Below, piece by piece: positions 1 through 64,000 of a stretch of 64,000 bases of DNA (positions are counted from its first letter, which is position 1; every line of letters begins with the position of its first letter). The stretch is from Colwellia sp. M166 (lineage in GTDB: Bacteria > Pseudomonadota > Gammaproteobacteria > Enterobacterales > Alteromonadaceae), in contig NZ_CP040755.1 in NCBI RefSeq assembly GCF_024585285.1, positions 3,596,001 to 3,660,000 on the forward strand. The letters are read 5' to 3'. The notes beneath the pieces were generated by a model. The model made no database searches. It was not told the origin of the DNA and was given only the letters and a program-made list of their open reading frames with translations. Position numbers and translations under genes: made by a program.

Positions 1-1
1 A

Positions 2-436
2 ATATCGCCTTCTTTGCATAGGGCGATATTTAACTTACTATTCTATTTAGCATTTGCTTACCTTTTTTTAGCGATATTCATCGGATTTAAACTTTGGCTT
101 TTTGCTATTATTGGGCTTTTCTTCTGTCTGATTATTTTTTTATATCGACAGCTGCCAAACTCACAAGCAAAGCAATACTTGACGTTACTAACATCAAGTA
201 AGTACCAAACAGGAGATGATTTTGTGCTACTTCAAACTGGTGAGTGTCAATTTGTGGCTCAACAAACGGTGCAGTTATCGGCGAGTTCACAAATTAATTT
301 GTGGGGATACTGGCTGGTTTTTACAGCTAATGATAGTGATTTATCTCAACGGTTTATTTTCAAAGATAGTTTGTCGGCTCAAGATCAAGCGCGCTTGGCG
401 CGCACAATCATGCGTGCAAAGTACCTTAAGGGCTAA
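2..436 (+). CDS. ygfX: YgfX-family inner membrane protein (5' end outside window)
   Basis: The reading frame is open to the left window edge, so the true start lies upstream. A TTG at 14 could be read as a start but falls inside the conserved N-terminal region. About 145 visible residues: two hydrophobic segments near the N-terminus ([18 protein letters not shown] and the run after it), then a soluble C-terminal half. Size, topology and position, convergent with nadB, match YgfX/CptA, which is normally encoded directly after sdhE (ygfY). E. coli YgfX is known as the membrane partner of SdhE and has been described as a toxin affecting cell division proteins. The last 11 bases overlap the 3' end of nadB on the other strand. 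Family assignment rests on context and topology more than on motifs. Confidence 0.7.
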
Positions 437-2021
437 GAATGGTTATTTTAGCCTCGGTAAGTAGCTCGGGGTAATCAAGAGTGTAATGTAAACCACGACT
501 TTCTTTACGAGCTAAGGCTGAGCGAATAATCAGTTCAGCAACTTGTACTAAGTTTCTTAATTCTAACAGGTTATTACTAACTCTAAAGTTACAGTAATAT
601 TCGTCAATTTCACTTTGTAATAATTCTACGCGATGTAAGGCTCTTTCTAGACGCTTTGTAGTTCTGACAATACCGACGAAATCCCACATAAATAACCGTA
701 GTTCATGCCAATTATGTTGAATAACCACTTCTTCATCAGAATCAGTGACTCTACTTTCATCCCATAGGGGTAGCTTAATACAAGCTTGTTTCGTTGCTAG
801 GCCTTTTTCGATATCAATGGCTGCCGCTCGCGCGTAAACCAAACATTCAAGCAACGAGTTACTTGCCATGCGATTAGCACCATGTAAGCCAGTATATGCA
901 ACTTCGCCTATGGCATATAAGTTATCAATATCGGTTTTACCTTGTTGGTTAATCATCACACCACCACAGGTATAGTGAGCTGCAGGTACAACCGGCATCG
1001 GTTGTTTGGTGATGTCGATACCAAGTGCCAGTGTTCTTTCGTAAATAGTCGGGAAGTGCTGTTTAATAAAGTCACTTGATTTATGGCTGATATCTAAATA
1101 CATACAATCGGCGCCTAAGCGTTTCATTTCGAAATCGATTGCCCGCGCAACAATATCACGAGGAGCTAATTCAGCACGCTCATCAAAGCTCGGCATAAAG
1201 CGACTACCGTCAGGACGCAGTAATACCGCACCTTCGCCTCTTAAGGCTTCTGTCAATAAGAAAGTACCAGCGTCAGGGTGAAATAAGCAGGTAGGATGGA
1301 ATTGATTAAACTCCATATTGGCAACACGACAACCGGCGCGCCATGCCATGGCAATACCATCACCGCTAGCCACATCGGGATTTGAAGTGTATTGATAAAC
1401 TTTACTTGCGCCACCGGTTGCTAAAATTGTTTTTTGTGCAAAGACACTTTCGACGTGTTCGTCATTTCGGTTCCAGACATAAGCACCGATACATGCTCGT
1501 TCAGTAGTTGCTTGGTTTTCCTGATAAACCAGATCAATGGCGTTATAACGCTCAAAAATACGAATACGACGGTGGTTTTTGACCTGTGACACCAGTGTGG
1601 TTTGAATGGCTGCACCGGTAGCATCTGCGGAGTGTAGAATTCTACGATGGCTATGACCACCTTCTCTGGTTAAATGATAGCGAATATCACCATTTTTTGT
1701 CGGCACATCTTGATCAAAATTAACGCCTTTACCAATTAACCACTCTAAGCAACTTTTAGCATTCTCAGCCGTATATTGCACTGCAGCTTCATCACATAAT
1801 CCGGCACCCGCGACTAAGGTGTCGGCTACATGTGAGGCAACGCTATCATTTTCATCAAATACAGCCGCAACGCCACCTTGCGCATAAAATGTTGAGCCAT
1901 CGTTAATTTGGCCTTTACTGATGATAATAACATCGGCATTTTTTGCCAAATGCAGTGCAAGCGATAATCCAGCTGCGCCACTACCAATAATTAAAACGTC
2001 ACAATTGTGTTGTTGATTCAT
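426..2021 (-). CDS. nadB: L-aspartate oxidase
   Basis: NadB oxidises L-aspartate to iminoaspartate with FAD in the cytoplasm, the first step of de novo NAD synthesis. The 531-residue product has an N-terminal Rossmann FAD motif ([18 protein letters not shown]), the succinate dehydrogenase/fumarate reductase-type segments [22 protein letters not shown] and [10 protein letters not shown], and the late signature [23 protein letters not shown] followed by [15 protein letters not shown]. The C-terminal helical domain is complete ([17 protein letters not shown]). Full family length. It is divergent from rpoE, the conserved gammaproteobacterial arrangement, and its end overlaps ygfX by 11 bases. Confidence 0.97.
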
Positions 2022-2135
2022 ATATTCTTGAAATTGAGGTACAATAGTTGATAACTCAATACTAACTTTTATTGCAGTTACAGAACAGCAGAAAACTATT
2101 TTTATAAATAAAATTTAATTTTTTTCAATATTTAT

Positions 2136-2163
2136 CGAACTTTTTAACACAAGGCTAGTCCTA
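2136..2163 (+). promoter_or_regulatory. candidate sigma-E-type promoter of rpoE
   Basis: CGAACTT at 2136-2142 and TCCTA at 2159-2163 are 16 bases apart and about 80 bases upstream of the rpoE start. Sigma-E promoters follow GGAACTT, about 16 bases, then TCnnA, and rpoE is autoregulated in E. coli. The first G is replaced by C, so this is a match to a known pattern, not proof. Confidence 0.5.
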
Positions 2164-2241
2164 CTTGTTGCGTTTGCCATGAGCCAGATGTAAACCAGAT
2201 GTAGATAAGTTAAATAATGGTGAGTAGGAGATACGGCTCAA

Positions 2242-2820
2242 ATGAGCGAACAGAACGTTGACCAAAAGTTGGTTGAGCGGGTACAACGTGGTGATAAAAA
2301 CGCATTTAACCTGCTGGTAATTAAATACCAACATAAAGTAGCAAATTTGGTTTCACGCTATGTTAAAAACCATAGTGATGTACCCGATATAGTACAAGAA
2401 GCATTTATTAAAGCTTATCGAGCTTTACCAAACTTTCGAGGTGATAGTGCTTTTTATACCTGGTTATACCGCATAGCTGTTAATTGTGCGAAAAACCATT
2501 TAGTTGCTGGAGGGCGTAAGCCACCGGGTTCAGATATTGAAGTCGAAGATGCAGAAATGTATGACTCTGGTGATGCGTTGCGAGAAAATGCTTCACCAGA
2601 AAAATTATTGCTGACTAATGAAATTAAAGAGCTCGTATTTAAGACTATAGAGCAATTGCCAGAAGACTTACGTACGGCAATTAATCTACGAGAGTTAGAA
2701 GGCTTAAGTTACGAAGAAATTGCAACGGTTATGGACTGCCCTGTTGGGACCGTACGTTCGAGAATATTTAGGGCACGTGATGCCGTAGATAAAAAAATCA
2801 AACCATTGTTGCAGCAATAA
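2242..2820 (+). CDS. rpoE: RNA polymerase sigma-E factor (extracytoplasmic stress)
   Basis: ECF sigma factor directing transcription of envelope-stress genes; held inactive at the membrane by RseA. The 192-residue protein has region 2 (FNLLVIKYQHKVANLVSRYV, then PDIVQEAFIKAYRALPNFRGDSAFYTWLYRIAVNCAKNHLV) and region 4 (LPEDLRTAINLRELEGLSYEEIATVMDCPVGTVRSRIFRARDAV), the usual ECF arrangement at the usual length. An AGGAG lies upstream of the ATG. It is followed by rseA, rseB and rseC in the standard order, so the whole regulatory module is present and probably autoregulated from the promoter upstream. Confidence 0.97.
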   Translation: MSEQNVDQKLVERVQRGDKNAFNLLVIKYQHKVANLVSRYVKNHSDVPDIVQEAFIKAYRALPNFRGDSAFYTWLYRIAVNCAKNHLVAGGRKPPGSDIEVEDAEMYDSGDALRENASPEKLLLTNEIKELVFKTIEQLPEDLRTAINLRELEGLSYEEIATVMDCPVGTVRSRIFRARDAVDKKIKPLLQQ

Positions 2821-2897
2821 TATGAATAGCACTGCTTAATAAATAGTTTTTATTGGTCAGTCGTAATTAATGAAATGTTAGTTTTTAAGGTGTCATT

Positions 2898-3491
2898 ATG
2901 AGTGAAAATAAGTTTGAGACAGTGTCGTCGGTTGTTGATAATTATCAGGCCAATGATGAATTATTTGAAGAATTGCTCAATGACTCTGACTTGTCGGCGA
3001 CGTGGGGACGTTACCATTTAATGGGTGATGTAATGCGTGGTGAAAATTCTGATGTAATTAATTTAGATCTCTCATCGAAAATTGCTACTGCTATTGCAGA
3101 TGAACCTACTATTTTAGCACCTCGTGTCACTAATAATTTTGCCCGTAAGCTAAAAGCGAAAGTGGTGCAGTTTGCAAAACCGTTTGGCCAAATGGCGATT
3201 GCGGCCTCTGCCGCAGGTTTGATGGTGATGGGCGTACAACAGAGTACGGTTGATAGCAATGATGTATTACCCATCAACCAAGTCGTTAAACCAATGCCTT
3301 TTGGTGGTATTGCAGAACCTGTAAGTTTAAACTTTGAACCGACTAGTCGTACTAGTGAAAAACAAGCATTTGTCGAGCAACAACGACGTTTTCAAGCACT
3401 ATTATCTGATCATCAACAGCAAATAAAACTAAGCTCAGTTGATGTTAATAACACAGTTCAACAAGATAAGGCTGAAGATCCAGCTAAATGA
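2898..3491 (+). CDS. rseA: anti-sigma-E factor RseA
   Basis: Single-pass inner membrane anti-sigma factor; its cytoplasmic N-terminus binds sigma-E, and DegS/RseP proteolysis releases it under envelope stress. The N-terminal segment FEELLNDSDLSATWGRYHLMGDVMRGE matches the RseA sigma-binding domain. A hydrophobic stretch near residues 98-112 (MAIAASAAGLMVMGV) is the membrane anchor, followed by a periplasmic tail rich in Q. AAGG lies just upstream of the ATG. The stop overlaps the rseB start (ATGA), suggesting translational coupling. 197 residues, close to the usual length. Confidence 0.93.
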   Translation: MSENKFETVSSVVDNYQANDELFEELLNDSDLSATWGRYHLMGDVMRGENSDVINLDLSSKIATAIADEPTILAPRVTNNFARKLKAKVVQFAKPFGQMAIAASAAGLMVMGVQQSTVDSNDVLPINQVVKPMPFGGIAEPVSLNFEPTSRTSEKQAFVEQQRRFQALLSDHQQQIKLSSVDVNNTVQQDKAEDPAK

Positions 3492-4450
3492 AATTAATAT
3501 CTAGTCTGTTGCTAATGGTTACCATTAGCACATCAGTAGCAGCTGCTGAAAATGAACCCGCTGAACCTTGGCTTGAACGTCTAGCCAATTCATTACAAAC
3601 GCTTAATTTTAGCACGTCTTTTGTGGTTGTTAAAAACAATCAAGCTGAGCCTTACCATTGGTTTCATGGTGTTGATGAAAATGGTGATGAGTTAGAAATT
3701 TTATCTTTACTCAATGGCCCTCGCAGGGACGTATTACGTAAGAAAAATACCGTTAGTTATATCGAACCAGAGTTACCTCCTTATTCTGTTACCTCACAAC
3801 AAATAACCGGTCCTATTCCGGCTATTTTACGTGGTGATGTTGGTGAGCTCGCTCAAACATATGACTTTATTTCCGTCGGCCGTAGCCGGGTATTAGGTCG
3901 GCCAGCACAACTGATTCGTATTGTCTCTAAAGACCCATACCGTTATGGACACTGGTTGTGGTTAGATCAAAAGACCGGCATGCTATTAAAGCTTGCCTTA
4001 GTTAATCGTACTGGACAATTACTTGAACAAATACAATTTACTCATCTGGATATAACAGCAGGATTGGGCGAAAGTTTAGTGCAATTACAGCAAACAATAT
4101 TGCCAAAAACCATTGAAATTCCAGAGGGTTATCAAGAGCAAGAATTACAATGGCAAGTGAAATGGTTGCCAGAAGGTTTTCATCGCATTAATGCTAATCG
4201 CCATCGTATGTCAGCGACAAAGAAAGCCGTTGAATTTATGCTTTTTACTGATGGTTTAATAGATGTTTCAGTTTACGTAAACCCAAGTGAAGGCAGTCAA
4301 CGAGCGACTGACTATGTGATGGATGGTGCGACAGTTGTTTTGAATCAAGTTATTAATGGCTTTGAAGTCAGTGTTGTTGGTAAAATTCCAGCGAAAACGG
4401 CCAAAGCTATTGCCGACTCAGTTGTGCTTACACCACAGGTTGCACCATGA
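3488..4450 (+). CDS. rseB: sigma-E regulatory protein RseB
   Basis: Periplasmic protein that binds the RseA periplasmic domain, protects it from DegS and senses mislocalised lipoproteins or LPS. The 320-residue product starts with a cleavable signal peptide (MKLISSLLLMVTISTSVAAA). It has the RseB large domain (LNFSTSFVVVKNNQAEPYHWFHGVDENGDELEILSLLNGPRRDVLR) and the small C-terminal domain (WLPEGFHRINANRHRM ... FTDGLIDVSVYV). It overlaps rseA and rseC by four bases on either side, so the three rse genes are probably translated as a coupled set. Confidence 0.95.
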   Translation: MKLISSLLLMVTISTSVAAAENEPAEPWLERLANSLQTLNFSTSFVVVKNNQAEPYHWFHGVDENGDELEILSLLNGPRRDVLRKKNTVSYIEPELPPYSVTSQQITGPIPAILRGDVGELAQTYDFISVGRSRVLGRPAQLIRIVSKDPYRYGHWLWLDQKTGMLLKLALVNRTGQLLEQIQFTHLDITAGLGESLVQLQQTILPKTIEIPEGYQEQELQWQVKWLPEGFHRINANRHRMSATKKAVEFMLFTDGLIDVSVYVNPSEGSQRATDYVMDGATVVLNQVINGFEVSVVGKIPAKTAKAIADSVVLTPQVAP

Positions 4451-4920
4451 TCGAAGAACAAGCTACTGTTGTGGCGATTAATGATAATAAGGTTACGGTT
4501 ACTAGCGATATTAAATCTGCTTGTAGTGGTTGTCAGCAAGTTGATAATTGTGGCAGTGGTCAAGTGGCAAAAGCATTTCCACAAAAAAAACTCTCGATGA
4601 ATTTAATTTCAACACTGCCGTTGCAATTAGGTGACAAAGTTATTATTGGCTTAAATGAGTCAGCTTTATTATCATCGGCACTGCAAGTATATTTATGGCC
4701 ATTATTTGGGCTAATTATCGCTGCATGGTGCGGTCAGTATTTGATCAATATAAATTATTTAGCCCATGAAGCTTTTGCTATTTTATTCGCTATAGTGGGT
4801 GGTGTTGTTGGTTTTCTGCTGGCTAAAAAACAACAAAATAAATCAGAAAACTGTACAAAGTTAGCACCTAAAATTCTGCGTGTTGATGAACAAAAAATTA
4901 GCGTTGTTAATATTAACTAA
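4447..4920 (+). CDS. rseC: sigma-E system protein RseC (SoxR-reducing type)
   Basis: Small inner membrane protein of the rpoE operon. In E. coli it has a modest effect on sigma-E and takes part in reducing SoxR with the Rsx complex. The 157-residue product has an N-terminal cysteine cluster (ACSGCQQVDNCGSG) and two predicted membrane segments (ALQVYLWPLFGLIIAAWCGQY and EAFAILFAIVGGVVGFLLA), the family layout. It starts inside the rseB stop (ATGA). The rsx genes are not in this window. Confidence 0.92.
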   Translation: MIEEQATVVAINDNKVTVTSDIKSACSGCQQVDNCGSGQVAKAFPQKKLSMNLISTLPLQLGDKVIIGLNESALLSSALQVYLWPLFGLIIAAWCGQYLININYLAHEAFAILFAIVGGVVGFLLAKKQQNKSENCTKLAPKILRVDEQKISVVNIN

Positions 4921-5192
4921 TGTTAGCAAGCTTGATTTCGACTCTTAGCTTGCTCTTCTCGTTTATACCTTTCTTAAAAAAGCCACAATTAACATATATT
5001 ACTATTATTTAAACTAAGGCTGATAGCTACTTTCAATGATATTGTTGCTAGTCTTAACTAAAGCAGAGTAGCGTCAGTTAGCTTTTAACAATAATTTTAT
5101 TTTTACTCGTTAGTATAAAAAATGAAATTTACTTCAATGTAGCTTGGTCTTAACTATCATCATATTTATTACGGCAAAAGTAACAGTTTTTT

Positions 5193-7562
5193 ATGGATAG
5201 ATTGAAAATCAATTCTCTTTCTTATGGCAAATACCGTTCAATCACTATTGGCATTTATCTTATTTTTTACGGACAAGTTGTCAGTGCAGAAGAAACGGAT
5301 GTTGAGGTGATTGAGGTTTCAGGTCAACGTATTATCAATCATGGTTTTTCTCCAAAAAATACTGCGATCAATGGGCCATTTGGCGATGATTTAGGCTTAG
5401 CCGATATCGCGCGTTCAATGACGCCGATCACTAGCGAAATGATGGAGCAGTTAAACATAACTGACTTACAAGACATTTTAGCGGTTACGCCAAGTAGTTA
5501 TGCAGCCAGCGGCTTTGGCGCGCCAAGCTTACCTACTTTGCGTGGTCAATTAGGTGAACTTTTTCAAGACGGTATGCGCCGTCAAGCTGGTAATAACGGT
5601 TTTGGTGTACCGCTATCATTTAACTCAGTAGCTCAACTTGACGTGATCAAAGGTGCGCCACCGGTATTGTTTGGTAGTAGCCAACGCAATGGTGGCTTTG
5701 TAAATCTACAATCTAAACGCGCATCAACTGACAAAAGCTTAGCGAAAGTAAAACTTACCGCTGGTCGTTGGGACCAATACAGTGCACAACTTGATATTGC
5801 TGCCCCGATTGTTGAAGGTGAAAGTGGCTTTAGAATTAGCGCTGAACATGTTGATAATGGCAGTTTTTATGATTATTCAAGTTTTAAAAGTGACAGCTTT
5901 TATGCCGCATTTCGCTTATTACCCGACAGCCAAAGTACATGGGATATCAACTTTGAAGTATACCAAGTTGAATTTACTGACAATGCGGGGATTAATAGAC
6001 CAACACAAGCATTAATTGACCACGGACTTTATATTACAGGCCAAGGTGTACAACCTAATGGTAGTACTGTACCTGGCGTTGGTGCTGTAATATCACCGAC
6101 AGGGCAAGTAAAAATTGCTCGTAGTACGGTATTAACCGATCCTGATAATGAAAACGAAGCGAAGACCTTCTTACTTCACAGTATATATACCCGTGAATTA
6201 ACAGACCAAATACGTTTAAAAAACACCAGCTATTATCAACATTTAACGCGTGATGAAATTGCGCAAAATAGCTTTGTAGAAATTATAGATGGTGCTGATA
6301 CCGCGCAAAACCGTCTTGAACTCATTAATGACTGGAATAACCAACAGCAAACCACGTTAGCTTTTGACGTGCGTTACAATAAAGTACGCGGTTATAGCCA
6401 ATTCACCACTGAAGCTGATGATCCTATTGATTTAATCGGTTCACTTGAAAACCGTCGTATCCCATTGACCGCTGAACAGCAATCTAGACTAGTAGAACTT
6501 CGTCCTGGCTTATTTGTCTCACCGGGTGGTCAGTATGATATTAATAATGACAACGCCGGCGATTTTTCGTTATCAGATACCACTGACTCAACTAGCTGGC
6601 AAACCGGTTTTGCCATTCAGCAAGATAGCCAGTGGAGCGAGCGCTTACGGACAAACTTTGGTTACCGTATTGATTTTTATGATGTTGAAGCCCGCGATCC
6701 TATTGCTCCTAACGGACAAATAGCGGCACGAGATAGCATCAATGAAACCTTGCATTCTGGCCAAGCGAGCATTAATTACAAGCTAAATGCTGACTTAACC
6801 GTTTATGCAGCAACAAGTTACAACGAAGCAACTTCAAATAGTATGGCCGGTGGCACGTCACTTGGCGCTGATAACTTAATTAGTGAGCAAAACTTTGCCA
6901 CTGAAAACACACTAAATGAGGTTGGCATTAAATACATTCCAAATGACAGCGCTTGGTACATTGATGGTTCAGTGTTCAATCAACGCCGTAGTTTACGTAA
7001 TCGCGATGGCAGCAATACCGGTATAAAAACCAAAGGTGTTGAACTGCAAGTGTTTTATGACGCTGCACCTTATTGGTTTAACATAGGATATAGCTACCTT
7101 GATGCTCGCTACGATAACTCTTCGAGCAGTCAAAACTCCGGCCAAATTGCTGATGCGTTTGATAACTCTCGCCCTGATATTATTCAAGGTTCTAGCGTAG
7201 GTGCACCAAACTTTACCGCCTTTGCTCCGTCTGATCGACGAGTACAAGGCATTCCTGAGCAAACATTAAGTGTTAACGGCGGTATTTACCTTACGGAATC
7301 ATGGCAAGCTGGTTTTGCCGCTTTATATACTTCAAGTTATCCACTGGATTTTTTAGCCACGGTCAATATACGTGATCAATACACACTAGGTATTAATACG
7401 AGTTACCGTATTAATGAACAAACTAAATTACGTTTCGATATTGCTAATGTCACTAACCAGAAAAATTGGCGCCCGGTATTTGAAGGCGGATATTTCGGCT
7501 CTACCTTAGTTTTTCCTGAACTACCTGTTCATGCCAAACTTACTTTAACACACAGTTTCTAA
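5193..7562 (+). CDS. TonB-dependent outer membrane receptor
   Basis: Outer membrane beta-barrel that imports a ligand using TonB energy. The 789-residue product begins with a signal peptide ending near VSA-EE, then a TonB-box-like DVEVIEVSG. The plug domain runs from about residue 50 to 180 (ITDLQDILAVTPS, LPTLRGQLGELFQDGMRR, AQLDVIKGAPPVLFGSSQRNGGFVNLQSKRAS). The barrel ends in a terminal phenylalanine (KLTLTHSF). The plug resembles siderophore receptors of the FhuE/FpvA group, but the ligand cannot be read from sequence. No convincing Fur box was seen in the 270-base gap upstream. The next gene starts 11 bases downstream, so receptor and flavoprotein are probably one transcript. Confidence 0.88.
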   Translation: MDRLKINSLSYGKYRSITIGIYLIFYGQVVSAEETDVEVIEVSGQRIINHGFSPKNTAINGPFGDDLGLADIARSMTPITSEMMEQLNITDLQDILAVTPSSYAASGFGAPSLPTLRGQLGELFQDGMRRQAGNNGFGVPLSFNSVAQLDVIKGAPPVLFGSSQRNGGFVNLQSKRASTDKSLAKVKLTAGRWDQYSAQLDIAAPIVEGESGFRISAEHVDNGSFYDYSSFKSDSFYAAFRLLPDSQSTWDINFEVYQVEFTDNAGINRPTQALIDHGLYITGQGVQPNGSTVPGVGAVISPTGQVKIARSTVLTDPDNENEAKTFLLHSIYTRELTDQIRLKNTSYYQHLTRDEIAQNSFVEIIDGADTAQNRLELINDWNNQQQTTLAFDVRYNKVRGYSQFTTEADDPIDLIGSLENRRIPLTAEQQSRLVELRPGLFVSPGGQYDINNDNAGDFSLSDTTDSTSWQTGFAIQQDSQWSERLRTNFGYRIDFYDVEARDPIAPNGQIAARDSINETLHSGQASINYKLNADLTVYAATSYNEATSNSMAGGTSLGADNLISEQNFATENTLNEVGIKYIPNDSAWYIDGSVFNQRRSLRNRDGSNTGIKTKGVELQVFYDAAPYWFNIGYSYLDARYDNSSSSQNSGQIADAFDNSRPDIIQGSSVGAPNFTAFAPSDRRVQGIPEQTLSVNGGIYLTESWQAGFAALYTSSYPLDFLATVNIRDQYTLGINTSYRINEQTKLRFDIANVTNQKNWRPVFEGGYFGSTLVFPELPVHAKLTLTHSF

Positions 7563-7573
7563 GGACAATTTTC

Positions 7574-9751
7574 ATGTTTAAGAAAATACTATTATTAGTT
7601 ATTGCCATCATGCTTGTGGCTTTGTTTTTTCATTATGATCTTAATCAATTACTGACATTAGAGGGATTGAAAGGCTCAATGGATCAGTTCGGCCAGTGGC
7701 GCGAACAATCACCATTATTAGTTGTTGGTGGCTTTTTTGCCCTTTATGTTTTAGTCGCGGCACTGTCATTACCTGGTGCCGCTATTTTAACCTTAGCTGC
7801 AGGCGCTTTATTTGGCTTAGTGGAAGGCTTTGTCGTGGTATCGTTCGCTTCAAGCCTTGGCGCGCTATTAGCCTTTTTAGTCTCGCGTTACTTATTACGC
7901 GATAGCATTAAAAGCAAATTCCCTGAGCGCTTAAAAGCCATTGATGAAGGCGTGCAAAAAGAAGGCGCTTTCTACCTATTTACTTTACGTTTAGTGCCTG
8001 TTTTTCCGTTCTTTTTAGTTAACTTACTGATGGGCGTTACTGGCATAAAAGCTTGGACGTTTTACTGGGTTAGTCAAATAGGTATGCTCGCTGGTACGGT
8101 GGTATATGTGAACGCGGGTACACAGTTAGCAGAAATAAACAGCTTATCTGGCATATTGTCAGCTAAACTCATTTTCTCTTTTGTGTTACTTGGGCTATTA
8201 CCCCTTATTGGTAAAGCGATTGTTAACAAAATTAAACAACGTAAAGTTTATAAAAAATGGCAAAAACCAAAAAGCTTTGACCGTAACCTATTGGTGATTG
8301 GTGCGGGTGCTGGTGGTTTGGTAACAAGCTATATCGCTGCGGCCGTTAAAGCAAAAGTAACGCTAATTGAAGCCGGCGAAATGGGCGGAGACTGTTTAAA
8401 TTATGGTTGTGTACCGAGTAAGGCAATCATTAAAAGTGCAAAAATAGTCGACCAAATTACCCATGGCGAACACTATGGTTTAGAGAACGCTACGCCACAG
8501 TTTTCTTTTAAGAAAGTGATGGCACGTGTACATCAAGTGATTGCCGATATTGCACCACACGACAGTGTTGAACGTTACACAGACTTAGGTGTAGAAGTGA
8601 TCAAAGGCTACGGAAAATTAATTAATCCGTGGACGGTAGAAATTAAGCTTAACGATGGCACCATGCAAACATTAACCGCTCGCAGTATTGTTATTGCCAC
8701 CGGTGCTCGTCCATTTGTGCCACCATTACCAGGTATTGAAACTAGTGGTTATGTGACTAGTGACACTTTATGGACAGAATTTGCCAAACTTGATACTGCA
8801 CCGAAAAAACTAGTGGTCTTAGGCGGCGGTCCTATTGGTAGTGAACTTGCGCAAAGTTTCGCTCGTTTGGGCTCACAAGTAATACAAATTGAAATGGCTG
8901 AGCGCATCATGATCAGAGAAGACCTTGAAGTCTCTGAATTTGCTAGCCAATCATTACAAAAAAGTGGCGTGAATATTTTAACTTCGCACCAAGCTTTGCG
9001 TTGTGAACAACGTGACGGTAAAAAATTCATCATGGTGAAAAACCTTAAGCACGAACAAGGTTCAGATCAAGAAGAAGAAATGGCCATTGAATACGACCAG
9101 TTACTATGTGCTGTTGGCCGCTCTGCGCGCTTGAAAGGCTACGGTCTTGAAGAGCTAGGAATAGAAACTAACCGTACTATTCAAACCAATGAATATTTAG
9201 AAACCTTATACCCGAACATCTTTGCCGCAGGTGACATTGTTGGTCCTTACCAATTTACCCATGTTGCCGCTCATCAAGGTTGGTACGCTGCAGTTAATGC
9301 TTTATTTGGCACCTTTAAGAAGTTTAAGGTCGATTACCGTGTTATTCCATGGGCAACCTTTATTGACCCAGAAGTTGCACGTGTAGGCATTAACGAACAA
9401 GAAGCCATTGAACAAGGTATCGATTATGAAATTACCCGTTTTGACTTTGAAGAGTTGGACCGAGCAATTACCGATAGTGCGGCCAATGGTTTTATTAAAG
9501 TGATCACACCTAAAGGTAAAGATAAAATACTTGGCGTTACTATTGTCTCTGAACATGCCGGTGATTTAATTGCTGAATTCGTATTAGCCATGAAGCATGG
9601 TTTAGGCTTAAATAAAATTTTAGGCACGATTCACAGCTACCCAACGTGGGCTGAAGGCAATAAATACGCCGCAGGTGAATGGAAGCGTAATCATGCACCA
9701 GAAACCGTTTTAAGCTGGTTAGAGAAGTTCCACACGTGGAGAAGAGGTTAA
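7574..9751 (+). CDS. TVP38/TMEM64 membrane domain fused to a pyridine nucleotide-disulfide oxidoreductase
   Basis: A 725-residue fusion. Residues 1-220 form a TVP38/TMEM64 (DedA-like, YdjX/YdjZ type) membrane domain with several hydrophobic segments and the family motif region LTLAAGALFGLVEGFVVVSFASSLGALLAF (split: LTLAAGALFGL, then VEGFVVVSFASSLGA). From about 237 a mercuric reductase-like flavoprotein begins: FAD motif GAGAGG at 243-248, redox pair C274/C279 in GGDCLNYGCVPSK, NAD motif VVLGGGPIGSELA, a GDIVGPYQFTHVAAHQG FAD site, and the C-terminal H-x-x-P...E of the partner subunit (HSYPTWAEGNKYA). All catalytic elements look intact. No mercury-binding N-terminal domain or vicinal C-terminal cysteines were seen, so mercury reduction is unlikely. 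AAGGA precedes the ATG. Substrate unknown. Confidence 0.9.
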   Translation: MFKKILLLVIAIMLVALFFHYDLNQLLTLEGLKGSMDQFGQWREQSPLLVVGGFFALYVLVAALSLPGAAILTLAAGALFGLVEGFVVVSFASSLGALLAFLVSRYLLRDSIKSKFPERLKAIDEGVQKEGAFYLFTLRLVPVFPFFLVNLLMGVTGIKAWTFYWVSQIGMLAGTVVYVNAGTQLAEINSLSGILSAKLIFSFVLLGLLPLIGKAIVNKIKQRKVYKKWQKPKSFDRNLLVIGAGAGGLVTSYIAAAVKAKVTLIEAGEMGGDCLNYGCVPSKAIIKSAKIVDQITHGEHYGLENATPQFSFKKVMARVHQVIADIAPHDSVERYTDLGVEVIKGYGKLINPWTVEIKLNDGTMQTLTARSIVIATGARPFVPPLPGIETSGYVTSDTLWTEFAKLDTAPKKLVVLGGGPIGSELAQSFARLGSQVIQIEMAERIMIREDLEVSEFASQSLQKSGVNILTSHQALRCEQRDGKKFIMVKNLKHEQGSDQEEEMAIEYDQLLCAVGRSARLKGYGLEELGIETNRTIQTNEYLETLYPNIFAAGDIVGPYQFTHVAAHQGWYAAVNALFGTFKKFKVDYRVIPWATFIDPEVARVGINEQEAIEQGIDYEITRFDFEELDRAITDSAANGFIKVITPKGKDKILGVTIVSEHAGDLIAEFVLAMKHGLGLNKILGTIHSYPTWAEGNKYAAGEWKRNHAPETVLSWLEKFHTWRRG

Positions 9752-9756
9752 TAGCC

Positions 9757-10629
9757 ATGAAGAGTTTAATAGCGAAGGTTAACTTAAACAAAGCACGGTC
9801 AACAGCAATACTAGCAATGACAAGGGCTAAATCTTTATCATTAGCTGTGTTGTTGCTGCTGAGCACCGTTTTTAGCGCCGTTACAACGGCGCAAGAAGCC
9901 TTGCATCAACCATGGCAGGCTTTATTAACTCAACACGTTTTGCCAATTAATGACGGTCATTCAAGCCAAGTAAATTATGCCGGCATGAAAACAGATCATG
10001 CAAAGCTAACGGCTTATTTAACAGCGCTTGGTAATATTGATAAGCAGACATTTCAGCAATGGCCTGCACCTCAGCAATTGTCGTTTTTGATCAACGCTTA
10101 CAATGCATGGACAGTTGAGCTTATTTTAACGGCTTACCCTGATATTAAGTCGATAAAAGATCTGGGTAGTTTTTTTAGTTCGCCATGGAGTAAGAAGTTT
10201 ATTGTGTTACTTGGTGAAACACGCAGCTTAGATAATATTGAGCATGAGTTAATTCGTGGTGATAATAAATATGCTGACCCACGTATTCATTTTGCCGTTA
10301 ACTGCGCCAGCATTGGCTGTCCTGCTTTGCGTGAAGAAGCGTATAGCGCTGACGAACTAGAGCAACAGCTGACTGAGCAAACGACACGCTTTTTAAGCGA
10401 CAAAAGCCGGAATCGTTTTAATGAAGATACAATGGAGCTTTCCGCTATTTTTAAGTGGTATGGCGATGACTTCAGACAAGGCTTTCGTGGTAGTAACTCT
10501 TTACCTGCTTTTGTATTGCTCTACGGTGAAGCATTGAACTTAACACCAGCGCAACAAGCACGATTAACGTCAGAAGATATCGATACCAATTTCTTGAATT
10601 ATGATTGGGCGTTAAATGCCGTTAGGTAA
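9757..10629 (+). CDS. secreted DUF547 protein
   Basis: Product of 290 residues from the ATG at 9757, chosen because GAAGAGG lies 9 bases upstream; a GTG at 9736 would overlap the previous gene. The N-terminus is a long basic region followed by a hydrophobic core (LSLAVLLLLSTVFSAVTTAQ), a probable signal peptide. The body has DUF547 hallmarks: VNYAGM, LSFLINAYNAWTVELIL and IHFAVNCASIGCPALREEAYSADELEQQL. DUF547 proteins are periplasmic or lipid-linked and of unknown biochemical function; they often sit next to TVP38 and flavoreductase genes, as here. Five bases separate it from the fusion upstream, and a terminator follows. Confidence 0.87.
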   Translation: MKSLIAKVNLNKARSTAILAMTRAKSLSLAVLLLLSTVFSAVTTAQEALHQPWQALLTQHVLPINDGHSSQVNYAGMKTDHAKLTAYLTALGNIDKQTFQQWPAPQQLSFLINAYNAWTVELILTAYPDIKSIKDLGSFFSSPWSKKFIVLLGETRSLDNIEHELIRGDNKYADPRIHFAVNCASIGCPALREEAYSADELEQQLTEQTTRFLSDKSRNRFNEDTMELSAIFKWYGDDFRQGFRGSNSLPAFVLLYGEALNLTPAQQARLTSEDIDTNFLNYDWALNAVR

Positions 10630-10656
10630 AGCGCCGCATTTTTCTAATCGATGTTT

Positions 10657-10705
10657 GAGTCGCCAAAAGAGTCGTTTTTCGACGTCTTTGGCGACTCGCC
10701 TTTTT
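10657..10705 (+). terminator. rho-independent terminator after the DUF547 gene
   Basis: GAGTCGCCAAA at 10657-10667 pairs with TTTGGCGACTC at 10687-10697. Inside, GTCG pairs with CGAC around a TTTTT loop, with a small internal bulge. GCC and five T follow. It separates the receptor/flavoprotein/DUF547 transcript from the ABC transporter genes. Confidence 0.8.
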
Positions 10706-10762
10706 CAGCGTTGTTCATATCAAAGCATCATTGGCTTAACCCTTCAATCTATCGATAAGCTT

Positions 10763-12271
10763 ATGCCAAAAACAAAAAAAACTCATGATTTAAAAGCACT
10801 TTTGGCTAACTTATTTCTGCCGACATTAAAACTTTCCACACGGCTTAGTCTGTGCTTTGCCTTAATGTTTATTACCTTGTTGTCGACAGCATCATTAAGC
10901 TACGCCAACAACTCGCTTAAGAGCGTTTCTACAACAGATGTTAGCATTAGCACTGAAAATAAAGCAGAAGCTACAGCGGATAAAAACAAAGCACAATATA
11001 TTGTGGCTGAAGTAACTAGTGCTAATAATTCTCTGACACAAAAAGAGTGGCACTCGCTCGAAAAGCTAGCAAAAAACAAGGCCGTTTACTTTCACGCTTG
11101 GGGCGGTGATCCACAAATAAATAGCTACATTCAATGGCTTGCTAAACGAGTAAAGCAAGAATATAACATTCAATTACAACATGTAAAACTCACCGACACC
11201 AGTGAAGCCGTTAGTCGTGTTTTAGCAGAAAAATCTGCCGACAATCATCAGCAAGGACAAGTCGATTTAGTCTGGATCAACGGCGAAAACTTTGCATCTA
11301 TGGCAAAGTATCAACTATTAGCGCAAGGTTGGGTTGCACAATTGCCTAATTTCTCGTTAACAAACCCAAGTGAGAATGAGGCAATGACCCGTGATTTTGG
11401 TTTGCCGACTCAAGGTATGGAAGCACCTTGGGGACAAGCATCGTTAACCTTTTATTATACGCCAGTCATTGCACGCAATCAGAGTAGTGCAACAGATAAG
11501 AGTAGCAATGCCGAAAACTTAGCAACCCCAACCGTTTCTTATCAAAACAGTATTCGTCACGCGCCTAAAAATATTAAACAGTTGCTCACTTGGACAAAGA
11601 AAAACCCAGGGCGTTTTACTTACCCAAAACCACCAGATTTCTTATCACTGAGTTTTTTAAAGTATGCGTTGATCACATTAAACCAAGATAAAAGTGAACA
11701 AGTGAAATCGACTTTATATCAAGCAGTAACGCCGCAAAGCCAAGATGATTTATTACCTGCTCTCTGGTCATTTTTAGATGAATTACATCCAAATTTATGG
11801 CATCAAGGACAATATTTTGCGGCCAGTGGCACGGCATTACAAAGGCTAGTTGGTGACGGTGAGATAAATCTCGGTTTTACTTTTGCTGCTGCGCAAATCC
11901 CTGCATCAGTTGATCGCTATAACTTACCTGAAAATACCCGCAGCTTTGTTATGGAAGATGGTAGCTTAAGTAATATCCATTTTGTCGCTATTCCCTATAA
12001 CGCGAGTAATAGCCATGCTGCGAAAGTCGTGGCCAATTTTATGCTCAGTGTTGAGGCACAAGCTAAAAAGCAACAAGCGACAATGTGGGGCGACAGCACG
12101 GTATTGGATGTATCACAATTAAGTCCACAACAACAATTAATGTTTCGCACTGATCAACAACATCCGAGTGCACTGCCTGTCAGCAGCAAAATCATCGCGT
12201 TAAGTGAGCCACATCCTAGTTGGTCAAAGCTCATAAGCCGTGAATGGCTAAAACGTTATGGGGCGCAATAA
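10763..12271 (+). CDS. ynjB: YnjB-type ABC transporter substrate-binding protein
   Basis: Periplasmic solute-binding component of the YnjBCD importer. The open frame extends to 10616, but that stretch contains the terminator hairpin, so the ATG at 10763 (502 residues) is preferred. A long basic N-terminus is followed by LSLCFALMFITLLSTASLSYA, a signal peptide, so ATG 10865 is a further option. The mature protein has AVYFHAWGGDPQINSYIQWLAKRV, QGQVDLVWINGENFASMA and MEAPWGQASLTFYYTPV, typical of YnjB. It lies 3 bases before ynjC. Residues about 95-130 are a low-complexity, S/T/A/K-rich linker. The transported substrate is not established for the family. Confidence 0.88.
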   Translation: MPKTKKTHDLKALLANLFLPTLKLSTRLSLCFALMFITLLSTASLSYANNSLKSVSTTDVSISTENKAEATADKNKAQYIVAEVTSANNSLTQKEWHSLEKLAKNKAVYFHAWGGDPQINSYIQWLAKRVKQEYNIQLQHVKLTDTSEAVSRVLAEKSADNHQQGQVDLVWINGENFASMAKYQLLAQGWVAQLPNFSLTNPSENEAMTRDFGLPTQGMEAPWGQASLTFYYTPVIARNQSSATDKSSNAENLATPTVSYQNSIRHAPKNIKQLLTWTKKNPGRFTYPKPPDFLSLSFLKYALITLNQDKSEQVKSTLYQAVTPQSQDDLLPALWSFLDELHPNLWHQGQYFAASGTALQRLVGDGEINLGFTFAAAQIPASVDRYNLPENTRSFVMEDGSLSNIHFVAIPYNASNSHAAKVVANFMLSVEAQAKKQQATMWGDSTVLDVSQLSPQQQLMFRTDQQHPSALPVSSKIIALSEPHPSWSKLISREWLKRYGAQ

Positions 12272-12274
12272 CGC

Positions 12275-14056
12275 ATGAATAAACCATTAACCAGCAACAC
12301 GAAAATGCACGACAGGCTTTTTAATGCCATCGTAAGCTTCAGTCCCAAATTATTGGTCGCTATATTAGTGTTGCCAGTACTAGGCGGCTTGCTTGGTGTG
12401 ATTTTACCGGCATTTGGTTGGTTACCAGCATTAGATAAAACTCAATTTGGCGTACAAGGCTTTCAGCAATTAATGCAATCACCGGGCATAACACAAATGA
12501 TAGGCTTGAGTTTTTTCAGTAGCCTTATCAGTGGCTTGCTTGCTTTTACTATCACACTGTTATTGTTAGCGAATTACTTTGATAGCCCTTGGTTAGCACG
12601 CATTCAGCGTTTGTTAGGACCTATTTTAGTTATTCCTCATGCGGCAGCAGCCATTGCGATTGCCTTTTTGATCACGCCATCTGGCATGATCGCCCGCTTA
12701 TTTTCACCTTGGTTAAGTGGCTGGCAAAGCCCCATTGATTGGTTATTGCCTCACGACCCCTACGGTATCAGTATTATCATGGGCTTAACGTTAAAAGAGT
12801 TACCCTTTTTATTACTAATGACCTTAAGTGCGATTGCTCAGCCAGATCTCAATATCAAACTACGCGCACAATACCGTCTTGCGCTTAGCTTAGGTTACTA
12901 TCCCATGACTGCATTTTTCAAAGCGGTATTTCCGAACATTTATCCGTTAATGCGTTTGCCCCTATTAGCCATACTCGCCTACGGCAGTGCCAGTGTAGAA
13001 ATGCCTTTAATACTTGGTCCTAATACGCCGCCAACTTTAGCGGTAGCAATTATGAATTGGTTTCATGATGTTGATTTAAGCTTGCGTATCAAAGCATCTG
13101 CTGGTGCCTTATTACAATTGCTGGTGACCGTGTCTGTGCTGATCACTTGGTGGTTATTAGAAAGGTTAACACTTGCGATAAGCTGTAAAAGCTTAAGTAA
13201 TGGCCAGCGCAGCTATGGTGATGCCTTATGGGCTAAAATCATCAATGTTTTTACTGTTTTGCTGATCAGCTCGATTGCTTTAGCATTACTTGGTTTGGTA
13301 TTTTGGTCATTTGCTGGCTACTGGCAGTTCCCCTTAGCCTTACCTGAACAATGGGTATTGTTACATTGGCAATCAGCCTTGTTGCAAGTACAAACGCCAA
13401 TGATAAATTCACTGTCTATAGGTTTAGTCGCCACAAGCATAGCTGTTATTTTAACCTTGCTGAGCCTAGAATATGAAAAACAAAACGGCATTCAACTTTC
13501 ACGCTTTAGCAGTTTAATTATATATCTGCCGCTAATGATCCCCAGTATTGCTTTTCTATTTGGCTTAGTTTGGCTACAAGAAACCTTGCACAGCAAAACC
13601 ACTTTCATTAATGTGGCTTTAGCACATTTATTGTTTGTTTTACCTTACGTATTTTTGTCTTTGGCTACCAGTTATCGTCGACTTGATCCACGCTACGCAC
13701 AAGTAGCCGCAAGTTTAGGTGCCTCACCAGTTAAAATATTTTTACAGGTGAGTTTACCGCAATTGTTAATGCCAATTTTAATGGCGAGCGCCTTAGGGCT
13801 GGCCATTAGTTTTAGCCAATATTTACCTACATTGTTAGTTGGTGGAGGCCGAATTAATACCGTGACCACAGAAGCCGTTAGCTTAGCCAATGGCGACAGT
13901 CGCCGGACAAGTGCGGTTTATGCACTAATACAAATGTTATTACCCGCAATAGCTTTTTCTATTATTTGGTTAGTATCGACACGGCAAAAAAGACAAAAAG
14001 CGCAGGCAAATCGCGATAATAAAACAGCAAGATATATCAGCAAGGCTAACCTATGA
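12275..14056 (+). CDS. ynjC: YnjC-type ABC transporter permease (double domain)
   Basis: Inner membrane permease of 593 residues made of two fused BPD-type transmembrane domains of about 280 residues each, as in E. coli YnjC and iron(III) permeases of the FbpB type. The EAA-type loop of the second half is visible (SYRRLDPRYAQVAASLGASPVKIFLQVSLPQLLMPI), and a weaker one in the first half (RAQYRLALSLGYYPMTAFFKAVFPNIYPLM). At least ten hydrophobic segments. A single polypeptide with two domains fits the single ATPase gene that follows. Its TGA overlaps the ynjD ATG. Confidence 0.92.
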   Translation: MNKPLTSNTKMHDRLFNAIVSFSPKLLVAILVLPVLGGLLGVILPAFGWLPALDKTQFGVQGFQQLMQSPGITQMIGLSFFSSLISGLLAFTITLLLLANYFDSPWLARIQRLLGPILVIPHAAAAIAIAFLITPSGMIARLFSPWLSGWQSPIDWLLPHDPYGISIIMGLTLKELPFLLLMTLSAIAQPDLNIKLRAQYRLALSLGYYPMTAFFKAVFPNIYPLMRLPLLAILAYGSASVEMPLILGPNTPPTLAVAIMNWFHDVDLSLRIKASAGALLQLLVTVSVLITWWLLERLTLAISCKSLSNGQRSYGDALWAKIINVFTVLLISSIALALLGLVFWSFAGYWQFPLALPEQWVLLHWQSALLQVQTPMINSLSIGLVATSIAVILTLLSLEYEKQNGIQLSRFSSLIIYLPLMIPSIAFLFGLVWLQETLHSKTTFINVALAHLLFVLPYVFLSLATSYRRLDPRYAQVAASLGASPVKIFLQVSLPQLLMPILMASALGLAISFSQYLPTLLVGGGRINTVTTEAVSLANGDSRRTSAVYALIQMLLPAIAFSIIWLVSTRQKRQKAQANRDNKTARYISKANL

Positions 14057-14703
14057 GCAATTCTTTTGAGACCAACAGTCTCCAGTTAGAAAACCTAACC
14101 ATAATGCGCGATAAAGCCGCGTTATTATCACTAAATGAAACGATAAAAGGTGGGGAAGTATTAACCATCATGGGTCCTTCTGGTAGCGGAAAATCAACAT
14201 TGCTCAATTGGCTTACCGGTATGCTACCGAAAGGTTTTCAAGCTGAGGGCAGTGTTCATCTCAATGGCCGTGATATAACACAAGTGGCGAGTTACCAGCG
14301 CCACATCGGTTTATTGTATCAAGACGCTTTATTGTTTCCGCACTTGTCAGTAGCCGAGAATATTGCTTTTGCGATGCCCAAAGGTGATAAAAAAGCACGT
14401 GCGCTAAAAATTAGTTTTGCACTGGCTGAAGTTGGTTTAGCCGGTTTAGACAACCGTCAACCTGACAGTTTATCTGGTGGACAACAAGCACGTGTCGCAC
14501 TATTACGGGTATTACTTAGTGAGCCTAAGGCGATACTATTGGACGAACCCTTTAGTAAATTAGATAGCCAATTACGCCAAGAAACTCGTCAGTTAGTATT
14601 TGAGCAAATCAAACAATACCAATTACCTGCTATTATGGTGACCCATGATGAATCAGACGCTATAGCGGCTAATGGTAAAGTTATTCATTTGTCGGCAACT
14701 TAA
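14053..14703 (+). CDS. ynjD: YnjD-type ABC transporter ATP-binding protein
   Basis: ATPase subunit of 216 residues. Walker A is GPSGSGKST; the Q-loop is HIGLLYQDALLFPHLSVAENIAFAM; the ABC signature is DSLSGGQQARVALLRVLLS; Walker B is AILLDEPFSKLD; the switch histidine is in IMVTHDESDA. All motifs are intact. It overlaps ynjC by 4 bases, so permease and ATPase are translationally coupled. Import direction is inferred from the binding protein in the same operon. Confidence 0.94.
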   Translation: MSNSFETNSLQLENLTIMRDKAALLSLNETIKGGEVLTIMGPSGSGKSTLLNWLTGMLPKGFQAEGSVHLNGRDITQVASYQRHIGLLYQDALLFPHLSVAENIAFAMPKGDKKARALKISFALAEVGLAGLDNRQPDSLSGGQQARVALLRVLLSEPKAILLDEPFSKLDSQLRQETRQLVFEQIKQYQLPAIMVTHDESDAIAANGKVIHLSAT

Positions 14704-14793
14704 TGACAGCATGAACGTAGCTCAGGTTTTAGTTTTAGTCCTAGATTTAAATTTAAACACAATAGAAGCACAACATAAGTAAGAAGAAGATCT

Positions 14794-15471
14794 ATGCTAG
14801 ATAAATATATCACTCCCGTTATAAGACCCTTATTACAACCTATCGTGAGTTTATTAGATAAACGCCAAGTAACTGCAGATCAACTAACGGTATTTGGCTT
14901 TATCATTGGCATGTTAGCGGTGCCTTTATTGGCTTTAAATCTATGGTATTTCGCCTTAACCGCTATTGTTTTAAACCGCATACTCGATGGTTTAGACGGC
15001 GCGCTAGCTCGCCATCAAAACAACAGTACCAGTGCCGGTGGCTTTTTAGATATTTGCCTAGATTTTTTATTCTACGCTGCCATCCCATTAGGTTTTGCTT
15101 TGGCGAACCCTGAGCAAAATGCTTTAGCTGCTGCCGTATTATTAGCGGTATTTATTGGCACAGGTTCAAGCTTTTTAGCGTTTGCAATTCCGGCAGAAAA
15201 ATTCAATTTAGACAAACCACAATTCGCTTACAAAAGTTTTTACTATTTAAACGGCTTGACCGAAGGCACCGAAACCATTCTTATCTTTGTCGCCTTTTGT
15301 TTATGGCCGCAGTATTTTTCTGAACTCGCTTATGCTTTTGCTTTCTTTGCTGGCATCACTATTGTTACACGAGTTTATGGCGGCTATCACACGCTAAAAG
15401 CGCACAATCTAGACCAAGCCGACGTTGCCAGCCCAAGTACTGACACAGAAATATCTGGAGCAGATAAATAA
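14794..15471 (+). CDS. ynjF: CDP-alcohol phosphatidyltransferase family protein (YnjF-like)
   Basis: Integral membrane enzyme of 225 residues that would transfer a phosphatidyl or related group from a CDP-linked lipid to an alcohol. The complete catalytic signature is present near residues 66-95: DGALAR, then eight residues, G, three, D, three, D (GGFLDICLD). About six hydrophobic segments. E. coli ynjF closes the ynjBCDEF cluster in the same way. The acceptor alcohol cannot be predicted. It follows ynjD by 90 bases and abuts the next gene, whose ATG comes directly after this stop. Confidence 0.88.
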   Translation: MLDKYITPVIRPLLQPIVSLLDKRQVTADQLTVFGFIIGMLAVPLLALNLWYFALTAIVLNRILDGLDGALARHQNNSTSAGGFLDICLDFLFYAAIPLGFALANPEQNALAAAVLLAVFIGTGSSFLAFAIPAEKFNLDKPQFAYKSFYYLNGLTEGTETILIFVAFCLWPQYFSELAYAFAFFAGITIVTRVYGGYHTLKAHNLDQADVASPSTDTEISGADK

Positions 15472-16257
15472 ATGACCGATGCCAGTTTTCGTCTCAGTAT
15501 ATTCTTCACTATTTTATTAGTCATGCTCGTGCTGGAAAGCTGTTTTCCAGCGCGAAAAAGTAAACTAACGAAACCTGTACGTTGGTTAGGCAATTTTTCG
15601 CTATTAATTTTATCGTCTATCGTCGCCCGATTATTAATTCCTATTGGCGTTGCCGGTATCGCCTTATATGCCTCGACAGAGGGCATAGGCCTTTTTAATA
15701 TCATTAACTTACCGACCTGGCTCAGTATTACGTTCAGTGTTTTGTTATTAGATTTAATGATTTATTGGCAGCATCGAATTTTTCATCTTGTGCCTATGCT
15801 ATGGCGTTTTCACAAGGTTCATCATGCTGACAGTCATATCGATGCCAGCACGGGCTTACGCTTCCATCCGGTTGAAATAGCCTTAAGTATTATATTGAAA
15901 GCTTTAGCTGTGCTGATACTAGGTGTGCCCGCTACTGCGGTGATTATCTTTGAAGTTGCCCTTAATGGTTTCGCCCTGTTCAATCATGCGAATATTCGAC
16001 TACCACGTTGGTTAGAGCTGCCACTTCGCACCATACTTATTACCCAAGTATTGCATCGTATTCATCATAGCCAGGTCGTAAACGAAACCAATAGTAACTA
16101 TGGTTTTAGCGTTAGTTGGTGGGACAGAATGTTTGGCAGTTATAAGTCACAAGCGCAAAAAAGTGATGAAGACTTAGATATTGGTCTTAAAGAGTGGCCA
16201 GCGAAAAATTCGAACGCTTCATTACTGATGTTATTAATTATGCCGTTTAAGAAATAA
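15472..16257 (+). CDS. sterol desaturase / fatty acid hydroxylase family protein
   Basis: Membrane di-iron oxygenase of 261 residues. The histidine clusters that bind the metal are all visible: HRIFH, HKVHHADSH and HRIHHSQVVNETNSNYG. Four or more hydrophobic segments surround them. The family hydroxylates or desaturates lipids; bacterial members act on fatty acids, sterols or carotenoids, and the substrate here is unknown. Its start is immediately after the upstream phosphatidyltransferase stop, so the two are coupled and probably act on the same lipid class. No sign of truncation. Confidence 0.88.
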   Translation: MTDASFRLSIFFTILLVMLVLESCFPARKSKLTKPVRWLGNFSLLILSSIVARLLIPIGVAGIALYASTEGIGLFNIINLPTWLSITFSVLLLDLMIYWQHRIFHLVPMLWRFHKVHHADSHIDASTGLRFHPVEIALSIILKALAVLILGVPATAVIIFEVALNGFALFNHANIRLPRWLELPLRTILITQVLHRIHHSQVVNETNSNYGFSVSWWDRMFGSYKSQAQKSDEDLDIGLKEWPAKNSNASLLMLLIMPFKK

Positions 16258-16330
16258 AGGTCTCAAAAATGTCTTTTAATACGATAAAATCCTTCATTTG
16301 AACGCTTATCTAGTGACATAAAACAAAGGC

Positions 16331-16359
16331 GAGCAATCGCCAATCATTTCGATTATAAT
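16331..16359 (+). promoter_or_regulatory. possible promoter of the lepA operon
   Basis: A perfect TATAAT at 16354-16359 lies about 128 bases upstream of lepA. The hexamer 17 bases further upstream, GAGCAA at 16331, is a poor -35, so this is a weak prediction based mainly on the -10. Confidence 0.3.
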
Positions 16360-16486
16360 GCTAAGAATTTTATTAAACCATTCAAAAGCCATCAAATGCT
16401 AATCAAAGTATAGAAGCTGCTTTGTGGTACTCTAGCAGGCTCCTCAGAGAATAAATCTGCTACAATGACGGAAGAAACCTTTAAAA

Positions 16487-18277
16487 ATGAAGCACATACG
16501 TAACTTTTCAATCATTGCCCATATTGACCATGGTAAATCAACATTGTCTGATCGTCTAATTCAACATTGTGGTGGTCTACAAGAACGTGAAATGGAAGCC
16601 CAAGTACTTGATTCAATGGATATTGAACGTGAGCGTGGCATCACCATTAAAGCGCAAAGTGTTACTTTGGACTATAAAGCGAAAGATGGTGAAATTTATC
16701 AATTAAACTTTATCGATACACCAGGCCATGTTGATTTTTCTTATGAAGTATCTCGCTCTTTAGCATCATGTGAAGGTGCTTTGCTTGTTGTTGATGCCGG
16801 ACAAGGGGTTGAGGCACAAACTGTAGCGAACTGTTACACCGCGATTGAAATGGAATTGGAAGTCATTCCTATTTTGAATAAAATCGATTTGCCACAAGCA
16901 GACCCTGAACGCGTTAGTGAAGAAATTGAAAATATCATTGGTATTGATGCAACCGGCGCTGTGCAGTGTTCAGCTAAAACCGGTATCGGTATTGAAGATG
17001 TTTTAGAAACTATAGTGGAAAATATTCCTGCACCAGAAGGTGATCCAGATGCGCCACTACAAGCGCTTATTATTGATTCATGGTTTGATAACTACCAAGG
17101 TGTAGTGTCATTGGTTAGAATCATGAACGGTCAGGTGAAAAAAGGCGATAAAATGGTGGTGATGTCGACCGGACAAAACCATATTATTGACAAAGTCGGC
17201 ATTTTTACGCCGAAGCAAACGGATACGGGCATATTAAAAGCGGGTGAAGTAGGTTTTATTATTGCCGGTATTAAAGAAATTCATGGTGCACCAGTGGGTG
17301 ACACTATTACTATTCTTAAAAAAGAAGCAGATAAAGCCTTACCAGGCTTTAAAAAAGTTCAGCCGCAAGTTTATGCCGGCATTTTTCCGATCAGTTCAGA
17401 TGATTATGAGAACTTTCGTGATGCCTTAAATAAATTAAGTTTAAATGACGCGTCGCTATTTTTTGAGCCAGAAAACTCTTCTGCACTGGGTTTTGGTTTC
17501 CGTATTGGTTTCTTGGGCATGTTGCATATGGAGATTGTTCAAGAGCGTCTCGCCCGTGAATACGATCTTGATTTGATCACGACAGCACCAACGGTAAATT
17601 ATGAAATAGCTTGTACCAATGGCGATATTATTTCAATTGATAACCCGAGTGACTTGCCTGCGACAAACAATATCGAAGAAATTCGTGAACCGATTGTGCA
17701 AGCCAATATTTTGGTACCTCAAGAGCACTTAGGTAATGTTATTACCTTATGTATTGAAAAACGTGGTGTACAAAAAGATATTATTTATCACGGTAATCAG
17801 GTGGCAGTAACTTATGAGTTACCGATGGCTGAAGTGGTGATGGATTTCTTTGATAAATTAAAATCAACCAGTCGTGGCTATGCTTCGCTTGATTATCATT
17901 TTGTCCGTTTTGAAGCGGCAGATATGGTACGTGTTGATGTGATGATCAATGGTGATCGTGTTGACGCGCTAGCTATGATCACGCATCGCGCGAATTCAGT
18001 ACCACGTGGTCGCATGTTAGTTGAAAAGCTTAAAGAGCTTATTCATCGTCAAATGTTCGATATTGCTATTCAAGCAGCTATCGGTAACAACGTAATTGCT
18101 CGTACTACGGTTAAGCAACTTCGTAAGAACGTAACGGCTAAATGTTACGGTGGTGATATTTCTCGTAAGAAAAAATTACTACAAAAACAAAAAGATGGGA
18201 AAAAACGTATGAAACAAGTCGGTAATGTAGAAGTTCCACAAGAAGCGTTTTTAGCCGTACTTAAATTAGAAAATTAA
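16487..18277 (+). CDS. lepA: elongation factor 4 (LepA)
   Basis: Ribosome-associated GTPase that back-translocates or remodels stalled ribosomes. The 596-residue product has G1 [10 protein letters not shown], the switch I region [12 protein letters not shown]3 DTPGHVDF, G4 NKID and G5 CSAKTG, followed by EF-G-like domains and the LepA-specific C-terminus ([37 protein letters not shown], shown here in parts). Full length. First gene of lepA-lepB-rnc-era-recO; the lepB start follows after 68 bases containing an inverted repeat. Confidence 0.98.
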
Positions 18278-18327
18278 TTAACTAAGCATATTTATGTATA
18301 TGCAGTTAAGCGAATTTAGTTAATTAA
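18274..18327. repeat. nested inverted repeat between lepA and lepB
   Basis: TTAATTAACTAA at 18274-18285 is the exact reverse complement of TTAGTTAATTAA at 18316-18327. Inside, GCATAT at 18286-18291 pairs with ATATGC at 18298-18303. The left arm contains the lepA stop codon. A-rich sequence follows rather than a T run, so it is not a standard terminator for lepB-ward transcription; it may be an mRNA processing or attenuation element. Confidence 0.6.
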
Positions 18328-18345
18328 AAAGACAGTAGGAATAAT

Positions 18346-19284
18346 ATGGCAGTTTACTTTTCGATACTTTTAGTCATAGTTACCGCAATTAGCGGTATTA
18401 TTTGGCTGGCCGATAAATTTTATTTAGCACCACAACGACAACTTAAACTGGTTGCTGCGCAAGCACAATGTGAAAGTGATTTAAGCGAAGGAGTCGTTGA
18501 AAAAATTCTTGAAGCTCCTGTTTACATTGATACACCAGTACAAATTTTTCCGGTTATCGCTTTTGTTTTGATCTTACGCTCGTTTATTTATGAACCGTTT
18601 CAAATACCGTCTGGCTCTATGATGCCAACGTTACTTGATGGTGACTTTATTTTAGTGAATAAATTTAACTATGGTTTACGCGATCCGGTCGCTCGACATA
18701 AGTTTGTTGAAGTGGGTTTACCAGAACGCGGTGATGTTATTGTCTTTAAGTATCCGGTACAACCAAAAATCGATTTTATAAAACGCGTTGTTGGTTTACC
18801 TGGTGATAAAATTGTTTATCGTAATAAAAAGCTATATATTCAGGCCGCCTGTCAAGATGCTGACAAAGAATGCCCTAAATTTGAACAAGTGATTCAAGAA
18901 CTGAATAGTGAAGATGAAGCATACGGATTAACACGTTATACCGCTAAAATGCCAAATAAAACTCATGATATTTTGCTTGATGATACTGTATCTGCACAAC
19001 AGCAAGCAGCATACTTTTGTAGTGTAGCTGAAGGAAATATCTGTTTTCAATCAGGCACTAAACAAGATGAGTTTTTGGTTCCTAAAGGACATTATTTAGC
19101 TTTTGGTGATAACCGAGACAATAGTTCCGATGGTCGTTTCTGGGGCTTTATACCAGAAGAAAATTTAGTAGGTGAAGCAGTAGCGATTTGGATGAGTTTT
19201 GACTTTGAACGTACCGAAGCTGACTTCTTGCCTACTTGGATCCCAACCGGCGTACGCCTTTCTAGAATTGGTGGAATTGAATAA
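18346..19284 (+). CDS. lepB: signal peptidase I
   Basis: Inner membrane serine peptidase that removes signal peptides from exported proteins. 312 residues with two N-terminal membrane segments ([19 protein letters not shown] and [16 protein letters not shown]). The catalytic serine is in [15 protein letters not shown] and the general base lysine in [11 protein letters not shown]. The late conserved box is [15 protein letters not shown]. Full length. It follows lepA and lies 2 bases before rnc, the conserved order. Confidence 0.97.
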
Positions 19285-19286
19285 CC

Positions 19287-19976
19287 GTGTTACACAACCC
19301 AGCAGCCATCGCGCGATTAACTAAAAAAATAGGCTATAGCTTTAAAGAGCCTAAGCTATTATTACAAGCGTTGACACATCGAAGCGCTAAAGGGTCTCAT
19401 AACGAGCGTCTAGAATTCTTAGGGGATTCGATCTTAGGCTTTGTTATTGCTGATTCTTTGTATCAAAAATTTCCAAAGCATGCCGAAGGTGATTTAACTC
19501 GTATGCGTTCAAGTTTAGTTAAAGGTGTTACTTTAGCTGAGGTTGGTCGTGGTTTTGAGTTAGGTCAATACTTGATTCTCGGACCTGGTGAATTAAAAAG
19601 TGGTGGTCATCGAAGAGACTCTATTCTCGAAGATGCTATTGAAGCGATTATTGGTGCGGTCTATTTAGATTCTGACTTAGCAACATGTCAGGCGCTTATA
19701 CTTAATTGGTTCGAACAGCGTTTAGCTGATATCAAACCAGGCAATGAACAAAAAGACCCAAAAACACGCTTACAAGAATATTTGCAAGGGCGAAAAATAC
19801 CTTTGCCGCAATATGACGTAATTAACACCACGGGGCAATCACATAATCAGCAGTTCACTGTACGTTGTACAACAAGCGTACTTGAGAAGGAAGTGATTAC
19901 TAAAGGCAGTAGCCGACGCAAAGCTGAGCAATCTGCTGCTTTGCAGGTTTTAGCATTAATCGAACAAGCTAAATAG
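19287..19976 (+). CDS. rnc: ribonuclease III
   Basis: Double-strand-specific endoribonuclease for rRNA and mRNA processing. 229 residues. The catalytic signature [17 protein letters not shown] and the second acidic cluster [15 protein letters not shown] are intact; a double-stranded RNA-binding domain follows ([20 protein letters not shown] ... [19 protein letters not shown]). The start is GTG, 2 bases after the lepB stop; no other in-frame start gives the conserved N-terminus. Its stop codon lies within a hairpin (19961-19984) that could itself be an RNase III substrate. Confidence 0.97.
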
Positions 19977-19984
19977 CTTGTTCG
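19961..19984. repeat. perfect hairpin across the rnc stop codon
   Basis: CGAACAAGCTA at 19961-19971 pairs exactly with TAGCTTGTTCG at 19974-19984, leaving only two bases between the arms. The rnc TAG is inside the right arm. There is no T run, so it does not look like a terminator. It lies between rnc and era, where transcript processing would change relative expression. Confidence 0.65.
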
Positions 19985-20007
19985 ACATTTAAGTTGATAA
20001 TTAAATC

Positions 20008-20919
20008 ATGACAACAAAACAAAATCATTGCGGTCTTATCGCTATTGTTGGCCGCCCAAACGTTGGTAAATCTACATTATTGAATAGTTTGCTTGGACAG
20101 AAAGTGAGCATTACCTCACGCAAGCCACAAACGACACGCCATCGAATTTTAGGTATTCTAACTGAAGCTAATAACCAAGCGGTTTTAGTGGATACTCCAG
20201 GCTTACATTCAGAAGAAAAGCGCGCAATTAATCGTCTGATGAACCGTGCGGCAAGTAGTACTTTGGCAGAAGTGGAAACCATTGTATTTCTCGTTGAAGG
20301 TACGCACTGGACCAGTGATGATGAAATGGTACTGACTAAAATTAAAAATAGTGGTGCGCCTTGTGTGTTAGTGGTTAATAAAATTGACAATATACAAGAT
20401 AGAGATAGTTTGTTGCCACATCTACAAAAGCTAGGTGCTATGCACAACTTTGCTGATATTGTGCCTATTTCAGCCAGTAAAGGTGAAAACGTCGATGCGA
20501 TTAAAAAGATCTGTTTTAACGCACTACCTGAAGGTGACTTTTGGTTTCCTGAAGATTATATTACCGATCGCTCTAGCCGTTTTATGGCTTCAGAAATTGT
20601 CCGTGAAAAGCTTATTCGCTTTACCGGTGATGAATTACCTTATTCAACCACCGTTGAAATAGAACAATTTAAAATTGATGAAAAAGGTATTTTGCATATT
20701 AATGCTTTAGTGCTTGTTGAAAGAAACAGCCAAAAACGCATGGTTATTGGTAACAAAGGCGAAAAACTAAAAGTCATTGGTCAAGAAGCAAGACGTGATA
20801 TGGAAAGTTTATTTGAACGTAAAGTTTTCTTAGAAACGTGGGTGAAAGTCAAATCGGGCTGGGCAGATGACGAAAGAGCATTAAGAAGCTTAGGCTACGG
20901 CGATGACTACTCTGGTTAG
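20008..20919 (+). CDS. era: GTPase Era (30S assembly factor)
   Basis: Essential GTPase that binds the 3' end of 16S rRNA during small-subunit maturation. 303 residues. G1 [11 protein letters not shown]2 region [10 protein letters not shown]3 DTPGLH, G4 NKID and G5 SASKGENV are present. The C-terminal KH domain is complete ([49 protein letters not shown], motif GNKGEKLK). Full length; follows rnc in the conserved operon. Confidence 0.98.
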
Positions 20920-20927
20920 TTGCTATA

Positions 20928-20960
20928 ACAAGCTGGAGCTTTCTCCAAGCGTCAGCTTGT
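20928..20960. repeat. hairpin between era and recO
   Basis: ACAAGCTG at 20928-20935 pairs with CAGCTTGT at 20953-20960. A GGAG/CTCC pair just inside the left half offers a competing small stem. No T run follows, so it is more likely an mRNA structure than a terminator. Confidence 0.45.
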
Positions 20961-20985
20961 GCTTCTAGGTGAAAATGTAACTTAA

Positions 20986-21672
20986 ATGCAAGAAATTACG
21001 CAATCAGCTTTTGTGCTCCATACTCGACCTTATCGAGAAAATCAGTTGCTTATTGATTTGTTAACGGAGCATGACGGAAAAATAGCGGCGTTAAGTTACA
21101 TTGGTCATTCCACTAAGTCGAGTCGAAAGGCGCTATTACAACCCTTTTTACCGATTAACGTTACGTTGAAAGGCAATTACAGTTTAAAAAACCTAAGCCG
21201 AGTAGAGCCGATAGGAAAATCTTTTCTATTAAAGCAGAATGCGCTTTTTAGTGGTTTTTACATTAATGAACTCTTGGTTAAATTACTCGGAGACAATATT
21301 GCCTGCGGCGAGCTTTTTCAACAATATCAAACCAGTTTAAAATTATTAGCACAAGCAAGTAACATTGAAGTTTGCTTGCGAGAATTTGAATTGATGCTAA
21401 TGGAGGAGCTGGGTGTATCCTTTGATTTTTCATTAGTTTTTGAACATAGTGCCGAAAGCTTTTATTATCTACCTGATGACGGTTTTATTCCTGCCTACAC
21501 GAAATTAAAACAGCCTTGTTATAGTCGTTGGCATTTACAAGCTATTGCAGAACGAGACTTATCTCAGGCAGCAGTTTTAATGACCTTTAAGAGTTTGATG
21601 AGACAAGTTATTAATCATTTGCTTGGTGGTGTGCCGTTAAATAGTCGAAAATTATTTAGCAAGAAAGTGTAG
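20986..21672 (+). CDS. recO: DNA repair protein RecO
   Basis: Recombination mediator that with RecR loads RecA on gaps coated with SSB. 228 residues. The N-terminal OB fold starts QSAFVLHTRPYRENQLLIDLLTEHDGK and the helical C-terminal domain contains FYINELLVKLLG and LREFELMLMEELGVSFDF. The zinc-binding cysteines of some RecO proteins are not evident, as in E. coli. Follows era by 66 bases, the usual gammaproteobacterial order. Confidence 0.95.
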   Translation: MQEITQSAFVLHTRPYRENQLLIDLLTEHDGKIAALSYIGHSTKSSRKALLQPFLPINVTLKGNYSLKNLSRVEPIGKSFLLKQNALFSGFYINELLVKLLGDNIACGELFQQYQTSLKLLAQASNIEVCLREFELMLMEELGVSFDFSLVFEHSAESFYYLPDDGFIPAYTKLKQPCYSRWHLQAIAERDLSQAAVLMTFKSLMRQVINHLLGGVPLNSRKLFSKKV

Positions 21673-21857
21673 TTGTGCTGAAGCCGATGTTTTAAGAAAA
21701 TTTATGCTAACCTGATTGTTTTATAAAAATTAATTACAATTCAAAATAGTGAGTTATATTTCTAGCTTGATAGTTTTGCTTAATTTAGACGTCAATAGCG
21801 GGTCTATTACAAATGAATTAAACGTAGAAATAAGGAAAAATAGCCGCTAGAGAAGCA

Positions 21858-21884
21858 TTGACAATCTTTAGCGCAGGCTATGAT
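21858..21884 (+). promoter_or_regulatory. possible promoter upstream of pdxJ
   Basis: TTGACA at 21858-21863 and TATGAT at 21879-21884, with a short 15-base spacer, about 37 bases before the pdxJ ATG. Both hexamers are good but the spacing is below the optimum of 17. It would let pdxJ-acpS be transcribed separately from recO. Confidence 0.4.
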
Positions 21885-21920
21885 AGTAAGTTGCGTAGTT
21901 AACAAGATGAGAGATTGAGT

Positions 21921-22658
21921 ATGAAAGATATTTTACTAGGCGTAAATGTAGACCATATTGCCACCTTACGACAAGCACGCGGCACAAACTACCCGGATCC
22001 TGTTTATGCTGCCTCAGTAGCAGAACATGCCGGTGCAGATGGTATTACCGTCCATTTACGTGAAGATCGCCGTCATATCCAAGATAGAGATATTTATCTA
22101 TTAAAGCAGACTTTACATACACGGATGAATTTTGAAATGGCTGTTACCGATGAAATGTTGGATATAGCCTGTGAAGTAAAACCGATGTTTTGTTGTTTGG
22201 TGCCAGAAAAGCGTGAAGAATTAACCACCGAAGGTGGCTTAGATGTTGCTGGGCAGCAGGATAAAATTAATGCAGCTGTAGCTCGCTTAGCTGAGGCTGG
22301 TATACAAACTAGCTTGTTTATTGATGCTGACAAAAAGCAAATTGATGCTGCAGTGATCAGTAAAGCTACCTATATTGAAATTCATACCGGCCAATATGCT
22401 GAAGCAAAAAATGAAGCAGAGCAGCAGCAAGAACTTGCACGCTTAGTTGAGGGCATTGAATATGCTCACTTTTTAGGTTTGAAGGTTAATGCCGGTCATG
22501 GACTTAATTACTTTAACGTTAAGCCCATTGCTGCGATACCTGAAATTATTGAGCTTAATATTGGTCATGCAATTATCGCTCGTGCGGTCATTGATGGTTT
22601 AGATAAAGCCATTCGAGACATGAAACGACTAATGCTTGAAGCGCGTGGTTTAGTGTAA
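21921..22658 (+). CDS. pdxJ: pyridoxine 5'-phosphate synthase
   Basis: PdxJ condenses 1-deoxyxylulose 5-phosphate with 3-amino-2-oxopropyl phosphate to pyridoxine 5'-phosphate. 245 residues from ATG 21921; a TTG six bases upstream is less likely because GATGAGAGA is well spaced for the ATG. Motifs: [68 protein letters not shown] and [14 protein letters not shown]. Full length TIM barrel. acpS begins 24 bases downstream, as in E. coli. Confidence 0.97.
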
Positions 22659-22682
22659 GTTAATTATAGTAAGGATTTAAGT

Positions 22683-23063
22683 TTGTCTGTAGTTGGTATT
22701 GGTACTGATATTGTTGATATTAGGCGCATTGCGAAAATGTCTGATAATGCTCAGCAGCGCCTAGCAAAACGCATTTTAACGACGCGAGAATACCAACTTT
22801 ACATTACTTTAAAACAGCCTGAACGTTTCCTCGCGAAACGATGGGCTGGTAAAGAAGCTGCGGCTAAGGCGCTCGGTACAGGTATTGCAGCAGGCGTATC
22901 ATTTCAATATTTTGATATTGTTTCTTTAGCTAGTGGCCAACCTACACTTGAATTGAGTTCACAAGCCTTAACTTTAGCTAAAAACTTAGGGGCTAATACT
23001 TGGCATATTTCACTTTCTGATGAAGTTAAATATGCCACTGCCTTTGTCGTTTTATCACAGTAA
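22683..23063 (+). CDS. acpS: holo-[acyl-carrier-protein] synthase
   Basis: Transfers 4'-phosphopantetheine from CoA to acyl carrier protein. 126 residues with the two family motifs: VGIGTDIVDIRRI at the N-terminus (metal-binding Asp) and RFLAKRWAGKEAAAKALGTGI. The start is TTG at 22683: AAGGA lies 8 bases upstream and no ATG precedes the conserved N-terminus. Co-directional with and close to pdxJ. Confidence 0.96.
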   Translation: MSVVGIGTDIVDIRRIAKMSDNAQQRLAKRILTTREYQLYITLKQPERFLAKRWAGKEAAAKALGTGIAAGVSFQYFDIVSLASGQPTLELSSQALTLAKNLGANTWHISLSDEVKYATAFVVLSQ

Positions 23064-23201
23064 TGAGTGTTAAGTTAGCGGTTGAATTGTCGGATTTAAA
23101 CTCGCTTTAATAAAAATTAAACACTAGAAATAATATCTGTTCTATACTTAAATGAAGCTTAGTGAAATTGTTAGTTAGCAAATTTGAATTTAGGAGTAGA
23201 T

Positions 23202-23447
23202 ATGCAATCGCAAAAGCAACCTATTGTCGAAAGACGCCAAGAGCCACCCGAACAATCGCTATGGTGGTCTAAGCTTTCACTAGCACAAAAGTTTTCTGCA
23301 AGTAGCTTAGGTAAGTTTGGTTATGAGCTTTGTTTTGTTCGTAATGAGCATGGCCACAGTTTAGCGGTGTTAACCTGTAATTCAGGTGTTGCCGTGATCA
23401 CTGAAGATGGTGATATTAATACTTCACCAAATATCAAGATTCGCTAA
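23202..23447 (+). CDS. small conserved-looking hypothetical protein
   Basis: 81 residues from ATG 23202, chosen because AGGAG lies 5-6 bases upstream; a TTG at 23184 lacks this. The N-terminal third is charged and rich in Q, P and E (QKQPIVERRQEPPEQ); the rest is a compact region (SLGKFGYELCFVRNEHGHSLAVLTCNSGVAVITEDGDINTSPNIKIR) that could form a small beta-rich fold. No signal peptide or membrane segment. I do not recognise a named family. It stands alone, convergent with barA. Confidence 0.75.
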   Translation: MQSQKQPIVERRQEPPEQSLWWSKLSLAQKFSASSLGKFGYELCFVRNEHGHSLAVLTCNSGVAVITEDGDINTSPNIKIR

Positions 23448-23477
23448 CTTCTGCAAAACACATACTTACCGGTATAC

Positions 23478-26288
23478 CTATCTGAATTTCGGCTGTTCAG
23501 CTTCGAGTTTTTTAATAAAAGCATCAGCATCTTCAAGTACTAAATCTATTTGTTCAAAAAATTCAAAAAACTCTGGCTCCAAATCATCTAAGGCAATACC
23601 ACGTTTCAACTCTGTTTCAAGCTCATGAGTTACTTTAGCTAAATTTGGTACGCCAGAATAACAGCATGCGCCATTAAGTTTGTGGATTAATACTTTTAGT
23701 TGTTCAATATCTTGAGAGATAAGAGCTTCTGAAATATTTGCTTTGCTTTCAGGTAAGCTGTTAACCAAGCCAACAAACATATCCTTAGCCAAAGCTGCTT
23801 TTTGTCCCGCTCTTTGTAGTGCTAATGTCCAATCAATAATTTTAACCCTTGAATTGATAATAGGCTCTGCAGACGGCGTAATGACTTTAGGACGATTGGC
23901 GAGTAAGGTTGAATCACAATACTCATAAATACTATGGTGTAACATAGCCTCATCAATAGGTTTAGTTACAAATGAGTCAAAACCATTGTCGAGTAGTTTG
24001 TCTTTTTCTTCCCCGAAAACATGTGCAGTCACGGCGATTATTGGACTGTGCTCATTAAGTGTTTGTTGACGAATAATAGCCAAGGCGGAAATACCATCAA
24101 GTACTGGCATTTGTATATCCATAAATATCAGGGCAAATTTTTCATGTCGACATAATTCTACTGCTTGAGCGCCGTCTGTCGCCGTGACAACTTCAGTTAC
24201 TTGTTCGAGCAATAACTCACGGATAAGCTTTAAATTTGCTTCATTATCATCAACAGCCAGCACTTTTATCGGCACTTTATGCTCTGGTAGCTGAATTATG
24301 TTAGTAGGCTCTGCTGTGGCTTTCGGTACTAGGGTTTTACTCAAACGTTGTATTGTTATCGGTTTACTAATACAGGTTTTTGCGCCACTGGAAATTAAGG
24401 CTTCGTGTAAACTTGGAGAGTTGCTATTAATGGCGAGATGTATTGAAGGAATAAGCTCTTTAATGGTAAAAATTAGCTTTTTCACGTCATTAAGGGCTGA
24501 TGGTGTTACATCATGACCAATGAGGGCAAAATCAAATGACGATAATTGTTCTTTATTGGTCAGTAAGTCATCTATTTCATCAGCTTGAGAAATGCAGGTC
24601 ATTTTCATTTTCCAACTAGCTAAGATTTCAGCTGTGGCTAATCGACTTGCCGCATGAGGCTCATAATATAAAATTGTTTTATCTTTTAGGCATTCTGGAG
24701 TAGGTAATTGTAAAGTGGGTATTGGATTGACTTCACATTGGAAAGTAAACCAAAAAGTTGAGCCTTTATGTTCGATACTTTCAAAACCAATACTGCCACG
24801 TAGTTCTAATACTAATCGTTGTGAAATAACTAAACCTAGCCCTGTTCCACCATAGATACGGGTAACACTTTTATCCCCTTGACCAAAAGCTTCAAAGATA
24901 GAATGTTGTTGTTGGTTCGGAATACCTATGCCAGTGTCTTGGACCGTAACTTTTATTTTATAAAGGTTTTGGGCAATAACACTACCTTCAATATTAATAT
25001 CAACAGAGCCTTTATCGGTGAACTTAATCGCATTACTCGCTAAGTTAACCATGACTTGCTTAACACGCATCGCGTCACCAATAAGTGAGTCGGGTAACAG
25101 AGGACTAACGCGTAAAGATAACTCGATATTCTTTTTATGGGCACTGGGTGCAAGTAACGTTAAGGTTTCTTCTACAGACTCGCGAATTGAGAATGGAATA
25201 TTTTCAATGACCATTTTACCGGCATCAAGTTTAGAAAAGTCTAAAATATCATTAATAATTGATAGCAAGTTACCTGCTGAACGTTCAATAGTTTGTAAGT
25301 GATCGCGCTGGGTGTCGCTCAAAGGTGTTTTCAATACTTGCCGCGTAAAGCCAATAACACCGTTAAGCGGCGTGCGTAGTTCATGGCTCATGTTAGCTAA
25401 AAATTCAGATTTTACCTTGTTTGCATCCTGAGCCTTGCGTTTTGCTATGTCGAGTTCAACGTTTTGAATTTCAAATTGCTCTAAACTTTCGCGCAGATCG
25501 ATAGTGGCTTGATCAATACTACGCTGCATCTCATCTTGGTAATCCCCTAGAGATTGTGCCATGGCATTGACACCATTTTTTAAAAAATTCAGCTCACCAA
25601 ATAACTGGCCACTGATACGGCTTTCTATTTTTCCTTCTCTAATACGATCTATCGCCAATACCATAGATGAAATCGGACGAGTAACACTTTTAATGAGCTT
25701 GTAGGCAAATAAGGCACTGATGATTATACCCACTAAAACAATAAAAAAAGCATTGACTAATAGTTGCTGCTGCGCATATTTAATACTGCTTTTATCAATT
25801 TGTATGGCGATATAGCCAATAACATCACTGTTAATATCAGTATTCAATCTTGAGTTGTTAGTTTGTGCGGTAAATTCATCAATAATCGGGGCGCGATAAA
25901 TAAGGTAATCATCATAGTCATCATAAATGATTCGGTTGGGTAGGCTTTGGCCAGCCTTTACCCGCAGGGTATGGGCATCGCCGTGATAAGCACTGGTGAC
26001 GAAAACTTGGTTGTCTTTGGTGAATATAGCAATACTTTTGATGATATCAGATTGACTACGATGGCTAAAACCAATCAGTGTTCTTAAATTATCGCGTTGT
26101 TTTTCTAATAATGGTGTCGCACTGCTGATAGCAAGCGGTGCTATTATGCTTGTGGCTCGTTGATAAATGAACTGATCGAGCTCGCTATAGCGACTATAAG
26201 ATAAGTAACCTGCAACAATTAAACTGATTATGGTCGTTGGTACGATCGTAAGTAAAATTACCCAATCTTTCAGGCTTATTTTATGCAT
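23478..26288 (-). CDS. barA: hybrid sensor histidine kinase BarA
   Basis: Tripartite kinase that, with the response regulator UvrY/GacA, controls Csr small RNAs and carbon metabolism. 936 residues: membrane segment about 10-29, periplasmic region to about 174, second membrane segment about 176-197, HAMP, HisKA with phospho-acceptor H302 (ANMSHELRTPLNGVIGFTR), HATPase (DTGIGIP, GTGLGLVISQRLV), a degenerate first receiver-like region, a true receiver (VLAVDDNEANLKLIRELL, phospho-Asp in LIFMDIQMPVLDG) and a C-terminal HPt domain (LIHKLNGACCYSGV). Divergent from rlmD-relA, the order seen in E. coli. Its regulator is not in this window. Confidence 0.94.
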   Translation of the reverse strand: MHKISLKDWVILLTIVPTTIISLIVAGYLSYSRYSELDQFIYQRATSIIAPLAISSATPLLEKQRDNLRTLIGFSHRSQSDIIKSIAIFTKDNQVFVTSAYHGDAHTLRVKAGQSLPNRIIYDDYDDYLIYRAPIIDEFTAQTNNSRLNTDINSDVIGYIAIQIDKSSIKYAQQQLLVNAFFIVLVGIIISALFAYKLIKSVTRPISSMVLAIDRIREGKIESRISGQLFGELNFLKNGVNAMAQSLGDYQDEMQRSIDQATIDLRESLEQFEIQNVELDIAKRKAQDANKVKSEFLANMSHELRTPLNGVIGFTRQVLKTPLSDTQRDHLQTIERSAGNLLSIINDILDFSKLDAGKMVIENIPFSIRESVEETLTLLAPSAHKKNIELSLRVSPLLPDSLIGDAMRVKQVMVNLASNAIKFTDKGSVDINIEGSVIAQNLYKIKVTVQDTGIGIPNQQQHSIFEAFGQGDKSVTRIYGGTGLGLVISQRLVLELRGSIGFESIEHKGSTFWFTFQCEVNPIPTLQLPTPECLKDKTILYYEPHAASRLATAEILASWKMKMTCISQADEIDDLLTNKEQLSSFDFALIGHDVTPSALNDVKKLIFTIKELIPSIHLAINSNSPSLHEALISSGAKTCISKPITIQRLSKTLVPKATAEPTNIIQLPEHKVPIKVLAVDDNEANLKLIRELLLEQVTEVVTATDGAQAVELCRHEKFALIFMDIQMPVLDGISALAIIRQQTLNEHSPIIAVTAHVFGEEKDKLLDNGFDSFVTKPIDEAMLHHSIYEYCDSTLLANRPKVITPSAEPIINSRVKIIDWTLALQRAGQKAALAKDMFVGLVNSLPESKANISEALISQDIEQLKVLIHKLNGACCYSGVPNLAKVTHELETELKRGIALDDLEPEFFEFFEQIDLVLEDADAFIKKLEAEQPKFR

Positions 26289-26429
26289 TTTTTGTTGAGC
26301 TTTAGTGTAAAATCATTGGGTTAATAACTCTATAATGGCACATATTAGACTAATACCAAATAGATAATCGTTCACTATGGCGGCAAATGAATCATTTATG
26401 CCGCTCTTTGATGGCAAACTAAGATAGCT

Positions 26430-27746
26430 ATGGCAAATTTTTTTAAAGCAAGCGCTAAAAAAACAACAATACCACAAAACTTAACCGTAACCGTTGCCCG
26501 TCTTGATCAGCAGGGCTGTGGCGTTGCATTTCATCATAAAAAGCCCATTTTTATTGAAGGCGTATTGCCTAATGAAACGGTGGAGGTGAAGGTTTATCAG
26601 CAAAAAAGTAAATTTTCAAAAGCCAAGTTAATCAATATTATTACCGCCAGTGAAGCCCGCGCTGAAGTTAAATGTCGGCATTACTTTCAATGTGGCGGCT
26701 GTAACCTACAACATATAGATTACCCGCATCAACTGACATATAAACAAGATAAAATTAAGCAATTGTTTGCACGCCAAGCTTTAAACCAAGATTTACCTTG
26801 GCAAAACCATATTGTTAGTCAGCCTTGGCAATATCGTCGTAAAGCAAGAATAGGGGTGCAATATGATAAACGTGGTACGCCGATCATTGGTTTTCGTCAG
26901 CGTGAGAGCAGCCACCTAACAGAAATTAAATCTTGTCCAGTACTCGTGGCTGCTTTTGCTAATATTTTTACTGAATTGAAATTACTTTTACCGTCCTTGT
27001 CTGGAAAAAATGCCGTTGGTCATATTGAAGTTATTGCCGGCAATAAAAATGTTGTTGTGGTACGCCAATTAGTTAAATTAACTGCTGAAGATAAAAAACA
27101 ATGGCAAAATTTTGCTAACAAAAATAGTTATTTAATCTATATCGATGACGGTAAAAGCATTTCCGCGTTGGGTGAATATAGCGTACTATTTTATCAATTA
27201 ACCGATACTATCAAGATTGAATTTTCGGTTAATAACTTTATTCAGGTTAATCATGGTGTCAATAAGCAGATGGTTGAACAGGCGCAAGCATGGCTAGCTT
27301 TAAATGCTCAAGATATTGTTTTGGATTTATTTTGTGGTTTAGGTAATTTTAGTTTACCTATCGCACAGCAAGTCAGTCAGTTGGTTGGTATTGAAGGTGT
27401 TCAATCTATGGTTGATAAAGCCCAAGATAATGCCGAAAAGAATGGCATGACTAATTGTCAATTTCATCAAGCTGATTTGAACAGTGATTGGCAAGCGCAT
27501 CACTGGGCTAAGCAAAAATATACTAAAGTGTTACTCGACCCAGCTAGGGCAGGAGCATACCAAGCCTTATTGCAACTACTGAACTTTAATATTGAAAAAG
27601 TGCTTTATGTTAGTTGTGACCCAGCATCATTGGCGCGAGATGCTAAGTTACTTATTGACCACGGTTATAAAATTGAAAAAATTGCCTTAATGGATATGTT
27701 TTCGCAAACAAAGCATGTTGAAACTATGGTAATGTTTAGCTTATAA
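26430..27746 (+). CDS. rlmD: 23S rRNA (uracil-1939-C5)-methyltransferase
   Basis: RlmD (RumA) methylates U1939 of 23S rRNA using SAM. 438 residues: N-terminal TRAM domain (LTVTVARLDQQGCGVAFHHKKPIFIEGVLP), an iron-sulphur cluster motif (KCRHYFQCGGCNLQH plus a later SCPV), the SAM-binding VLDLFCGLGNFSLPIA, and the catalytic cysteine segment KVLYVSCDPASLARD. Full length. 58 bases separate it from relA, matching the E. coli rlmD-relA order. Confidence 0.96.
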   Translation: MANFFKASAKKTTIPQNLTVTVARLDQQGCGVAFHHKKPIFIEGVLPNETVEVKVYQQKSKFSKAKLINIITASEARAEVKCRHYFQCGGCNLQHIDYPHQLTYKQDKIKQLFARQALNQDLPWQNHIVSQPWQYRRKARIGVQYDKRGTPIIGFRQRESSHLTEIKSCPVLVAAFANIFTELKLLLPSLSGKNAVGHIEVIAGNKNVVVVRQLVKLTAEDKKQWQNFANKNSYLIYIDDGKSISALGEYSVLFYQLTDTIKIEFSVNNFIQVNHGVNKQMVEQAQAWLALNAQDIVLDLFCGLGNFSLPIAQQVSQLVGIEGVQSMVDKAQDNAEKNGMTNCQFHQADLNSDWQAHHWAKQKYTKVLLDPARAGAYQALLQLLNFNIEKVLYVSCDPASLARDAKLLIDHGYKIEKIALMDMFSQTKHVETMVMFSL

Positions 27747-27804
27747 GTCGGTTGCTGTTTTATCAAAATAAACGGTTAAAATTGAATCGGAGGTAGTGAA
27801 TTTC

Positions 27805-30006
27805 ATGGTTTCTGTGCGTAAGTCACATCAAATGTCGGAAGCAAGTTTTGAGCAATGGTTAGGTCGGCTCGAATTAGAACACGATAAAAAAATTGCATTA
27901 GAAAAGCTATATCATCAAGTGAATGATTTATTTGATGATGCGACGCCTTGCCAGACTAAATCTTTAGAGATGGTAGAAATTCTCTCGGCTTTGAATCTCG
28001 ATACTGACTCATTATGCGCAGCATTCATTTGTCCATTATATGAATATAATTGTATAAGCTTAGAATATATTGAAGAAAACTTTTCACAACAAATCTATTT
28101 ATTGTGCAAAGGTGTAGGCCAAATGGAAGCGATTAAGGCTTTACAGCAATCACAGTCCAGCAAAGTTAGTGCTAACCAAATTGATAATATCCGCCGTATG
28201 CTTTTGGCTATGGTCGAAGATGTGCGCGCAGTCGTTATCAAATTAGCTGAACGCTTATGTCACCTACGTCTAGTTAAAAATAGTGATGAAGAAACTCGTG
28301 TTTTAGCCGCCAAAGAAACCAGTAATATCTACGCGCCACTCGCTAACCGGTTAGGTATAGGGCAATTAAAGTGGGAGTTAGAAGACCTGTCATTTCGCTA
28401 TCTTCACCCCGATGTTTATAAAAAAATAGCTAAACAGCTTGATGAAACTCGTCTCGAAAGAGAACGTTATATGGCTGATTTTGTTGGTAATATATCTCAA
28501 CAGTTACAATCGTCGGGTATTAAAGGCGTGGTCTATGGGCGTCCAAAGCATATTTATAGTATCTGGAAAAAAATGCAGCAAAAGTCGCTGGATTTTGAAC
28601 AGTTATTCGATGTCCGTGCCGTACGTATTATTGTTGATGAACTTCAAGGTTGTTATGGCGCATTAGGCCTAGTACATACCAGTTGGAAACATTTATCGAA
28701 AGAATTTGATGATTATGTTGCTACACCGAAAAGCAATGGTTATCAGTCAATTCATACTGTCGTTCTGGGCCCCGAAGGTAAAGCAATTGAAGTGCAAATT
28801 AGAACGCAACAAATGCATGATGATGCCGAGTTAGGGGTTGCAGCGCATTGGCGATACAAAGAAGGTAATGCCAGCGGTAAAACTTCCGGCTTTGATGAAA
28901 AAGTGAGTTGGTTAAGAAAAATACTACAATGGCAAGAAGATGTTTCAGAAAGTGGCGAGCTACTTGATGAACTACGCAGCCAAGTATTTGAAGATCGTAT
29001 TTATGTTTTTACCCCCAGTGGTGATGTGGTCGATTTACCTAGTGGCTCGACACCGTTAGATTTTGCCTACTATATTCACTCTAATGTCGGCCATAGTTGT
29101 ATTGGTGCCAAAGTATTTGGTCGTATTGTACCTTTTACTCATACCCTGCAAACGGGTGATAAAGTTGAAATTTTACGTAGTAAGACCCTCAACCCTAGTC
29201 GAGATTGGCTTAACCCAAGCCTAAATTATCTTCATACCTCACGTGCTCGGGCTAAGGTTCAGCATTTCTTTCGCTTACTCGATCGAGATAAAAACCTTGC
29301 TGCCGGTAAAGAGATGCTAGAAACGGCTCTAGCGAAGTTACAGTTGTCTCTAGCTAAAGTGGATTTATCAGCGGCAACAGAGCGTTTTAATTTAACCACC
29401 AATGATGATTTATTTGCCGCCATTGGCTCAGGTAATGCACGCTTATTGCAAGTGGTAAACTTTTTACAGCAGCAAAATGAAAAGTTAAAACCGAAAGAAG
29501 AAATTGACCCTCAGAGTTTAATTAAACAACCTCAGCAAGCCGATGATCAAAGCGGAGACAATAATGGTATTACGGTTTCAGGTGTTGGTAACTTACTAAC
29601 CCATATGGCGAAATGTTGTCATCCGGTACCCGGTGATGAAATTTCAGGTTTTATCACTCAAGGGCGCGGTATTTCAGTGCATCGCCTTGACTGTGAACAA
29701 CTGGCTAATGCGCTAGAACAACAACCCGAGCGTGAAGTGGAAGTGCAGTGGGGCTCTGATAACAATAAAAGTTACCAAGTCAGTATTAATATTATTGGTG
29801 GCGATCGTCAAGGTTTACTCAGGGATATCTCGACCATTATTTCTAACGAGCGGGTAAGTATTATTGGTATTGAAAGTCATACCGATCATGCTAAACAAAG
29901 TATGAGCATGACCATTAAGGTAGAAGTCGCTAATCATGAAGTGTTAAGCCGGCTATTGGCGAAATTAAAACAACTAGATGATGTTGTTGAAGTTAAAAGG
30001 TTATAG
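27805..30006 (+). CDS. relA: GTP pyrophosphokinase (ppGpp synthetase I)
   Basis: RelA makes (p)ppGpp on ribosomes carrying uncharged tRNA. 733 residues from ATG 27805 (MVSVRKSH, as in other RelA proteins; GGAGG 11 bases upstream). The N-terminal hydrolase-like domain lacks the HD metal-binding motif of SpoT (FICPLYEYN at the site), so it should be synthetase only. The synthetase region is intact (YGRPKHIYSIWKKM, FDVRAVRII, KSNGYQSIHTVVLGPEG, VQIRTQQMHDDAELGVAAHW). TGS (VFTPSGDVVDLPSGSTPLDFAYYIHS), zinc-finger-like (MAKCCHPVPGDEI) and ACT domains follow. Confidence 0.97.
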   Translation: MVSVRKSHQMSEASFEQWLGRLELEHDKKIALEKLYHQVNDLFDDATPCQTKSLEMVEILSALNLDTDSLCAAFICPLYEYNCISLEYIEENFSQQIYLLCKGVGQMEAIKALQQSQSSKVSANQIDNIRRMLLAMVEDVRAVVIKLAERLCHLRLVKNSDEETRVLAAKETSNIYAPLANRLGIGQLKWELEDLSFRYLHPDVYKKIAKQLDETRLERERYMADFVGNISQQLQSSGIKGVVYGRPKHIYSIWKKMQQKSLDFEQLFDVRAVRIIVDELQGCYGALGLVHTSWKHLSKEFDDYVATPKSNGYQSIHTVVLGPEGKAIEVQIRTQQMHDDAELGVAAHWRYKEGNASGKTSGFDEKVSWLRKILQWQEDVSESGELLDELRSQVFEDRIYVFTPSGDVVDLPSGSTPLDFAYYIHSNVGHSCIGAKVFGRIVPFTHTLQTGDKVEILRSKTLNPSRDWLNPSLNYLHTSRARAKVQHFFRLLDRDKNLAAGKEMLETALAKLQLSLAKVDLSAATERFNLTTNDDLFAAIGSGNARLLQVVNFLQQQNEKLKPKEEIDPQSLIKQPQQADDQSGDNNGITVSGVGNLLTHMAKCCHPVPGDEISGFITQGRGISVHRLDCEQLANALEQQPEREVEVQWGSDNNKSYQVSINIIGGDRQGLLRDISTIISNERVSIIGIESHTDHAKQSMSMTIKVEVANHEVLSRLLAKLKQLDDVVEVKRL

Positions 30007-30421
30007 GAAAACATGCCGAAATGGCGACAAGACAAGTAAAAGCTGAGGTTTTAAGACTTTAAGCAAGGCGTTTTGTCGTTTGTCGTGGTAATGAAAGTTC
30101 ATTGTTTGGCAATAACTTAGCCATCTTAAACCCACTAAGGTAGATGGGTAATGATTATGAGTTATACCAAGTATATTAAGCTCCCGAAGAGTGATTTTAA
30201 AAGGCTTACAGGCCGCGCTATTGATTTCGATAAGGTTCTCACAGGGATGTGAGTCATTAGAACAACGCAAGAGTAGTTGTCTAAAATAAACTATCATCTT
30301 CAATTAATTCAATGCCTTGCCTACATGGATATAGGTGCTTAGGTTCAGTCTGGCACTGTGAACCTGTGCCTCTAAGCCTTTTAAATTTCACTGAGTGGGA
30401 AGAAACTTAGTAGAATTGCTA
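30007..30421. other. intergenic region after relA, probable dispersed repeat or decayed element
   Basis: 415 bases without a convincing gene. A minus-strand open frame of 100 codons covers most of it but has no family features. The stretch 30007-30300 resembles intergenic sequences I recall from Alteromonadales genomes, but I cannot confirm copies elsewhere. It contains a 33-codon plus-strand frame (30151-30252). AGGTTCA at 30341-30347 pairs with TGAACCT at 30359-30365 as a small hairpin. No terminator for relA is obvious. Confidence 0.4.
30151..30252 (+). other. 33-codon small ORF in the post-relA region
   Basis: Encodes a basic 33-residue peptide (MIMSYTKYIKLPKSDF, then KRLTGRAIDFDKVLTGM). 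AAGG lies about 9 bases upstream of the ATG. Composition looks protein-like, not random AT-rich translation, but no family is recognised. It may be a real small protein, or the N-terminal remnant of a longer gene cut by the TGA at 30250. Confidence 0.3.
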
Positions 30422-30862
30422 TTACTCTTTAATATCCGTAGGATGATAACCAATTACATGGCTAGATCTTTGAATTAAACTATTAAACTCATCCCTAATT
30501 TCTTTTGATTTTTCTTTACCTTCTTGCTTCATAAATGCGCTCATCCATTTTACTCCATCTTCTGTCAACTCCCATTCCATCGACGAATAACCATCTTTTA
30601 ATTTCCATGCTGTTATCATGTCCCACTCACCGCTGTGCAGCTGTACAATATAGGGCACTTGAGTTCCGGCTTTTTTCGAGGCTGGAAAATAGTGATCACG
30701 AATAATCTCCATCGCTCTATCGGCTTTACCTGGTTTGAAATCTGTATAAGATATTGAGAGAAACTCGACGTTTTCTAATTTCTTAGCTTTTAGCTCTTCA
30801 GCATGAGCGATAAATGAAGCTAGAGAGAATACCAAAGACAAACTTAATATAATCGTTTTCAT
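30422..30862 (-). CDS. secreted hypothetical protein with probable dimeric alpha-beta barrel fold
   Basis: 146 residues from the ATG at 30862, where AAGG lies upstream; the longer frame to 30931 adds a hydrophobic, AT-biased extension with no ribosome site. Signal peptide MKTIILSLSLVFSLASFIAHA. The mature part (EFLSISYTDFKPGKADRAMEIIRDHYFPASKKAGTQVPYIVQLHSGEWDMITAWKLKDG, seen in pieces) has the spacing of antibiotic monooxygenase/NIPSNAP-type alpha-beta barrel proteins: a beta strand with KPGK, a helix, then GEWDMI. Function unknown. Isolated gene, divergent from mazG. Confidence 0.75.
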   Translation of the reverse strand: MKTIILSLSLVFSLASFIAHAEELKAKKLENVEFLSISYTDFKPGKADRAMEIIRDHYFPASKKAGTQVPYIVQLHSGEWDMITAWKLKDGYSSMEWELTEDGVKWMSAFMKQEGKEKSKEIRDEFNSLIQRSSHVIGYHPTDIKE

Positions 30863-31021
30863 GATTTTTCCTTTTCGTTTGTATGTTTTTTGTACAAAAT
30901 AAATGTAGTATAAAATGTATACAAAAACCAATTACAACGATTATTAATATAAAATGAGTCCTGTTTTTGCTAAATTGCTTGTCAACTTGCAATATGTAGT
31001 ACATGGACTTGATAATTAACT

Positions 31022-31822
31022 ATGCTGACTGATAACCCCTCAATTGAAAAACTTCGTTGGATCATGAGCCAATTACGCGACCCTAATACGGGTTGTCCGT
31101 GGGATTTAAAACAAACCTTTGCTTCAATAATTCCGCATACCATTGAGGAGGCATATGAAGTTGCAGATGCCATAGAACAAGAAGACTTTACTGAGTTGGA
31201 AAAAGAGCTTGGTGATTTATTGTTTCAAGTAGTATTTTATAGCCAATTAGGAGCGGAAGAAAAACGTTTTGATTTTGACAGCGTATTAAGCGCCATTTGT
31301 GAAAAATTGATCCGTCGTCATCCACATGTTTTTGCCAGCAGTGACTTTACCTCAGATGCTGAAATTAAGGCTAATTGGGAAAATGAAAAGTCCAAAGAGC
31401 GGCAACAAAAAAATAATGATGAAAGCCTCAGTATGTTAGCCGATATTCCTCGCAATTTGCCGGCGTTATCACAAGCGGCAAAAATTCAAAAACGTTGTGC
31501 ACATGTTGGTTTTGATTGGCACAATATTGATGATGTTTTTGCCAAAGTTGAAGAAGAAGTTTTAGAAGTCAAAGCAGAGTTGCATCGTGATGACAGTGCT
31601 TTAGCCGAAGAGTTGGGTGATTTAATGTTTGCTGTTGTCAATTTATGCCGACATGCCAAGCAAGATCCTGAAGCCATATTACGACAAGCAAATCAAAAGT
31701 TTACTAAGCGATTTCAAGGTGTTGAAGCGCAAGTTAATAATAGCGAAAAAAGCTTTCAGCAACACACCTTAGATGAACTTGAAGCATTTTGGCAACAAGT
31801 GAAAATTGCTGAAAAATATTGA
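31022..31822 (+). CDS. mazG: nucleoside triphosphate pyrophosphohydrolase MazG
   Basis: Hydrolyses NTPs and dNTPs to monophosphates and pyrophosphate; in E. coli it also lowers ppGpp during starvation. 266 residues with two MazG domains. The first has RDPNTGCPWDLKQTFASIIPHTIEEAYEVADAI, and the metal-binding EEAYE and ELGDLLFQVVFYSQ; the second has VEEEVLEVKAEL and EELGDLMFAVVNL. Full length. The genome order relA-mazG is conserved in Enterobacteria; here two intergenic elements lie between them. Its stop precedes the next gene by 44 bases. Confidence 0.95.
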   Translation: MLTDNPSIEKLRWIMSQLRDPNTGCPWDLKQTFASIIPHTIEEAYEVADAIEQEDFTELEKELGDLLFQVVFYSQLGAEEKRFDFDSVLSAICEKLIRRHPHVFASSDFTSDAEIKANWENEKSKERQQKNNDESLSMLADIPRNLPALSQAAKIQKRCAHVGFDWHNIDDVFAKVEEEVLEVKAELHRDDSALAEELGDLMFAVVNLCRHAKQDPEAILRQANQKFTKRFQGVEAQVNNSEKSFQQHTLDELEAFWQQVKIAEKY

Positions 31823-31866
31823 AATCAGCTAACGCAAATATGCTAATAAAAAAAGTAGAGGTAAAT

Positions 31867-32667
31867 ATGAGCTCAATGCCATTACTGGTCGACAGTATAA
31901 TAACACTTAACAATAATATTGTGACCCTGACTTTCAATCGACATGATGTTCGCAATGCTTTAACGGGGACTGCGATTGCAGATGATATAGTTAATGTTGT
32001 TGAGTGGATTAATCGTACAGCTGAAATTGCGGTGCTGATTATTACTGGTGATGGCTCAGCGTTTTCTTCTGGTGGTAACATAAAAGATATGGCAGAGCGA
32101 GCAGGTGATTTTGCTGGTGATGTGCAAACCTTAGAAAGACGTTACCGAGAGGGCATTCAGCGCATTCCTTTAGCTTTGCACAAATTAGAAGTGCCCGTTA
32201 TAGCTGCTGTAAATGGTCCGGCAATAGGTGCAGGCTTTGATATTGCTAACATGTGCGATATCCGTATTGCTTCAACGAAAGCTAAATTCGGCGAGACTTT
32301 TGTCAACTTAGGTATTATTCCCGGCGATGGTGGTGCATGGTTTATGCAGCGCTTAATTGGCTATCAAAAGGCCGCCGAGTTAACCTTTACGGGTCGTGTT
32401 ATCGATGTTATTGAAGCAAAAGAAATCGGTATCGTACTTGATGTCGTCGCTCCTGAGAGTTTACTCGAGCGAGTCAATCAACTTGCCAGTGAAATAGCCA
32501 CTAAACCTGTAGCTTCTTTGCGTTTAACTAAACGTTTAATGAAATTAGCACAACGTACAGAGTTACCTGATTTTCTTGATATATGTGCGGTTTTTCAGGG
32601 CATGTGTCATAACAATCCTGAGCATTTAACTGCCGTGAACACGATGATCGAGAAACTTGCAAAATAA
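31867..32667 (+). CDS. enoyl-CoA hydratase/isomerase family protein (crotonase)
   Basis: 266 residues from ATG 31867, where GAGGT lies 4 bases upstream; a TTG at 31819 and an ATG at 31840 are alternatives without a good site. Crotonase fold with the two oxyanion-hole segments: ITGDGSAFSSGGNIKDM and AVNGPAIGAGFDIANMCDIRIA. FVNLGIIPGDGGAWFMQRLIG contains the usual catalytic-region acidic residue. Substrate chain and reaction cannot be resolved from sequence. It follows mazG closely and is convergent with the aldolase gene. Confidence 0.9.
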   Translation: MSSMPLLVDSIITLNNNIVTLTFNRHDVRNALTGTAIADDIVNVVEWINRTAEIAVLIITGDGSAFSSGGNIKDMAERAGDFAGDVQTLERRYREGIQRIPLALHKLEVPVIAAVNGPAIGAGFDIANMCDIRIASTKAKFGETFVNLGIIPGDGGAWFMQRLIGYQKAAELTFTGRVIDVIEAKEIGIVLDVVAPESLLERVNQLASEIATKPVASLRLTKRLMKLAQRTELPDFLDICAVFQGMCHNNPEHLTAVNTMIEKLAK

Positions 32668-32688
32668 GCTATTTTTATAGTTGCTATT

Positions 32689-33714
32689 TTATGCCTTAGT
32701 GTTAGCGTTCAAGACATTGGTTAGTTGCTGTATAAAGTAGTCAATATCAGCTTGATTAATATCTAAATGCGTTACTAAGCGCATTGGACTACCGGTTGTT
32801 AGCAAGATGTTTTTGCTTTTAAGTTTTTCAACTAAATTCACGATATCAACCCGATCAGAAAATATTGCAAAAACCATATTAGTTTCAACATGACTCAAGT
32901 TAACGCTAACTTCAGGTAACTGATTTAAAGCCATAGCTAAATATTTTGCGTTATCATGGTCTTGTTGTAACTTTGCCGGGTTTTGTTCAATGGCTATTTT
33001 AGCTGCTGCGGCAATAATACCCGCTTGACGCATACCGCCGCCAACCACTTTTCGCCAACGTTTAGCACTTTTAATTAATGCTTCAGAGCCAAGCAATAAT
33101 GAGCCTATTGGTGCGCCCAGTCCTTTCGACAAACAAATAGACACTGAATCAACATGCTGACAAATCTCGGTAATATCAACATTTAAGGCACTAGCAGCAT
33201 TGTAAACTCTAGCCCCGTCTAAATGTAAGGCGAGGTTATTACGGGTAGTAAAATCACGAGCTTCGGCCATATAGCTCAGCGGTAGCACTTTACCGTTAAT
33301 GGTATTTTCGATACTCAGTAAAGTGGTACGAGCAAAATGAGCATCATCAGGCTTTATCGCAGCAGTGAGCTTTTTAAAGCATAATGTACCATCATTCTCG
33401 TTAGCGATTGGCTGCGGTTGAATTGAACCCAAAATAGCGGCCCCACCGCCTTCGAACTTATAATTGTGTGCTTGTTGGCCACAAAGGTATTCGTCGCCGC
33501 GTTGACAATGTGCCATCAGTGCTAATAAATTGGCTTGAGTACCTGAACTGCAGAACATAGCGCTTGCAAAACCATGTCGTTTTGCAGCCCAAAATTCTAG
33601 TTCATTCACTGTTGGGTCATCACCATAAACGTCATCGCCGACTTCCGCGTTTGCCATCGCTGTTCGCATTGCTTTACTAGGTCTTGTTACGGTATCTGAG
33701 CGAAAATCAATCAT
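32689..33714 (-). CDS. ltaE: low-specificity L-threonine aldolase
   Basis: PLP enzyme cleaving L-threonine or allo-threonine to glycine and acetaldehyde. 341 residues from ATG 33714 (MIDFRSDTVTRPSKAM), with AAAAGG 7 bases upstream; the frame extends 13 codons further without support. Motifs: GDDVYGDDPTVNELE, FCSSGTQANLLALMAH, LHLDGARVYNAA and the PLP lysine in VSICLSKGLGAPIGSLLLG. Full length. Transcribed in the same direction as the upstream YeeN-type gene but separated from it by a terminator. Confidence 0.93.
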   Translation of the reverse strand: MIDFRSDTVTRPSKAMRTAMANAEVGDDVYGDDPTVNELEFWAAKRHGFASAMFCSSGTQANLLALMAHCQRGDEYLCGQQAHNYKFEGGGAAILGSIQPQPIANENDGTLCFKKLTAAIKPDDAHFARTTLLSIENTINGKVLPLSYMAEARDFTTRNNLALHLDGARVYNAASALNVDITEICQHVDSVSICLSKGLGAPIGSLLLGSEALIKSAKRWRKVVGGGMRQAGIIAAAAKIAIEQNPAKLQQDHDNAKYLAMALNQLPEVSVNLSHVETNMVFAIFSDRVDIVNLVEKLKSKNILLTTGSPMRLVTHLDINQADIDYFIQQLTNVLNANTKA

Positions 33715-33742
33715 GGTGTGCCTTTTATGGTTTAGGGAAACT

Positions 33743-33769
33743 AAAAAAGGCATCTGATTCGATGCCTTT
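33743..33769 (-). terminator. rho-independent terminator after the YeeN-type gene
   Basis: AAAGGCATC at 33746-33754 pairs with GATGCCTTT at 33761-33769 around TGATTC. Read on the minus strand the stem is followed by a T run (complement of A 33743-33748). It ends the transcript of the gene at 33788-34513. Confidence 0.85.
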
Positions 33770-33787
33770 AATTATTACTGGTTGTTG

Positions 33788-34513
33788 TTACTCTGCTATA
33801 TCAGCATTGTGATAAACATTTTGTACGTCGTCACAATCTTCTAGCATATTGATGAATTTCTCAAAGTTGGCTAAATCATCTTCAGCTGAAATTTCAGTAT
33901 AGGTTTGTGGTACCCAAGTGATCTCTTCCACTTCTAATTCGTACTCAGGCATGCTTTCAGCAAATTCAGTTTTTATTTTGAAGAATTCAGTGTGCGGTGC
34001 ATAAACAGTAATAATGCCATCTTCAAGTTCAACATCAGTAACATCAATGTCAGCCATCATCAAGTTTTCTAATACACTCTCATCATCTTCGCCTTTAAAA
34101 GCGAATACAGCTTGGTGATCAAACATATGTGAAACTGTGCCTGATGAACCAATTTTTGAATGGGTTTTAGTAAAACACTGACGAACATCTTTAATTGTTC
34201 TGTTGCCGTTATCAGTTAAGCAATCAATAATGACCATACAGTTGCCAGGACCAAAGCCTTCGTAACGTGACTCTACGTAATCTTCTCCACCGGTACCTCT
34301 AGCTTTTTCTATCGCTTTTTCAATAACATGTGACGGAACTTGGTCTTTTTTTGCTTTTTCAATAGTACGACGTAAAGCAAGGTTGCCATCGGGGTCTACG
34401 CCACCATTTTTCGCTAGTACGTAAATTTCTTTTCCGTACTTTGAATAGACTTTAGTTTTTTGGCCAGCAGTTTTGGCCATAGATAATTTGCGGTTTTGAT
34501 ATGCTCTGCCCAT
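33788..34513 (-). CDS. YebC/PmpR family protein, YeeN type
   Basis: 241 residues. The N-terminus ([38 protein letters not shown]) resembles E. coli YeeN (MGRKWANIV...) more than YebC (MAGHSKW...). Family features: [65 protein letters not shown] and the acidic C-terminus. YebC proteins were described as DNA-binding regulators; more recent work links the family to ribosome rescue at proline-rich stalls. The paralogue YebC is not in the window. Own terminator downstream. Confidence 0.9.
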
Positions 34514-34726
34514 CTGAATACGTCTCGTTGCTGATGAATAAAATTTCTATGCGCTAGATTCTAACGGGTAGCGCCGGCTATTTCTAGTGTTGGGAGCATT
34601 TGAACTTTTAAATTTTAATAAAGCATGCAAAAATTTGCATAAATCAAGGTAAGATTGTGATTGAGTTAATAGCGTAAAAGTCACGAATTGATGCGATTAA
34701 TGAGTTATTAAGAAGAAGGTACTTTT

Positions 34727-35326
34727 ATGAGTGATAAATTACATATCATTTTCGTGGCCGATATTTTTGGCATGACTCATGAGTTTAAAAACTTATGTAA
34801 AAAAATCACGTTAAGTCTTGAGCAAACACTTAATGTTGAATGCCATATACTTGGTCCGTACCAACAACAGCAAATGTCATTCGATTCAGAACAAGCGGCC
34901 TATCAATATTTTACCAAACATGTTGGCTTAGCCGATTATGTTGAAGCTATTGCTCAGCAATTATCGGTAATATCAGGTCATAAGCTGCTGATCGGTTTTA
35001 GTGTTGGCGGTAGTGCTATTTGGCAGCTGTGCTCAGAAAACACCGTTGAGCAATGTCTAGGGGCTATTTGTTTTTATAGTAGTCAAATTCGTCATATGAC
35101 GCAGTTAACACCCAAGGTATCGACCCAACTCATCTTACCGGTCTCAGAATCGCACTTCTGTATTACTGAATTTCAAAAGGCGCTACAAGATAAGTCAGTA
35201 GTTACTATCGAGCAAAGTCATTTTTTGCATGGTTTTATGAATCAGCTATCAACGAATTATGATAGTGATGGTTATCAGTATTATATTAAGCGACTAGCTG
35301 AACTCGTGTCACAGCTAAAACCATAA
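34727..35326 (+). CDS. dienelactone hydrolase-like alpha/beta hydrolase
   Basis: 199 residues. The nucleophile elbow is GFSVGGSAIW (G-x-S-x-G) and a late histidine follows in QSHFLHGFM; the acid residue is probably in the preceding strand region (LILPVSESHF). No signal peptide, so cytoplasmic. AGAAGG lies 7 bases upstream of the ATG. Closest in pattern to the dienelactone hydrolase family, usually C-x-G for true dienelactone hydrolase; here serine replaces the cysteine, pointing to a general esterase. Substrate unknown. Confidence 0.75.
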   Translation: MSDKLHIIFVADIFGMTHEFKNLCKKITLSLEQTLNVECHILGPYQQQQMSFDSEQAAYQYFTKHVGLADYVEAIAQQLSVISGHKLLIGFSVGGSAIWQLCSENTVEQCLGAICFYSSQIRHMTQLTPKVSTQLILPVSESHFCITEFQKALQDKSVVTIEQSHFLHGFMNQLSTNYDSDGYQYYIKRLAELVSQLKP

Positions 35327-35414
35327 TATTCGTTTCGGTTAGCCCTAAAGCTTTATTTTCTTTAATGAGCGTGTATATTACTTGGCTTGTCGCTTTAAAT
35401 AACAGATTAAACTC

Positions 35415-37037
35415 ATGAAAATAAAAATAATATTGCCCTGTGCTTTGTTAGCATTGCTTGGTTTTACTGCTTGTCAGCAAACGACTGAGAAAACAGTTGA
35501 ACAAGCAACAAGTAGCGTTAACGTCGATTTAAAAAAACTACATCAAGATATTAAAGTACTTGCTTCAGATGAGTTTGAAGGCCGTGGTCCACTAACCACT
35601 GGGGAAAAACTAACGATTGAGTATTTAGCAAAGCAATATCAAGCGATAGGGCTCATGCCGGGTAATAAAACCAGCTTTTATCAATCGGTGCCTATGGCAA
35701 AAGTAACACCAGATCAAAATATGCAATTAGTGATTGGCGAGCATAAGTTTAAAGCCGGTCAAGATTTTACCGCTCGCACACAGCAAGTTGATGGCTCGGT
35801 GACATTAGATAACTCTGAACTGGTATTTGTTGGTTACGGTATTAACGCCCCTGAATATCAATGGAATGACTACGCTAATGTTGATGTAAAAGATAAAACC
35901 GTAGTAGTGCTAGTTAATGACCCAGGTTTTGCAACTCAAAATGAGGCGCTATTTACCGGTAATGCCATGACTTACTATGGCCGCTGGACTTATAAGTATG
36001 AAGAAGCTGCCCGACAAGGTGCTAAAGCGGTGCTTATTGTCCATCAAACCGCACCTGCTGCCTATCCGTGGAGTGTGGTGGAAAATTCAAATACTGGCAG
36101 TAAATACACCTTAGTCGACAGTGACAATAATGCTAGCAAGTTACCTATTATGGGCTGGATACAACATGCGGTTGCAAAAACAATTTTTACCGATGCCGGA
36201 TTGTCATTTGATGAAATGCAACGCTACGCCCTGAGCACTGACTTTAAAGCAGTCAGCTTACAACAAACAGCTAATCTGACCTTAAATAGCGCCATTAAAA
36301 ATGCTGAGTCGAATAATGTTGTTGCGATGATCAAAGGCGAAAGTCGCGCGGATGAATATATAGTTATTAGTGCGCATTGGGACCATTTTGGTACTAAGCA
36401 AACCGCTAATGGCCCGAAAATATATAACGGCGCCATTGATAATGCCACCGGTAGTGCGGCAACCGTTGAACTTGCGCGCATTCTTATGCAGCAACATAAA
36501 ATTAAACCATTTCAGCGCTCTATTTTATTTGTTAATTTCACCGCCGAAGAAACCGGTATGATTGGCTCTGAGTTATTCGCTTTAGGCTCGGTTGTGCCGA
36601 CTAAAAATATGGTGGCAATGCTAAATATTGATGGTATGAATGCCTTAGATGCGGTTGATTATATTTTGCAGTACGGCCAAGGCTTGTCTGAAATGGAAGA
36701 CTACTTGGCAGATGCGACAAATAAACAACAGCGTAAAGTAAAAATGGATCCGCGACCGCAAAATGGTTTGTTCTTTCGCTCAGACCATTTTTCATTAGCA
36801 AAACAAGGGGTGCCTAGCTTATTGTTTATGAGTTTAGGTGATACCGACCCTGATTACATTGCGCACCGTTATCATAAAGAAGAAGATGATTACTCGCCAC
36901 TTTGGTCGTTGGGCGGCATGGAGCAAGACATAAAATTGATTGCTGACATTGCTAGCACATTGGCAAATAGCGAGCATTGGCCACAATGGAAAGCCGACTC
37001 GGATTTTAAAAACCGTCGTATGCAAGATAAAAAATAG
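35415..37037 (+). CDS. M28 family metallopeptidase lipoprotein
   Basis: 540 residues. The N-terminus is a lipoprotein signal (ILPCALLALLGFTACQQ, cysteine about residue 20). A PA-type insert lies about residues 130-260 (VFVGYGINAPEYQWNDYANVDVKDKTVVVLVNDPGF). The M28 zinc site follows: ISAHWDHFG (His), GAIDNATGSAATVELA (bridging Asp), FTAEETGMIGSE (Glu-Glu), MLNIDGMN (Asp) and FFRSDHFSLAKQGVPSLLF (last His). All two-zinc ligands are visible, so it should be an active aminopeptidase at the periplasmic face or outer membrane. A terminator follows. Confidence 0.92.
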   Translation: MKIKIILPCALLALLGFTACQQTTEKTVEQATSSVNVDLKKLHQDIKVLASDEFEGRGPLTTGEKLTIEYLAKQYQAIGLMPGNKTSFYQSVPMAKVTPDQNMQLVIGEHKFKAGQDFTARTQQVDGSVTLDNSELVFVGYGINAPEYQWNDYANVDVKDKTVVVLVNDPGFATQNEALFTGNAMTYYGRWTYKYEEAARQGAKAVLIVHQTAPAAYPWSVVENSNTGSKYTLVDSDNNASKLPIMGWIQHAVAKTIFTDAGLSFDEMQRYALSTDFKAVSLQQTANLTLNSAIKNAESNNVVAMIKGESRADEYIVISAHWDHFGTKQTANGPKIYNGAIDNATGSAATVELARILMQQHKIKPFQRSILFVNFTAEETGMIGSELFALGSVVPTKNMVAMLNIDGMNALDAVDYILQYGQGLSEMEDYLADATNKQQRKVKMDPRPQNGLFFRSDHFSLAKQGVPSLLFMSLGDTDPDYIAHRYHKEEDDYSPLWSLGGMEQDIKLIADIASTLANSEHWPQWKADSDFKNRRMQDKK

Positions 37038-37070
37038 GTTTATACCAATTCTACTTATTATTTGAGCGAT

Positions 37071-37109
37071 AAATACAACATTAGCGATAGTGCTAGTGTC
37101 GTATTTTTT
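37071..37109 (+). terminator. terminator after the M28 peptidase gene
   Basis: AAATACAACATTAGC at 37071-37085 pairs with GCTAGTGTCGTATTT at 37092-37106 with one mismatch and one wobble, and TTT follows, giving a run of six T at 37104-37109. It lies between two convergent genes and could work for both. Confidence 0.7.
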
Positions 37110-37131
37110 GCTTATCTATATTGTTGCCGTC

Positions 37132-38064
37132 TTAATGATAAATTGACAAGCCAAGCTCTTCGGCCAAATTAGCCAATAAATTTGTCCCGATAACTGAGTT
37201 GCCAAAAGAATTTAACGGTGGGCTCCAAGTGCAAATTACCCCATAGTTAGGCACTATAGCGACAACACCTCCGCCAACACCACTTTTAGCTGGCAAGCCA
37301 ATTGAGAAGGCAAACTCACCCGATTGGTCATACATACCACTGGTCGATAATATCGCATTAACTCGGTGAGCATCTCGTGGCGTACAGATAACTTTTTTCG
37401 TGATTGGGTCTACACCTTTGTTAGCCAGAAACAGCAAGCTTGTGGCTAATTGCTCACAAGTCATAGCGATTGAGCATTGCGTGAAGTAATGGCTGAGCAC
37501 ATCAGGAATTTCGGACTCAATATTGCCAAAACTTTTCATAAGATAAGCTAGTGCAGCATTGCGGTTGCCATGAGATAGCTCTGATTGATAAACATGGTTG
37601 TCAATAAAAATAGTGTCATCATGGGCTAAAGTGCGCATAAAGCTTAAAAAAGCTAACTTACTGGCAGAGAAGTGACTGGTGAGCACATCTGCGACTAACA
37701 ATGCTCCGGCATTGATCACTGGGTTACGAGGAATGCCCTTTTCCCATTCTAGCTGGATAATTGAATTAAATGGTTGCCCTGATGGCTCCATATTAACCCG
37801 TTGCCATAAGTCATCACCAATTCGATTCATCGCCATCACTAAGCCAAATACTTTCGAAATGCTTTGAATTGAAAAAGCTTCTTGATAATCGCCTGCACCA
37901 ACACTACTGCCATCGATTGTTGCGACGCAAGCGGCCATTTTTTTCGGGCAAACTTCTGCGAGCGCGGGGATGTAGTTAGTGACACGGCCTTGATTATATA
38001 AATTTTTTTGTCTGGCGAGTAAAATTTGCAATTTAGCATGCAAATTGGCGATATCTTTAATCAT
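37132..38064 (-). CDS. glsA: glutaminase
   Basis: Hydrolyses L-glutamine to glutamate and ammonia. 310 residues from ATG 38064, which equals the usual length; a TTG at 38097 would add 11 residues. Serine-dependent beta-lactamase-like fold: FSIQSISKVFGLVMAM contains the catalytic S-x-x-K, followed by GQPFNSIIQLEWEKGIPRNPVINAGAL, LAYLMKSFGNIE and the C-terminal GLPAKSGVGGGVVAIVPNYGVICTWSPPLN. No obvious ribosome-binding site at either start. Isolated gene. Confidence 0.93.
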   Translation of the reverse strand: MIKDIANLHAKLQILLARQKNLYNQGRVTNYIPALAEVCPKKMAACVATIDGSSVGAGDYQEAFSIQSISKVFGLVMAMNRIGDDLWQRVNMEPSGQPFNSIIQLEWEKGIPRNPVINAGALLVADVLTSHFSASKLAFLSFMRTLAHDDTIFIDNHVYQSELSHGNRNAALAYLMKSFGNIESEIPDVLSHYFTQCSIAMTCEQLATSLLFLANKGVDPITKKVICTPRDAHRVNAILSTSGMYDQSGEFAFSIGLPAKSGVGGGVVAIVPNYGVICTWSPPLNSFGNSVIGTNLLANLAEELGLSIYH

Positions 38065-38243
38065 ATGACGAACTTTTATGGTTTTATTGACCAGCAATAA
38101 AATATAAATGGTTGTCCATTATGCACAAAAAGTGCGACTTGCCCAGTGCTTTGTTGGGGTAGATTAATGCTGGCTAAGTTTGTCTATCTAAAGGGAGGCA
38201 TGTTGAGGATTTTAAAGCTAAAGTAGAACTCATTTAATGCATC

Positions 38244-38285
38244 AGCTAAATAATGTTTATTATTAAGTTTTACCATTATTTAGCT
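38244..38285. repeat. 12-bp perfect inverted repeat
   Basis: AGCTAAATAATG at 38244-38255 and CATTATTTAGCT at 38274-38285 are exact reverse complements around 18 AT-rich bases. It lies downstream of the minus-strand small ORF at 38317-38457 and may end that transcript, although no clear T run follows on either strand. Between it and glsA (38065-38243) I see no gene. Confidence 0.5.
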
Positions 38286-38316
38286 GTATTGATGGTTGTC
38301 TAAATGCATGTTCGAG

Positions 38317-38457
38317 TTACCTATTTTGTTGCTGTAAATGTTCGCAACACATCATGTGCTCTTTATGCTCAACGTCCCATTGACTGACTGAAATGTGTTT
38401 AATTTCAATGAAAAAATTTACTGTTGAACTAATTGAATTAATAATGCTGTTTAGCAT
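38317..38457 (-). CDS. 46-residue small protein, unknown
   Basis: Short frame not part of any longer gene. AAAAGGAATAAAAGC precedes the ATG, a good ribosome-binding site with 9-base spacing. The peptide (MLNSIINSISSTVNFFIEIK, then HISVSQWDVEHKEHMMCCEH and LQQQNR) has an amphipathic N-terminal half and a His/Cys-rich tail (HKEHMMCCEH) that might bind metal. It begins 40 bases downstream of the 38498-39007 gene on the same strand and may be in its transcript. No family recognised. Confidence 0.45.
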   Translation of the reverse strand: MLNSIINSISSTVNFFIEIKHISVSQWDVEHKEHMMCCEHLQQQNR

Positions 38458-38497
38458 GCTTTTATTCCTTTTCTCATCATTAAATATGAAGTAAATA

Positions 38498-39007
38498 TTA
38501 ATCAGATAGCTCAGTGACAGTATCTACGCTTGTTATTGGTAATAGTTTTCTTATACTGGCTAAATTAGCGCTAGTAATGGGGTTTTGATCAATGGCAACA
38601 GCTACTTCAAAATCTTTTAAGGCCGCTGTTAGCTGGTTTTTTCTGTAGCGGGCAACACCACGGTTACTGTAATTTAACGCCGTTAAATAGCGTACTTTGC
38701 TGTTTGCATGTCCCAGAGATTCTAAGCTGTTAATTGCTGAGGTGCAGGTCGATTCAGATTCAGTGTTATAGCTTGCTTGTAAATAGGCTACACATAAACT
38801 CATTTTACTGGCGTAGAAGTCATTATCCTTTTTATTCGTTGTTAGCTTCTCTATGCTTGAGGCTAACTCACCTTTGGCAATGTCTACGCTACCAATAGCA
38901 CCTTTTACTACCGCAACTTTAAATTTTGCTTCAGCTGCTGAGGCTGAATTAGTCGTAGTTAGCAATAAAGTCGCTAATATTGAGCTGATAAAAATAGCTT
39001 TTTTCAT
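38498..39007 (-). CDS. secreted TPR-like hypothetical protein
   Basis: 169 residues from the ATG at 39007 (MKKAIFISSILATLLLTTTNSASA, a clear signal peptide); GGAG lies 9 bases upstream, while the ATG five codons earlier has none. The C-terminal half (YSNRGVARYRKNQLTAALKDFEVAVAIDQNPITSANLASIRK in parts) matches a tetratricopeptide repeat: N-x-G-x-A-x-Y ... A-L-x-D-F-x-x-A-x-x-x-D. Two cysteines (LCVAYL, STCTSA) could form a disulphide. Similar small exported repeat proteins occur in Alteromonadales; the role is unknown. Confidence 0.75.
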   Translation of the reverse strand: MKKAIFISSILATLLLTTTNSASAAEAKFKVAVVKGAIGSVDIAKGELASSIEKLTTNKKDNDFYASKMSLCVAYLQASYNTESESTCTSAINSLESLGHANSKVRYLTALNYSNRGVARYRKNQLTAALKDFEVAVAIDQNPITSANLASIRKLLPITSVDTVTELSD

Positions 39008-39154
39008 CTTTATTTTCTCCATCAGTTAAGTACCAAATCGGTACATAACTACTATAGAAATAAGCCGCATTACTGACAAACGATTAAAATAAATTCATTA
39101 AGTGAATTATTTTCACCTATACAGGTTTTAGTGGCAGATTAGCGTGATAAATCA

Positions 39155-40033
39155 TTAAGCAACAAAAGTGTCTTTTACCCATTCAGCAAACAAGGTTAGC
39201 TCAGGACGGTTATCCATATTTTCATGTTGAATAAGGAAATATTTATCATTGGTATTTAATTCTTCGTCAAATAGTTTTACCAACAGTTGCTCACTGAACC
39301 AAGTTTTACTCATTGGTAAGGGCACTAATGCTATGCCCATACCTTGTTGCGCTGCTCGTGCGACACCAAACATGCTGTCGAACTGGATAATCTGTTTTGG
39401 ATCAAAGTCATCAACACCTACCTTGTCAGCCCATTGGTGCCAAGACCATGGGCGTGAACTGTGCAGAATTAACGGAGTTGATTTTAAAGCCTCAAATCCT
39501 GTGTTCTTTAATTTTTTGTACAATTTTTTATTACACGCTGGCGCATAACGAATAGGGAATAGTTCGTGAACTATGTTGGCATTGGGCTTGCCGTTAGCAA
39601 GTACAATTGATAAATCAGCAGACTGTGATTGCTCACTACTGGATTTTACTGTTTCGAGTTGAAGGTTAATGGTTGGGTTGTTCTCAGACCATAACGATAG
39701 GCTTGGAACAAACAACTCACTGGCAAAAAACTCTGGCAAGCTTATGACAATAGTTTGATTTTGTTGTTTTTGTGTAAACTCCGTTATGGTTGATTCTAAT
39801 TGATGAATTATTGGCTGAATTGCCTGATAAAATTGCTTACCAGCACTGGTAAGTTCAATGGTTCGAGTGCCGCGTTTAAAGAGGCTGGTGTCTAATTGTG
39901 CTTCCAGTTGTTTTATCTGGTGACTGACGGCTGATGGTGTTAAAAATAATTGTGATGCTGCATGTTTGAAACTTAAACATTTTGACGCTACGCAAAAAGA
40001 GCGCAGGCCACGTATAGGTGTTTGTATTGACAT
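39155..40033 (-). CDS. LysR family transcriptional regulator (GcvA-like)
   Basis: 292 residues. N-terminal winged helix: LRSFCVASKCLSFKHAASQLFLTPSAVSHQIKQLEAQLDTSLFKRGTRTIELTSAGKQFY, the classic LysR pattern (LTPSAVSHQIKQLE). The C-terminal part is a periplasmic-binding-protein-like effector domain. The first domain is most like the GcvA/AmpR branch. It sits alone with a 600-base non-coding region upstream, divergent from speA, so a role in polyamine control is possible but unsupported. Target and effector cannot be read from sequence. Confidence 0.9.
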   Translation of the reverse strand: MSIQTPIRGLRSFCVASKCLSFKHAASQLFLTPSAVSHQIKQLEAQLDTSLFKRGTRTIELTSAGKQFYQAIQPIIHQLESTITEFTQKQQNQTIVISLPEFFASELFVPSLSLWSENNPTINLQLETVKSSSEQSQSADLSIVLANGKPNANIVHELFPIRYAPACNKKLYKKLKNTGFEALKSTPLILHSSRPWSWHQWADKVGVDDFDPKQIIQFDSMFGVARAAQQGMGIALVPLPMSKTWFSEQLLVKLFDEELNTNDKYFLIQHENMDNRPELTLFAEWVKDTFVA

Positions 40034-40197
40034 AGGTACTATTTTTTAAGAACGACAAACAGCAATAGCAATACTTAAGCCGAAATTTAATCAATTGATT
40101 CTTATAGTTTTATTTTAATTTTAAAGCTGAGGGATCTGATTGGTTGCACCATAATGGTGTTTTTGCACCAAAATAATATTATGGTCAAAACCTAAAG

Positions 40198-40226
40198 AAA
40201 AAAAAAGGACATCAATTGATGTCCTT
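40198..40226 (-). terminator. strong rho-independent terminator, minus strand
   Basis: AAGGACATC at 40205-40213 pairs perfectly with GATGTCCTT at 40218-40226 around AATT; on the minus strand it is followed by nine T (complement of A 40198-40206). No annotated gene upstream on this strand would use it, which implies an unannotated minus-strand transcript. Confidence 0.85.
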
Positions 40227-40285
40227 GAAGTGAAACAAATTAACTAATATAAAAAACGTTTGTAGAATCGGGGAGACTCAAAAAC
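40199..40285 (-). ncRNA. candidate trans-acting small RNA, about 90 nt
   Basis: Defined by a sigma-70 promoter (40292-40320) and the strong terminator at 40198-40226, with no open frame of note between. The transcript would start near 40285 and contain U-rich single-stranded stretches (such as CGTTTTTTATATTAG) before the terminator stem and its U tail, the architecture of Hfq-bound sRNAs. Length and ends are inferred; no known RNA family is recognised. The rest of the 40034-40681 gap holds the LysR and speA upstream regions and nothing else I can identify. Confidence 0.5.
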
Positions 40286-40291
40286 AAGTTC

Positions 40292-40320
40292 ATCTTAAGG
40301 TGATTTTTTATTGCTAGCAA
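40292..40320 (-). promoter_or_regulatory. sigma-70 promoter of the candidate sRNA
   Basis: On the minus strand TTGCTA (40320-40315) and TAAGAT (40297-40292) are separated by exactly 17 bases. Both hexamers match four of six consensus positions or better. Confidence 0.5.
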
Positions 40321-40681
40321 ACGAGAAAAATTCATTTAATAAGTGAATTATTTTCATTTATCACTTAAGTGAGCCATTTAGCGAGAAATATCAGTTTTTA
40401 TGGGCAAACTTTTCGATAGAGTTAATTTTTAATCGCCAAAAATTGCTATAAGCGCTGGTTTCAAACCCAATAGAAACAATATTTGTCTTTTTTTACAGAG
40501 CAAGTGATGTAAATCGATTTAATTCCTTTTAATTCATCACACTGTAGGGTTGGTTCAAAAAAATTTATCACATTGGCTTTTTTTATTTGTTGGACTTTCG
40601 GGGCCGACTTTATTTTAATGCGCGTCAATTACATACTGACTAAGTTATCTAGATACTTATTACCCAATTAAAGGAAAAGAA

Positions 40682-42595
40682 ATGAAGGAAACCTCGCCAC
40701 TTGATGATGTGAGAGCATGTTACAACGTACGCCATTGGAGCCAAGGATATTTTGGCATTAATGACGGCGGCGATGTTTACGTATCACCAGTTCATGACAA
40801 TAAAGCTCTGACGGTTAATTTGAGTACTATTGTTGAAAGAATTCAAGATAAAGGCTTAACATTACCGGTGTTGGTGCGTTTTCCACAAATTCTTCATCAT
40901 CGGGTTAATAGCTTGTGTGAAGCGTTTAATCATGCCATTGCGCAATATGGTTACAAAGAAAAGTATCTCTTAGTTTATCCGATTAAAGTTAATCAGCAAC
41001 GTGAAGTTGTTAACGAGATATTAGCCAGTCAGTATGATAAAGAAGTAAAACAGCTGGGTTTAGAGGCCGGCAGTAAAGCAGAATTACTGGCGGTTTTGGC
41101 TCTGGCTGACAAAGTATCTTCTGTTATTGTCTGTAATGGCTATAAAGACAGAGAATACGTTCGTCTTGCGTTAATTGGTGAAAAGCTAGGGCACAAAGTT
41201 CATATCGTTTTAGAAAAAATGTCTGAACTTGAAATGGTCTTAACTGAAGCAGAAAAGCTTAATGTTAAACCTCGATTAGGGCTGCGTGTACGCTTGGCTT
41301 CACAAGGAAAAGGCAAGTGGCAAGCAAGTGGTGGAGAAAAATCTAAATTTGGTTTATCAGCCTCGCAAATTATTAAAGTGATAGATGTTTTAAAACAAGA
41401 AGACAAGCTAGATACCTTGACCTTGGTACATTTTCACTTAGGCTCGCAAATTGCGAATATTAGAGATGTAAGACTTGGCGTCAGCGAAGCGGCTAGATTT
41501 TATTGTGAATTACGCCAACTTGGTGCACATATTACGTGTATGGATGTTGGCGGCGGCTTGGCGGTTGATTATGACGGCACACGCAGTCAATCTCATAATT
41601 CGATGAATTATAGTTTAGCTGAGTATGCCAATAACATCGTATACACCATAGGTGATATTTGTAAGGCGTATGAGCAACCTATGCCGATGATTATTTCTGA
41701 ATCGGGGCGCTCATTGACAGCTCATCATGCGGTGTTGATTTCGAATGTCATCGGCGCGGAAAGCTACGAGCCTGAAACATTAGTCACACCAGAAAGCACT
41801 GATAATACCTTGTTAAATAACATGTGGAAGTCATGGCAACAGTTACATGAAGGGATTGATGATAGAGCGTTAATTGAAATTTATCATGACACCCAAAATG
41901 ATGTTAGTGAAGTGCATCATCAATTTGCGTTAGGGCTGGTCAATTTGTCTCAACGCGCATGGGCTGAGCAAATTAATTTGCGTATTTGTTATGAATTAAA
42001 TCAGTTAATGGATGTTAAAAATCGCTTTCATCGTCCGATAGTGGACGATTTAATGGAAAAATTAGCCGCGAAGTACTTTGTTAATTTTTCCTTATTTCAA
42101 TCATTACCGGATGCGTGGGGAATCGATCAAGTATTTCCCGTATTGCCGTTAAATCGATTAGATAGCAAAGATAAAAAGCGCGCTATTTTGCTGGATATTA
42201 CTTGTGACTCTGACGGTACGATTGATCATTACGTTGATGGTCAAGGTATAGAAAGCACCTTATTGGTTCCTCAGTGGCAACAAGATGAACCATATTATAT
42301 GGGATTTTTCCTGGTTGGAGCTTATCAAGAGATTTTAGGCGATATGCATAATCTTTTTGGTGATACGCACAGTGCTGTCGTGTTTTTAGAGGAAGACGGG
42401 GAAATTAATATTTCTGAAATTAATGAAGGAGATATGGTTGAAGATATGCTCAATTATGTGCATTTAGATGCTGAAGATTTCAAGAAAACTTATGAAATGT
42501 TAGTGAATGCTAAGTTGCCTGAAAGTGAGCGAGAAGAGATATATGCTGAGTTAGTTGCCGGTTTAAACGGCTATACTTATTTGGAAGACTTGTAG
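40682..42595 (+). CDS. speA: biosynthetic arginine decarboxylase
   Basis: PLP enzyme that converts arginine to agmatine, first step of putrescine synthesis. 637 residues, the usual length. Motifs: [15 protein letters not shown], the PLP lysine in [80 protein letters not shown], and the late cysteine region [25 protein letters not shown] lies upstream of the ATG. speB begins 11 bases downstream, so agmatine is handed to the next enzyme of the same operon. Confidence 0.97.
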
Positions 42596-42606
42596 CAGGA
42601 AAGCAG

Positions 42607-43551
42607 ATGAAAAATATTTTTCAGCAAGTAGATAATTCAATATATTCCAATGCGATGACGTTTTTACGTCAGCCACTGTCAACTAATCCGGTCAATAGTG
42701 ATGCTGATATTGTAATATTAGGGCTGCCATTTGATATGGCTACAACAGGGCGCTCAGGCGCCCGCATGGGACCTACCGCGATTAGACAGGCCTCAGTGAA
42801 CTTAGCGTGGGAAGGAAAACGTTTTCCTTGGCCGTTTAGTTTAACGCGCCATACCAACATTGTTGATGCGGGTGATTTAGTTTATAGCTGTGGTGATGCT
42901 GCACAATTTTGTGATTTGGTTGAAGCTGCAGCTTCGCAATTACTGGCTGCGAATAAAACCATTTTAGCGCTTGGTGGCGATCACTTTGTCACCTTGCCGC
43001 TATTGAGAGCTTACGCAAAAAAATTTGGTAAAATGGCCTTAATTCATTTTGATGCGCATACCGATACTTATAGTAATGGCAGCAAATATGATCATGGCAC
43101 CATGTTTTTTCATGCCCCTAATGAAGGCATTATTGATAAAGATGCTTCCATTCAAATTGGTATTCGCACCAACTACAAAAAGAAAGATCATGGCTTTGAG
43201 GTGATAGATGCACCACAAGCCAATGATCTTGGTGTGGAAGAAATAACGCAGCGGATACGCGAGCGCGTAAAAAATTTACCGGTGTATTTAACCTTTGATA
43301 TTGACTGTTTAGACCCTGCATTTGCACCTGGTACCGGTACGCCGGTGTGCGGTGGCTTAACAACCGATAAAGTGCTGAAAATATTAAGAGGTTTATCAGG
43401 GCTCAATATTATTGGCATGGACGTTGTTGAAGTAGCACCAAGCTATGATAATAGCGACGTTACTGCGTTAGCTGCGGCAACCATAGGCGTTGAGTTGATG
43501 CACTTGTGGACAACTAAGCATAAATTAGCGCATAAAAGCGTGAATAAATAG
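42607..43551 (+). CDS. speB: agmatinase
   Basis: Manganese ureohydrolase producing putrescine and urea from agmatine. 314 residues. Metal ligands are visible: [12 protein letters not shown] (His), [11 protein letters not shown] (Asp, His, Asp), and [26 protein letters not shown] (Asp, Asp). The agmatinase-type [11 protein letters not shown] follows. Full length, intact. It is 11 bases after speA, and a long terminator follows. Putrescine from this pair could feed polyamine conjugation, but no spermidine genes are in the window. Confidence 0.97.
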
Positions 43552-43625
43552 TTAAATAGCAAAATAGTAGCCTAAGCTAAGCTGCGACACACAATATCAA
43601 ACAGCAATATAAGCTCAAATCAATT

Positions 43626-43664
43626 TAATAAACAGCGCAATACATTTAATTGCGCTGTTTATTA
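43626..43664. terminator. bidirectional terminator between speB and the RMD1 gene
   Basis: A perfect 16-bp stem: TAATAAACAGCGCAAT at 43626-43641 with ATTGCGCTGTTTATTA at 43649-43664, loop ACATTTA. Located between convergent genes, so it can serve both. The T run is weak. Confidence 0.75.
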
Positions 43665-43740
43665 TCAAACACCTAATGTTATGACCAAAACCTAACTAAT
43701 ACCTAGCAATTTAAATTGGATTTAAGCATAACGATGATAC

Positions 43741-44583
43741 TTAAGTTATTTTTCTGATCTCTTCCGTAAAATATATAACGATTTCAATAGCGATCAAGAC
43801 AATAATAATCCATTCCAAAAATGACGAATGTTGATGCTTTTGCTCATCAGCTAACATTTCGAATAATTCATGAATCGTAGCGAGCTTTTTAGATAATAAA
43901 TCAACACGTTGATGAATTTCTAGATAACGAACAACGGCATTATAAACTGATTCAAACTCTGGATATTCCCAGAAAAAATCAGGGGTATCTAATAAACCAT
44001 AATGCAAAATAATATCGCTTTTAGTACTAAATAGCGTGCCTCTTATTTTCGCAATATCTTTACGGTTTAAGGCTATTTTTCCCGTCTTAGCCAATGCTTC
44101 TGGCAAATGTGAATAATCAGTAATGGTATTTTGTGCTTTTAATTCATACTCCATCAGCTTTATTGATTGCGCCAACGCATGACTGATGGCTAATCGTGTA
44201 AGCGGATTTTTGTCAGGTACATTGATAGTGTCTTTACTGATTTTTATGTCAGCGCTGAAGGCAAAACGAAAATGCTCTTCTATATTCTGTAGTTGGCTAT
44301 TTTCTTGGCGTAACAAGCGATTGATTAACGCTTGACGTTCATCTTCATCGACAGCCCAAAAAACAATGACGCCATAATCAAATAACCAGTATTCACCTGT
44401 TGGTAAAGCAACTTGAATGGCATCTCTGTATCGAACAGCGCGTTCACTAATCGATTTATCCGCTGAAATTAATTCAGCAGATGCGTCGTCATTAAGGTTG
44501 TAAACGGATAATCTATCGTGACTGAAAGAAGCCGTTTCTTCAGATGTCAGGGTTAAGCTATTGGTACTCATGTTTATACTCAT
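43741..44583 (-). CDS. RMD1/YagE (DUF155) family membrane protein
   Basis: 280 residues. Family core: YRDAIQVALPTGEYWLFDYGVIVFWAVDEDERQALINRLL, then ALAQSIKLMEYELKAQNTI, and FFWEYPEFESVYNAVVRYLEIHQRVDLLSKKLATIHELFEMLADEQ. One C-terminal membrane segment (SSFLEWIIIVLIAIEIVIYF) anchors it, with the bulk cytoplasmic. In yeast Rmd1/Rmd8 and related mitochondrial proteins the domain is linked to organelle translation or meiotic division; the bacterial function is unknown. It lies 20 bases downstream of the ATP-grasp gene and is surely in its operon. Confidence 0.85.
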   Translation of the reverse strand: MSINMSTNSLTLTSEETASFSHDRLSVYNLNDDASAELISADKSISERAVRYRDAIQVALPTGEYWLFDYGVIVFWAVDEDERQALINRLLRQENSQLQNIEEHFRFAFSADIKISKDTINVPDKNPLTRLAISHALAQSIKLMEYELKAQNTITDYSHLPEALAKTGKIALNRKDIAKIRGTLFSTKSDIILHYGLLDTPDFFWEYPEFESVYNAVVRYLEIHQRVDLLSKKLATIHELFEMLADEQKHQHSSFLEWIIIVLIAIEIVIYFTEEIRKIT

Positions 44584-44603
44584 TTTACAGTTTATTTTTG
44601 TTG

Positions 44604-46115
44604 TTAATTTACGGTATTTTTGCGGCGTTCCATTTTGCGCAAAAATTCATTCATAATTATTCGGTATAATTCATCACCTGAATATCCATCCTCAACACCA
44701 CTATCAATGCTTGGGTTGTCATTAATTTCGATGACATAGCCTTGGTTGTTTATTTCTTTTATATCGACACCATAAAAACCATCACCAATTAACTTGGTCG
44801 ACTTTATTGCCGCCTCGATAACAACTTTAGGCACTTCAAATGTCGGTAATGTTGTGAAGTTTCCAGAAGCAACTCGTGACTTGCCGTGTTGATATATCTG
44901 CCAATGATTGCGCACCATAAAATATTTACAGGCATAAATTGGCTTGTGGTTTAAAATGCCAATGCGCCAGTCAAACTCGGTGTACAAATACTCTTGAGCC
45001 AGCAATAAAGACGAGCGTTGAAATAACCGTTGTAGGGCGTTATCAAGCTCGGTTTTATTTTTGACTTTTTCTACTCCAATAGAAAAAGCACCATCAGGTA
45101 TTTTTAGTACAAGTGGGTAGCCTAAAATGGCTACTTTACTGTCAATCTGGTCTTGCTCTGCAATACTGAGTATAAAAGTTTTAGGGGCATTTACTTTGTT
45201 TACCGCAAATAAATCAGCAAGGTAGACTTTGTTCGTACAATGCAAAATTGAAGTAGGATCATCAATAACCACCAAACCTTCTAACTCGGCTTTTTTGGCA
45301 AATCGATAGCTAAAGTTATCAATGGATGTCGTGGTGCGAATAAAAAGGCCATCAAATTCAGGTAAGCGCAGGTAGTCTTGCTGTGTTATCAATTCACAAT
45401 CAATACCTAATGATTTACCAGCAGCAATAAATTTTTTTAATGCCGAGTTATCAGAAGGTGGTAGTTTCTCTTGAGGATCGACTAAAATAGCTAAGTCAAA
45501 ACGATAGTTTTTACTTGCAGGTTTTTTACGCCATACTTTTCCACTAAAGTTATCTAAGGCATCAGCAAATTCCTCAGCTTCTCGTTCGTTTAATGAATCA
45601 GGGCTTACCGCATCAATAGCTTGTACTTGCCAGCCACCATTAAAGTTCAACGTAATACGCAAAATAGGATATGGAAAATGTTCGAACACCTTACGCGCCA
45701 ATTCCTCATATTCAGATTGAGCTGTTCTACCAAAATAACTAACCAAATGAATTGGCATTAACGGCGTAACATCAGGCACTTGCCAATTAAAGGCTGCTTT
45801 AGAGAGCAACTTTGGCATAAAGCTTAATGTGAGATGGGTCAATTCCTGCTGGCTGAGATCATTTAGCGTGCTAATTGACGGAATAACATTATGGCCTCGG
45901 GCTTCAGCTATCAGTGAGCAATAGTAACCTAGCGATAAATACGCGTGGCTTTTACATAAATTTATCACTCTTAAGCGTGATTTTTTGCCTGCTTTAGCGG
46001 TAAGGTTTATTGGATACTGATGAGCAAGAAATTGCTCAAAAGTTATAACCTGTTCAGGGTTTAAATGGCACTCCCAATCTGCTTGACTATCAATAACTAT
46101 CATGGTGTTTGGCAT
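44604..46115 (-). CDS. RimK-type ATP-grasp ligase with N-terminal RLAN domain
   Basis: About 503 residues from ATG 46115 (a TTG at 46127 and an ATG at 46103 are alternatives; the ribosome site is unclear). The first 200 residues match the N-terminal domain seen on a group of RimK-like proteins (MIVIDSQADWECHLN ... INLCKSHAYLSLGYYCSLIAEARGH). The ATP-grasp part has VLKIPDGAFSIGVEKV, LLAQEYLYTEFDWRIGIL, YGVDIKEIN and the metal-binding VIEINDNPSIDSG, all intact. RimK adds glutamates to protein S6; this subgroup has no proven substrate. Likely forms C-N bonds on a peptide or protein. First gene of the RMD1 operon, divergent from the GNAT-C39 gene. Confidence 0.87.
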   Translation of the reverse strand: MPNTMIVIDSQADWECHLNPEQVITFEQFLAHQYPINLTAKAGKKSRLRVINLCKSHAYLSLGYYCSLIAEARGHNVIPSISTLNDLSQQELTHLTLSFMPKLLSKAAFNWQVPDVTPLMPIHLVSYFGRTAQSEYEELARKVFEHFPYPILRITLNFNGGWQVQAIDAVSPDSLNEREAEEFADALDNFSGKVWRKKPASKNYRFDLAILVDPQEKLPPSDNSALKKFIAAGKSLGIDCELITQQDYLRLPEFDGLFIRTTTSIDNFSYRFAKKAELEGLVVIDDPTSILHCTNKVYLADLFAVNKVNAPKTFILSIAEQDQIDSKVAILGYPLVLKIPDGAFSIGVEKVKNKTELDNALQRLFQRSSLLLAQEYLYTEFDWRIGILNHKPIYACKYFMVRNHWQIYQHGKSRVASGNFTTLPTFEVPKVVIEAAIKSTKLIGDGFYGVDIKEINNQGYVIEINDNPSIDSGVEDGYSGDELYRIIMNEFLRKMERRKNTVN

Positions 46116-46350
46116 AATAAAGACCAATAAAAATTTCCTGCAGTATGAGCGTCAACAAAAAAATATCAAACGTATTATTTTGTTGTTATTGATAAAAAAA
46201 ATTACGTATAACTTTATAAGATGAACAGTATATTATTCGCGCTTATAGCCCTTAATATAGTCACTCTGGTAAATATAACTGTTTGCATACGGTGTTAATT
46301 GCCAACTTATTTACTATGAAATTAATTGTGCATTAGTGAGTTTAAAAGTA

Positions 46351-47472
46351 ATGAACCTCAATACCCATTCACCTGTTGAAACAATAAACATTGTGCCCGC
46401 ATCATTAACGCATTTAGACGCCTTAATAAGCCTAGAAAATACGTGCTTTAGCTCAGATAAATTAAGTCGTCGAAGTTTTAAACGCTTCATTACTAATGCT
46501 CAAAGTGTTTTTTTCGTGGTACTAATGGCTGATGAAGTTGTTGGCTATTTACTCACAATATTTCATCGTGGTACACGTTTAGCTCGGCTATATTCTATGG
46601 CGGTATCGCCTCAGTATCGAGGGCGAGGTATTGCGCGTTCATTGATGAAAAAAGGTGAATTGGCAGCAGAAGAAAAAGGCGCACACTATTATCGCTTAGA
46701 AGTAAGTACTGAAAATACCTTAGCAATTAACCTTTATCATTCGTTGGGCTTTAAAGAATTCAAACTGATCAAGCAATACTATCAAGATCATACCGATGCG
46801 CTGCGAATGCAAAAGCGTATTCGATATTATCAACGTTCAAGTGTTCACACCGTTATTCCTTGGTTTGCTCAAAGCACACCATTTACTTGTGGCCCAGCGT
46901 CACTGATGATGGCAATTGCGGGATTAAAAAAAGGCTATACATTCTCACTTGAAGAAGAGTTAGCAATATGGCGTGAAGCAACCACTATTTACATGACCTC
47001 AGGGCATGGTGGTTGCCACCCATTAGGCTTAGCATTAGCAGCTAAAGCACGAGGTGTTGAAGCGCAGGTATGGATAAACAGTACCGAGCCCTTATTTGTT
47101 GACGGTGTTCGTAATGAAGATAAAAAAAACATTATTACAACAGTGCACCATCATTTTGTTCGGCAGTCTGTCAATGCAAAACTACCTATACACTATGAAA
47201 ACATTAGTACAGATATTATTAAAAAAGCCTGCAATGAAGGGGCTTTTACCATGATATTAATTAGCACTTACCGCATGGACAAAAAAAAAGCACCACACTG
47301 GGTTGTGGTGAGTGGTTATGATGAAAAGTGTTTTTATCTTCATGATCCTGATCCTAATGAACACGACCAAGATCAGGTTGATTGTCAATATCTTCCTATT
47401 GCGCATCAAGACTTTGAGCGAATGTCGGTGTTTGGTTCAAATAGGATGCGTACAGCGATTGTTCTCAAATAA
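46351..47472 (+). CDS. GNAT acetyltransferase fused to peptidase C39-like domain
   Basis: 373 residues from ATG 46351; a GTG at 46336 is an alternative. Residues 10-155 are a RimI-like GNAT domain with the acetyl-CoA loop in YSMAVSPQYRGRGIARSLM and YHSLGFKEF. From about 168 a C39-like papain-fold domain follows: the nucleophile cysteine is C180 in QSTPFTCGPASLMMAI, the histidine in APHWVVVSGYD, and the following Asp in FYLHDPDP. Both active sites look complete. The combination implies acetylation and cleavage or transacylation on the same substrate, probably a peptide. Divergent from the ATP-grasp gene, 235 bases apart, with which it co-occurs in related bacteria as far as I recall. Confidence 0.87.
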   Translation: MNLNTHSPVETINIVPASLTHLDALISLENTCFSSDKLSRRSFKRFITNAQSVFFVVLMADEVVGYLLTIFHRGTRLARLYSMAVSPQYRGRGIARSLMKKGELAAEEKGAHYYRLEVSTENTLAINLYHSLGFKEFKLIKQYYQDHTDALRMQKRIRYYQRSSVHTVIPWFAQSTPFTCGPASLMMAIAGLKKGYTFSLEEELAIWREATTIYMTSGHGGCHPLGLALAAKARGVEAQVWINSTEPLFVDGVRNEDKKNIITTVHHHFVRQSVNAKLPIHYENISTDIIKKACNEGAFTMILISTYRMDKKKAPHWVVVSGYDEKCFYLHDPDPNEHDQDQVDCQYLPIAHQDFERMSVFGSNRMRTAIVLK

Positions 47473-47652
47473 CTGCTCAGCAGAGCCTTAACGTTAAGTT
47501 AATGAAAAATATTGATTGAAGACCTGAATTTTTTTCATTTTGATTCTTTGATATTTAGTGACATTATCTCGCTAACTTCATTGAATTAACGGCCTTTGTT
47601 AGCATTAAACTGTTGAAGCTATTAACACTCCCATTTTCTAGTAGGAAAAAAT

Positions 47653-47892
47653 ATGAAAGATTTAGCATTGGTGATAATCATTTTAACTATGTTAACTTGC
47701 TTGAGTTTGAATGTAGAAATTAGATCATCGATGGATGCAAAACCAGAGATACGAGATAAAACCAAGCTAGTGACGTTAGATGATGCAAGCCCAGTAGCAT
47801 TAGATAATACAACACTAAGTGCAGGCACTGAATGTACGAAAGCACAAGATACTGAAAGTGTTAATTGTCTAAACACGGCTGCGAACCCTTAA
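47653..47892 (+). CDS. small exported peptide, possible substrate of the modification locus
   Basis: 79 residues. AGGAAAAAAT precedes the ATG, a strong ribosome site. The first 20 residues are hydrophobic (KDLALVIIILTMLTCLSLNV), a signal peptide or anchor. The rest is polar, rich in T, D, E, A, with two cysteines near the end (GTECTKAQDTESVNC). No family is recognised. It lies 180 bases after the GNAT-C39 gene and ends in a clear terminator, so it may be the last gene of that unit or an independent gene. Confidence 0.65.
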   Translation: MKDLALVIIILTMLTCLSLNVEIRSSMDAKPEIRDKTKLVTLDDASPVALDNTTLSAGTECTKAQDTESVNCLNTAANP

Positions 47893-48001
47893 TTAAGGCA
47901 CATTGCTAGCGTTTAATTTAGCAGTGGGCTGTTGAGCTAATATACTGTCGGATTTCAATCTGTCTCTGTTTTTCAATTGTAATTTTTCAAAAGCAATAAC
48001 T

Positions 48002-48029
48002 AAGCCTCACCGTAATGTGAGGCTTTTTT
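48002..48029 (+). terminator. rho-independent terminator after the small exported peptide
   Basis: AAGCCTCAC at 48002-48010 pairs with GTGAGGCTT at 48017-48025 around CGTAAT, and TTTT follows, giving six T at 48024-48029. Confidence 0.85.
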
Positions 48030-48509
48030 GTCTTATAGCGATGACCTGTTCTAAATAAGACTGACTGGACAGTTAAGCTGGCGAAGTATTTGTTATAAGT
48101 CAGTTGCTATTTGTTCGCTATAGGAGCGATATAGCGCTCAGTTGTGCTGCTTTAATCAAATAATGTGTTGAAAGTGCTATTTTAGTGAGTTTTATGTGAC
48201 CTTACGGATGTATTATTAATAGTTATGAGTCAATTACTACTGTTTCATTATGCTTTGATGCTGAAACTTATTTAAATGAGTGCTTTTAATATACTGCAAT
48301 AGATTCAAGTGGTTGATGAGTTTTTTTTGTCAGAATTCTTTGCACTATGTTTTATAGGAGGTAGTTGGTATTTTTAATTTATTGAAATTTATTGAAATTT
48401 ATTGAAATTTATTGTTTATTTTATCTTGGTGTGATTTTTGCTTATCTGTAGTGTGTCGCTATTTGTATTGCTATAGATTAAAATTAATGAAAAGTTTAAA
48501 GGAAAACCC
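48030..48509. other. AT-rich intergenic region before the PEP-CTERM gene
   Basis: 480 bases without a gene I can support. It holds a 10-base tandem repeat (48376-48414) about 95 bases before the next start and otherwise scattered AT-rich sequence that may include the promoter. Confidence 0.5.
48376..48414. repeat. 10-bp tandem repeat, about four copies
   Basis: Three exact copies of ATTGAAATTT at 48381-48410 with partial copies on both sides (AATTT before, ATTG after). One repeat unit equals about one helical turn, so bound proteins would face the same side. Located upstream of the PEP-CTERM gene. Confidence 0.85.
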
Positions 48510-49223
48510 ATGTTGTACTCTAAAAAAATTATTGCCGTTTTAAAGGCTAGCCTATTAGTGCTTTCGGTATCAATTGTTCCAAACACTTATGCAGGTCTCA
48601 TTAGTCTTTCTTCTGACTATATAGTTAATGTGTCACTTGACGGTGATCATAATTCAGCCGGTACAGTGAATGGCTTAGTTGGTAATGAAGTTATTGCCCG
48701 AGAACGTCTAGTTCAATCTCAAGAAGATATGCGCATTGCTTCTTTTATCCAGTTTGATATGAGTTTATTTACATTAGAGTTAGTTAACGCTTCAGGTTTT
48801 TCAGCCTTATTTGAAGCAGACTTTACCGAACGTTTAAATACCATTAATAACATGAGTGTGATGTTAGGAGAAGTGGGCAGTGTTTGGAATAATGTGGCAG
48901 GAACTTTACCTTTATTTGAAATGGCGGGATTGTCAGCAAATTCGGCTTCATTAGTAGATAATATTAAAGATGGCGATTTTGGCACCTACTCTCTTGATGT
49001 AACTGCAATTGTTCGTAGTTGGGTAAGTGGAACGTCAGTAAATAATGGCTTTGTTGTGTATGGTGCAGCACCGGTTTTTCAAGGAGCAGGTTTTAACAAC
49101 ATATCATTGGAAGTAACAACTCCTACGTTATCAGCAGTTACTGTATCTGAGCCGACTACACTTGTTATTTTTGGCTTAGGAATGATCGCTTTAGCATCAC
49201 GTCGATTTAAAAAACAATTTTAA
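48510..49223 (+). CDS. PEP-CTERM sorting domain protein, DNRLRE-like
   Basis: 237 residues. AAAGGAAAA precedes the ATG. Signal peptide (LKASLLVLSVSIVPNTYAG). The middle (LVQSQEDMRIASFIQFDMSLF ... GDFGTYSLDVTAIVRSWVSGTSVNNGFVVYGA in parts) resembles DNRLRE domains, beta-rich modules of secreted proteins. The C-terminus is a PEP-CTERM tripartite signal: SEP motif (SEPTTLVIFGLG), hydrophobic segment (LVIFGLGMIALA), basic tail (SRRFKKQF). Such proteins are processed by an exosortase EpsH/XrtA and attached or released at the surface. No exosortase is in the window. Terminator follows. Confidence 0.88.
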   Translation: MLYSKKIIAVLKASLLVLSVSIVPNTYAGLISLSSDYIVNVSLDGDHNSAGTVNGLVGNEVIARERLVQSQEDMRIASFIQFDMSLFTLELVNASGFSALFEADFTERLNTINNMSVMLGEVGSVWNNVAGTLPLFEMAGLSANSASLVDNIKDGDFGTYSLDVTAIVRSWVSGTSVNNGFVVYGAAPVFQGAGFNNISLEVTTPTLSAVTVSEPTTLVIFGLGMIALASRRFKKQF

Positions 49224-49287
49224 TAATTGATACCTATTCAATAGCTAGAATATTTGCTTGAATGGGGATATTAAATCGCTAAATGCT

Positions 49288-49323
49288 AAAAAACACCAAT
49301 GGTAACCATTGGTGTTTTTTTTT
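49288..49323 (+). terminator. rho-independent terminator after the PEP-CTERM gene
   Basis: AACACCAATGG at 49292-49302 pairs with CCATTGGTGTT at 49306-49316 around a three-base loop (TAA); a run of nine T follows from 49315. A preceding A run lets it work in both directions. Confidence 0.85.
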
Positions 49324-49376
49324 GCGTAATTTAGCTTGTTGCACTTATTAGTTGTACCATACGATACTTGATTAGT

Positions 49377-49385
49377 GGGGGGGGG
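49377..49385. repeat. G9 homopolymer tract
   Basis: Nine consecutive G in otherwise AT-rich DNA, 27 bases from the 3' end of the SRAP gene. It is intergenic and cannot shift a reading frame. Confidence 0.9.
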
Positions 49386-49411
49386 ATTTAGCACAAAGTG
49401 CTCTTAGGCTG

Positions 49412-50107
49412 TTAGGTATCTAATGTAATCAATTCAGCTTTATTGATTGGCTTATGGCTCATTGGTTTATCTATTTGCTGAGCGATTAAGTTTTGTGGAA
49501 TATGAGGCTGTAACAAAGGCACAAACAGCTCAACATCGGTTAATGTGCTATCAAGCCAATGATCAATGATATTCTCATCTTGAGGCAGTATTAGCGGCAT
49601 GGCTTTACTGTGAATATGTTGTAGTTTCTTATGTGCAGGTAAGGTGATCACTGAGCATGAGGTTTTTACTTCACCTGTTCGGTTATTAATCCAATCTCGA
49701 GATAAACCACCCAGCAATAGCCCTCCATGTTCGGCTTGCATATCAAAATAATGTACCGGCTTTTTATTGATAAATTCAGTTTCACCGAAACCTTTTACCG
49801 CAATAACACAGCGTGAATGTCGGTAGGCTTGATAGCCAGCACTGTTCGGTGTGTTTAACTTATCGTATCGGGTATTAAATGAGGTGTACTTTGAAGGTTT
49901 AAAGCCATTTTCAGTGCTATCTAGTAATAACCACCAAATAGCATTTTCAACAACACGGCTATTAGCTTTTTCTCTAACAATAGCAACAGTATCAGTCGCT
50001 TTGACAAAATGCTTGTTGATGGGTCTATCAACCATTTTATTGATTTTTAAACTGGTATAGAGCTTTCTCACTCCACCATCAAAAGTCGCATTAAATCTGC
50101 CGCACAT
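49412..50107 (-). CDS. SOS response-associated peptidase (SRAP/HMCES/YedK family)
   Basis: Forms a stable covalent link with abasic sites in single-stranded DNA. 231 residues. After Met removal the catalytic Cys2 is exposed (MCGRFNATFDGG). The arginine/asparagine region NTRYDKLN, the glutamate in GFGETE and the histidine in LQHIHSKAMPLIL correspond to the YedK active-site set. It lies 33 bases downstream of umuC on the same strand and is probably part of the umuD-umuC transcript, so under LexA control. The RMP of the usual HxRMP segment is replaced by KAMP. Confidence 0.88.
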   Translation of the reverse strand: MCGRFNATFDGGVRKLYTSLKINKMVDRPINKHFVKATDTVAIVREKANSRVVENAIWWLLLDSTENGFKPSKYTSFNTRYDKLNTPNSAGYQAYRHSRCVIAVKGFGETEFINKKPVHYFDMQAEHGGLLLGGLSRDWINNRTGEVKTSCSVITLPAHKKLQHIHSKAMPLILPQDENIIDHWLDSTLTDVELFVPLLQPHIPQNLIAQQIDKPMSHKPINKAELITLDT

Positions 50108-50139
50108 AATTTATCCTCTCTGGATACTAATAAACTATT

Positions 50140-51396
50140 TTAGCAGGTTATTTTAGGGATATGCTGCCAATTAGTGGTGAATTGTCGGCTAAGAAAGTGC
50201 CGCTTCATATTCCACTTTTGAGTTTGTCCTGCACTCGCAACATTAATACTACCAGCACCGTAACGTTTGTTAATATTATCAACACATTTCATCAGTGCAG
50301 GATTGTTATTATCAACATCAAATAAATCACCTTGCTGAAATGTATTACTGGCCAACTCGATAGCGCCCACACCACAACGATAAAAGTTAACACCCGATTG
50401 ATATATTTTCGGTAAAACTAATGAAACCGCTTGTGCAAGTTGGCTAGTATTATCGGTGGGAATAGCAAAAGGGTAAACAAGCGCTTGTTTATAGTAATCA
50501 TTATCGTGTGGTGAATTTGCTGCAAACACCATTAGCTTTTTAACTTGTGATGACTGTTGGCGCAGCTTTTTAGCAACAATGCTAGCATGGCTTGCTAATG
50601 CGGCATTAAGCAGGTTGTAATCACTTATTCGTTGGCCAAAGCTACGGGTTGAAAATATCTCTTTTTTAGGCGTTTTAACTTCATCCCATGATAGGCAGCT
50701 AGTACCATTTAACTCACTTACGGTGCGTTCGGTTACCACACTAAATTGCTGACGAATATTTTTAGGGTTTTGCTTCGCTAAATCTAATGCGGTATGAATA
50801 TTTTGTAGGGCGAGTTTTTTCGTTATGCGATTACCGATACCCCATACGTCAGCTGTATTCATACGTTGTAAAATTGCTGATGCACTGTCTTTTGTGTCAA
50901 TAACTGCCACACCATCGAACCCTGATAACTTTTTAGCAGCATGATTAGCTGCTTTGGCTAATGTTGCCGTTGTACCAAAACCAACGCCAACAGGTAAGCG
51001 AGTTTCTTTCCATATAGCTTTACGTATTTGGTGGCCGTATTCATACCAATTAGTAATCGCTTTATGAAAGTTATCAAAGTATAAAAAGGATTCATCGATA
51101 GAGTAAATGTATTGGTTATCACAAAATCGACTGATCACTGTCATCATACGCTCTGACAAGTCAGCATACAGTTCGTAATTTGATGAACGAATAATAACCC
51201 CATGTTTGTGTAATAAATCTTTAATTTGAAAATAAGGTGTAAATTTAGGAATACCAAGGCGCTCAGCAATGGGGCAAGCAGCGCAAATGCAACCGTCGTT
51301 ATTGGTTAAAACTACAACGGGTTTATTGCGAATACTAGGGTCGAATACTTTTTCAGCCGAGGCATAAAAAGAGGTAGCATCAACTAAGCCATACAT
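50140..51396 (-). CDS. umuC: DNA polymerase V catalytic subunit UmuC
   Basis: Y-family translesion polymerase active as UmuD'2C. 418 residues, complete. The catalytic acids are in LVDATSFYAS and YSIDESFLYF; GVGFGTTATLAKAANHAAKK and the HhH region (MNTADVWGIGNRITKKLALQNI) follow, with the little-finger domain (EIFSTRSFGQRISDYNLL ... LVLPKIYQSGVNFYRCGVGAIEL in parts). It overlaps umuD by 13 bases, giving translational coupling. Close to ICE and plasmid-borne versions as well as to chromosomal ones. Confidence 0.95.
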   Translation of the reverse strand: MYGLVDATSFYASAEKVFDPSIRNKPVVVLTNNDGCICAACPIAERLGIPKFTPYFQIKDLLHKHGVIIRSSNYELYADLSERMMTVISRFCDNQYIYSIDESFLYFDNFHKAITNWYEYGHQIRKAIWKETRLPVGVGFGTTATLAKAANHAAKKLSGFDGVAVIDTKDSASAILQRMNTADVWGIGNRITKKLALQNIHTALDLAKQNPKNIRQQFSVVTERTVSELNGTSCLSWDEVKTPKKEIFSTRSFGQRISDYNLLNAALASHASIVAKKLRQQSSQVKKLMVFAANSPHDNDYYKQALVYPFAIPTDNTSQLAQAVSLVLPKIYQSGVNFYRCGVGAIELASNTFQQGDLFDVDNNNPALMKCVDNINKRYGAGSINVASAGQTQKWNMKRHFLSRQFTTNWQHIPKITC

Positions 51397-51797
51397 GCTT
51401 TTAATTCTGGTGCTTGGTGATGTAGTCGAATTGAACGAGTAACAACCCCTTCTAGTTGAAAGTCATCACTTGGTAAAATTGCTATCGGTTGATGATGTTT
51501 AGATGCTGACAGTAAACGAGCTTGTTGCTTATCAATGATCTTGCAAACAAAGCAGCCGTTATAATTAGCGACAATAACATCACCATTTCGCGCAGTAAGC
51601 GCTCTATCAACAATTAATAAATCACCATCAAAGATCCCCACATCCTGCATTGAAACACCTGAAGCTTGACCAATAAAAGTAGCATTAGGGTGACGGATCA
51701 GGAGTTTATCAAGTGATAATCCTAGTTCTTTGTATTCTGCTGCGGGTGATTCAAAACCAGAAACCCCTGCTTCTATATAGATTGGAATAACTTTCAT
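51384..51797 (-). CDS. umuD: DNA polymerase V accessory subunit UmuD
   Basis: 137 residues from ATG 51797 (a TTG 9 bases upstream is unlikely). Self-cleaving S24 peptidase: cleavage site region VSGFESPAAEY, where S-G replaces the C-G of E. coli; catalytic Ser in GVSMQDVGIFDGDLLIVD; general base Lys in CFVCKIID. RecA-stimulated removal of the N-terminus yields UmuD'. LexA box 14 bases upstream. First gene of umuD-umuC-SRAP. Confidence 0.95.
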   Translation of the reverse strand: MKVIPIYIEAGVSGFESPAAEYKELGLSLDKLLIRHPNATFIGQASGVSMQDVGIFDGDLLIVDRALTARNGDVIVANYNGCFVCKIIDKQQARLLSASKHHQPIAILPSDDFQLEGVVTRSIRLHHQAPELKACMA

Positions 51798-51810
51798 AAC
51801 ACTCAAGGTA

Positions 51811-51830
51811 TACTGTATTTATATACAGTA
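51811..51830 (-). promoter_or_regulatory. LexA (SOS) box of umuDC
   Basis: On the minus strand TACTGTATATAAATACAGTA, a 20-base palindrome-like site matching the E. coli SOS consensus TACTG(TA)5CAGTA with only small central deviation. It lies just upstream of umuD, so LexA should repress the operon until DNA damage. Confidence 0.92.
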
Positions 51831-51967
51831 TCGTCGAGGCCTTCATAAATAACAAGAAAAATATTGAGCTAATATTGCCGCTTTTTTTTATGAAATGTAT
51901 ATATATATAGAATCGCGCATATCAGATGCTGAAACCTACAAACGATAAGAAGCTGCATCATAAATGA

Positions 51968-52249
51968 CTTAATCTAATAAATGGGACTGATAAAAGCGGT
52001 AATAATCCACGTAAGCATTCAACTATCGCCATTCGTCGAGCAATTCTAAATGCTGGCATAGAAGATTTTCGAGTACATGATTTTCGTCATACGTGTGCTA
52101 GTCGATTAGTACAAAATGGTATGACGGTTCAGGAAACAGCACATATTTTAGGGCATTCAAATATCGCAACCACCATGCGCTATGCGCATCTTGAGAAGAA
52201 TCAGGTGGCTGAGAAAATGAAAGCAGTGATTGATCGGTTTAATGATTAA
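51968..52249 (+). pseudogene. tyrosine recombinase/integrase, C-terminal remnant
   Basis: A frame of 93 codons, opened after a TGA at 51965, with no start of its own and no N-terminal domain upstream. It carries the phage-integrase catalytic end: VHDFRHTCASRLVQNGM (His and Arg), HILGHSNIATTMRYAH (His and the tyrosine nucleophile). So the catalytic core residues remain but the core-binding domain and first catalytic Arg are gone. Remnant of an integrated element. A (TA)n run at 51898-51909 lies just before. The remaining 51831-51967 sequence shows no gene. Confidence 0.88.
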
Positions 52250-52360
52250 CTTATTGATGATTTGTTTTTACTGACTGAGATAATGAATCGATAATTTCTT
52301 ATTTTATGAAAGATAACTAGCAAAGAGGATGTTTGTAATTGCTAGCTATCTTGTGGGCTC

Positions 52361-53821
52361 TTAGCGAATATTTAAGAATGTTCTATAAGCAGGGTGAATT
52401 GACCAAACAATATTGTCATTTCTATTTTCTATCGATCTGTATAAATCGGGGTCATCTGTGAAATGAGTAAAGGTTTTACTATCATCGTGTATACGAGAAA
52501 TCAAACCTAGTTTATATAAAAAATCACCTAGATCTTCATGTTCTTCATAGGGTTTACCGTCAATAACTGGAATACTTTCTAACTCCCGAGATCTAATGTA
52601 ATTATTTTTTAAAACTGAGTGCAGCTCAGAATAAGTAAACTCTTTCTTAGTAGCTCTTAAAGAGTCTATTAGTATTTTTAATTCAGAAAATTGGTGATTA
52701 TGTTCCTTGATTAAATCATCTCGACGGTGACCACCAAAATCTGAAAGGATGTAATTGATATGATCAAGAGCAATTTTATTAGCATAAAGTGTTTCATCGG
52801 CTTTTTTCCCTGCCATTCTACATAACTGCCCCATCCATCTCGGTCTTCTATTCGAAAAAGCACTTATAGCATCGAAAAGCCTAGCTTCTTTGTTATTACG
52901 CCACTCAATAGGGGATTTAAATACTAAATCAAGTATTTTATTATAATCACCTTTAAGCTTATATTTAGCCGCCTTTGACTTGGGATAGTGCTTTTGTACG
53001 TAAACGAGAATCTTTTGTGCAAGCATATCTTGCATATGCTTTTTGCTCCAAAATATTTCTATTATGTATTGTTGTAGTTTATCTAGATCTTCAAGATGAC
53101 GAAGACACGACCATACATCACTACGCACAGTAGTTCGAATGTTTAAATTTTTCAATTCAAAGGAAAGTGCTCTGATAGCGCTAAAAAAAGAGCCAACTTT
53201 AGCTTGGTTCTCTGGTGTATTTTCAAATTTAGCATCAATATCGTCAATTAATAACCAAACATTTGAATTAGCATTTTCATCTTGATAATTTTGAAGTAGA
53301 GCATCGAGGTTTTCGGGTAAAGAACTCTTAATTTCAGCACCTACTAATGGGATCTTTCCTTTAACTCTAGAGATCAAACCACCGATAAGGTTTTTGCTTT
53401 TTAAACCGTCTAGTTCCGATAATTCAACCATTGACATTTCGTTACTGGTTAAAGCACAACCAATACGATTCCCTATCTCTACAATAATTCTTTTGCAGAT
53501 GATTTGTTTCCAATAATTTTCCAAGTAAGAGTGATCGTCACCTTTAAAGTTTCCAAGCCCTAGTAGAGCATTTCCTTTAACCCTGATGATTATTGGAGAG
53601 TTGTAACAAGCATCTCTTTGCAGCTTATATTGAAGTCGAGACAATAAGGCCGATTTACCCATGCCTTTTCGTGCACTGACAATTGAAAGCTTTTCGTCTA
53701 CGTCAAAGAAGCATTCAAAGTCACGGTGATCTATATAGTATGAATTCAGCACTTCTAGTGATTCGTCTTCACCAGCTTCATTTCCAAATAATTTTTTATC
53801 TTTAAGGTTAATTGATGCCAT
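52361..53821 (-). CDS. P-loop ATPase of unknown function (Sll1717-like), candidate defence gene
   Basis: 486 residues. Walker A is ARKGMGKS at 50-57; Walker B is VWLLIDDIDA with D193/D194; the downstream segment AIRALSFELKNLNIRTTVRSDVW and RRPRWMGQLCRMAG fit a STAND/KAP-like AAA fold. The N-terminal 40 residues (LFGNEAGEDESLEVLNSYYIDHRDFECFFDVDEKL) resemble the P-loop ATPase, Sll1717 family. The C-terminal third has no recognised domain; no membrane segment or nuclease motif is seen. Alone between an integrase remnant and tRNA genes, in strongly AT-rich DNA, like accessory defence genes. Confidence 0.8.
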   Translation of the reverse strand: MASINLKDKKLFGNEAGEDESLEVLNSYYIDHRDFECFFDVDEKLSIVSARKGMGKSALLSRLQYKLQRDACYNSPIIIRVKGNALLGLGNFKGDDHSYLENYWKQIICKRIIVEIGNRIGCALTSNEMSMVELSELDGLKSKNLIGGLISRVKGKIPLVGAEIKSSLPENLDALLQNYQDENANSNVWLLIDDIDAKFENTPENQAKVGSFFSAIRALSFELKNLNIRTTVRSDVWSCLRHLEDLDKLQQYIIEIFWSKKHMQDMLAQKILVYVQKHYPKSKAAKYKLKGDYNKILDLVFKSPIEWRNNKEARLFDAISAFSNRRPRWMGQLCRMAGKKADETLYANKIALDHINYILSDFGGHRRDDLIKEHNHQFSELKILIDSLRATKKEFTYSELHSVLKNNYIRSRELESIPVIDGKPYEEHEDLGDFLYKLGLISRIHDDSKTFTHFTDDPDLYRSIENRNDNIVWSIHPAYRTFLNIR

Positions 53822-53930
53822 TTATTGTCGTTCTCATCGTCCATGGGAATTTGATGGAAATACAATATCATATTGTTTGCATATAGAGAGGTAAATTATT
53901 GTTATTAAATGGTTTAAAGAGAGTGTTTAG

Positions 53931-54164
53931 ATTGTCTATGATGAACATAAACCAACGGCTATCACTGGTGTTAATACCCAGTTCGGATATTTACATCATC
54001 AATTAACTTACCCTAATAAATTACACCCGCAGTTTTAGTGGCTTATAGATCAACGTCAATACCCTAAGCAACGGATTAAATCCTTTTTTACTCGCCCAAA
54101 TTACCAAATAAACGTTCTATCAATCGATAAAGCAACCAAACCCAATTCATTTACCCTAGGTTAA
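53931..54164 (+). pseudogene. decayed coding remnant, unidentified
   Basis: One frame reads as protein-like sequence (IVYDEHKPTAITGVNTQFGY, LHHQLTYPNKLHPQF, stop, WLIDQRQYPKQRIKSFFTRPN) with stops at 53928 and 54036 and an end at 54162. Upstream residues IVIKWFKES in the same frame suggest it began earlier. No usable start or ribosome site. Family not recognised. The rest of the region to 54327 has an ACCCTA/TAGGGT inverted segment and no gene. Confidence 0.35.
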
Positions 54165-54327
54165 ATTAGGGCCCTAGTTAGGGTAATGCAAAATGGCGTG
54201 TGTTTCGTACCTATTAGTATTTTGATACAACAGAGTTAAATCACGTATAGGACGCAGAATAGGTGGGGTAGGGGAGTTTATTGGTGCTATTGAAATCTAT
54301 TAAAGAATTTACCCAAACGACAGACAC

Positions 54328-54354
54328 AAAAAAGCCCTAACAAAGTTAGGGCTT
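54328..54354 (-). terminator. terminator of the tRNA unit
   Basis: AAGCCCTAAC at 54332-54341 pairs with GTTAGGGCTT at 54345-54354 around AAA. On the minus strand six T follow (complement of A 54328-54333). It lies 20 bases after the 3' end of tRNA-Thr. Confidence 0.88.
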
Positions 54355-54373
54355 ATTGCTTCCTACGAAGGAA

Positions 54374-54449
<76 letters not shown>

Positions 54450-54568
54450 ACACGAAAATGTGTGCGATAATTATATGCATTGAACTAATTATCTTGGCAC
54501 CGAATCAACATCGGAACTTGTTGATCCTACATTTAGCTTATTTAAAATTTAAAAGCTAAAAGTGTAAA

Positions 54569-54644
54569 TGGTGCCTCGACCCGGAATCGAACCAGGGACA
54601 CGAGGATTTTCAATCCTCTGCTCTACCGACTGAGCTATCGAGGC
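54569..54644 (-). tRNA. tRNA-Phe (GAA)
   Basis: 76 nt with encoded CCA. Acceptor stem GCCTCGA/TCGAGGC, D arm AGTCGGTAGA, anticodon stem AGGAT/ATCCT with the GAA anticodon in TTGAAAA, T loop TTCGATT. Almost identical in layout to E. coli tRNA-Phe. First gene of the unit, 119 bases before tRNA-Thr on the minus strand. Confidence 0.97.
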
Positions 54645-54709
54645 ACATTAACAACCATAATGATTGTCTTGTACATTGTCTTCTTGGCTGTGCCTTGAAG
54701 ACGGGGCGT

Positions 54710-54738
54710 ATTAAACTGTTTTTCGTTTATCCCGTCAA
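54710..54738 (-). promoter_or_regulatory. promoter of the tRNA-Phe-Thr unit
   Basis: TTGACG (54738-54733) and TTTAAT (54715-54710) with a 17-base spacer on the minus strand. The following discriminator, ACGCCCCG, is GC-rich, typical of stringently controlled stable RNA promoters. Beyond it (54739-55097) I see only the doubtful 31-codon frame at 54938. Confidence 0.8.
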
Positions 54739-54937
54739 CCCTTTTTTTTAAATAAATGTTTGTTTGCCGCTTTTTTCAGCTGATTGTGCTTTTATGGAAC
54801 AATTTAGCCGAAGTTTTTCTACTTTGATGGTCATTTGTTATTTTTAATGGCCATATAAAGTGCCGATGCCTATGATGATAAATTTGTCGCTGGCGGTGTA
54901 ATAAAGCATCTTCCAGCGATAAATTGGGTAATATTAA

Positions 54938-55033
54938 ATGGATAAAAAGCTACCATTAAGCACCTCTGCAGCCGTTGCAATAATTAAAACGGCTGAGATG
55001 GAAGCACAAAATTCATTTATTGACAGCACATAG
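54938..55033 (+). other. doubtful 31-codon ORF
   Basis: Encodes MDKKLPLSTSAAVAIIKTAE, then MEAQNSFIDST. The composition is protein-like, but there is no clear ribosome-binding site and no family is recognised. It might be a small protein or a chance frame. Confidence 0.2.
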
Positions 55034-55097
55034 TAAGCTGAGCTTTATTGCTGAACTCAGTAATAAATACTGAAACAAAAAATACTGTCGAGTTCTG

Positions 55098-55370
55098 TTA
55101 TTTTTTCTCGGGTGTATAACCTTCAATCTCAGGCTCTTTACCGTCAAATAAATAGGCAACCATGGCGGCTTCTAAAAACGCACGATCATCAGGGTTCATC
55201 ATGTTCATTTTTTTTTCGTTAATCAGCATGGTTTGCTTTTTTTGCCAATGGCCCCATGCTTCTTTAGAAATGTTATCAAAAATACGTTTGCCTACTTCAC
55301 CTGGGTAAAGTTGAAAGCCTAGACCTTCGGCTTCTTTTTGTAAGTTTTGACAAAAAACGATACGGCTCAT
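55098..55370 (-). CDS. yggX: Fe(2+)-trafficking protein YggX
   Basis: 90-residue cytoplasmic protein that protects iron-sulphur clusters and may traffic iron; in the SoxRS response in enteric bacteria. It aligns along its length with E. coli Ygg[32 protein letters not shown] with the single conserved Cys7, [23 protein letters not shown], and the end EGYTPEKK. It follows mutY by 41 bases on the same strand, the usual pair; MutY carries a 4Fe-4S cluster. Confidence 0.96.
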
Positions 55371-55411
55371 AATAAATTCTCTTTGTATAAAGGTTTGTAT
55401 AAGTGATGAAA

Positions 55412-56494
55412 TTAAACAGGTAATTGCTCAAGCTGTTTAATTAATTTCTGCGTTGATGCCGCTAACCCCACCGACGCTGTTGTGGCTAAATTATACCACT
55501 GCAATGTGCTATTTTCGCTAATTTCTTTTGCTGGTAATAGCTCACAATCAATTACTATAGCTTCTATATCGAGATGAAAGTGACTAAAGGTATGGCGAAA
55601 TTTATCTAAAGCAAATGTTGCCGTTTGGGCAAGATTTAATTTGCTCAATAATTCAGCTAGCTCATCAGTATCTGATATCTCTAAAAAGCACCATAAACCA
55701 CCCCAAATACCAGCAGGAGGGCGTTTTTCCATTAATACTTGCTGGTTAACACGGGGTATTACCATAATGGTGCTTTTTTCTGGGATAGTTTTTTTTGGCT
55801 TTTTTTGAGGATAGCTTGCTTGTTCGTCGCTAGCAAAGGCCAAACAGCTTGCATTAATAGGACAAATTTCACATTTAGGTTTAGAGCGTGTGCAAACCAT
55901 AGCACCTAAGTCCATCATGGCTTGATTAAACTGTGCTACACCAACTTTGGGGGTTAAGGTCTCAGTAATTGGCCATAAGGTTTTTTCGTAAATGGCTTGG
56001 CCAGCATGGCCTTGTACTTTATAGCAACGGGCTAATACTCTTTTGACATTACCATCTAGAATAGCGTGGTGCTTATTTAAGGCCAAACTTAATATCGCAC
56101 CTGCGGTTGAACGACCTATGCCGGGAAGTGCGATAACTTCATCAATATTTTCAGGAAACCTTCCTTGGTAGTTAGCTCTAATAGTTTTTGCGGTTTTATG
56201 TAAATTTCGTGCTCGAGCGTAGTAACCTAAGCCGGTCCAGTGGTGAAGTACCGTGTCTTCATCAGCATCAGCTAAAGCGGTAATATTAGGAAAGCTTGCC
56301 ATAAATCGTAAGTAATAAGGGATCACCGTTGCTACCTGCGTTTGCTGTAGCATAATTTCTGAAATCCAGACACGGTAAGGGCTTTTATCTTGCTGCCATG
56401 GCAAGTGTTTTCTGCCTTGCAACTGAAACCATGATAATACTTGGTCGCTGAATGCTTGGGCAGATTTGGCTGATATAGTAGTTTTATTTGTCAT
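55412..56494 (-). CDS. mutY: A/G-specific adenine glycosylase MutY
   Basis: Removes adenine opposite 8-oxoguanine. 360 residues from ATG 56494; the frame extends to 56617 but that overlaps yggL's start. Helix-hairpin-helix [34 protein letters not shown] contains the catalytic Asp (LDGNVKRV), the catalytic Glu is in [13 protein letters not shown], and the Cys-x6-Cys-x2-Cys-x5-Cys iron-sulphur site is [19 protein letters not shown]-terminal NUDIX-like recognition domain is present. Divergent from yggL. Confidence 0.95.
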
Positions 56495-56615
56495 AACGGC
56501 GACAGTGTAGCGAATAAAGCTCAGATTTTCATTGCAAAAATTTCTATTGCCACTATGCTCTCGCACATAGTAACCAGCCAGTGTTTGGTTTGAACCAAGC
56601 CGTAAGGAATTAAAC

Positions 56616-56954
56616 ATGAAAGTAGATGCAAAAAATCGTAGTAATCGTTTACGTAAAAAATTACGCGTTGATGAATATCAAGAGTTAGGTTTTGATATTG
56701 CTTGGCAACTTGATGAAGGTGCTGACAATGAGGCTGTTGATGCTTTTTTAACGAAATTTTTTGATGAAGCTATTGATCCAAATGGTTTAGGCTTTGGCGG
56801 CGAGGGTGATACCTTATGGCACGGTTTAATTTGTACGCAGCAATTGGGGAAATGTACAGAAGAGCACCGCCAATTAGTCGAAAAATGGTTAACAGATAAT
56901 GGTGCAACTGCTGTTACCGTTGGACCATTGTACGATGTTTGGTGGGCAGAATAG
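56616..56954 (+). CDS. yggL: YggL (DUF469) 50S ribosome-binding protein
   Basis: 112 residues, the usual length. [30 protein letters not shown] and the [21 protein letters not shown] segment match YggL, a small protein associated with the large subunit. AAGGA lies upstream of the ATG. In E. coli the order is yggL-trmB-mutY-yggX; here yggL and trmB are transcribed away from mutY-yggX, so the neighbourhood is conserved though orientation differs. Confidence 0.92.
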
Positions 56955-57103
56955 TTCTGAGTTAATTCATTTAACTTGATATGTAAATATAGGGGCGTTG
57001 ACTTATATCTTGATAGGCAGAATGCCGTGATTGAATTTCAGTCTTTAAACAAGGATAATACGCGCCCTAATTTCGATGACACAACTAAATAATAGATAGC
57101 ATT

Positions 57104-57829
57104 ATGACAGACAGAAGCCACAAAACCGTTGAACAAGCAGAGCAAGAAGGCAAGTACATTAGAAAAGTTCGTAGCTTTGTTAAACGTGAAGGCCGCCTTA
57201 CTAATGGTCAAGCCAAAGCCCTAGAGCAGTTTTGGGACACCATGGGTTTGAACCATCAAGATGGGTTGATTGATCCTAGCGCATTGTTTGGTAATGACAA
57301 TCCTGTTGTGCTTGAAATTGGTTTTGGCATGGGTAAGTCATTAGTCGAAATGGCTAAAAATGCCCCTGAACTTAACTTTATTGGTGTCGAAGTACATCGT
57401 CCAGGAGTAGGGGCGTGTATCGGCTTAGCGCAAGAAGAGGGCGTTAACAACCTTAAAGTATATGAACATGACGCCATTGAGGTTTTAGCTGACTGTATTC
57501 CCGCTGAGTCGCTAACAACTGTGCAATTGTTTTTTCCTGATCCATGGCATAAAAAGAAGCATCATAAACGTCGCATTGTACAAGCGAGCTTTGTTGAAGT
57601 TATTCGCCAAAAGCTTAAAATGGGTGGCGTTTTTCATATGGCGACTGACTGGGAAAACTATGCGGAATGTATGCTAGAAGATATGAAATCTTCACCTGGT
57701 TATAAAAACTTATCATCAAACGATGATTATGTGCCACGCCCAGACTCTCGCCCGTTAACTAAATTTGAAAACCGTGGTCAGAACTTAGGGCATGGTGTTT
57801 GGGATTTGCAATTTAGTCGCATTAGTTAA
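57104..57829 (+). CDS. trmB: tRNA (guanine-N7-)-methyltransferase
   Basis: Forms m7G46 in tRNA with SAM. 241 residues. Motifs: [17 protein letters not shown] at the N-terminus, the SAM site [29 protein letters not shown], the catalytic-region [18 protein letters not shown], and [14 protein letters not shown]. The C-terminal [21 protein letters not shown] is conserved. Full length. 149 bases after yggL. Confidence 0.96.
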
Positions 57830-57847
57830 TTTCAGCTCAGGTTTGTT

Positions 57848-57870
57848 AAGGTGGTATAATCTACCACCTT
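57848..57870 (+). terminator. terminator after trmB
   Basis: AAGGTGGTA at 57848-57856 pairs with TACCACCTT at 57862-57870 around TAATC; TATT follows, so the T run is short. Position 20 bases after the trmB stop fits a terminator. Confidence 0.65.
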
Positions 57871-57918
57871 TATTCATTTGTGGTTTAATTCTGCGGTTAT
57901 GATAATACCTATCGCCGT

Positions 57919-58278
57919 TTATCGGTGCAACTTGTCGCGTTCAATATGAAATAAGTGCTGACTATTACGTAAATTCCCGGTTTCTTTTAACCATTGTTCA
58001 TCAATAATTTCTCGTCTTAACGCTGCTTGTAAAATTCGACCTACCGATGCACTCCAATAATGAATTGTCGCTTCTTGGTGTGCTGGGGTATTTGGTAACA
58101 GTTCGTCACGAGTTTCAGCCATTTCTGTAATAATATTTTCAATAACTTTAGGTTTTAACTCTTGAATAATTTGCCGTTTAAATTGGGTGAAGCGTTTGGC
58201 ACGCATCAACTGCCATATTAGCCAAATTAAGAATAAAGCTGCGATTATAACAATGATTTCCAAAACAATAATACCCAA
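57919..58278 (-). CDS. membrane-anchored hypothetical protein
   Basis: 119 residues. One N-terminal membrane segment (IVLEIIVIIAALFLIWLIWQLM) followed by a basic, helical cytoplasmic part (AKRFTQFKRQIIQELKPKVIENIITEMAETRDELLPNTPAHQEATIHYWSA, in pieces). The layout N-in or N-out cannot be fixed, but the basic stretch after the segment suggests the soluble part is cytoplasmic. No family I can name. Convergent with trmB; the 230 bases upstream hold no gene. Confidence 0.65.
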   Translation of the reverse strand: MGIIVLEIIVIIAALFLIWLIWQLMRAKRFTQFKRQIIQELKPKVIENIITEMAETRDELLPNTPAHQEATIHYWSASVGRILQAALRREIIDEQWLKETGNLRNSQHLFHIERDKLHR

Positions 58279-58511
58279 ATAAAGTCAAAAAATAACGCGT
58301 CATGATAACAGTATTCTTTGCTTACGGTTAAGGTTTTTAATGGCGATTAATTTACTTTATTTAGCTAAAGAAAAAGCCTAAATCATCTTAGCATAAGTGA
58401 TTTTAAATACGGGTTAAAACACTTGCAGTGACTCAATGGTGCAATGGCTCAGCAGTTAATATCTTATACAGCCGTATATCTAGGGTAGCTAATATCATCA
58501 TCAGTAAACGA

Positions 58512-58988
58512 CTAAGGTTTGAACTGTGCACCTTCGTGCATTAATAATTTTGCTTTTAAAGCTAAACCACCGGCATAACCGGTTAATTTACCATTACTAC
58601 CAATAACACGATGACACGGCACAATAAGCGCAATCGGGTTAGCGCCATTTGCCGTACCAACCGCACGAACCGCTTTTTCATTATTAATGCTTTTAGCAAT
58701 CCAAGCATAGCTTTTTGTTTCACCGCAGGGAATTTCAGTTAATGCCTGCCAAACTTGTTTTTGAAAATTCGTTCCTGTGGGTGCTAAGGGGATGTCGAAG
58801 TGCTTTCTACTGCCTGTGAAATATTCAGATAACTGTTGGATAACCTCCGTAAACTTGCTGTTATCGTGGCTTAACCCTGCAAAGGCTATCGGTGACTTTC
58901 CCGCTTGAAATGCTAGCGCGCTTAAACCATGAACATTGGCTGTTAAGGCTATTTCACCTAAGGGTGATTGGTACGTACAGTAATACAT
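58512..58988 (-). CDS. ogt: methylated-DNA-[protein]-cysteine S-methyltransferase
   Basis: Suicide repair protein for O6-methylguanine and O4-methylthymine. 158 residues. The acceptor cysteine is in IVPCHRVIGSNGKLTGYAGGLALK, with the helix-turn-helix segment GTNFQKQVWQALTEIPCGETKSYAWIA upstream. Full length. The gene begins 43 bases after the Ada-AlkA gene on the same strand, so the two form an alkylation-repair operon. Confidence 0.95.
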   Translation of the reverse strand: MYYCTYQSPLGEIALTANVHGLSALAFQAGKSPIAFAGLSHDNSKFTEVIQQLSEYFTGSRKHFDIPLAPTGTNFQKQVWQALTEIPCGETKSYAWIAKSINNEKAVRAVGTANGANPIALIVPCHRVIGSNGKLTGYAGGLALKAKLLMHEGAQFKP

Positions 58989-59031
58989 TTTTAAGGTTCC
59001 TGATCATTAGCGTAAATAGACATGGGATATT

Positions 59032-60468
59032 TTAGGTTTTAGCTGCTAGAGATTGCCATAAATAAATAGCAGCGTAAGCACGCCAAGGCCGCCAACTTTC
59101 CGCTAAAGCTAATATGGCTTTATTTTTGGGTTTAATTTCATCGTAAGTTAAGGCTTTAATGATACCTAAATCAGCACTTGGAAAGGCGTCTGGATCGCTT
59201 AAGCCACGCATAGCAATATAATTGACTGTCCAAGGGCCAATACCTTTAAGTTTTGTTAGTGCTATTTCAAGCTCTTCAATTGTTAAACCTTTTGCGAATA
59301 TGCTTTGCTGGGCTTGAAAGTAGGTTACCCAAGTTTGTAAAGTGGTGATGCGAGAGCGAGTTAAACCTATGTCTTGGTAATCTGCATTTAGTAATGCGTT
59401 AATACTCGGAAAATATTTTGACGGTTTGTCATTGCCTATTAACTCACTATTGGCAATATCATCACCATATTTTTCAGCAATACGTTGAGCAAGAGTCGTT
59501 GCGCCTTTTACCGAGATTTGCTGACCTAATATCGCTCGTATAGAAAATTCAAAAATATCCCAGCAGCCAGGTAAACGCAAACCAGGAAACTGTTCGATAA
59601 CAGCTGCTAGCTTGGGATGTTTTATTAAGTGCTGATGAATGATTTGCATGTCAGCATCTAAGTCAAACATACGGCGAACCCGTACAATGACTTGGTGCAA
59701 ATAACTGTAGTCAGTTAACTTAACGGTTAAGTTCAAAGCATTCTTACTTTCGTGATGACTAACTTTTAGCCAGCCTCTGCAGTCATCCAACGCTAGGGTA
59801 CGAAAATAATGCTCAGTATTAATCTCTTCAATATTACTCATTTTTCTTGTTTGGAAAAAACTCAGCATAAGCGGCCAGTCAAAAGGTGCTTTATATGGCA
59901 ATAATATAGTAACTTGGTTTTCAGCGCTGATGACTTTTTTACCTCTGATATCACTGGGTGTGGTTTTGTAAGTTTGCATAATGACTTCATTAAAACGTCG
60001 TATGCTATTAAAACCAGAGGCAAAAGCGATGTTGGTCATACTTAATGATGTCGAAATAAGTAGTTTATGGGCAAGCAATAAACGTTGTTGATGAAAGAAT
60101 TCACTCGGCGGTAAGCCATAATATTTTATAAAAATACGATGAATTTGCCTTTCACTCATATCTAGTTGTTGAGCGCATTTTTGTAAACTGTAATTGTTTT
60201 CATAATAGGCTTGGCTAATTTGCTTTATTTTTCTTGGTAGCGGTAAGCTTGGTGCCAGTTGAGGAAAACAACGTTTACAGGGACGAAAACCCGATTGTTG
60301 CGCTAATTCCGCACTTTCGTAATAGGTTACATTTTCAGGCTTTGGAGCTCTAGCGGGGCACACCGGACGACAAAAAATGCCAGTAGTGAAAACGGCAGTA
60401 AAAAATTTGCCATCAAAACGAGCATCACGGCTTAAGCGTGCTTTTTCACAAACCGCAACATTTAACAT
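59032..60468 (-). CDS. Ada-type regulator fused to AlkA DNA-3-methyladenine glycosylase
   Basis: 478 residues with three modules: an Ada zinc domain (ARFDGKFFTAVFTTGIFCRPVCPARAP ... FRPCKRCFP; four Cys ligands), an AraC-type HTH (ISQAYYENNYSLQKCAQQLDMSERQIHRIF ... LLISTSLSMTNIAFASGFNSIRRFNEVI), and an AlkA domain with HhH (LKGIGPWTVNYIAMRGLSDPDAFPSADLG; catalytic Asp in the last segment). The Ada methyltransferase domain is absent and supplied separately by ogt downstream. It should sense methyl-phosphotriesters and excise alkylated bases. Family fusions like this are known. Confidence 0.93.
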   Translation of the reverse strand: MLNVAVCEKARLSRDARFDGKFFTAVFTTGIFCRPVCPARAPKPENVTYYESAELAQQSGFRPCKRCFPQLAPSLPLPRKIKQISQAYYENNYSLQKCAQQLDMSERQIHRIFIKYYGLPPSEFFHQQRLLLAHKLLISTSLSMTNIAFASGFNSIRRFNEVIMQTYKTTPSDIRGKKVISAENQVTILLPYKAPFDWPLMLSFFQTRKMSNIEEINTEHYFRTLALDDCRGWLKVSHHESKNALNLTVKLTDYSYLHQVIVRVRRMFDLDADMQIIHQHLIKHPKLAAVIEQFPGLRLPGCWDIFEFSIRAILGQQISVKGATTLAQRIAEKYGDDIANSELIGNDKPSKYFPSINALLNADYQDIGLTRSRITTLQTWVTYFQAQQSIFAKGLTIEELEIALTKLKGIGPWTVNYIAMRGLSDPDAFPSADLGIIKALTYDEIKPKNKAILALAESWRPWRAYAAIYLWQSLAAKT

Positions 60469-60847
60469 ATTTTATTTTTAGTCATAGTGATACCTTTATT
60501 ACTTTGGCAAATTTTTCTTTGATGATACGCTAGGCAATGTAAATAACTAGCGGTAATCGGACAAGACCTAAAATATAATAATGTCCAAAGAGTTAATACT
60601 TCTACAACACAGTACTTCAATAACAGATAACTTAGCTCAAGGTTGGTTTTTTAATTCTACGGTAAACTCAGTTGTATTATTTTTTATCTAGTGAAAGTTA
60701 CTTTTTAATCATAGTGATTTATTCATTATGCTAAAGAAGGCCTTTAGCTTCGGCGTTGTACATAATATTGATAAAAATTAATGAGTTTGTTATTTGACAT
60801 TATTGCCCACTATTATTTAAATAGTGTTACGATTTAAGGATATATAC

Positions 60848-60883
60848 ATGTGCTTAGATAATTCTTATAGGTTTTATCTGTGA
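60848..60883 (+). other. 11-residue leader-type ORF
   Basis: MCLDNSYRFYL, with AAGGA 8 bases upstream of its ATG and a stop 25 bases before the kinase start. It could be a short upstream ORF affecting kinase translation. The 60469-60847 region before it shows no other gene. Confidence 0.25.
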
Positions 60884-60908
60884 TAAAAAACATTGCGTGG
60901 ATGAAGTA

Positions 60909-62510
60909 ATGGATAATAAGGGTGCTTTTAATAGTAAATTAAGTCGACGAGTCTTTATTTATATTTTCCTCTGCAGTGCTTTGCTGTCTGTGTGCTCAAC
61001 TATGATTCAGCTATATGTGGACTTTCAAAGCGGTGTCTCTAAGCTTGATGAGCGCTTTAATGATATTGAACTTAGTTTTAATCAATCAATATCAACCAGT
61101 TTGTGGGACTTTAATGAACCTTTAGTTCGACAACAAATTGATGGGATTTTACGTTTAGCTGATATTCGTCATGTAAAAATAACCACGAGCTTCGGTAAAG
61201 TATATCAAGTTGGTGATACTACCGATGCGCTTAAAAAAACAGAAAGCTATCCGATTATTTTTGAAGGTAACAGTATTGGCAATATGGTCATATCTGCTGA
61301 TTATCAAGATATTTATCAAGAGCTACAACAGAGAGCTGGCTTTATTGTAGTTTCAGAATTTATTAAGATTTTTATTGTTGCCTTCTGTACTTTTTTTATT
61401 GTTCATTGGCTTATTACTCGCCACCTATATCGCATCACCCTATATTCGAAAGCGATGACAGGGCAAAGTATAGACACTCCTTTAATACTCGAAAATTGTG
61501 GTGAAAGAACCGATGAGCTTGATGAACTCGTATCAGCCATTAATGATATGCGCTTGACACTCAAGGACGATATTATTCAGCTAGAAGATGCTGAAAATGC
61601 CTTAATTAATCTCAATGGTGATTTAGAGATAAAAGTTTATGAGCGTACAGCCAAACTCGCTGAAATCAATCAACACTTACAACAATCTTTAAATGAATTA
61701 ACCTTAGCAAAAGATCAGCTGGTACAGTCAGAAAAAATGGCTTCACTTGGGCAATTAGTTGCCGGAGTTGCCCATGAGGTTAATACCCCTTTAGGTATTT
61801 GCGTAACGTCAGTCAGTGCTTTAAAGGAAAAGATATCAGAATTGAATCAATCACTTATTGATGAGAAGCTGACAAGAAAACAATTAACCTCAATTTTAAA
61901 TCTGTTCGTTGAATACGAGCAAATTATTGAACGTAGTTTAAATAAAGCGGTTGATTTAATTCGAAGCTTTAAATCTGTCGCGGTTGAGCATCACACTGAT
62001 CCCAAGATCAATATAAATTTGTACCGACATGTTAATGACGTTGTAAATACTGTTAAAACCTTATTTAAACAAAAAAACTATACGATTAAGATAAAAATTG
62101 ATGAAGCATTGAATGTGTTTACTTTTCCAAGTGCATGGAATCAAATACTGACAAATTTTTTGACCAACTCACATATCCATGGCTTTGAAAATCGTATGGA
62201 AGGTGAAATATCCATTGAATTTCAAGTGAATAAAGAAAGCCTAATATTAATATATCAGGATAATGGCAAAGGTTTGGATGAGAAAATAAAAGATAAAATA
62301 TTTGACCCTTTTGTCACTACTAAACGTGGCTTCGGTGGCTCAGGCTTAGGTATGAATATAGTTTACAATTTAGTCAACACTAAGTTGGGCGGGAGTATTA
62401 AAGTTGTTGCAAGCGATCATGGCTGCTGCTTTGTTGTTAAAGTGCCTTTGCAAACAGAACAAGGAAGTAATACCGAACAGCTAAGTCCAAATTTGAAGTT
62501 GATTGATTAA
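60909..62510 (+). CDS. orphan sensor histidine kinase
   Basis: 533 residues from ATG 60909; a GTG four codons upstream is possible. Membrane segment about 16-36, periplasmic sensor region to about 147, second membrane segment about 150-170, HAMP-like segment, coiled coil (EIKVYERTAKLAEINQHLQQS), then HisKA with His289 in VAGVAHEVNTPLGICVTSV, HATPase N-box (NQILTNFLTNSHIHGF), DNGKGLDE and GGSGLGMNIVYNLV. It is like the HK class found with long coiled coils between HAMP and HisKA. No response regulator is adjacent. Ligand unknown. Confidence 0.88.
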   Translation: MDNKGAFNSKLSRRVFIYIFLCSALLSVCSTMIQLYVDFQSGVSKLDERFNDIELSFNQSISTSLWDFNEPLVRQQIDGILRLADIRHVKITTSFGKVYQVGDTTDALKKTESYPIIFEGNSIGNMVISADYQDIYQELQQRAGFIVVSEFIKIFIVAFCTFFIVHWLITRHLYRITLYSKAMTGQSIDTPLILENCGERTDELDELVSAINDMRLTLKDDIIQLEDAENALINLNGDLEIKVYERTAKLAEINQHLQQSLNELTLAKDQLVQSEKMASLGQLVAGVAHEVNTPLGICVTSVSALKEKISELNQSLIDEKLTRKQLTSILNLFVEYEQIIERSLNKAVDLIRSFKSVAVEHHTDPKININLYRHVNDVVNTVKTLFKQKNYTIKIKIDEALNVFTFPSAWNQILTNFLTNSHIHGFENRMEGEISIEFQVNKESLILIYQDNGKGLDEKIKDKIFDPFVTTKRGFGGSGLGMNIVYNLVNTKLGGSIKVVASDHGCCFVVKVPLQTEQGSNTEQLSPNLKLID

Positions 62511-62577
62511 TATCGGCCTTTTTTGTGTTTAACGTGTGGTTATTTATAATAGCGGCAATATTTTCAGGAAGCCCAGT

Positions 62578-63249
62578 ATGAGCATAGTATATAAAACCAG
62601 AACGCAATTAGTTGTGGAAACACTGAGAGAGAAAATCTTAAGTGGTGAGATTCAAGCGGGGCAACCTTTAAGACAAGCTGCGCTTGCAAGCGAGTTAAAT
62701 GTTAGCCGAATTCCAGTAAGAGAAGCTTTACTACAACTTGAGGGTGAAGGTTTAGTGGTTTTTGAACCACATAAAGGGGCAACGGCAACCGAGCTAAATG
62801 CTGATCAGGTAGATGAGCTGTTTGAGTTACGTGCGATGCTAGAAGCTGATTTATTGGCAAACTCATTGCCACGTCTTAGCAATGAAAAATTGGAAGAAGC
62901 AACACAATTACTGAAAAGGCTTGATAAAGCACTTGGCAAAGAAAATGCGGCTAACACCTGGAGTGAACTTAATTCAGATTACCATAATTGCTTATACTCC
63001 GAGGCAGAACGTCCACAAACTCAAGTTTTAGTTAATATGCTCAATAAAAATGCTGACCGTTATATTCGTATGCATTTACTTTGGGCTGGTGGTATTTCTA
63101 AAGCAGAATCGGAACACAATGAAATTTTAGCGCTATGTAAAGCACGTAACGTTGAAAAAGCAGTTGCCTTGTTGCAACAACATATTTTGGGCTCTCGTGA
63201 TGAAATTAAAGCCTTTTTAAATGAACGGGAATCAATTATTAGTGGTTAA
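62578..63249 (+). CDS. GntR family regulator, FadR/FCD subgroup
   Basis: 223 residues from ATG 62578, where AGGAAG lies 7-8 bases upstream; the frame is open to 62536. N-terminal winged helix LREKILSGEIQAGQPLRQAALASELNVSRIPVREALLQLEGEGLVVFEPHKGATA and a C-terminal FCD helical domain (VDELFELRAMLEADLLANSLPRL ... SEHNEILALCKARNVEKAVALLQQHI) with the metal-binding histidine arrangement. It follows the kinase by 67 bases in the same direction; there is no evidence they are linked functionally. Regulates probably a carboxylate or amino acid pathway. Confidence 0.88.
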   Translation: MSIVYKTRTQLVVETLREKILSGEIQAGQPLRQAALASELNVSRIPVREALLQLEGEGLVVFEPHKGATATELNADQVDELFELRAMLEADLLANSLPRLSNEKLEEATQLLKRLDKALGKENAANTWSELNSDYHNCLYSEAERPQTQVLVNMLNKNADRYIRMHLLWAGGISKAESEHNEILALCKARNVEKAVALLQQHILGSRDEIKAFLNERESIISG

Positions 63250-63479
63250 TTCTAACTAACTGGCACTATTTGAGTTAAGAAATGTTCTGCGCTAAAAATC
63301 AATTTTATGCTTTGGCATAGACTTGTTATTTGCTTGAAAATCTTGATGTAATTTTGAGCATATATTGACTTTTTAGCTATATATCTATAGTATTCCCGCG
63401 CCTTCAAGCCCCGAAAGATAACGATTTTTGTTTAGATTACCTGTCATTAGGTGGTTTCGGGTCTATACCTAAAGTATTT

Positions 63480-63518
63480 AAGTACAAGCCAAGTTAATAA
63501 ATTTGGGCTTGTACTTTT
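63480..63518 (+). terminator. terminator after the GntR-family gene
   Basis: AAGTACAAGCC at 63480-63490 pairs with GGCTTGTACTT at 63506-63516 around 15 bases, and two more T follow. It lies 230 bases after the stop and just before the SulP gene, so it could also act as a leader attenuator. Confidence 0.6.
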
Positions 63519-63545
63519 GATGTTCTAATCAAAGTTGAGAAAATA

Positions 63546-64000
63546 ATGTTTGAATTACACGCCAGTAAAGTGGCAAATTTAAAAAATGATGTCTTGTCGG
63601 GCTTTACAGTCGCCTTAGCATTAGTACCTGAAGCTGTTGCTTTTGCCTTTGTCGCCGGAGTTGAGCCTCTTGTTGGTTTGTATGCTGCTTTTATGGTGGG
63701 GTTAATTACCTCTATCTTTGGTGGGCGTCCAGGTATGATTTCTGGTGCCACAGGTGCTATGGCGGTTGTGATGGTGAGCTTGGTGGCTATTCATGGTGTT
63801 GAGTACCTATTTGCCACCGTGGTGCTAACAGGTCTGCTACAAATACTGGCTGGTATATTTAAGCTGGGTAAGTTTATCCGCTTAGTACCTCACCCCGTTA
63901 TGTTAGGTTTTGTTAACGGCTTAGCTATTGTTATTTTCCTTGCTCAGTTAGGGCAATTTAAAGTTACTGATGAGAATGGCGTATTAGCTTGGATGCAAGG
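63546..64000 (+). CDS. SulP family anion transporter, 5' part
   Basis: About 151 residues are visible, open to the right window edge. [46 protein letters not shown] in pieces matches the SulP start, followed by the family segment [18 protein letters not shown] and [20 protein letters not shown]. At least four hydrophobic segments. SulP proteins carry sulfate, bicarbonate or dicarboxylates; the C-terminal STAS domain would lie outside the window. GAGAAAATA precedes the ATG. Confidence 0.9.

Follow-up and report, generated by a model that had tools for sequence, protein, structure and literature searches.

It is proposed that three neighbouring genes of Colwellia sp. M166, encoding an RLAN-type ATP-grasp ligase, a GNAT acetyltransferase fused to a C39-like cysteine peptidase (GNAT-C39) and an RMD1 (DUF155) protein, work in the cytosol as a membrane-tethered module for RimK-like tail modification that brings its own peptidases, much as RimB accompanies RimK; the probability given to this reading is about 45%. 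What was observed in its favour is the order of the genes, their domains, the conservation of catalytic residues, the co-occurrence of the genes and their recurrent linkage. The ligase and GNAT-C39 are a widespread unit, and what looks to be new is the recurrent partnership of RMD1 with them.

Organization of the locus

The window, i.e. the whole stretch of 64,000 nucleotides that was analysed, contains all four reading frames of the original prediction, each intact and where it had been placed. RMD1 (280 aa, 43741..44583) and the ligase (507 aa from a TTG, 44604..46127) both lie on the minus strand, 20 bp apart, and GNAT-C39 (378 aa from a GTG, 46336..47472, plus strand) is divergent to both across an intergenic region at 46128..46335. 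A 79-aa ORF with a hydrophobic N-terminus (47653..47892, plus strand) is a putative further member. Pfam profile searches placed the domains of the RMD1, ligase and GNAT-C39 proteins above their gathering scores. Judged from the alignments and the sequence, the ligase probably starts at the ATG at 46115 (503 aa) and not at the upstream TTG of the ORF list, and GNAT-C39 probably at the ATG at 46351 and not at the upstream GTG. Terminator-like stem-loops follow RMD1 (16 pairs, 43626..43664, minus strand) and the 79-aa ORF (48002..48025), both known from a consensus scan only, which found six such structures in the region against a mean of 3.5 in shuffles; promoter-like matches showed no excess over the whole region (nine against a mean of 16.8 in shuffles). 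A defence-system reading was rejected, as none of the four proteins encoded here, nor a DUF2817 protein, matched a family of the PADLOC anti-phage models at E 0.001.

The ligase and the GNAT-C39 protein

The ligase is an RLAN-ATP-grasp protein, with an RLAN domain (PF14401, 144.7 bits against a cut-off of 25) followed by an ATP-grasp domain for which two Pfam models, RimK (29.8 bits) and Ddl_C (31.7 bits), exceed their cut-offs. The fused protein has an Acetyltransf_1 domain (PF00583, 64.8 bits) and a DUF3335 domain (PF11814, 291.3 bits), and by this domain score, its Cys-His-Asp residues and its oxyanion Gln it belongs to DUF3335. The enzyme active sites had been described as apparently intact and they continue to look so: K300, K342, D386, R388, D455, E467 and N469 of the ligase are kept in all 21 sequences of alignment A1, and Q179, C185 and H321 of the C39-like domain in 22/22 rows of alignment A2, where D337 is D in 20 rows and E in two, these counts taking in only the rows with the C39-like domain.

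The structure model of the ligase matched the folds of RimK, LysX and ArgX at TMt 0.74-0.80 in Foldseek (3vpd and 3vpb for LysX/ArgX), and the first match by E-value was a D-Ala-D-Ala ligase (TMt 0.69). The ligase fell far below the cut-offs of the RimK subfamily TIGR00768 (63 against 143.4) and the S6 ligase PRK10446 (30.3 against 331), and its highest NCBIfam score, for TIGR02144 (LysX/ArgX), was 64.7 bits, well under the cut-off of 275.6. An HWQIxxH loop is invariant in the ligase family; its HW is common to LysX and absent from the aligned RimK sequences. Since the RimK cut-off is missed and only HW of the loop is shared with LysX, the donor amino acid is not readable from sequence. The GNAT is RimI/Ard1-like, scoring just under the cut-off of TIGR01575 for rimI (84.3 against 86.4 bits), and its best PDB relatives are N-terminal acetyltransferases (6wqc, SSO0209, RimI and Naa10).

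A possible though doubtful alternative is a small-molecule pathway, in which the ligase would make a di- or oligopeptide, the GNAT would cap it to give an N-acetyl peptide metabolite or osmolyte (cf. N-acetylglutaminylglutamine) and the peptidases would recycle it. GNAT and ATP-grasp chemistry are also combined in N-acetylglutaminylglutamine synthetase (Ngg), D-Ala-D-Ala ligases rank with the nearest structural matches of the ligase and many of the named carriers belong to marine genera (Marinobacter, Marinomonas, Hahella). However, Ngg is one fused protein, and its model TIGR03103 touches only the GNAT part here at 24.8 bits, far under the cut-off of 569. The nearest PDB relatives of the GNAT act on protein N-termini, and the chemistry of RimK, LysX and ArgX is directed at protein tails. 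The carriers also include Dyella, Rhodanobacter and Pseudomonas, and a membrane-anchored RMD1 partner would be unexpected in such a pathway.

The 79-aa ORF and the speA-speB neighbourhood

The small exported peptide that had been counted as a cluster member was not conserved in the loci searched. The 79-aa ORF had no family in Pfam or NCBIfam searches, among loci L001-L199 it matched only that of its own genome (L012), and it is no more than a candidate gene. That the locus is a RiPP-type pathway whose precursor peptide is encoded alongside, e.g. by this ORF, is very improbable. ATP-grasp and C39-like domains are generally known as RiPP components and a small ORF with a hydrophobic N-terminus does lie downstream, but the GNAT-C39 protein scores only 14.5 against a cut-off of 22 for PF03412, the C39 peptidase of bacteriocin-processing ABC transporters, and has no transporter domain. 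A cis-encoded substrate was also sought by clustering 728 small ORFs lying close to core genes in the named loci and in eight others, ORFs overlapping larger called genes being left out, and was rejected: among the eight widest clusters there was no widely shared small ORF within 1.5 kb of the core genes. Six of the eight occurred only in Dyella, Rhodanobacter and a few MAGs that are either related to these or unplaced. The widest, a small membrane ORF, was present in Dyella and Rhodanobacter as well as in one Lysobacteraceae MAG and an unplaced one. The other two clusters came from a cold-shock-like gene region at two loci.

Beyond the genus, neither the 79-aa peptide nor speA-speB was found to accompany the system. 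The proximity of speA-speB in the window had made a polyamine or amino-acid donor imaginable; that agmatine or putrescine from these genes is the amine joined by the ligase is now hardly credible. Besides the adjacency itself, the idea can draw on RMD1 lying beside speA in three genomes (G004, G005, G008) and on two others (G011, G012) in which the ligase and GNAT-C39 survive as decayed remnants, about 1.6 and 2.8 kb beyond speB. Against this, the fetched flanks of named ligase loci (up to 8 kb, shorter on small contigs) contained speA or speB in 0/80 cases, and G001 carries ligase, GNAT-C39 and RMD1 with speAB absent from its 19-kb stretch. The adjacency is genus-level synteny and persists in genomes whose ligase has decayed or is missing.

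Co-occurrence and gene-order linkage

Tabulating co-occurrence had been put forward as a check on the original prediction, and the tabulation supports it for the ligase, GNAT-C39 and RMD1. DUF3335 was present in 46 of 56 RLAN genomes, within 5 kb in 44 of the 46 (17 families); five of the ten RLAN genomes without it were read, and in 5/5 a GNAT without a C39 domain adjoins the ligase. In the order sample the ligase was found in 13/13 RMD1 genomes against 28/184 others (Fisher p 2e-10 counting genomes, 6e-6 counting genera, neither corrected for relatedness). In the phylum sample 20 of 32 RMD1 genomes had RLAN, 13 of the 20 with linkage within 5 kb, a single family (f50) supplying 12 of the 20 and 11 of the 13.

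RMD1 is linked to the ligase or GNAT-C39 in six or more different gene orders, and DUF2817 is often part of them. Ligase-RMD1 is accompanied by a divergent GNAT-C39 in the window, G001 (where the frames overlap) and L145, and by GNAT-C39 in front on the same strand in L209, L218 and L219; the order GNAT-C39-RMD1 occurs in L130, L176 and L208, and RMD1-DUF2817 convergent with the ligase in L210, L226, L227 and L228. Gene calling in the loci was codon-scored, plus tblastn; the codon-scored calls are wrong at some loci (e.g. no ligase labelled in L223, L231 and L238, no RMD1 in L236), and in L222-L225 and L237-L239 tblastn served to verify where the ligase and GNAT lie. DUF2817 is an M14-like zinc peptidase in which HGxEG, DLNRN, DxH and LExGT are kept in 18 aligned sequences, which we take to be the expected M14 pattern. 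A family search that found DUF2817 in other genomes gave no match in the window genome.

These distributions also bear on whether RMD1 is a bystander, the unit being ligase and GNAT(-C39) only and the linkage or joint inheritance of RMD1 being due to chance or a common ecology, which is considered unlikely. RMD1 persists without the ligase in five genomes of the same genus (G002, G004, G005, G008, G009), has no ligase within 5 kb on its contig in 10 of the 13 order-sample genomes and, in one genus whose protein falls in the same RMD1 group as that of the window, lies instead just upstream of epmA, whose product modifies the translation factor EF-P; in the phylum sample, moreover, linkage is concentrated in one family. 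However, the complete co-occurrence in the order sample, the variety of linked gene orders and a group-level split in the RMD1 tree all speak against it. In that tree 9/9 sequences of a distinct group come from ligase-free genomes; G075 and G205 are also ligase-free. Most ligase loci, conversely, have no RMD1: it is absent from the fetched flanks in 77 of the 80 named ones, and the Marinobacter loci as fetched show none. Of the tailoring set first envisaged, ligase, GNAT-C39 and RMD1 are backed by co-occurrence and repeated linkage, and the exported peptide is the part that did not survive.

The RMD1 protein

RMD1 belongs to the RMND1/Sif2-Sif3/Mrx10 family, having a DUF155 domain (PF02582, 166.5 bits) and a C-terminal membrane segment, the single hydrophobic segment at about residues 252-276 by hydropathy peak. 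Its structure model (pLDDT 83, pTM 0.75) gave only weak matches to the PDB, none at E < 0.001, with TATA-binding proteins in the top rows and MRS2 and CorA also present. Kinship with CorA/MRS2 was rejected: profile comparison of the two families gave a probability of 0.4%, so no homology is claimed between RMD1 and the CorA family. Against a viral fold library there was one match below 0.001, an uninformative one (TM 0.30) to a functionally unassigned protein from Hyperionvirus. GMN is the usual motif of the CorA family. A CorA-family protein with GMS instead lies 5-13 bp after the ligase in 10 of 17 named Pseudomonas loci, a neighbour confined to that one genus.

RMND1 is a human mitochondrial disease protein; PMC7564844 describes data on its exact role as still limited, reports a role in translation and cites a proposal that it tethers mitoribosomes near sites of mRNA maturation. 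The available parts of PMC2922099, PMC4431377, PMC9368063 and PMC3597751 contain nothing bearing on bacterial RMD1. The window protein resembles RMND1 in its DUF155 domain and transmembrane segment, but is bacterial and linked to predicted modifying enzymes.

Relation to known systems

The closest description is that of the RLAN-ATP-grasp/GNAT-papain pair, which has the same two proteins, usually divergent, and the same general prediction of peptide ligation or acetylation, although the GNAT here can occur without a C39 domain. The Pfam text for RLAN is said to note a GNAT-papain-like protein adjoining the ligase. To our knowledge the recurrent RMD1 and DUF2817 partners are not in the description of Iyer et al. 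2009. The pair itself is probably not new, because GNAT-DUF3335 fusions are credited to those authors and the ligase adjacency is a Pfam observation. The set first envisaged has therefore not gone wholly unnoticed: according to a 2023 paper, fusion to a GNAT domain is common among DUF3335 members, for which Iyer et al. 2009 are cited (PMC10318531).

A RimK-fold ATP-grasp ligase with a dedicated peptidase has a precedent in RimB-RimK, according to PMC11957791. The present system shares this combination with RimK-RimB (RimABK, glutamylation of ribosomal protein S6), but adds an RLAN domain, the HWQIxxH loop, a GNAT and membrane RMD1, uses other peptidase folds and has a ligase below the RimK cut-off. 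LysX/ArgX-LysW is approached in best-scoring model, fold and the HW of the loop, but not to the level of the family cut-off, and a general family scan found no LysW-like protein among the neighbours that it covered.

Proposed mechanism

For the tail-modification module it is the catalytic steps, their order, the tether role of RMD1 and the substrate that we infer. Several findings count against the module: RMD1 kept without the ligase in five genomes of the genus, the RMD1 proteins from ligase-free genomes, the weight of family f50 in the phylum sample, the many ligase loci with no RMD1 in their flanks, the absence of DUF2817 from the window genome, the lack of a widely shared small substrate gene nearby, the score far below the RimK cut-off, and the D-Ala-D-Ala ligase as first match by E-value. 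The ligase would use ATP to attach an amino acid, or an amine like it, to a peptide or protein at its C-terminal carboxylate, a step proposed by analogy since its fold relatives RimK, LysX and ArgX do so. The GNAT may acetylate an N-terminal amine, either on that substrate or on a partner of it. The C39-like cysteine peptidase would trim or reverse the modification, as RimB does for RimK, and in many relatives the DUF2817 M14-like zinc carboxypeptidase could act likewise, while RMD1, through its C-terminal membrane segment, would hold the reaction or the substrate at the inner membrane. A bolder version, regarded as decidedly unlikely, is that the window's RMD1 group serves as membrane receptor for a RimK/RimI-like machine, which at the inner membrane would mark either ribosomes or nascent proteins, mitochondrial RMND1 having kept the tethering half after loss of the enzymes.

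Significance

The RLAN/GNAT-C39 pair gains two likely partners, RMD1 and DUF2817, which narrows its chemistry to peptide ends. A bacterial RMD1 that tracks a RimK-like ligase and an N-acetyltransferase across genomes would offer a tractable setting for the RMND1 question, and a specific hypothesis for RMND1-type proteins, namely that they may tether a tail-modification reaction to the membrane.

Locus layout and the ligase/GNAT-C39 pair

The original prediction had named a ligase with RLAN (PF14401) and ATP-grasp domains, an RMD1 (DUF155, PF02582) protein and a bifunctional GNAT and C39 peptidase protein (GNAT-C39; its peptidase domain is DUF3335), and these family identities were borne out by Pfam and NCBIfam. 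RMD1 (43741-44583) and the ligase (44604-46127) lie on the minus strand, with GNAT-C39 (46336-47472) and a 79-aa ORF (47653-47892) on the plus strand; speA occupies 40682-42595 and speB 42607-43551. In the window 20 bp separate the ligase and RMD1 frames; in a second genome of the genus (G001) the two frames share 8 bp. GNAT-C39 is divergent in both. A PEP-CTERM protein (48510-49223), with a DNRLRE-domain match slightly under the cut-off (30 versus 34), adjoins the locus and as far as seen is unrelated to it. At 49412-51806 SRAP, UmuC-like and UmuD-like (S24) genes form one minus-strand run, an SOS-type cluster.

The ligase and GNAT-C39 are a conserved pair, and the Pfam text for RLAN is said to place the ligase beside a GNAT-DUF3335 fusion. 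Of 60 relatives, 18 carried RLAN and 18 had DUF3335 above cut-off, with strong matches to both in 17; one genome (G022) had RLAN only, another (G011) a broken DUF3335, and two more (G012, G046) weak DUF3335 matches below cut-off. Across 299 genomes of the phylum RLAN was present in 56, DUF3335 in 47 and both in 46, the two lying within 5 kb of each other in 44 of the 46 (17 families). Ten genomes had RLAN without DUF3335, and in all five examined (G061, G073, G209, G266, G272) a GNAT lacking C39 adjoins the ligase. At 80 named ligase loci, which as the best matches kept are biased to near relatives, a GNAT or GNAT-C39 match was found in the flanks of 74; in 72 the match was upstream and on the opposite strand, no further than 500 bp away in 62 of them. 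Three of the six loci with no GNAT match in their flanks (L123, L193, L194) have the full 8 kb upstream. The pair is probably already known, since a 2023 classification of papain-like proteinases describes DUF3335 members as often GNAT-fused and credits Iyer et al. 2009 (PMC10318531).

Two ligases per genome were found in G114, G118 and G201. In G118, the one of the three that was read (L224, L225), the neighbour is GNAT-C39 for one copy and a GNAT on its own for the second, which suggests specialised paralogues.

Association of RMD1 with the ligase

RMD1 looks to be the new element of the system. The sample of the window's order comprised 197 genomes: RLAN occurred in 41 and RMD1 in 13 (seven genera), every one of which also carried RLAN (Fisher p 2.4e-10 by genome and 6.1e-6 by genus, relatedness ignored); the two were no more than 5 kb apart in three of the 13 (G000, the window's own genome, G018 and G482). 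In the phylum sample 20 of the 32 RMD1 genomes had RLAN (p 5e-9 for genomes and 7e-6 for genera, relatedness again ignored), linked within 5 kb in 13 of the 20. A single family (f50) accounts for 12 of the 20 genomes with both and for 11 of the 13 linked ones. RMD1 was in the flanks of only 3 of the 80 named loci, most ligase loci being without it, and this absence matters too, alongside the retained linkage.

A midpoint-rooted tree of 48 RMD1 sequences, read without support values, was built from 45 of the 47 RMD1 genomes and three named loci; G075 and G205, both without RLAN, were left out as no locus had been fetched. Three groups were apparent. In the group of 29, RLAN was present in 24 genomes and all five exceptions were from the window's own genus; in the group of 10 it was present in nine, and the one genome without it (G265) is 86% complete; in the group of nine it was present in none. 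Among the matches listed for open-licence papers on RLAN/ATP-grasp, DUF155 in bacteria, bacterial homologues of RMND1, DUF3335, and pairs of DUF155, RimK, DUF2817, DUF3335, RMND1 and ATP-grasp, none was found that, judged by its title, the opening of its abstract or counts of terms, joined RMD1 with an RLAN ligase; novelty is claimed within that scope only.

DUF2817 and gene order

At 17 of 120 loci (L120-L239) a DUF2817 protein (PF10994, M14-like zinc peptidases; 383 bits in the two cluster members scanned) lies no more than 3.5 kb from the ligase. RMD1 was as close in 12, and DUF2817 was also there in ten of these (L130, L145, L176, L209, L210, L218, L219, L226, L227, L228); at L200 and L208 RMD1 was near the ligase and DUF2817 was not. 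HGxEG, DLNRN, DxH and LExGT motifs, which we take from M14 peptidases to be zinc ligands, carboxylate-binding residues and the catalytic glutamate, are conserved across 18 aligned members. Weak partial matches left out, 40 of the 299 phylum genomes had a full-length DUF2817, 25 of them with RLAN; a family search found none in the window's genome.

Gene order varied widely. The ligase is followed by RMD1, with GNAT-C39 divergent, in the window, L200 and L145; GNAT-C39 stands in front of ligase and RMD1 on the same strand in L209, L218 and L219; and the order is ligase, GNAT-C39, RMD1 in L208. DUF2817, GNAT-C39 and RMD1 form one run in L130 (strain HdN1) and, with the ligase upstream, in L176 (Methylomicrobium sp. 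wino1). RMD1 and DUF2817 share a strand convergent with the ligase-GNAT-C39 pair in L210, L226, L227 and L228, with small ORFs in between in the last two. In L211 GNAT-C39, DUF2817 and RMD1 lie 2.1 Mb from the ligase, and in L242 RMD1 lies between GNAT-C39 and a ligase-GNAT pair. Chance does not readily explain proximity kept through such repeated rearrangement.

In 10 of 17 named Pseudomonas loci (L172, L173, L178, L181, L182, L187, L189, L192, L195, L197) a CorA-family membrane protein, near 9490-10430, follows the ligase by 5-13 bp, in the slot taken elsewhere by RMD1. It has GMS at the position where CorA channels have GMN, and profile comparison found no homology to RMD1.

History in the genus

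Among 17 genomes sampled from the window's genus (one 66% complete) the ligase was found only in G000 and G001, and the system's history there looks like one of loss. Two others (G011, G012) retain decayed ligase and GNAT-C39 fragments some 1.6 and 2.8 kb beyond speB (L206, 8513-8886; L207, 8135-8547), a place matching the window, with no RMD1. RMD1 alone is kept in five (G002, G004, G005, G008, G009), adjoining speA in three. Because of these fragments past speB and RMD1 genes beside speA, the speAB neighbourhood seems old in the genus; speAB was not seen in the fetched flanks of the 80 named loci. The chief argument against strict dependence is that RMD1 survives in these five genomes where the ligase does not, perhaps as the outcome of one or a few events.

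Active sites and a possible function

The window's enzymes look functional, judging by conserved residues and a predicted structure. For the ligase, an AlphaFold model (pLDDT 81.3, pTM 0.78) had D-Ala-D-Ala ligases as its top match by E-value (TMt 0.69) and gave TM-scores by target length of 0.74-0.80 against RimK, LysX and ArgX. In an alignment that includes RimK and LysX, the conserved ATP-grasp residues are invariant in 21/21 ligase sequences; ATP- and metal-binding roles among these residues are assigned after the RimK literature. The ligases also have an invariant stretch, HWQIxxH, whose HW occurs in LysX and not in the aligned RimK sequences, so glutamate is not assumed as the donor. The GNAT part, whose closest PDB relatives are N-terminal acetyltransferases, falls narrowly below the NCBIfam cut-off for RimI. 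In a 24-row alignment Q, C and H of the C39-like part are kept in all 22 rows with the domain (D in 20, E in two), the other two rows being GNAT-only proteins left out of the count.

RimK and the peptidase RimB provide a precedent for a ligase-peptidase pair tuning a protein tail (PMC11957791; PMC12239564), and the mitochondrial relative of RMD1, RMND1, belongs to an inner-membrane complex and is a proposed mitoribosome tether (PMC7564844). The most economical reading that combines the two is a module tethered to the membrane, of which we infer every catalytic step and the tether: the ligase would extend a C-terminus, the GNAT would acetylate an N-terminus and the C39-like and M14-like peptidases would trim or reverse the modification. 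A small-molecule pathway is a serious rival to such a module.

In five genomes of one genus, g34 (G049, G360, G376, G391, G405; loci L213, L241, L243, L247, L249), all with RLAN elsewhere, epmA, encoding the EF-P beta-lysine ligase, is directly downstream of RMD1, with a gap of 34 bp in L241. The G049 protein scores 393 bits against TIGR00462 and the other four are 72-88% identical to it. As it is found in one lineage this adjacency is a lead only; it possibly hints at a link to translation, and it bears on a bolder reading of RMD1.
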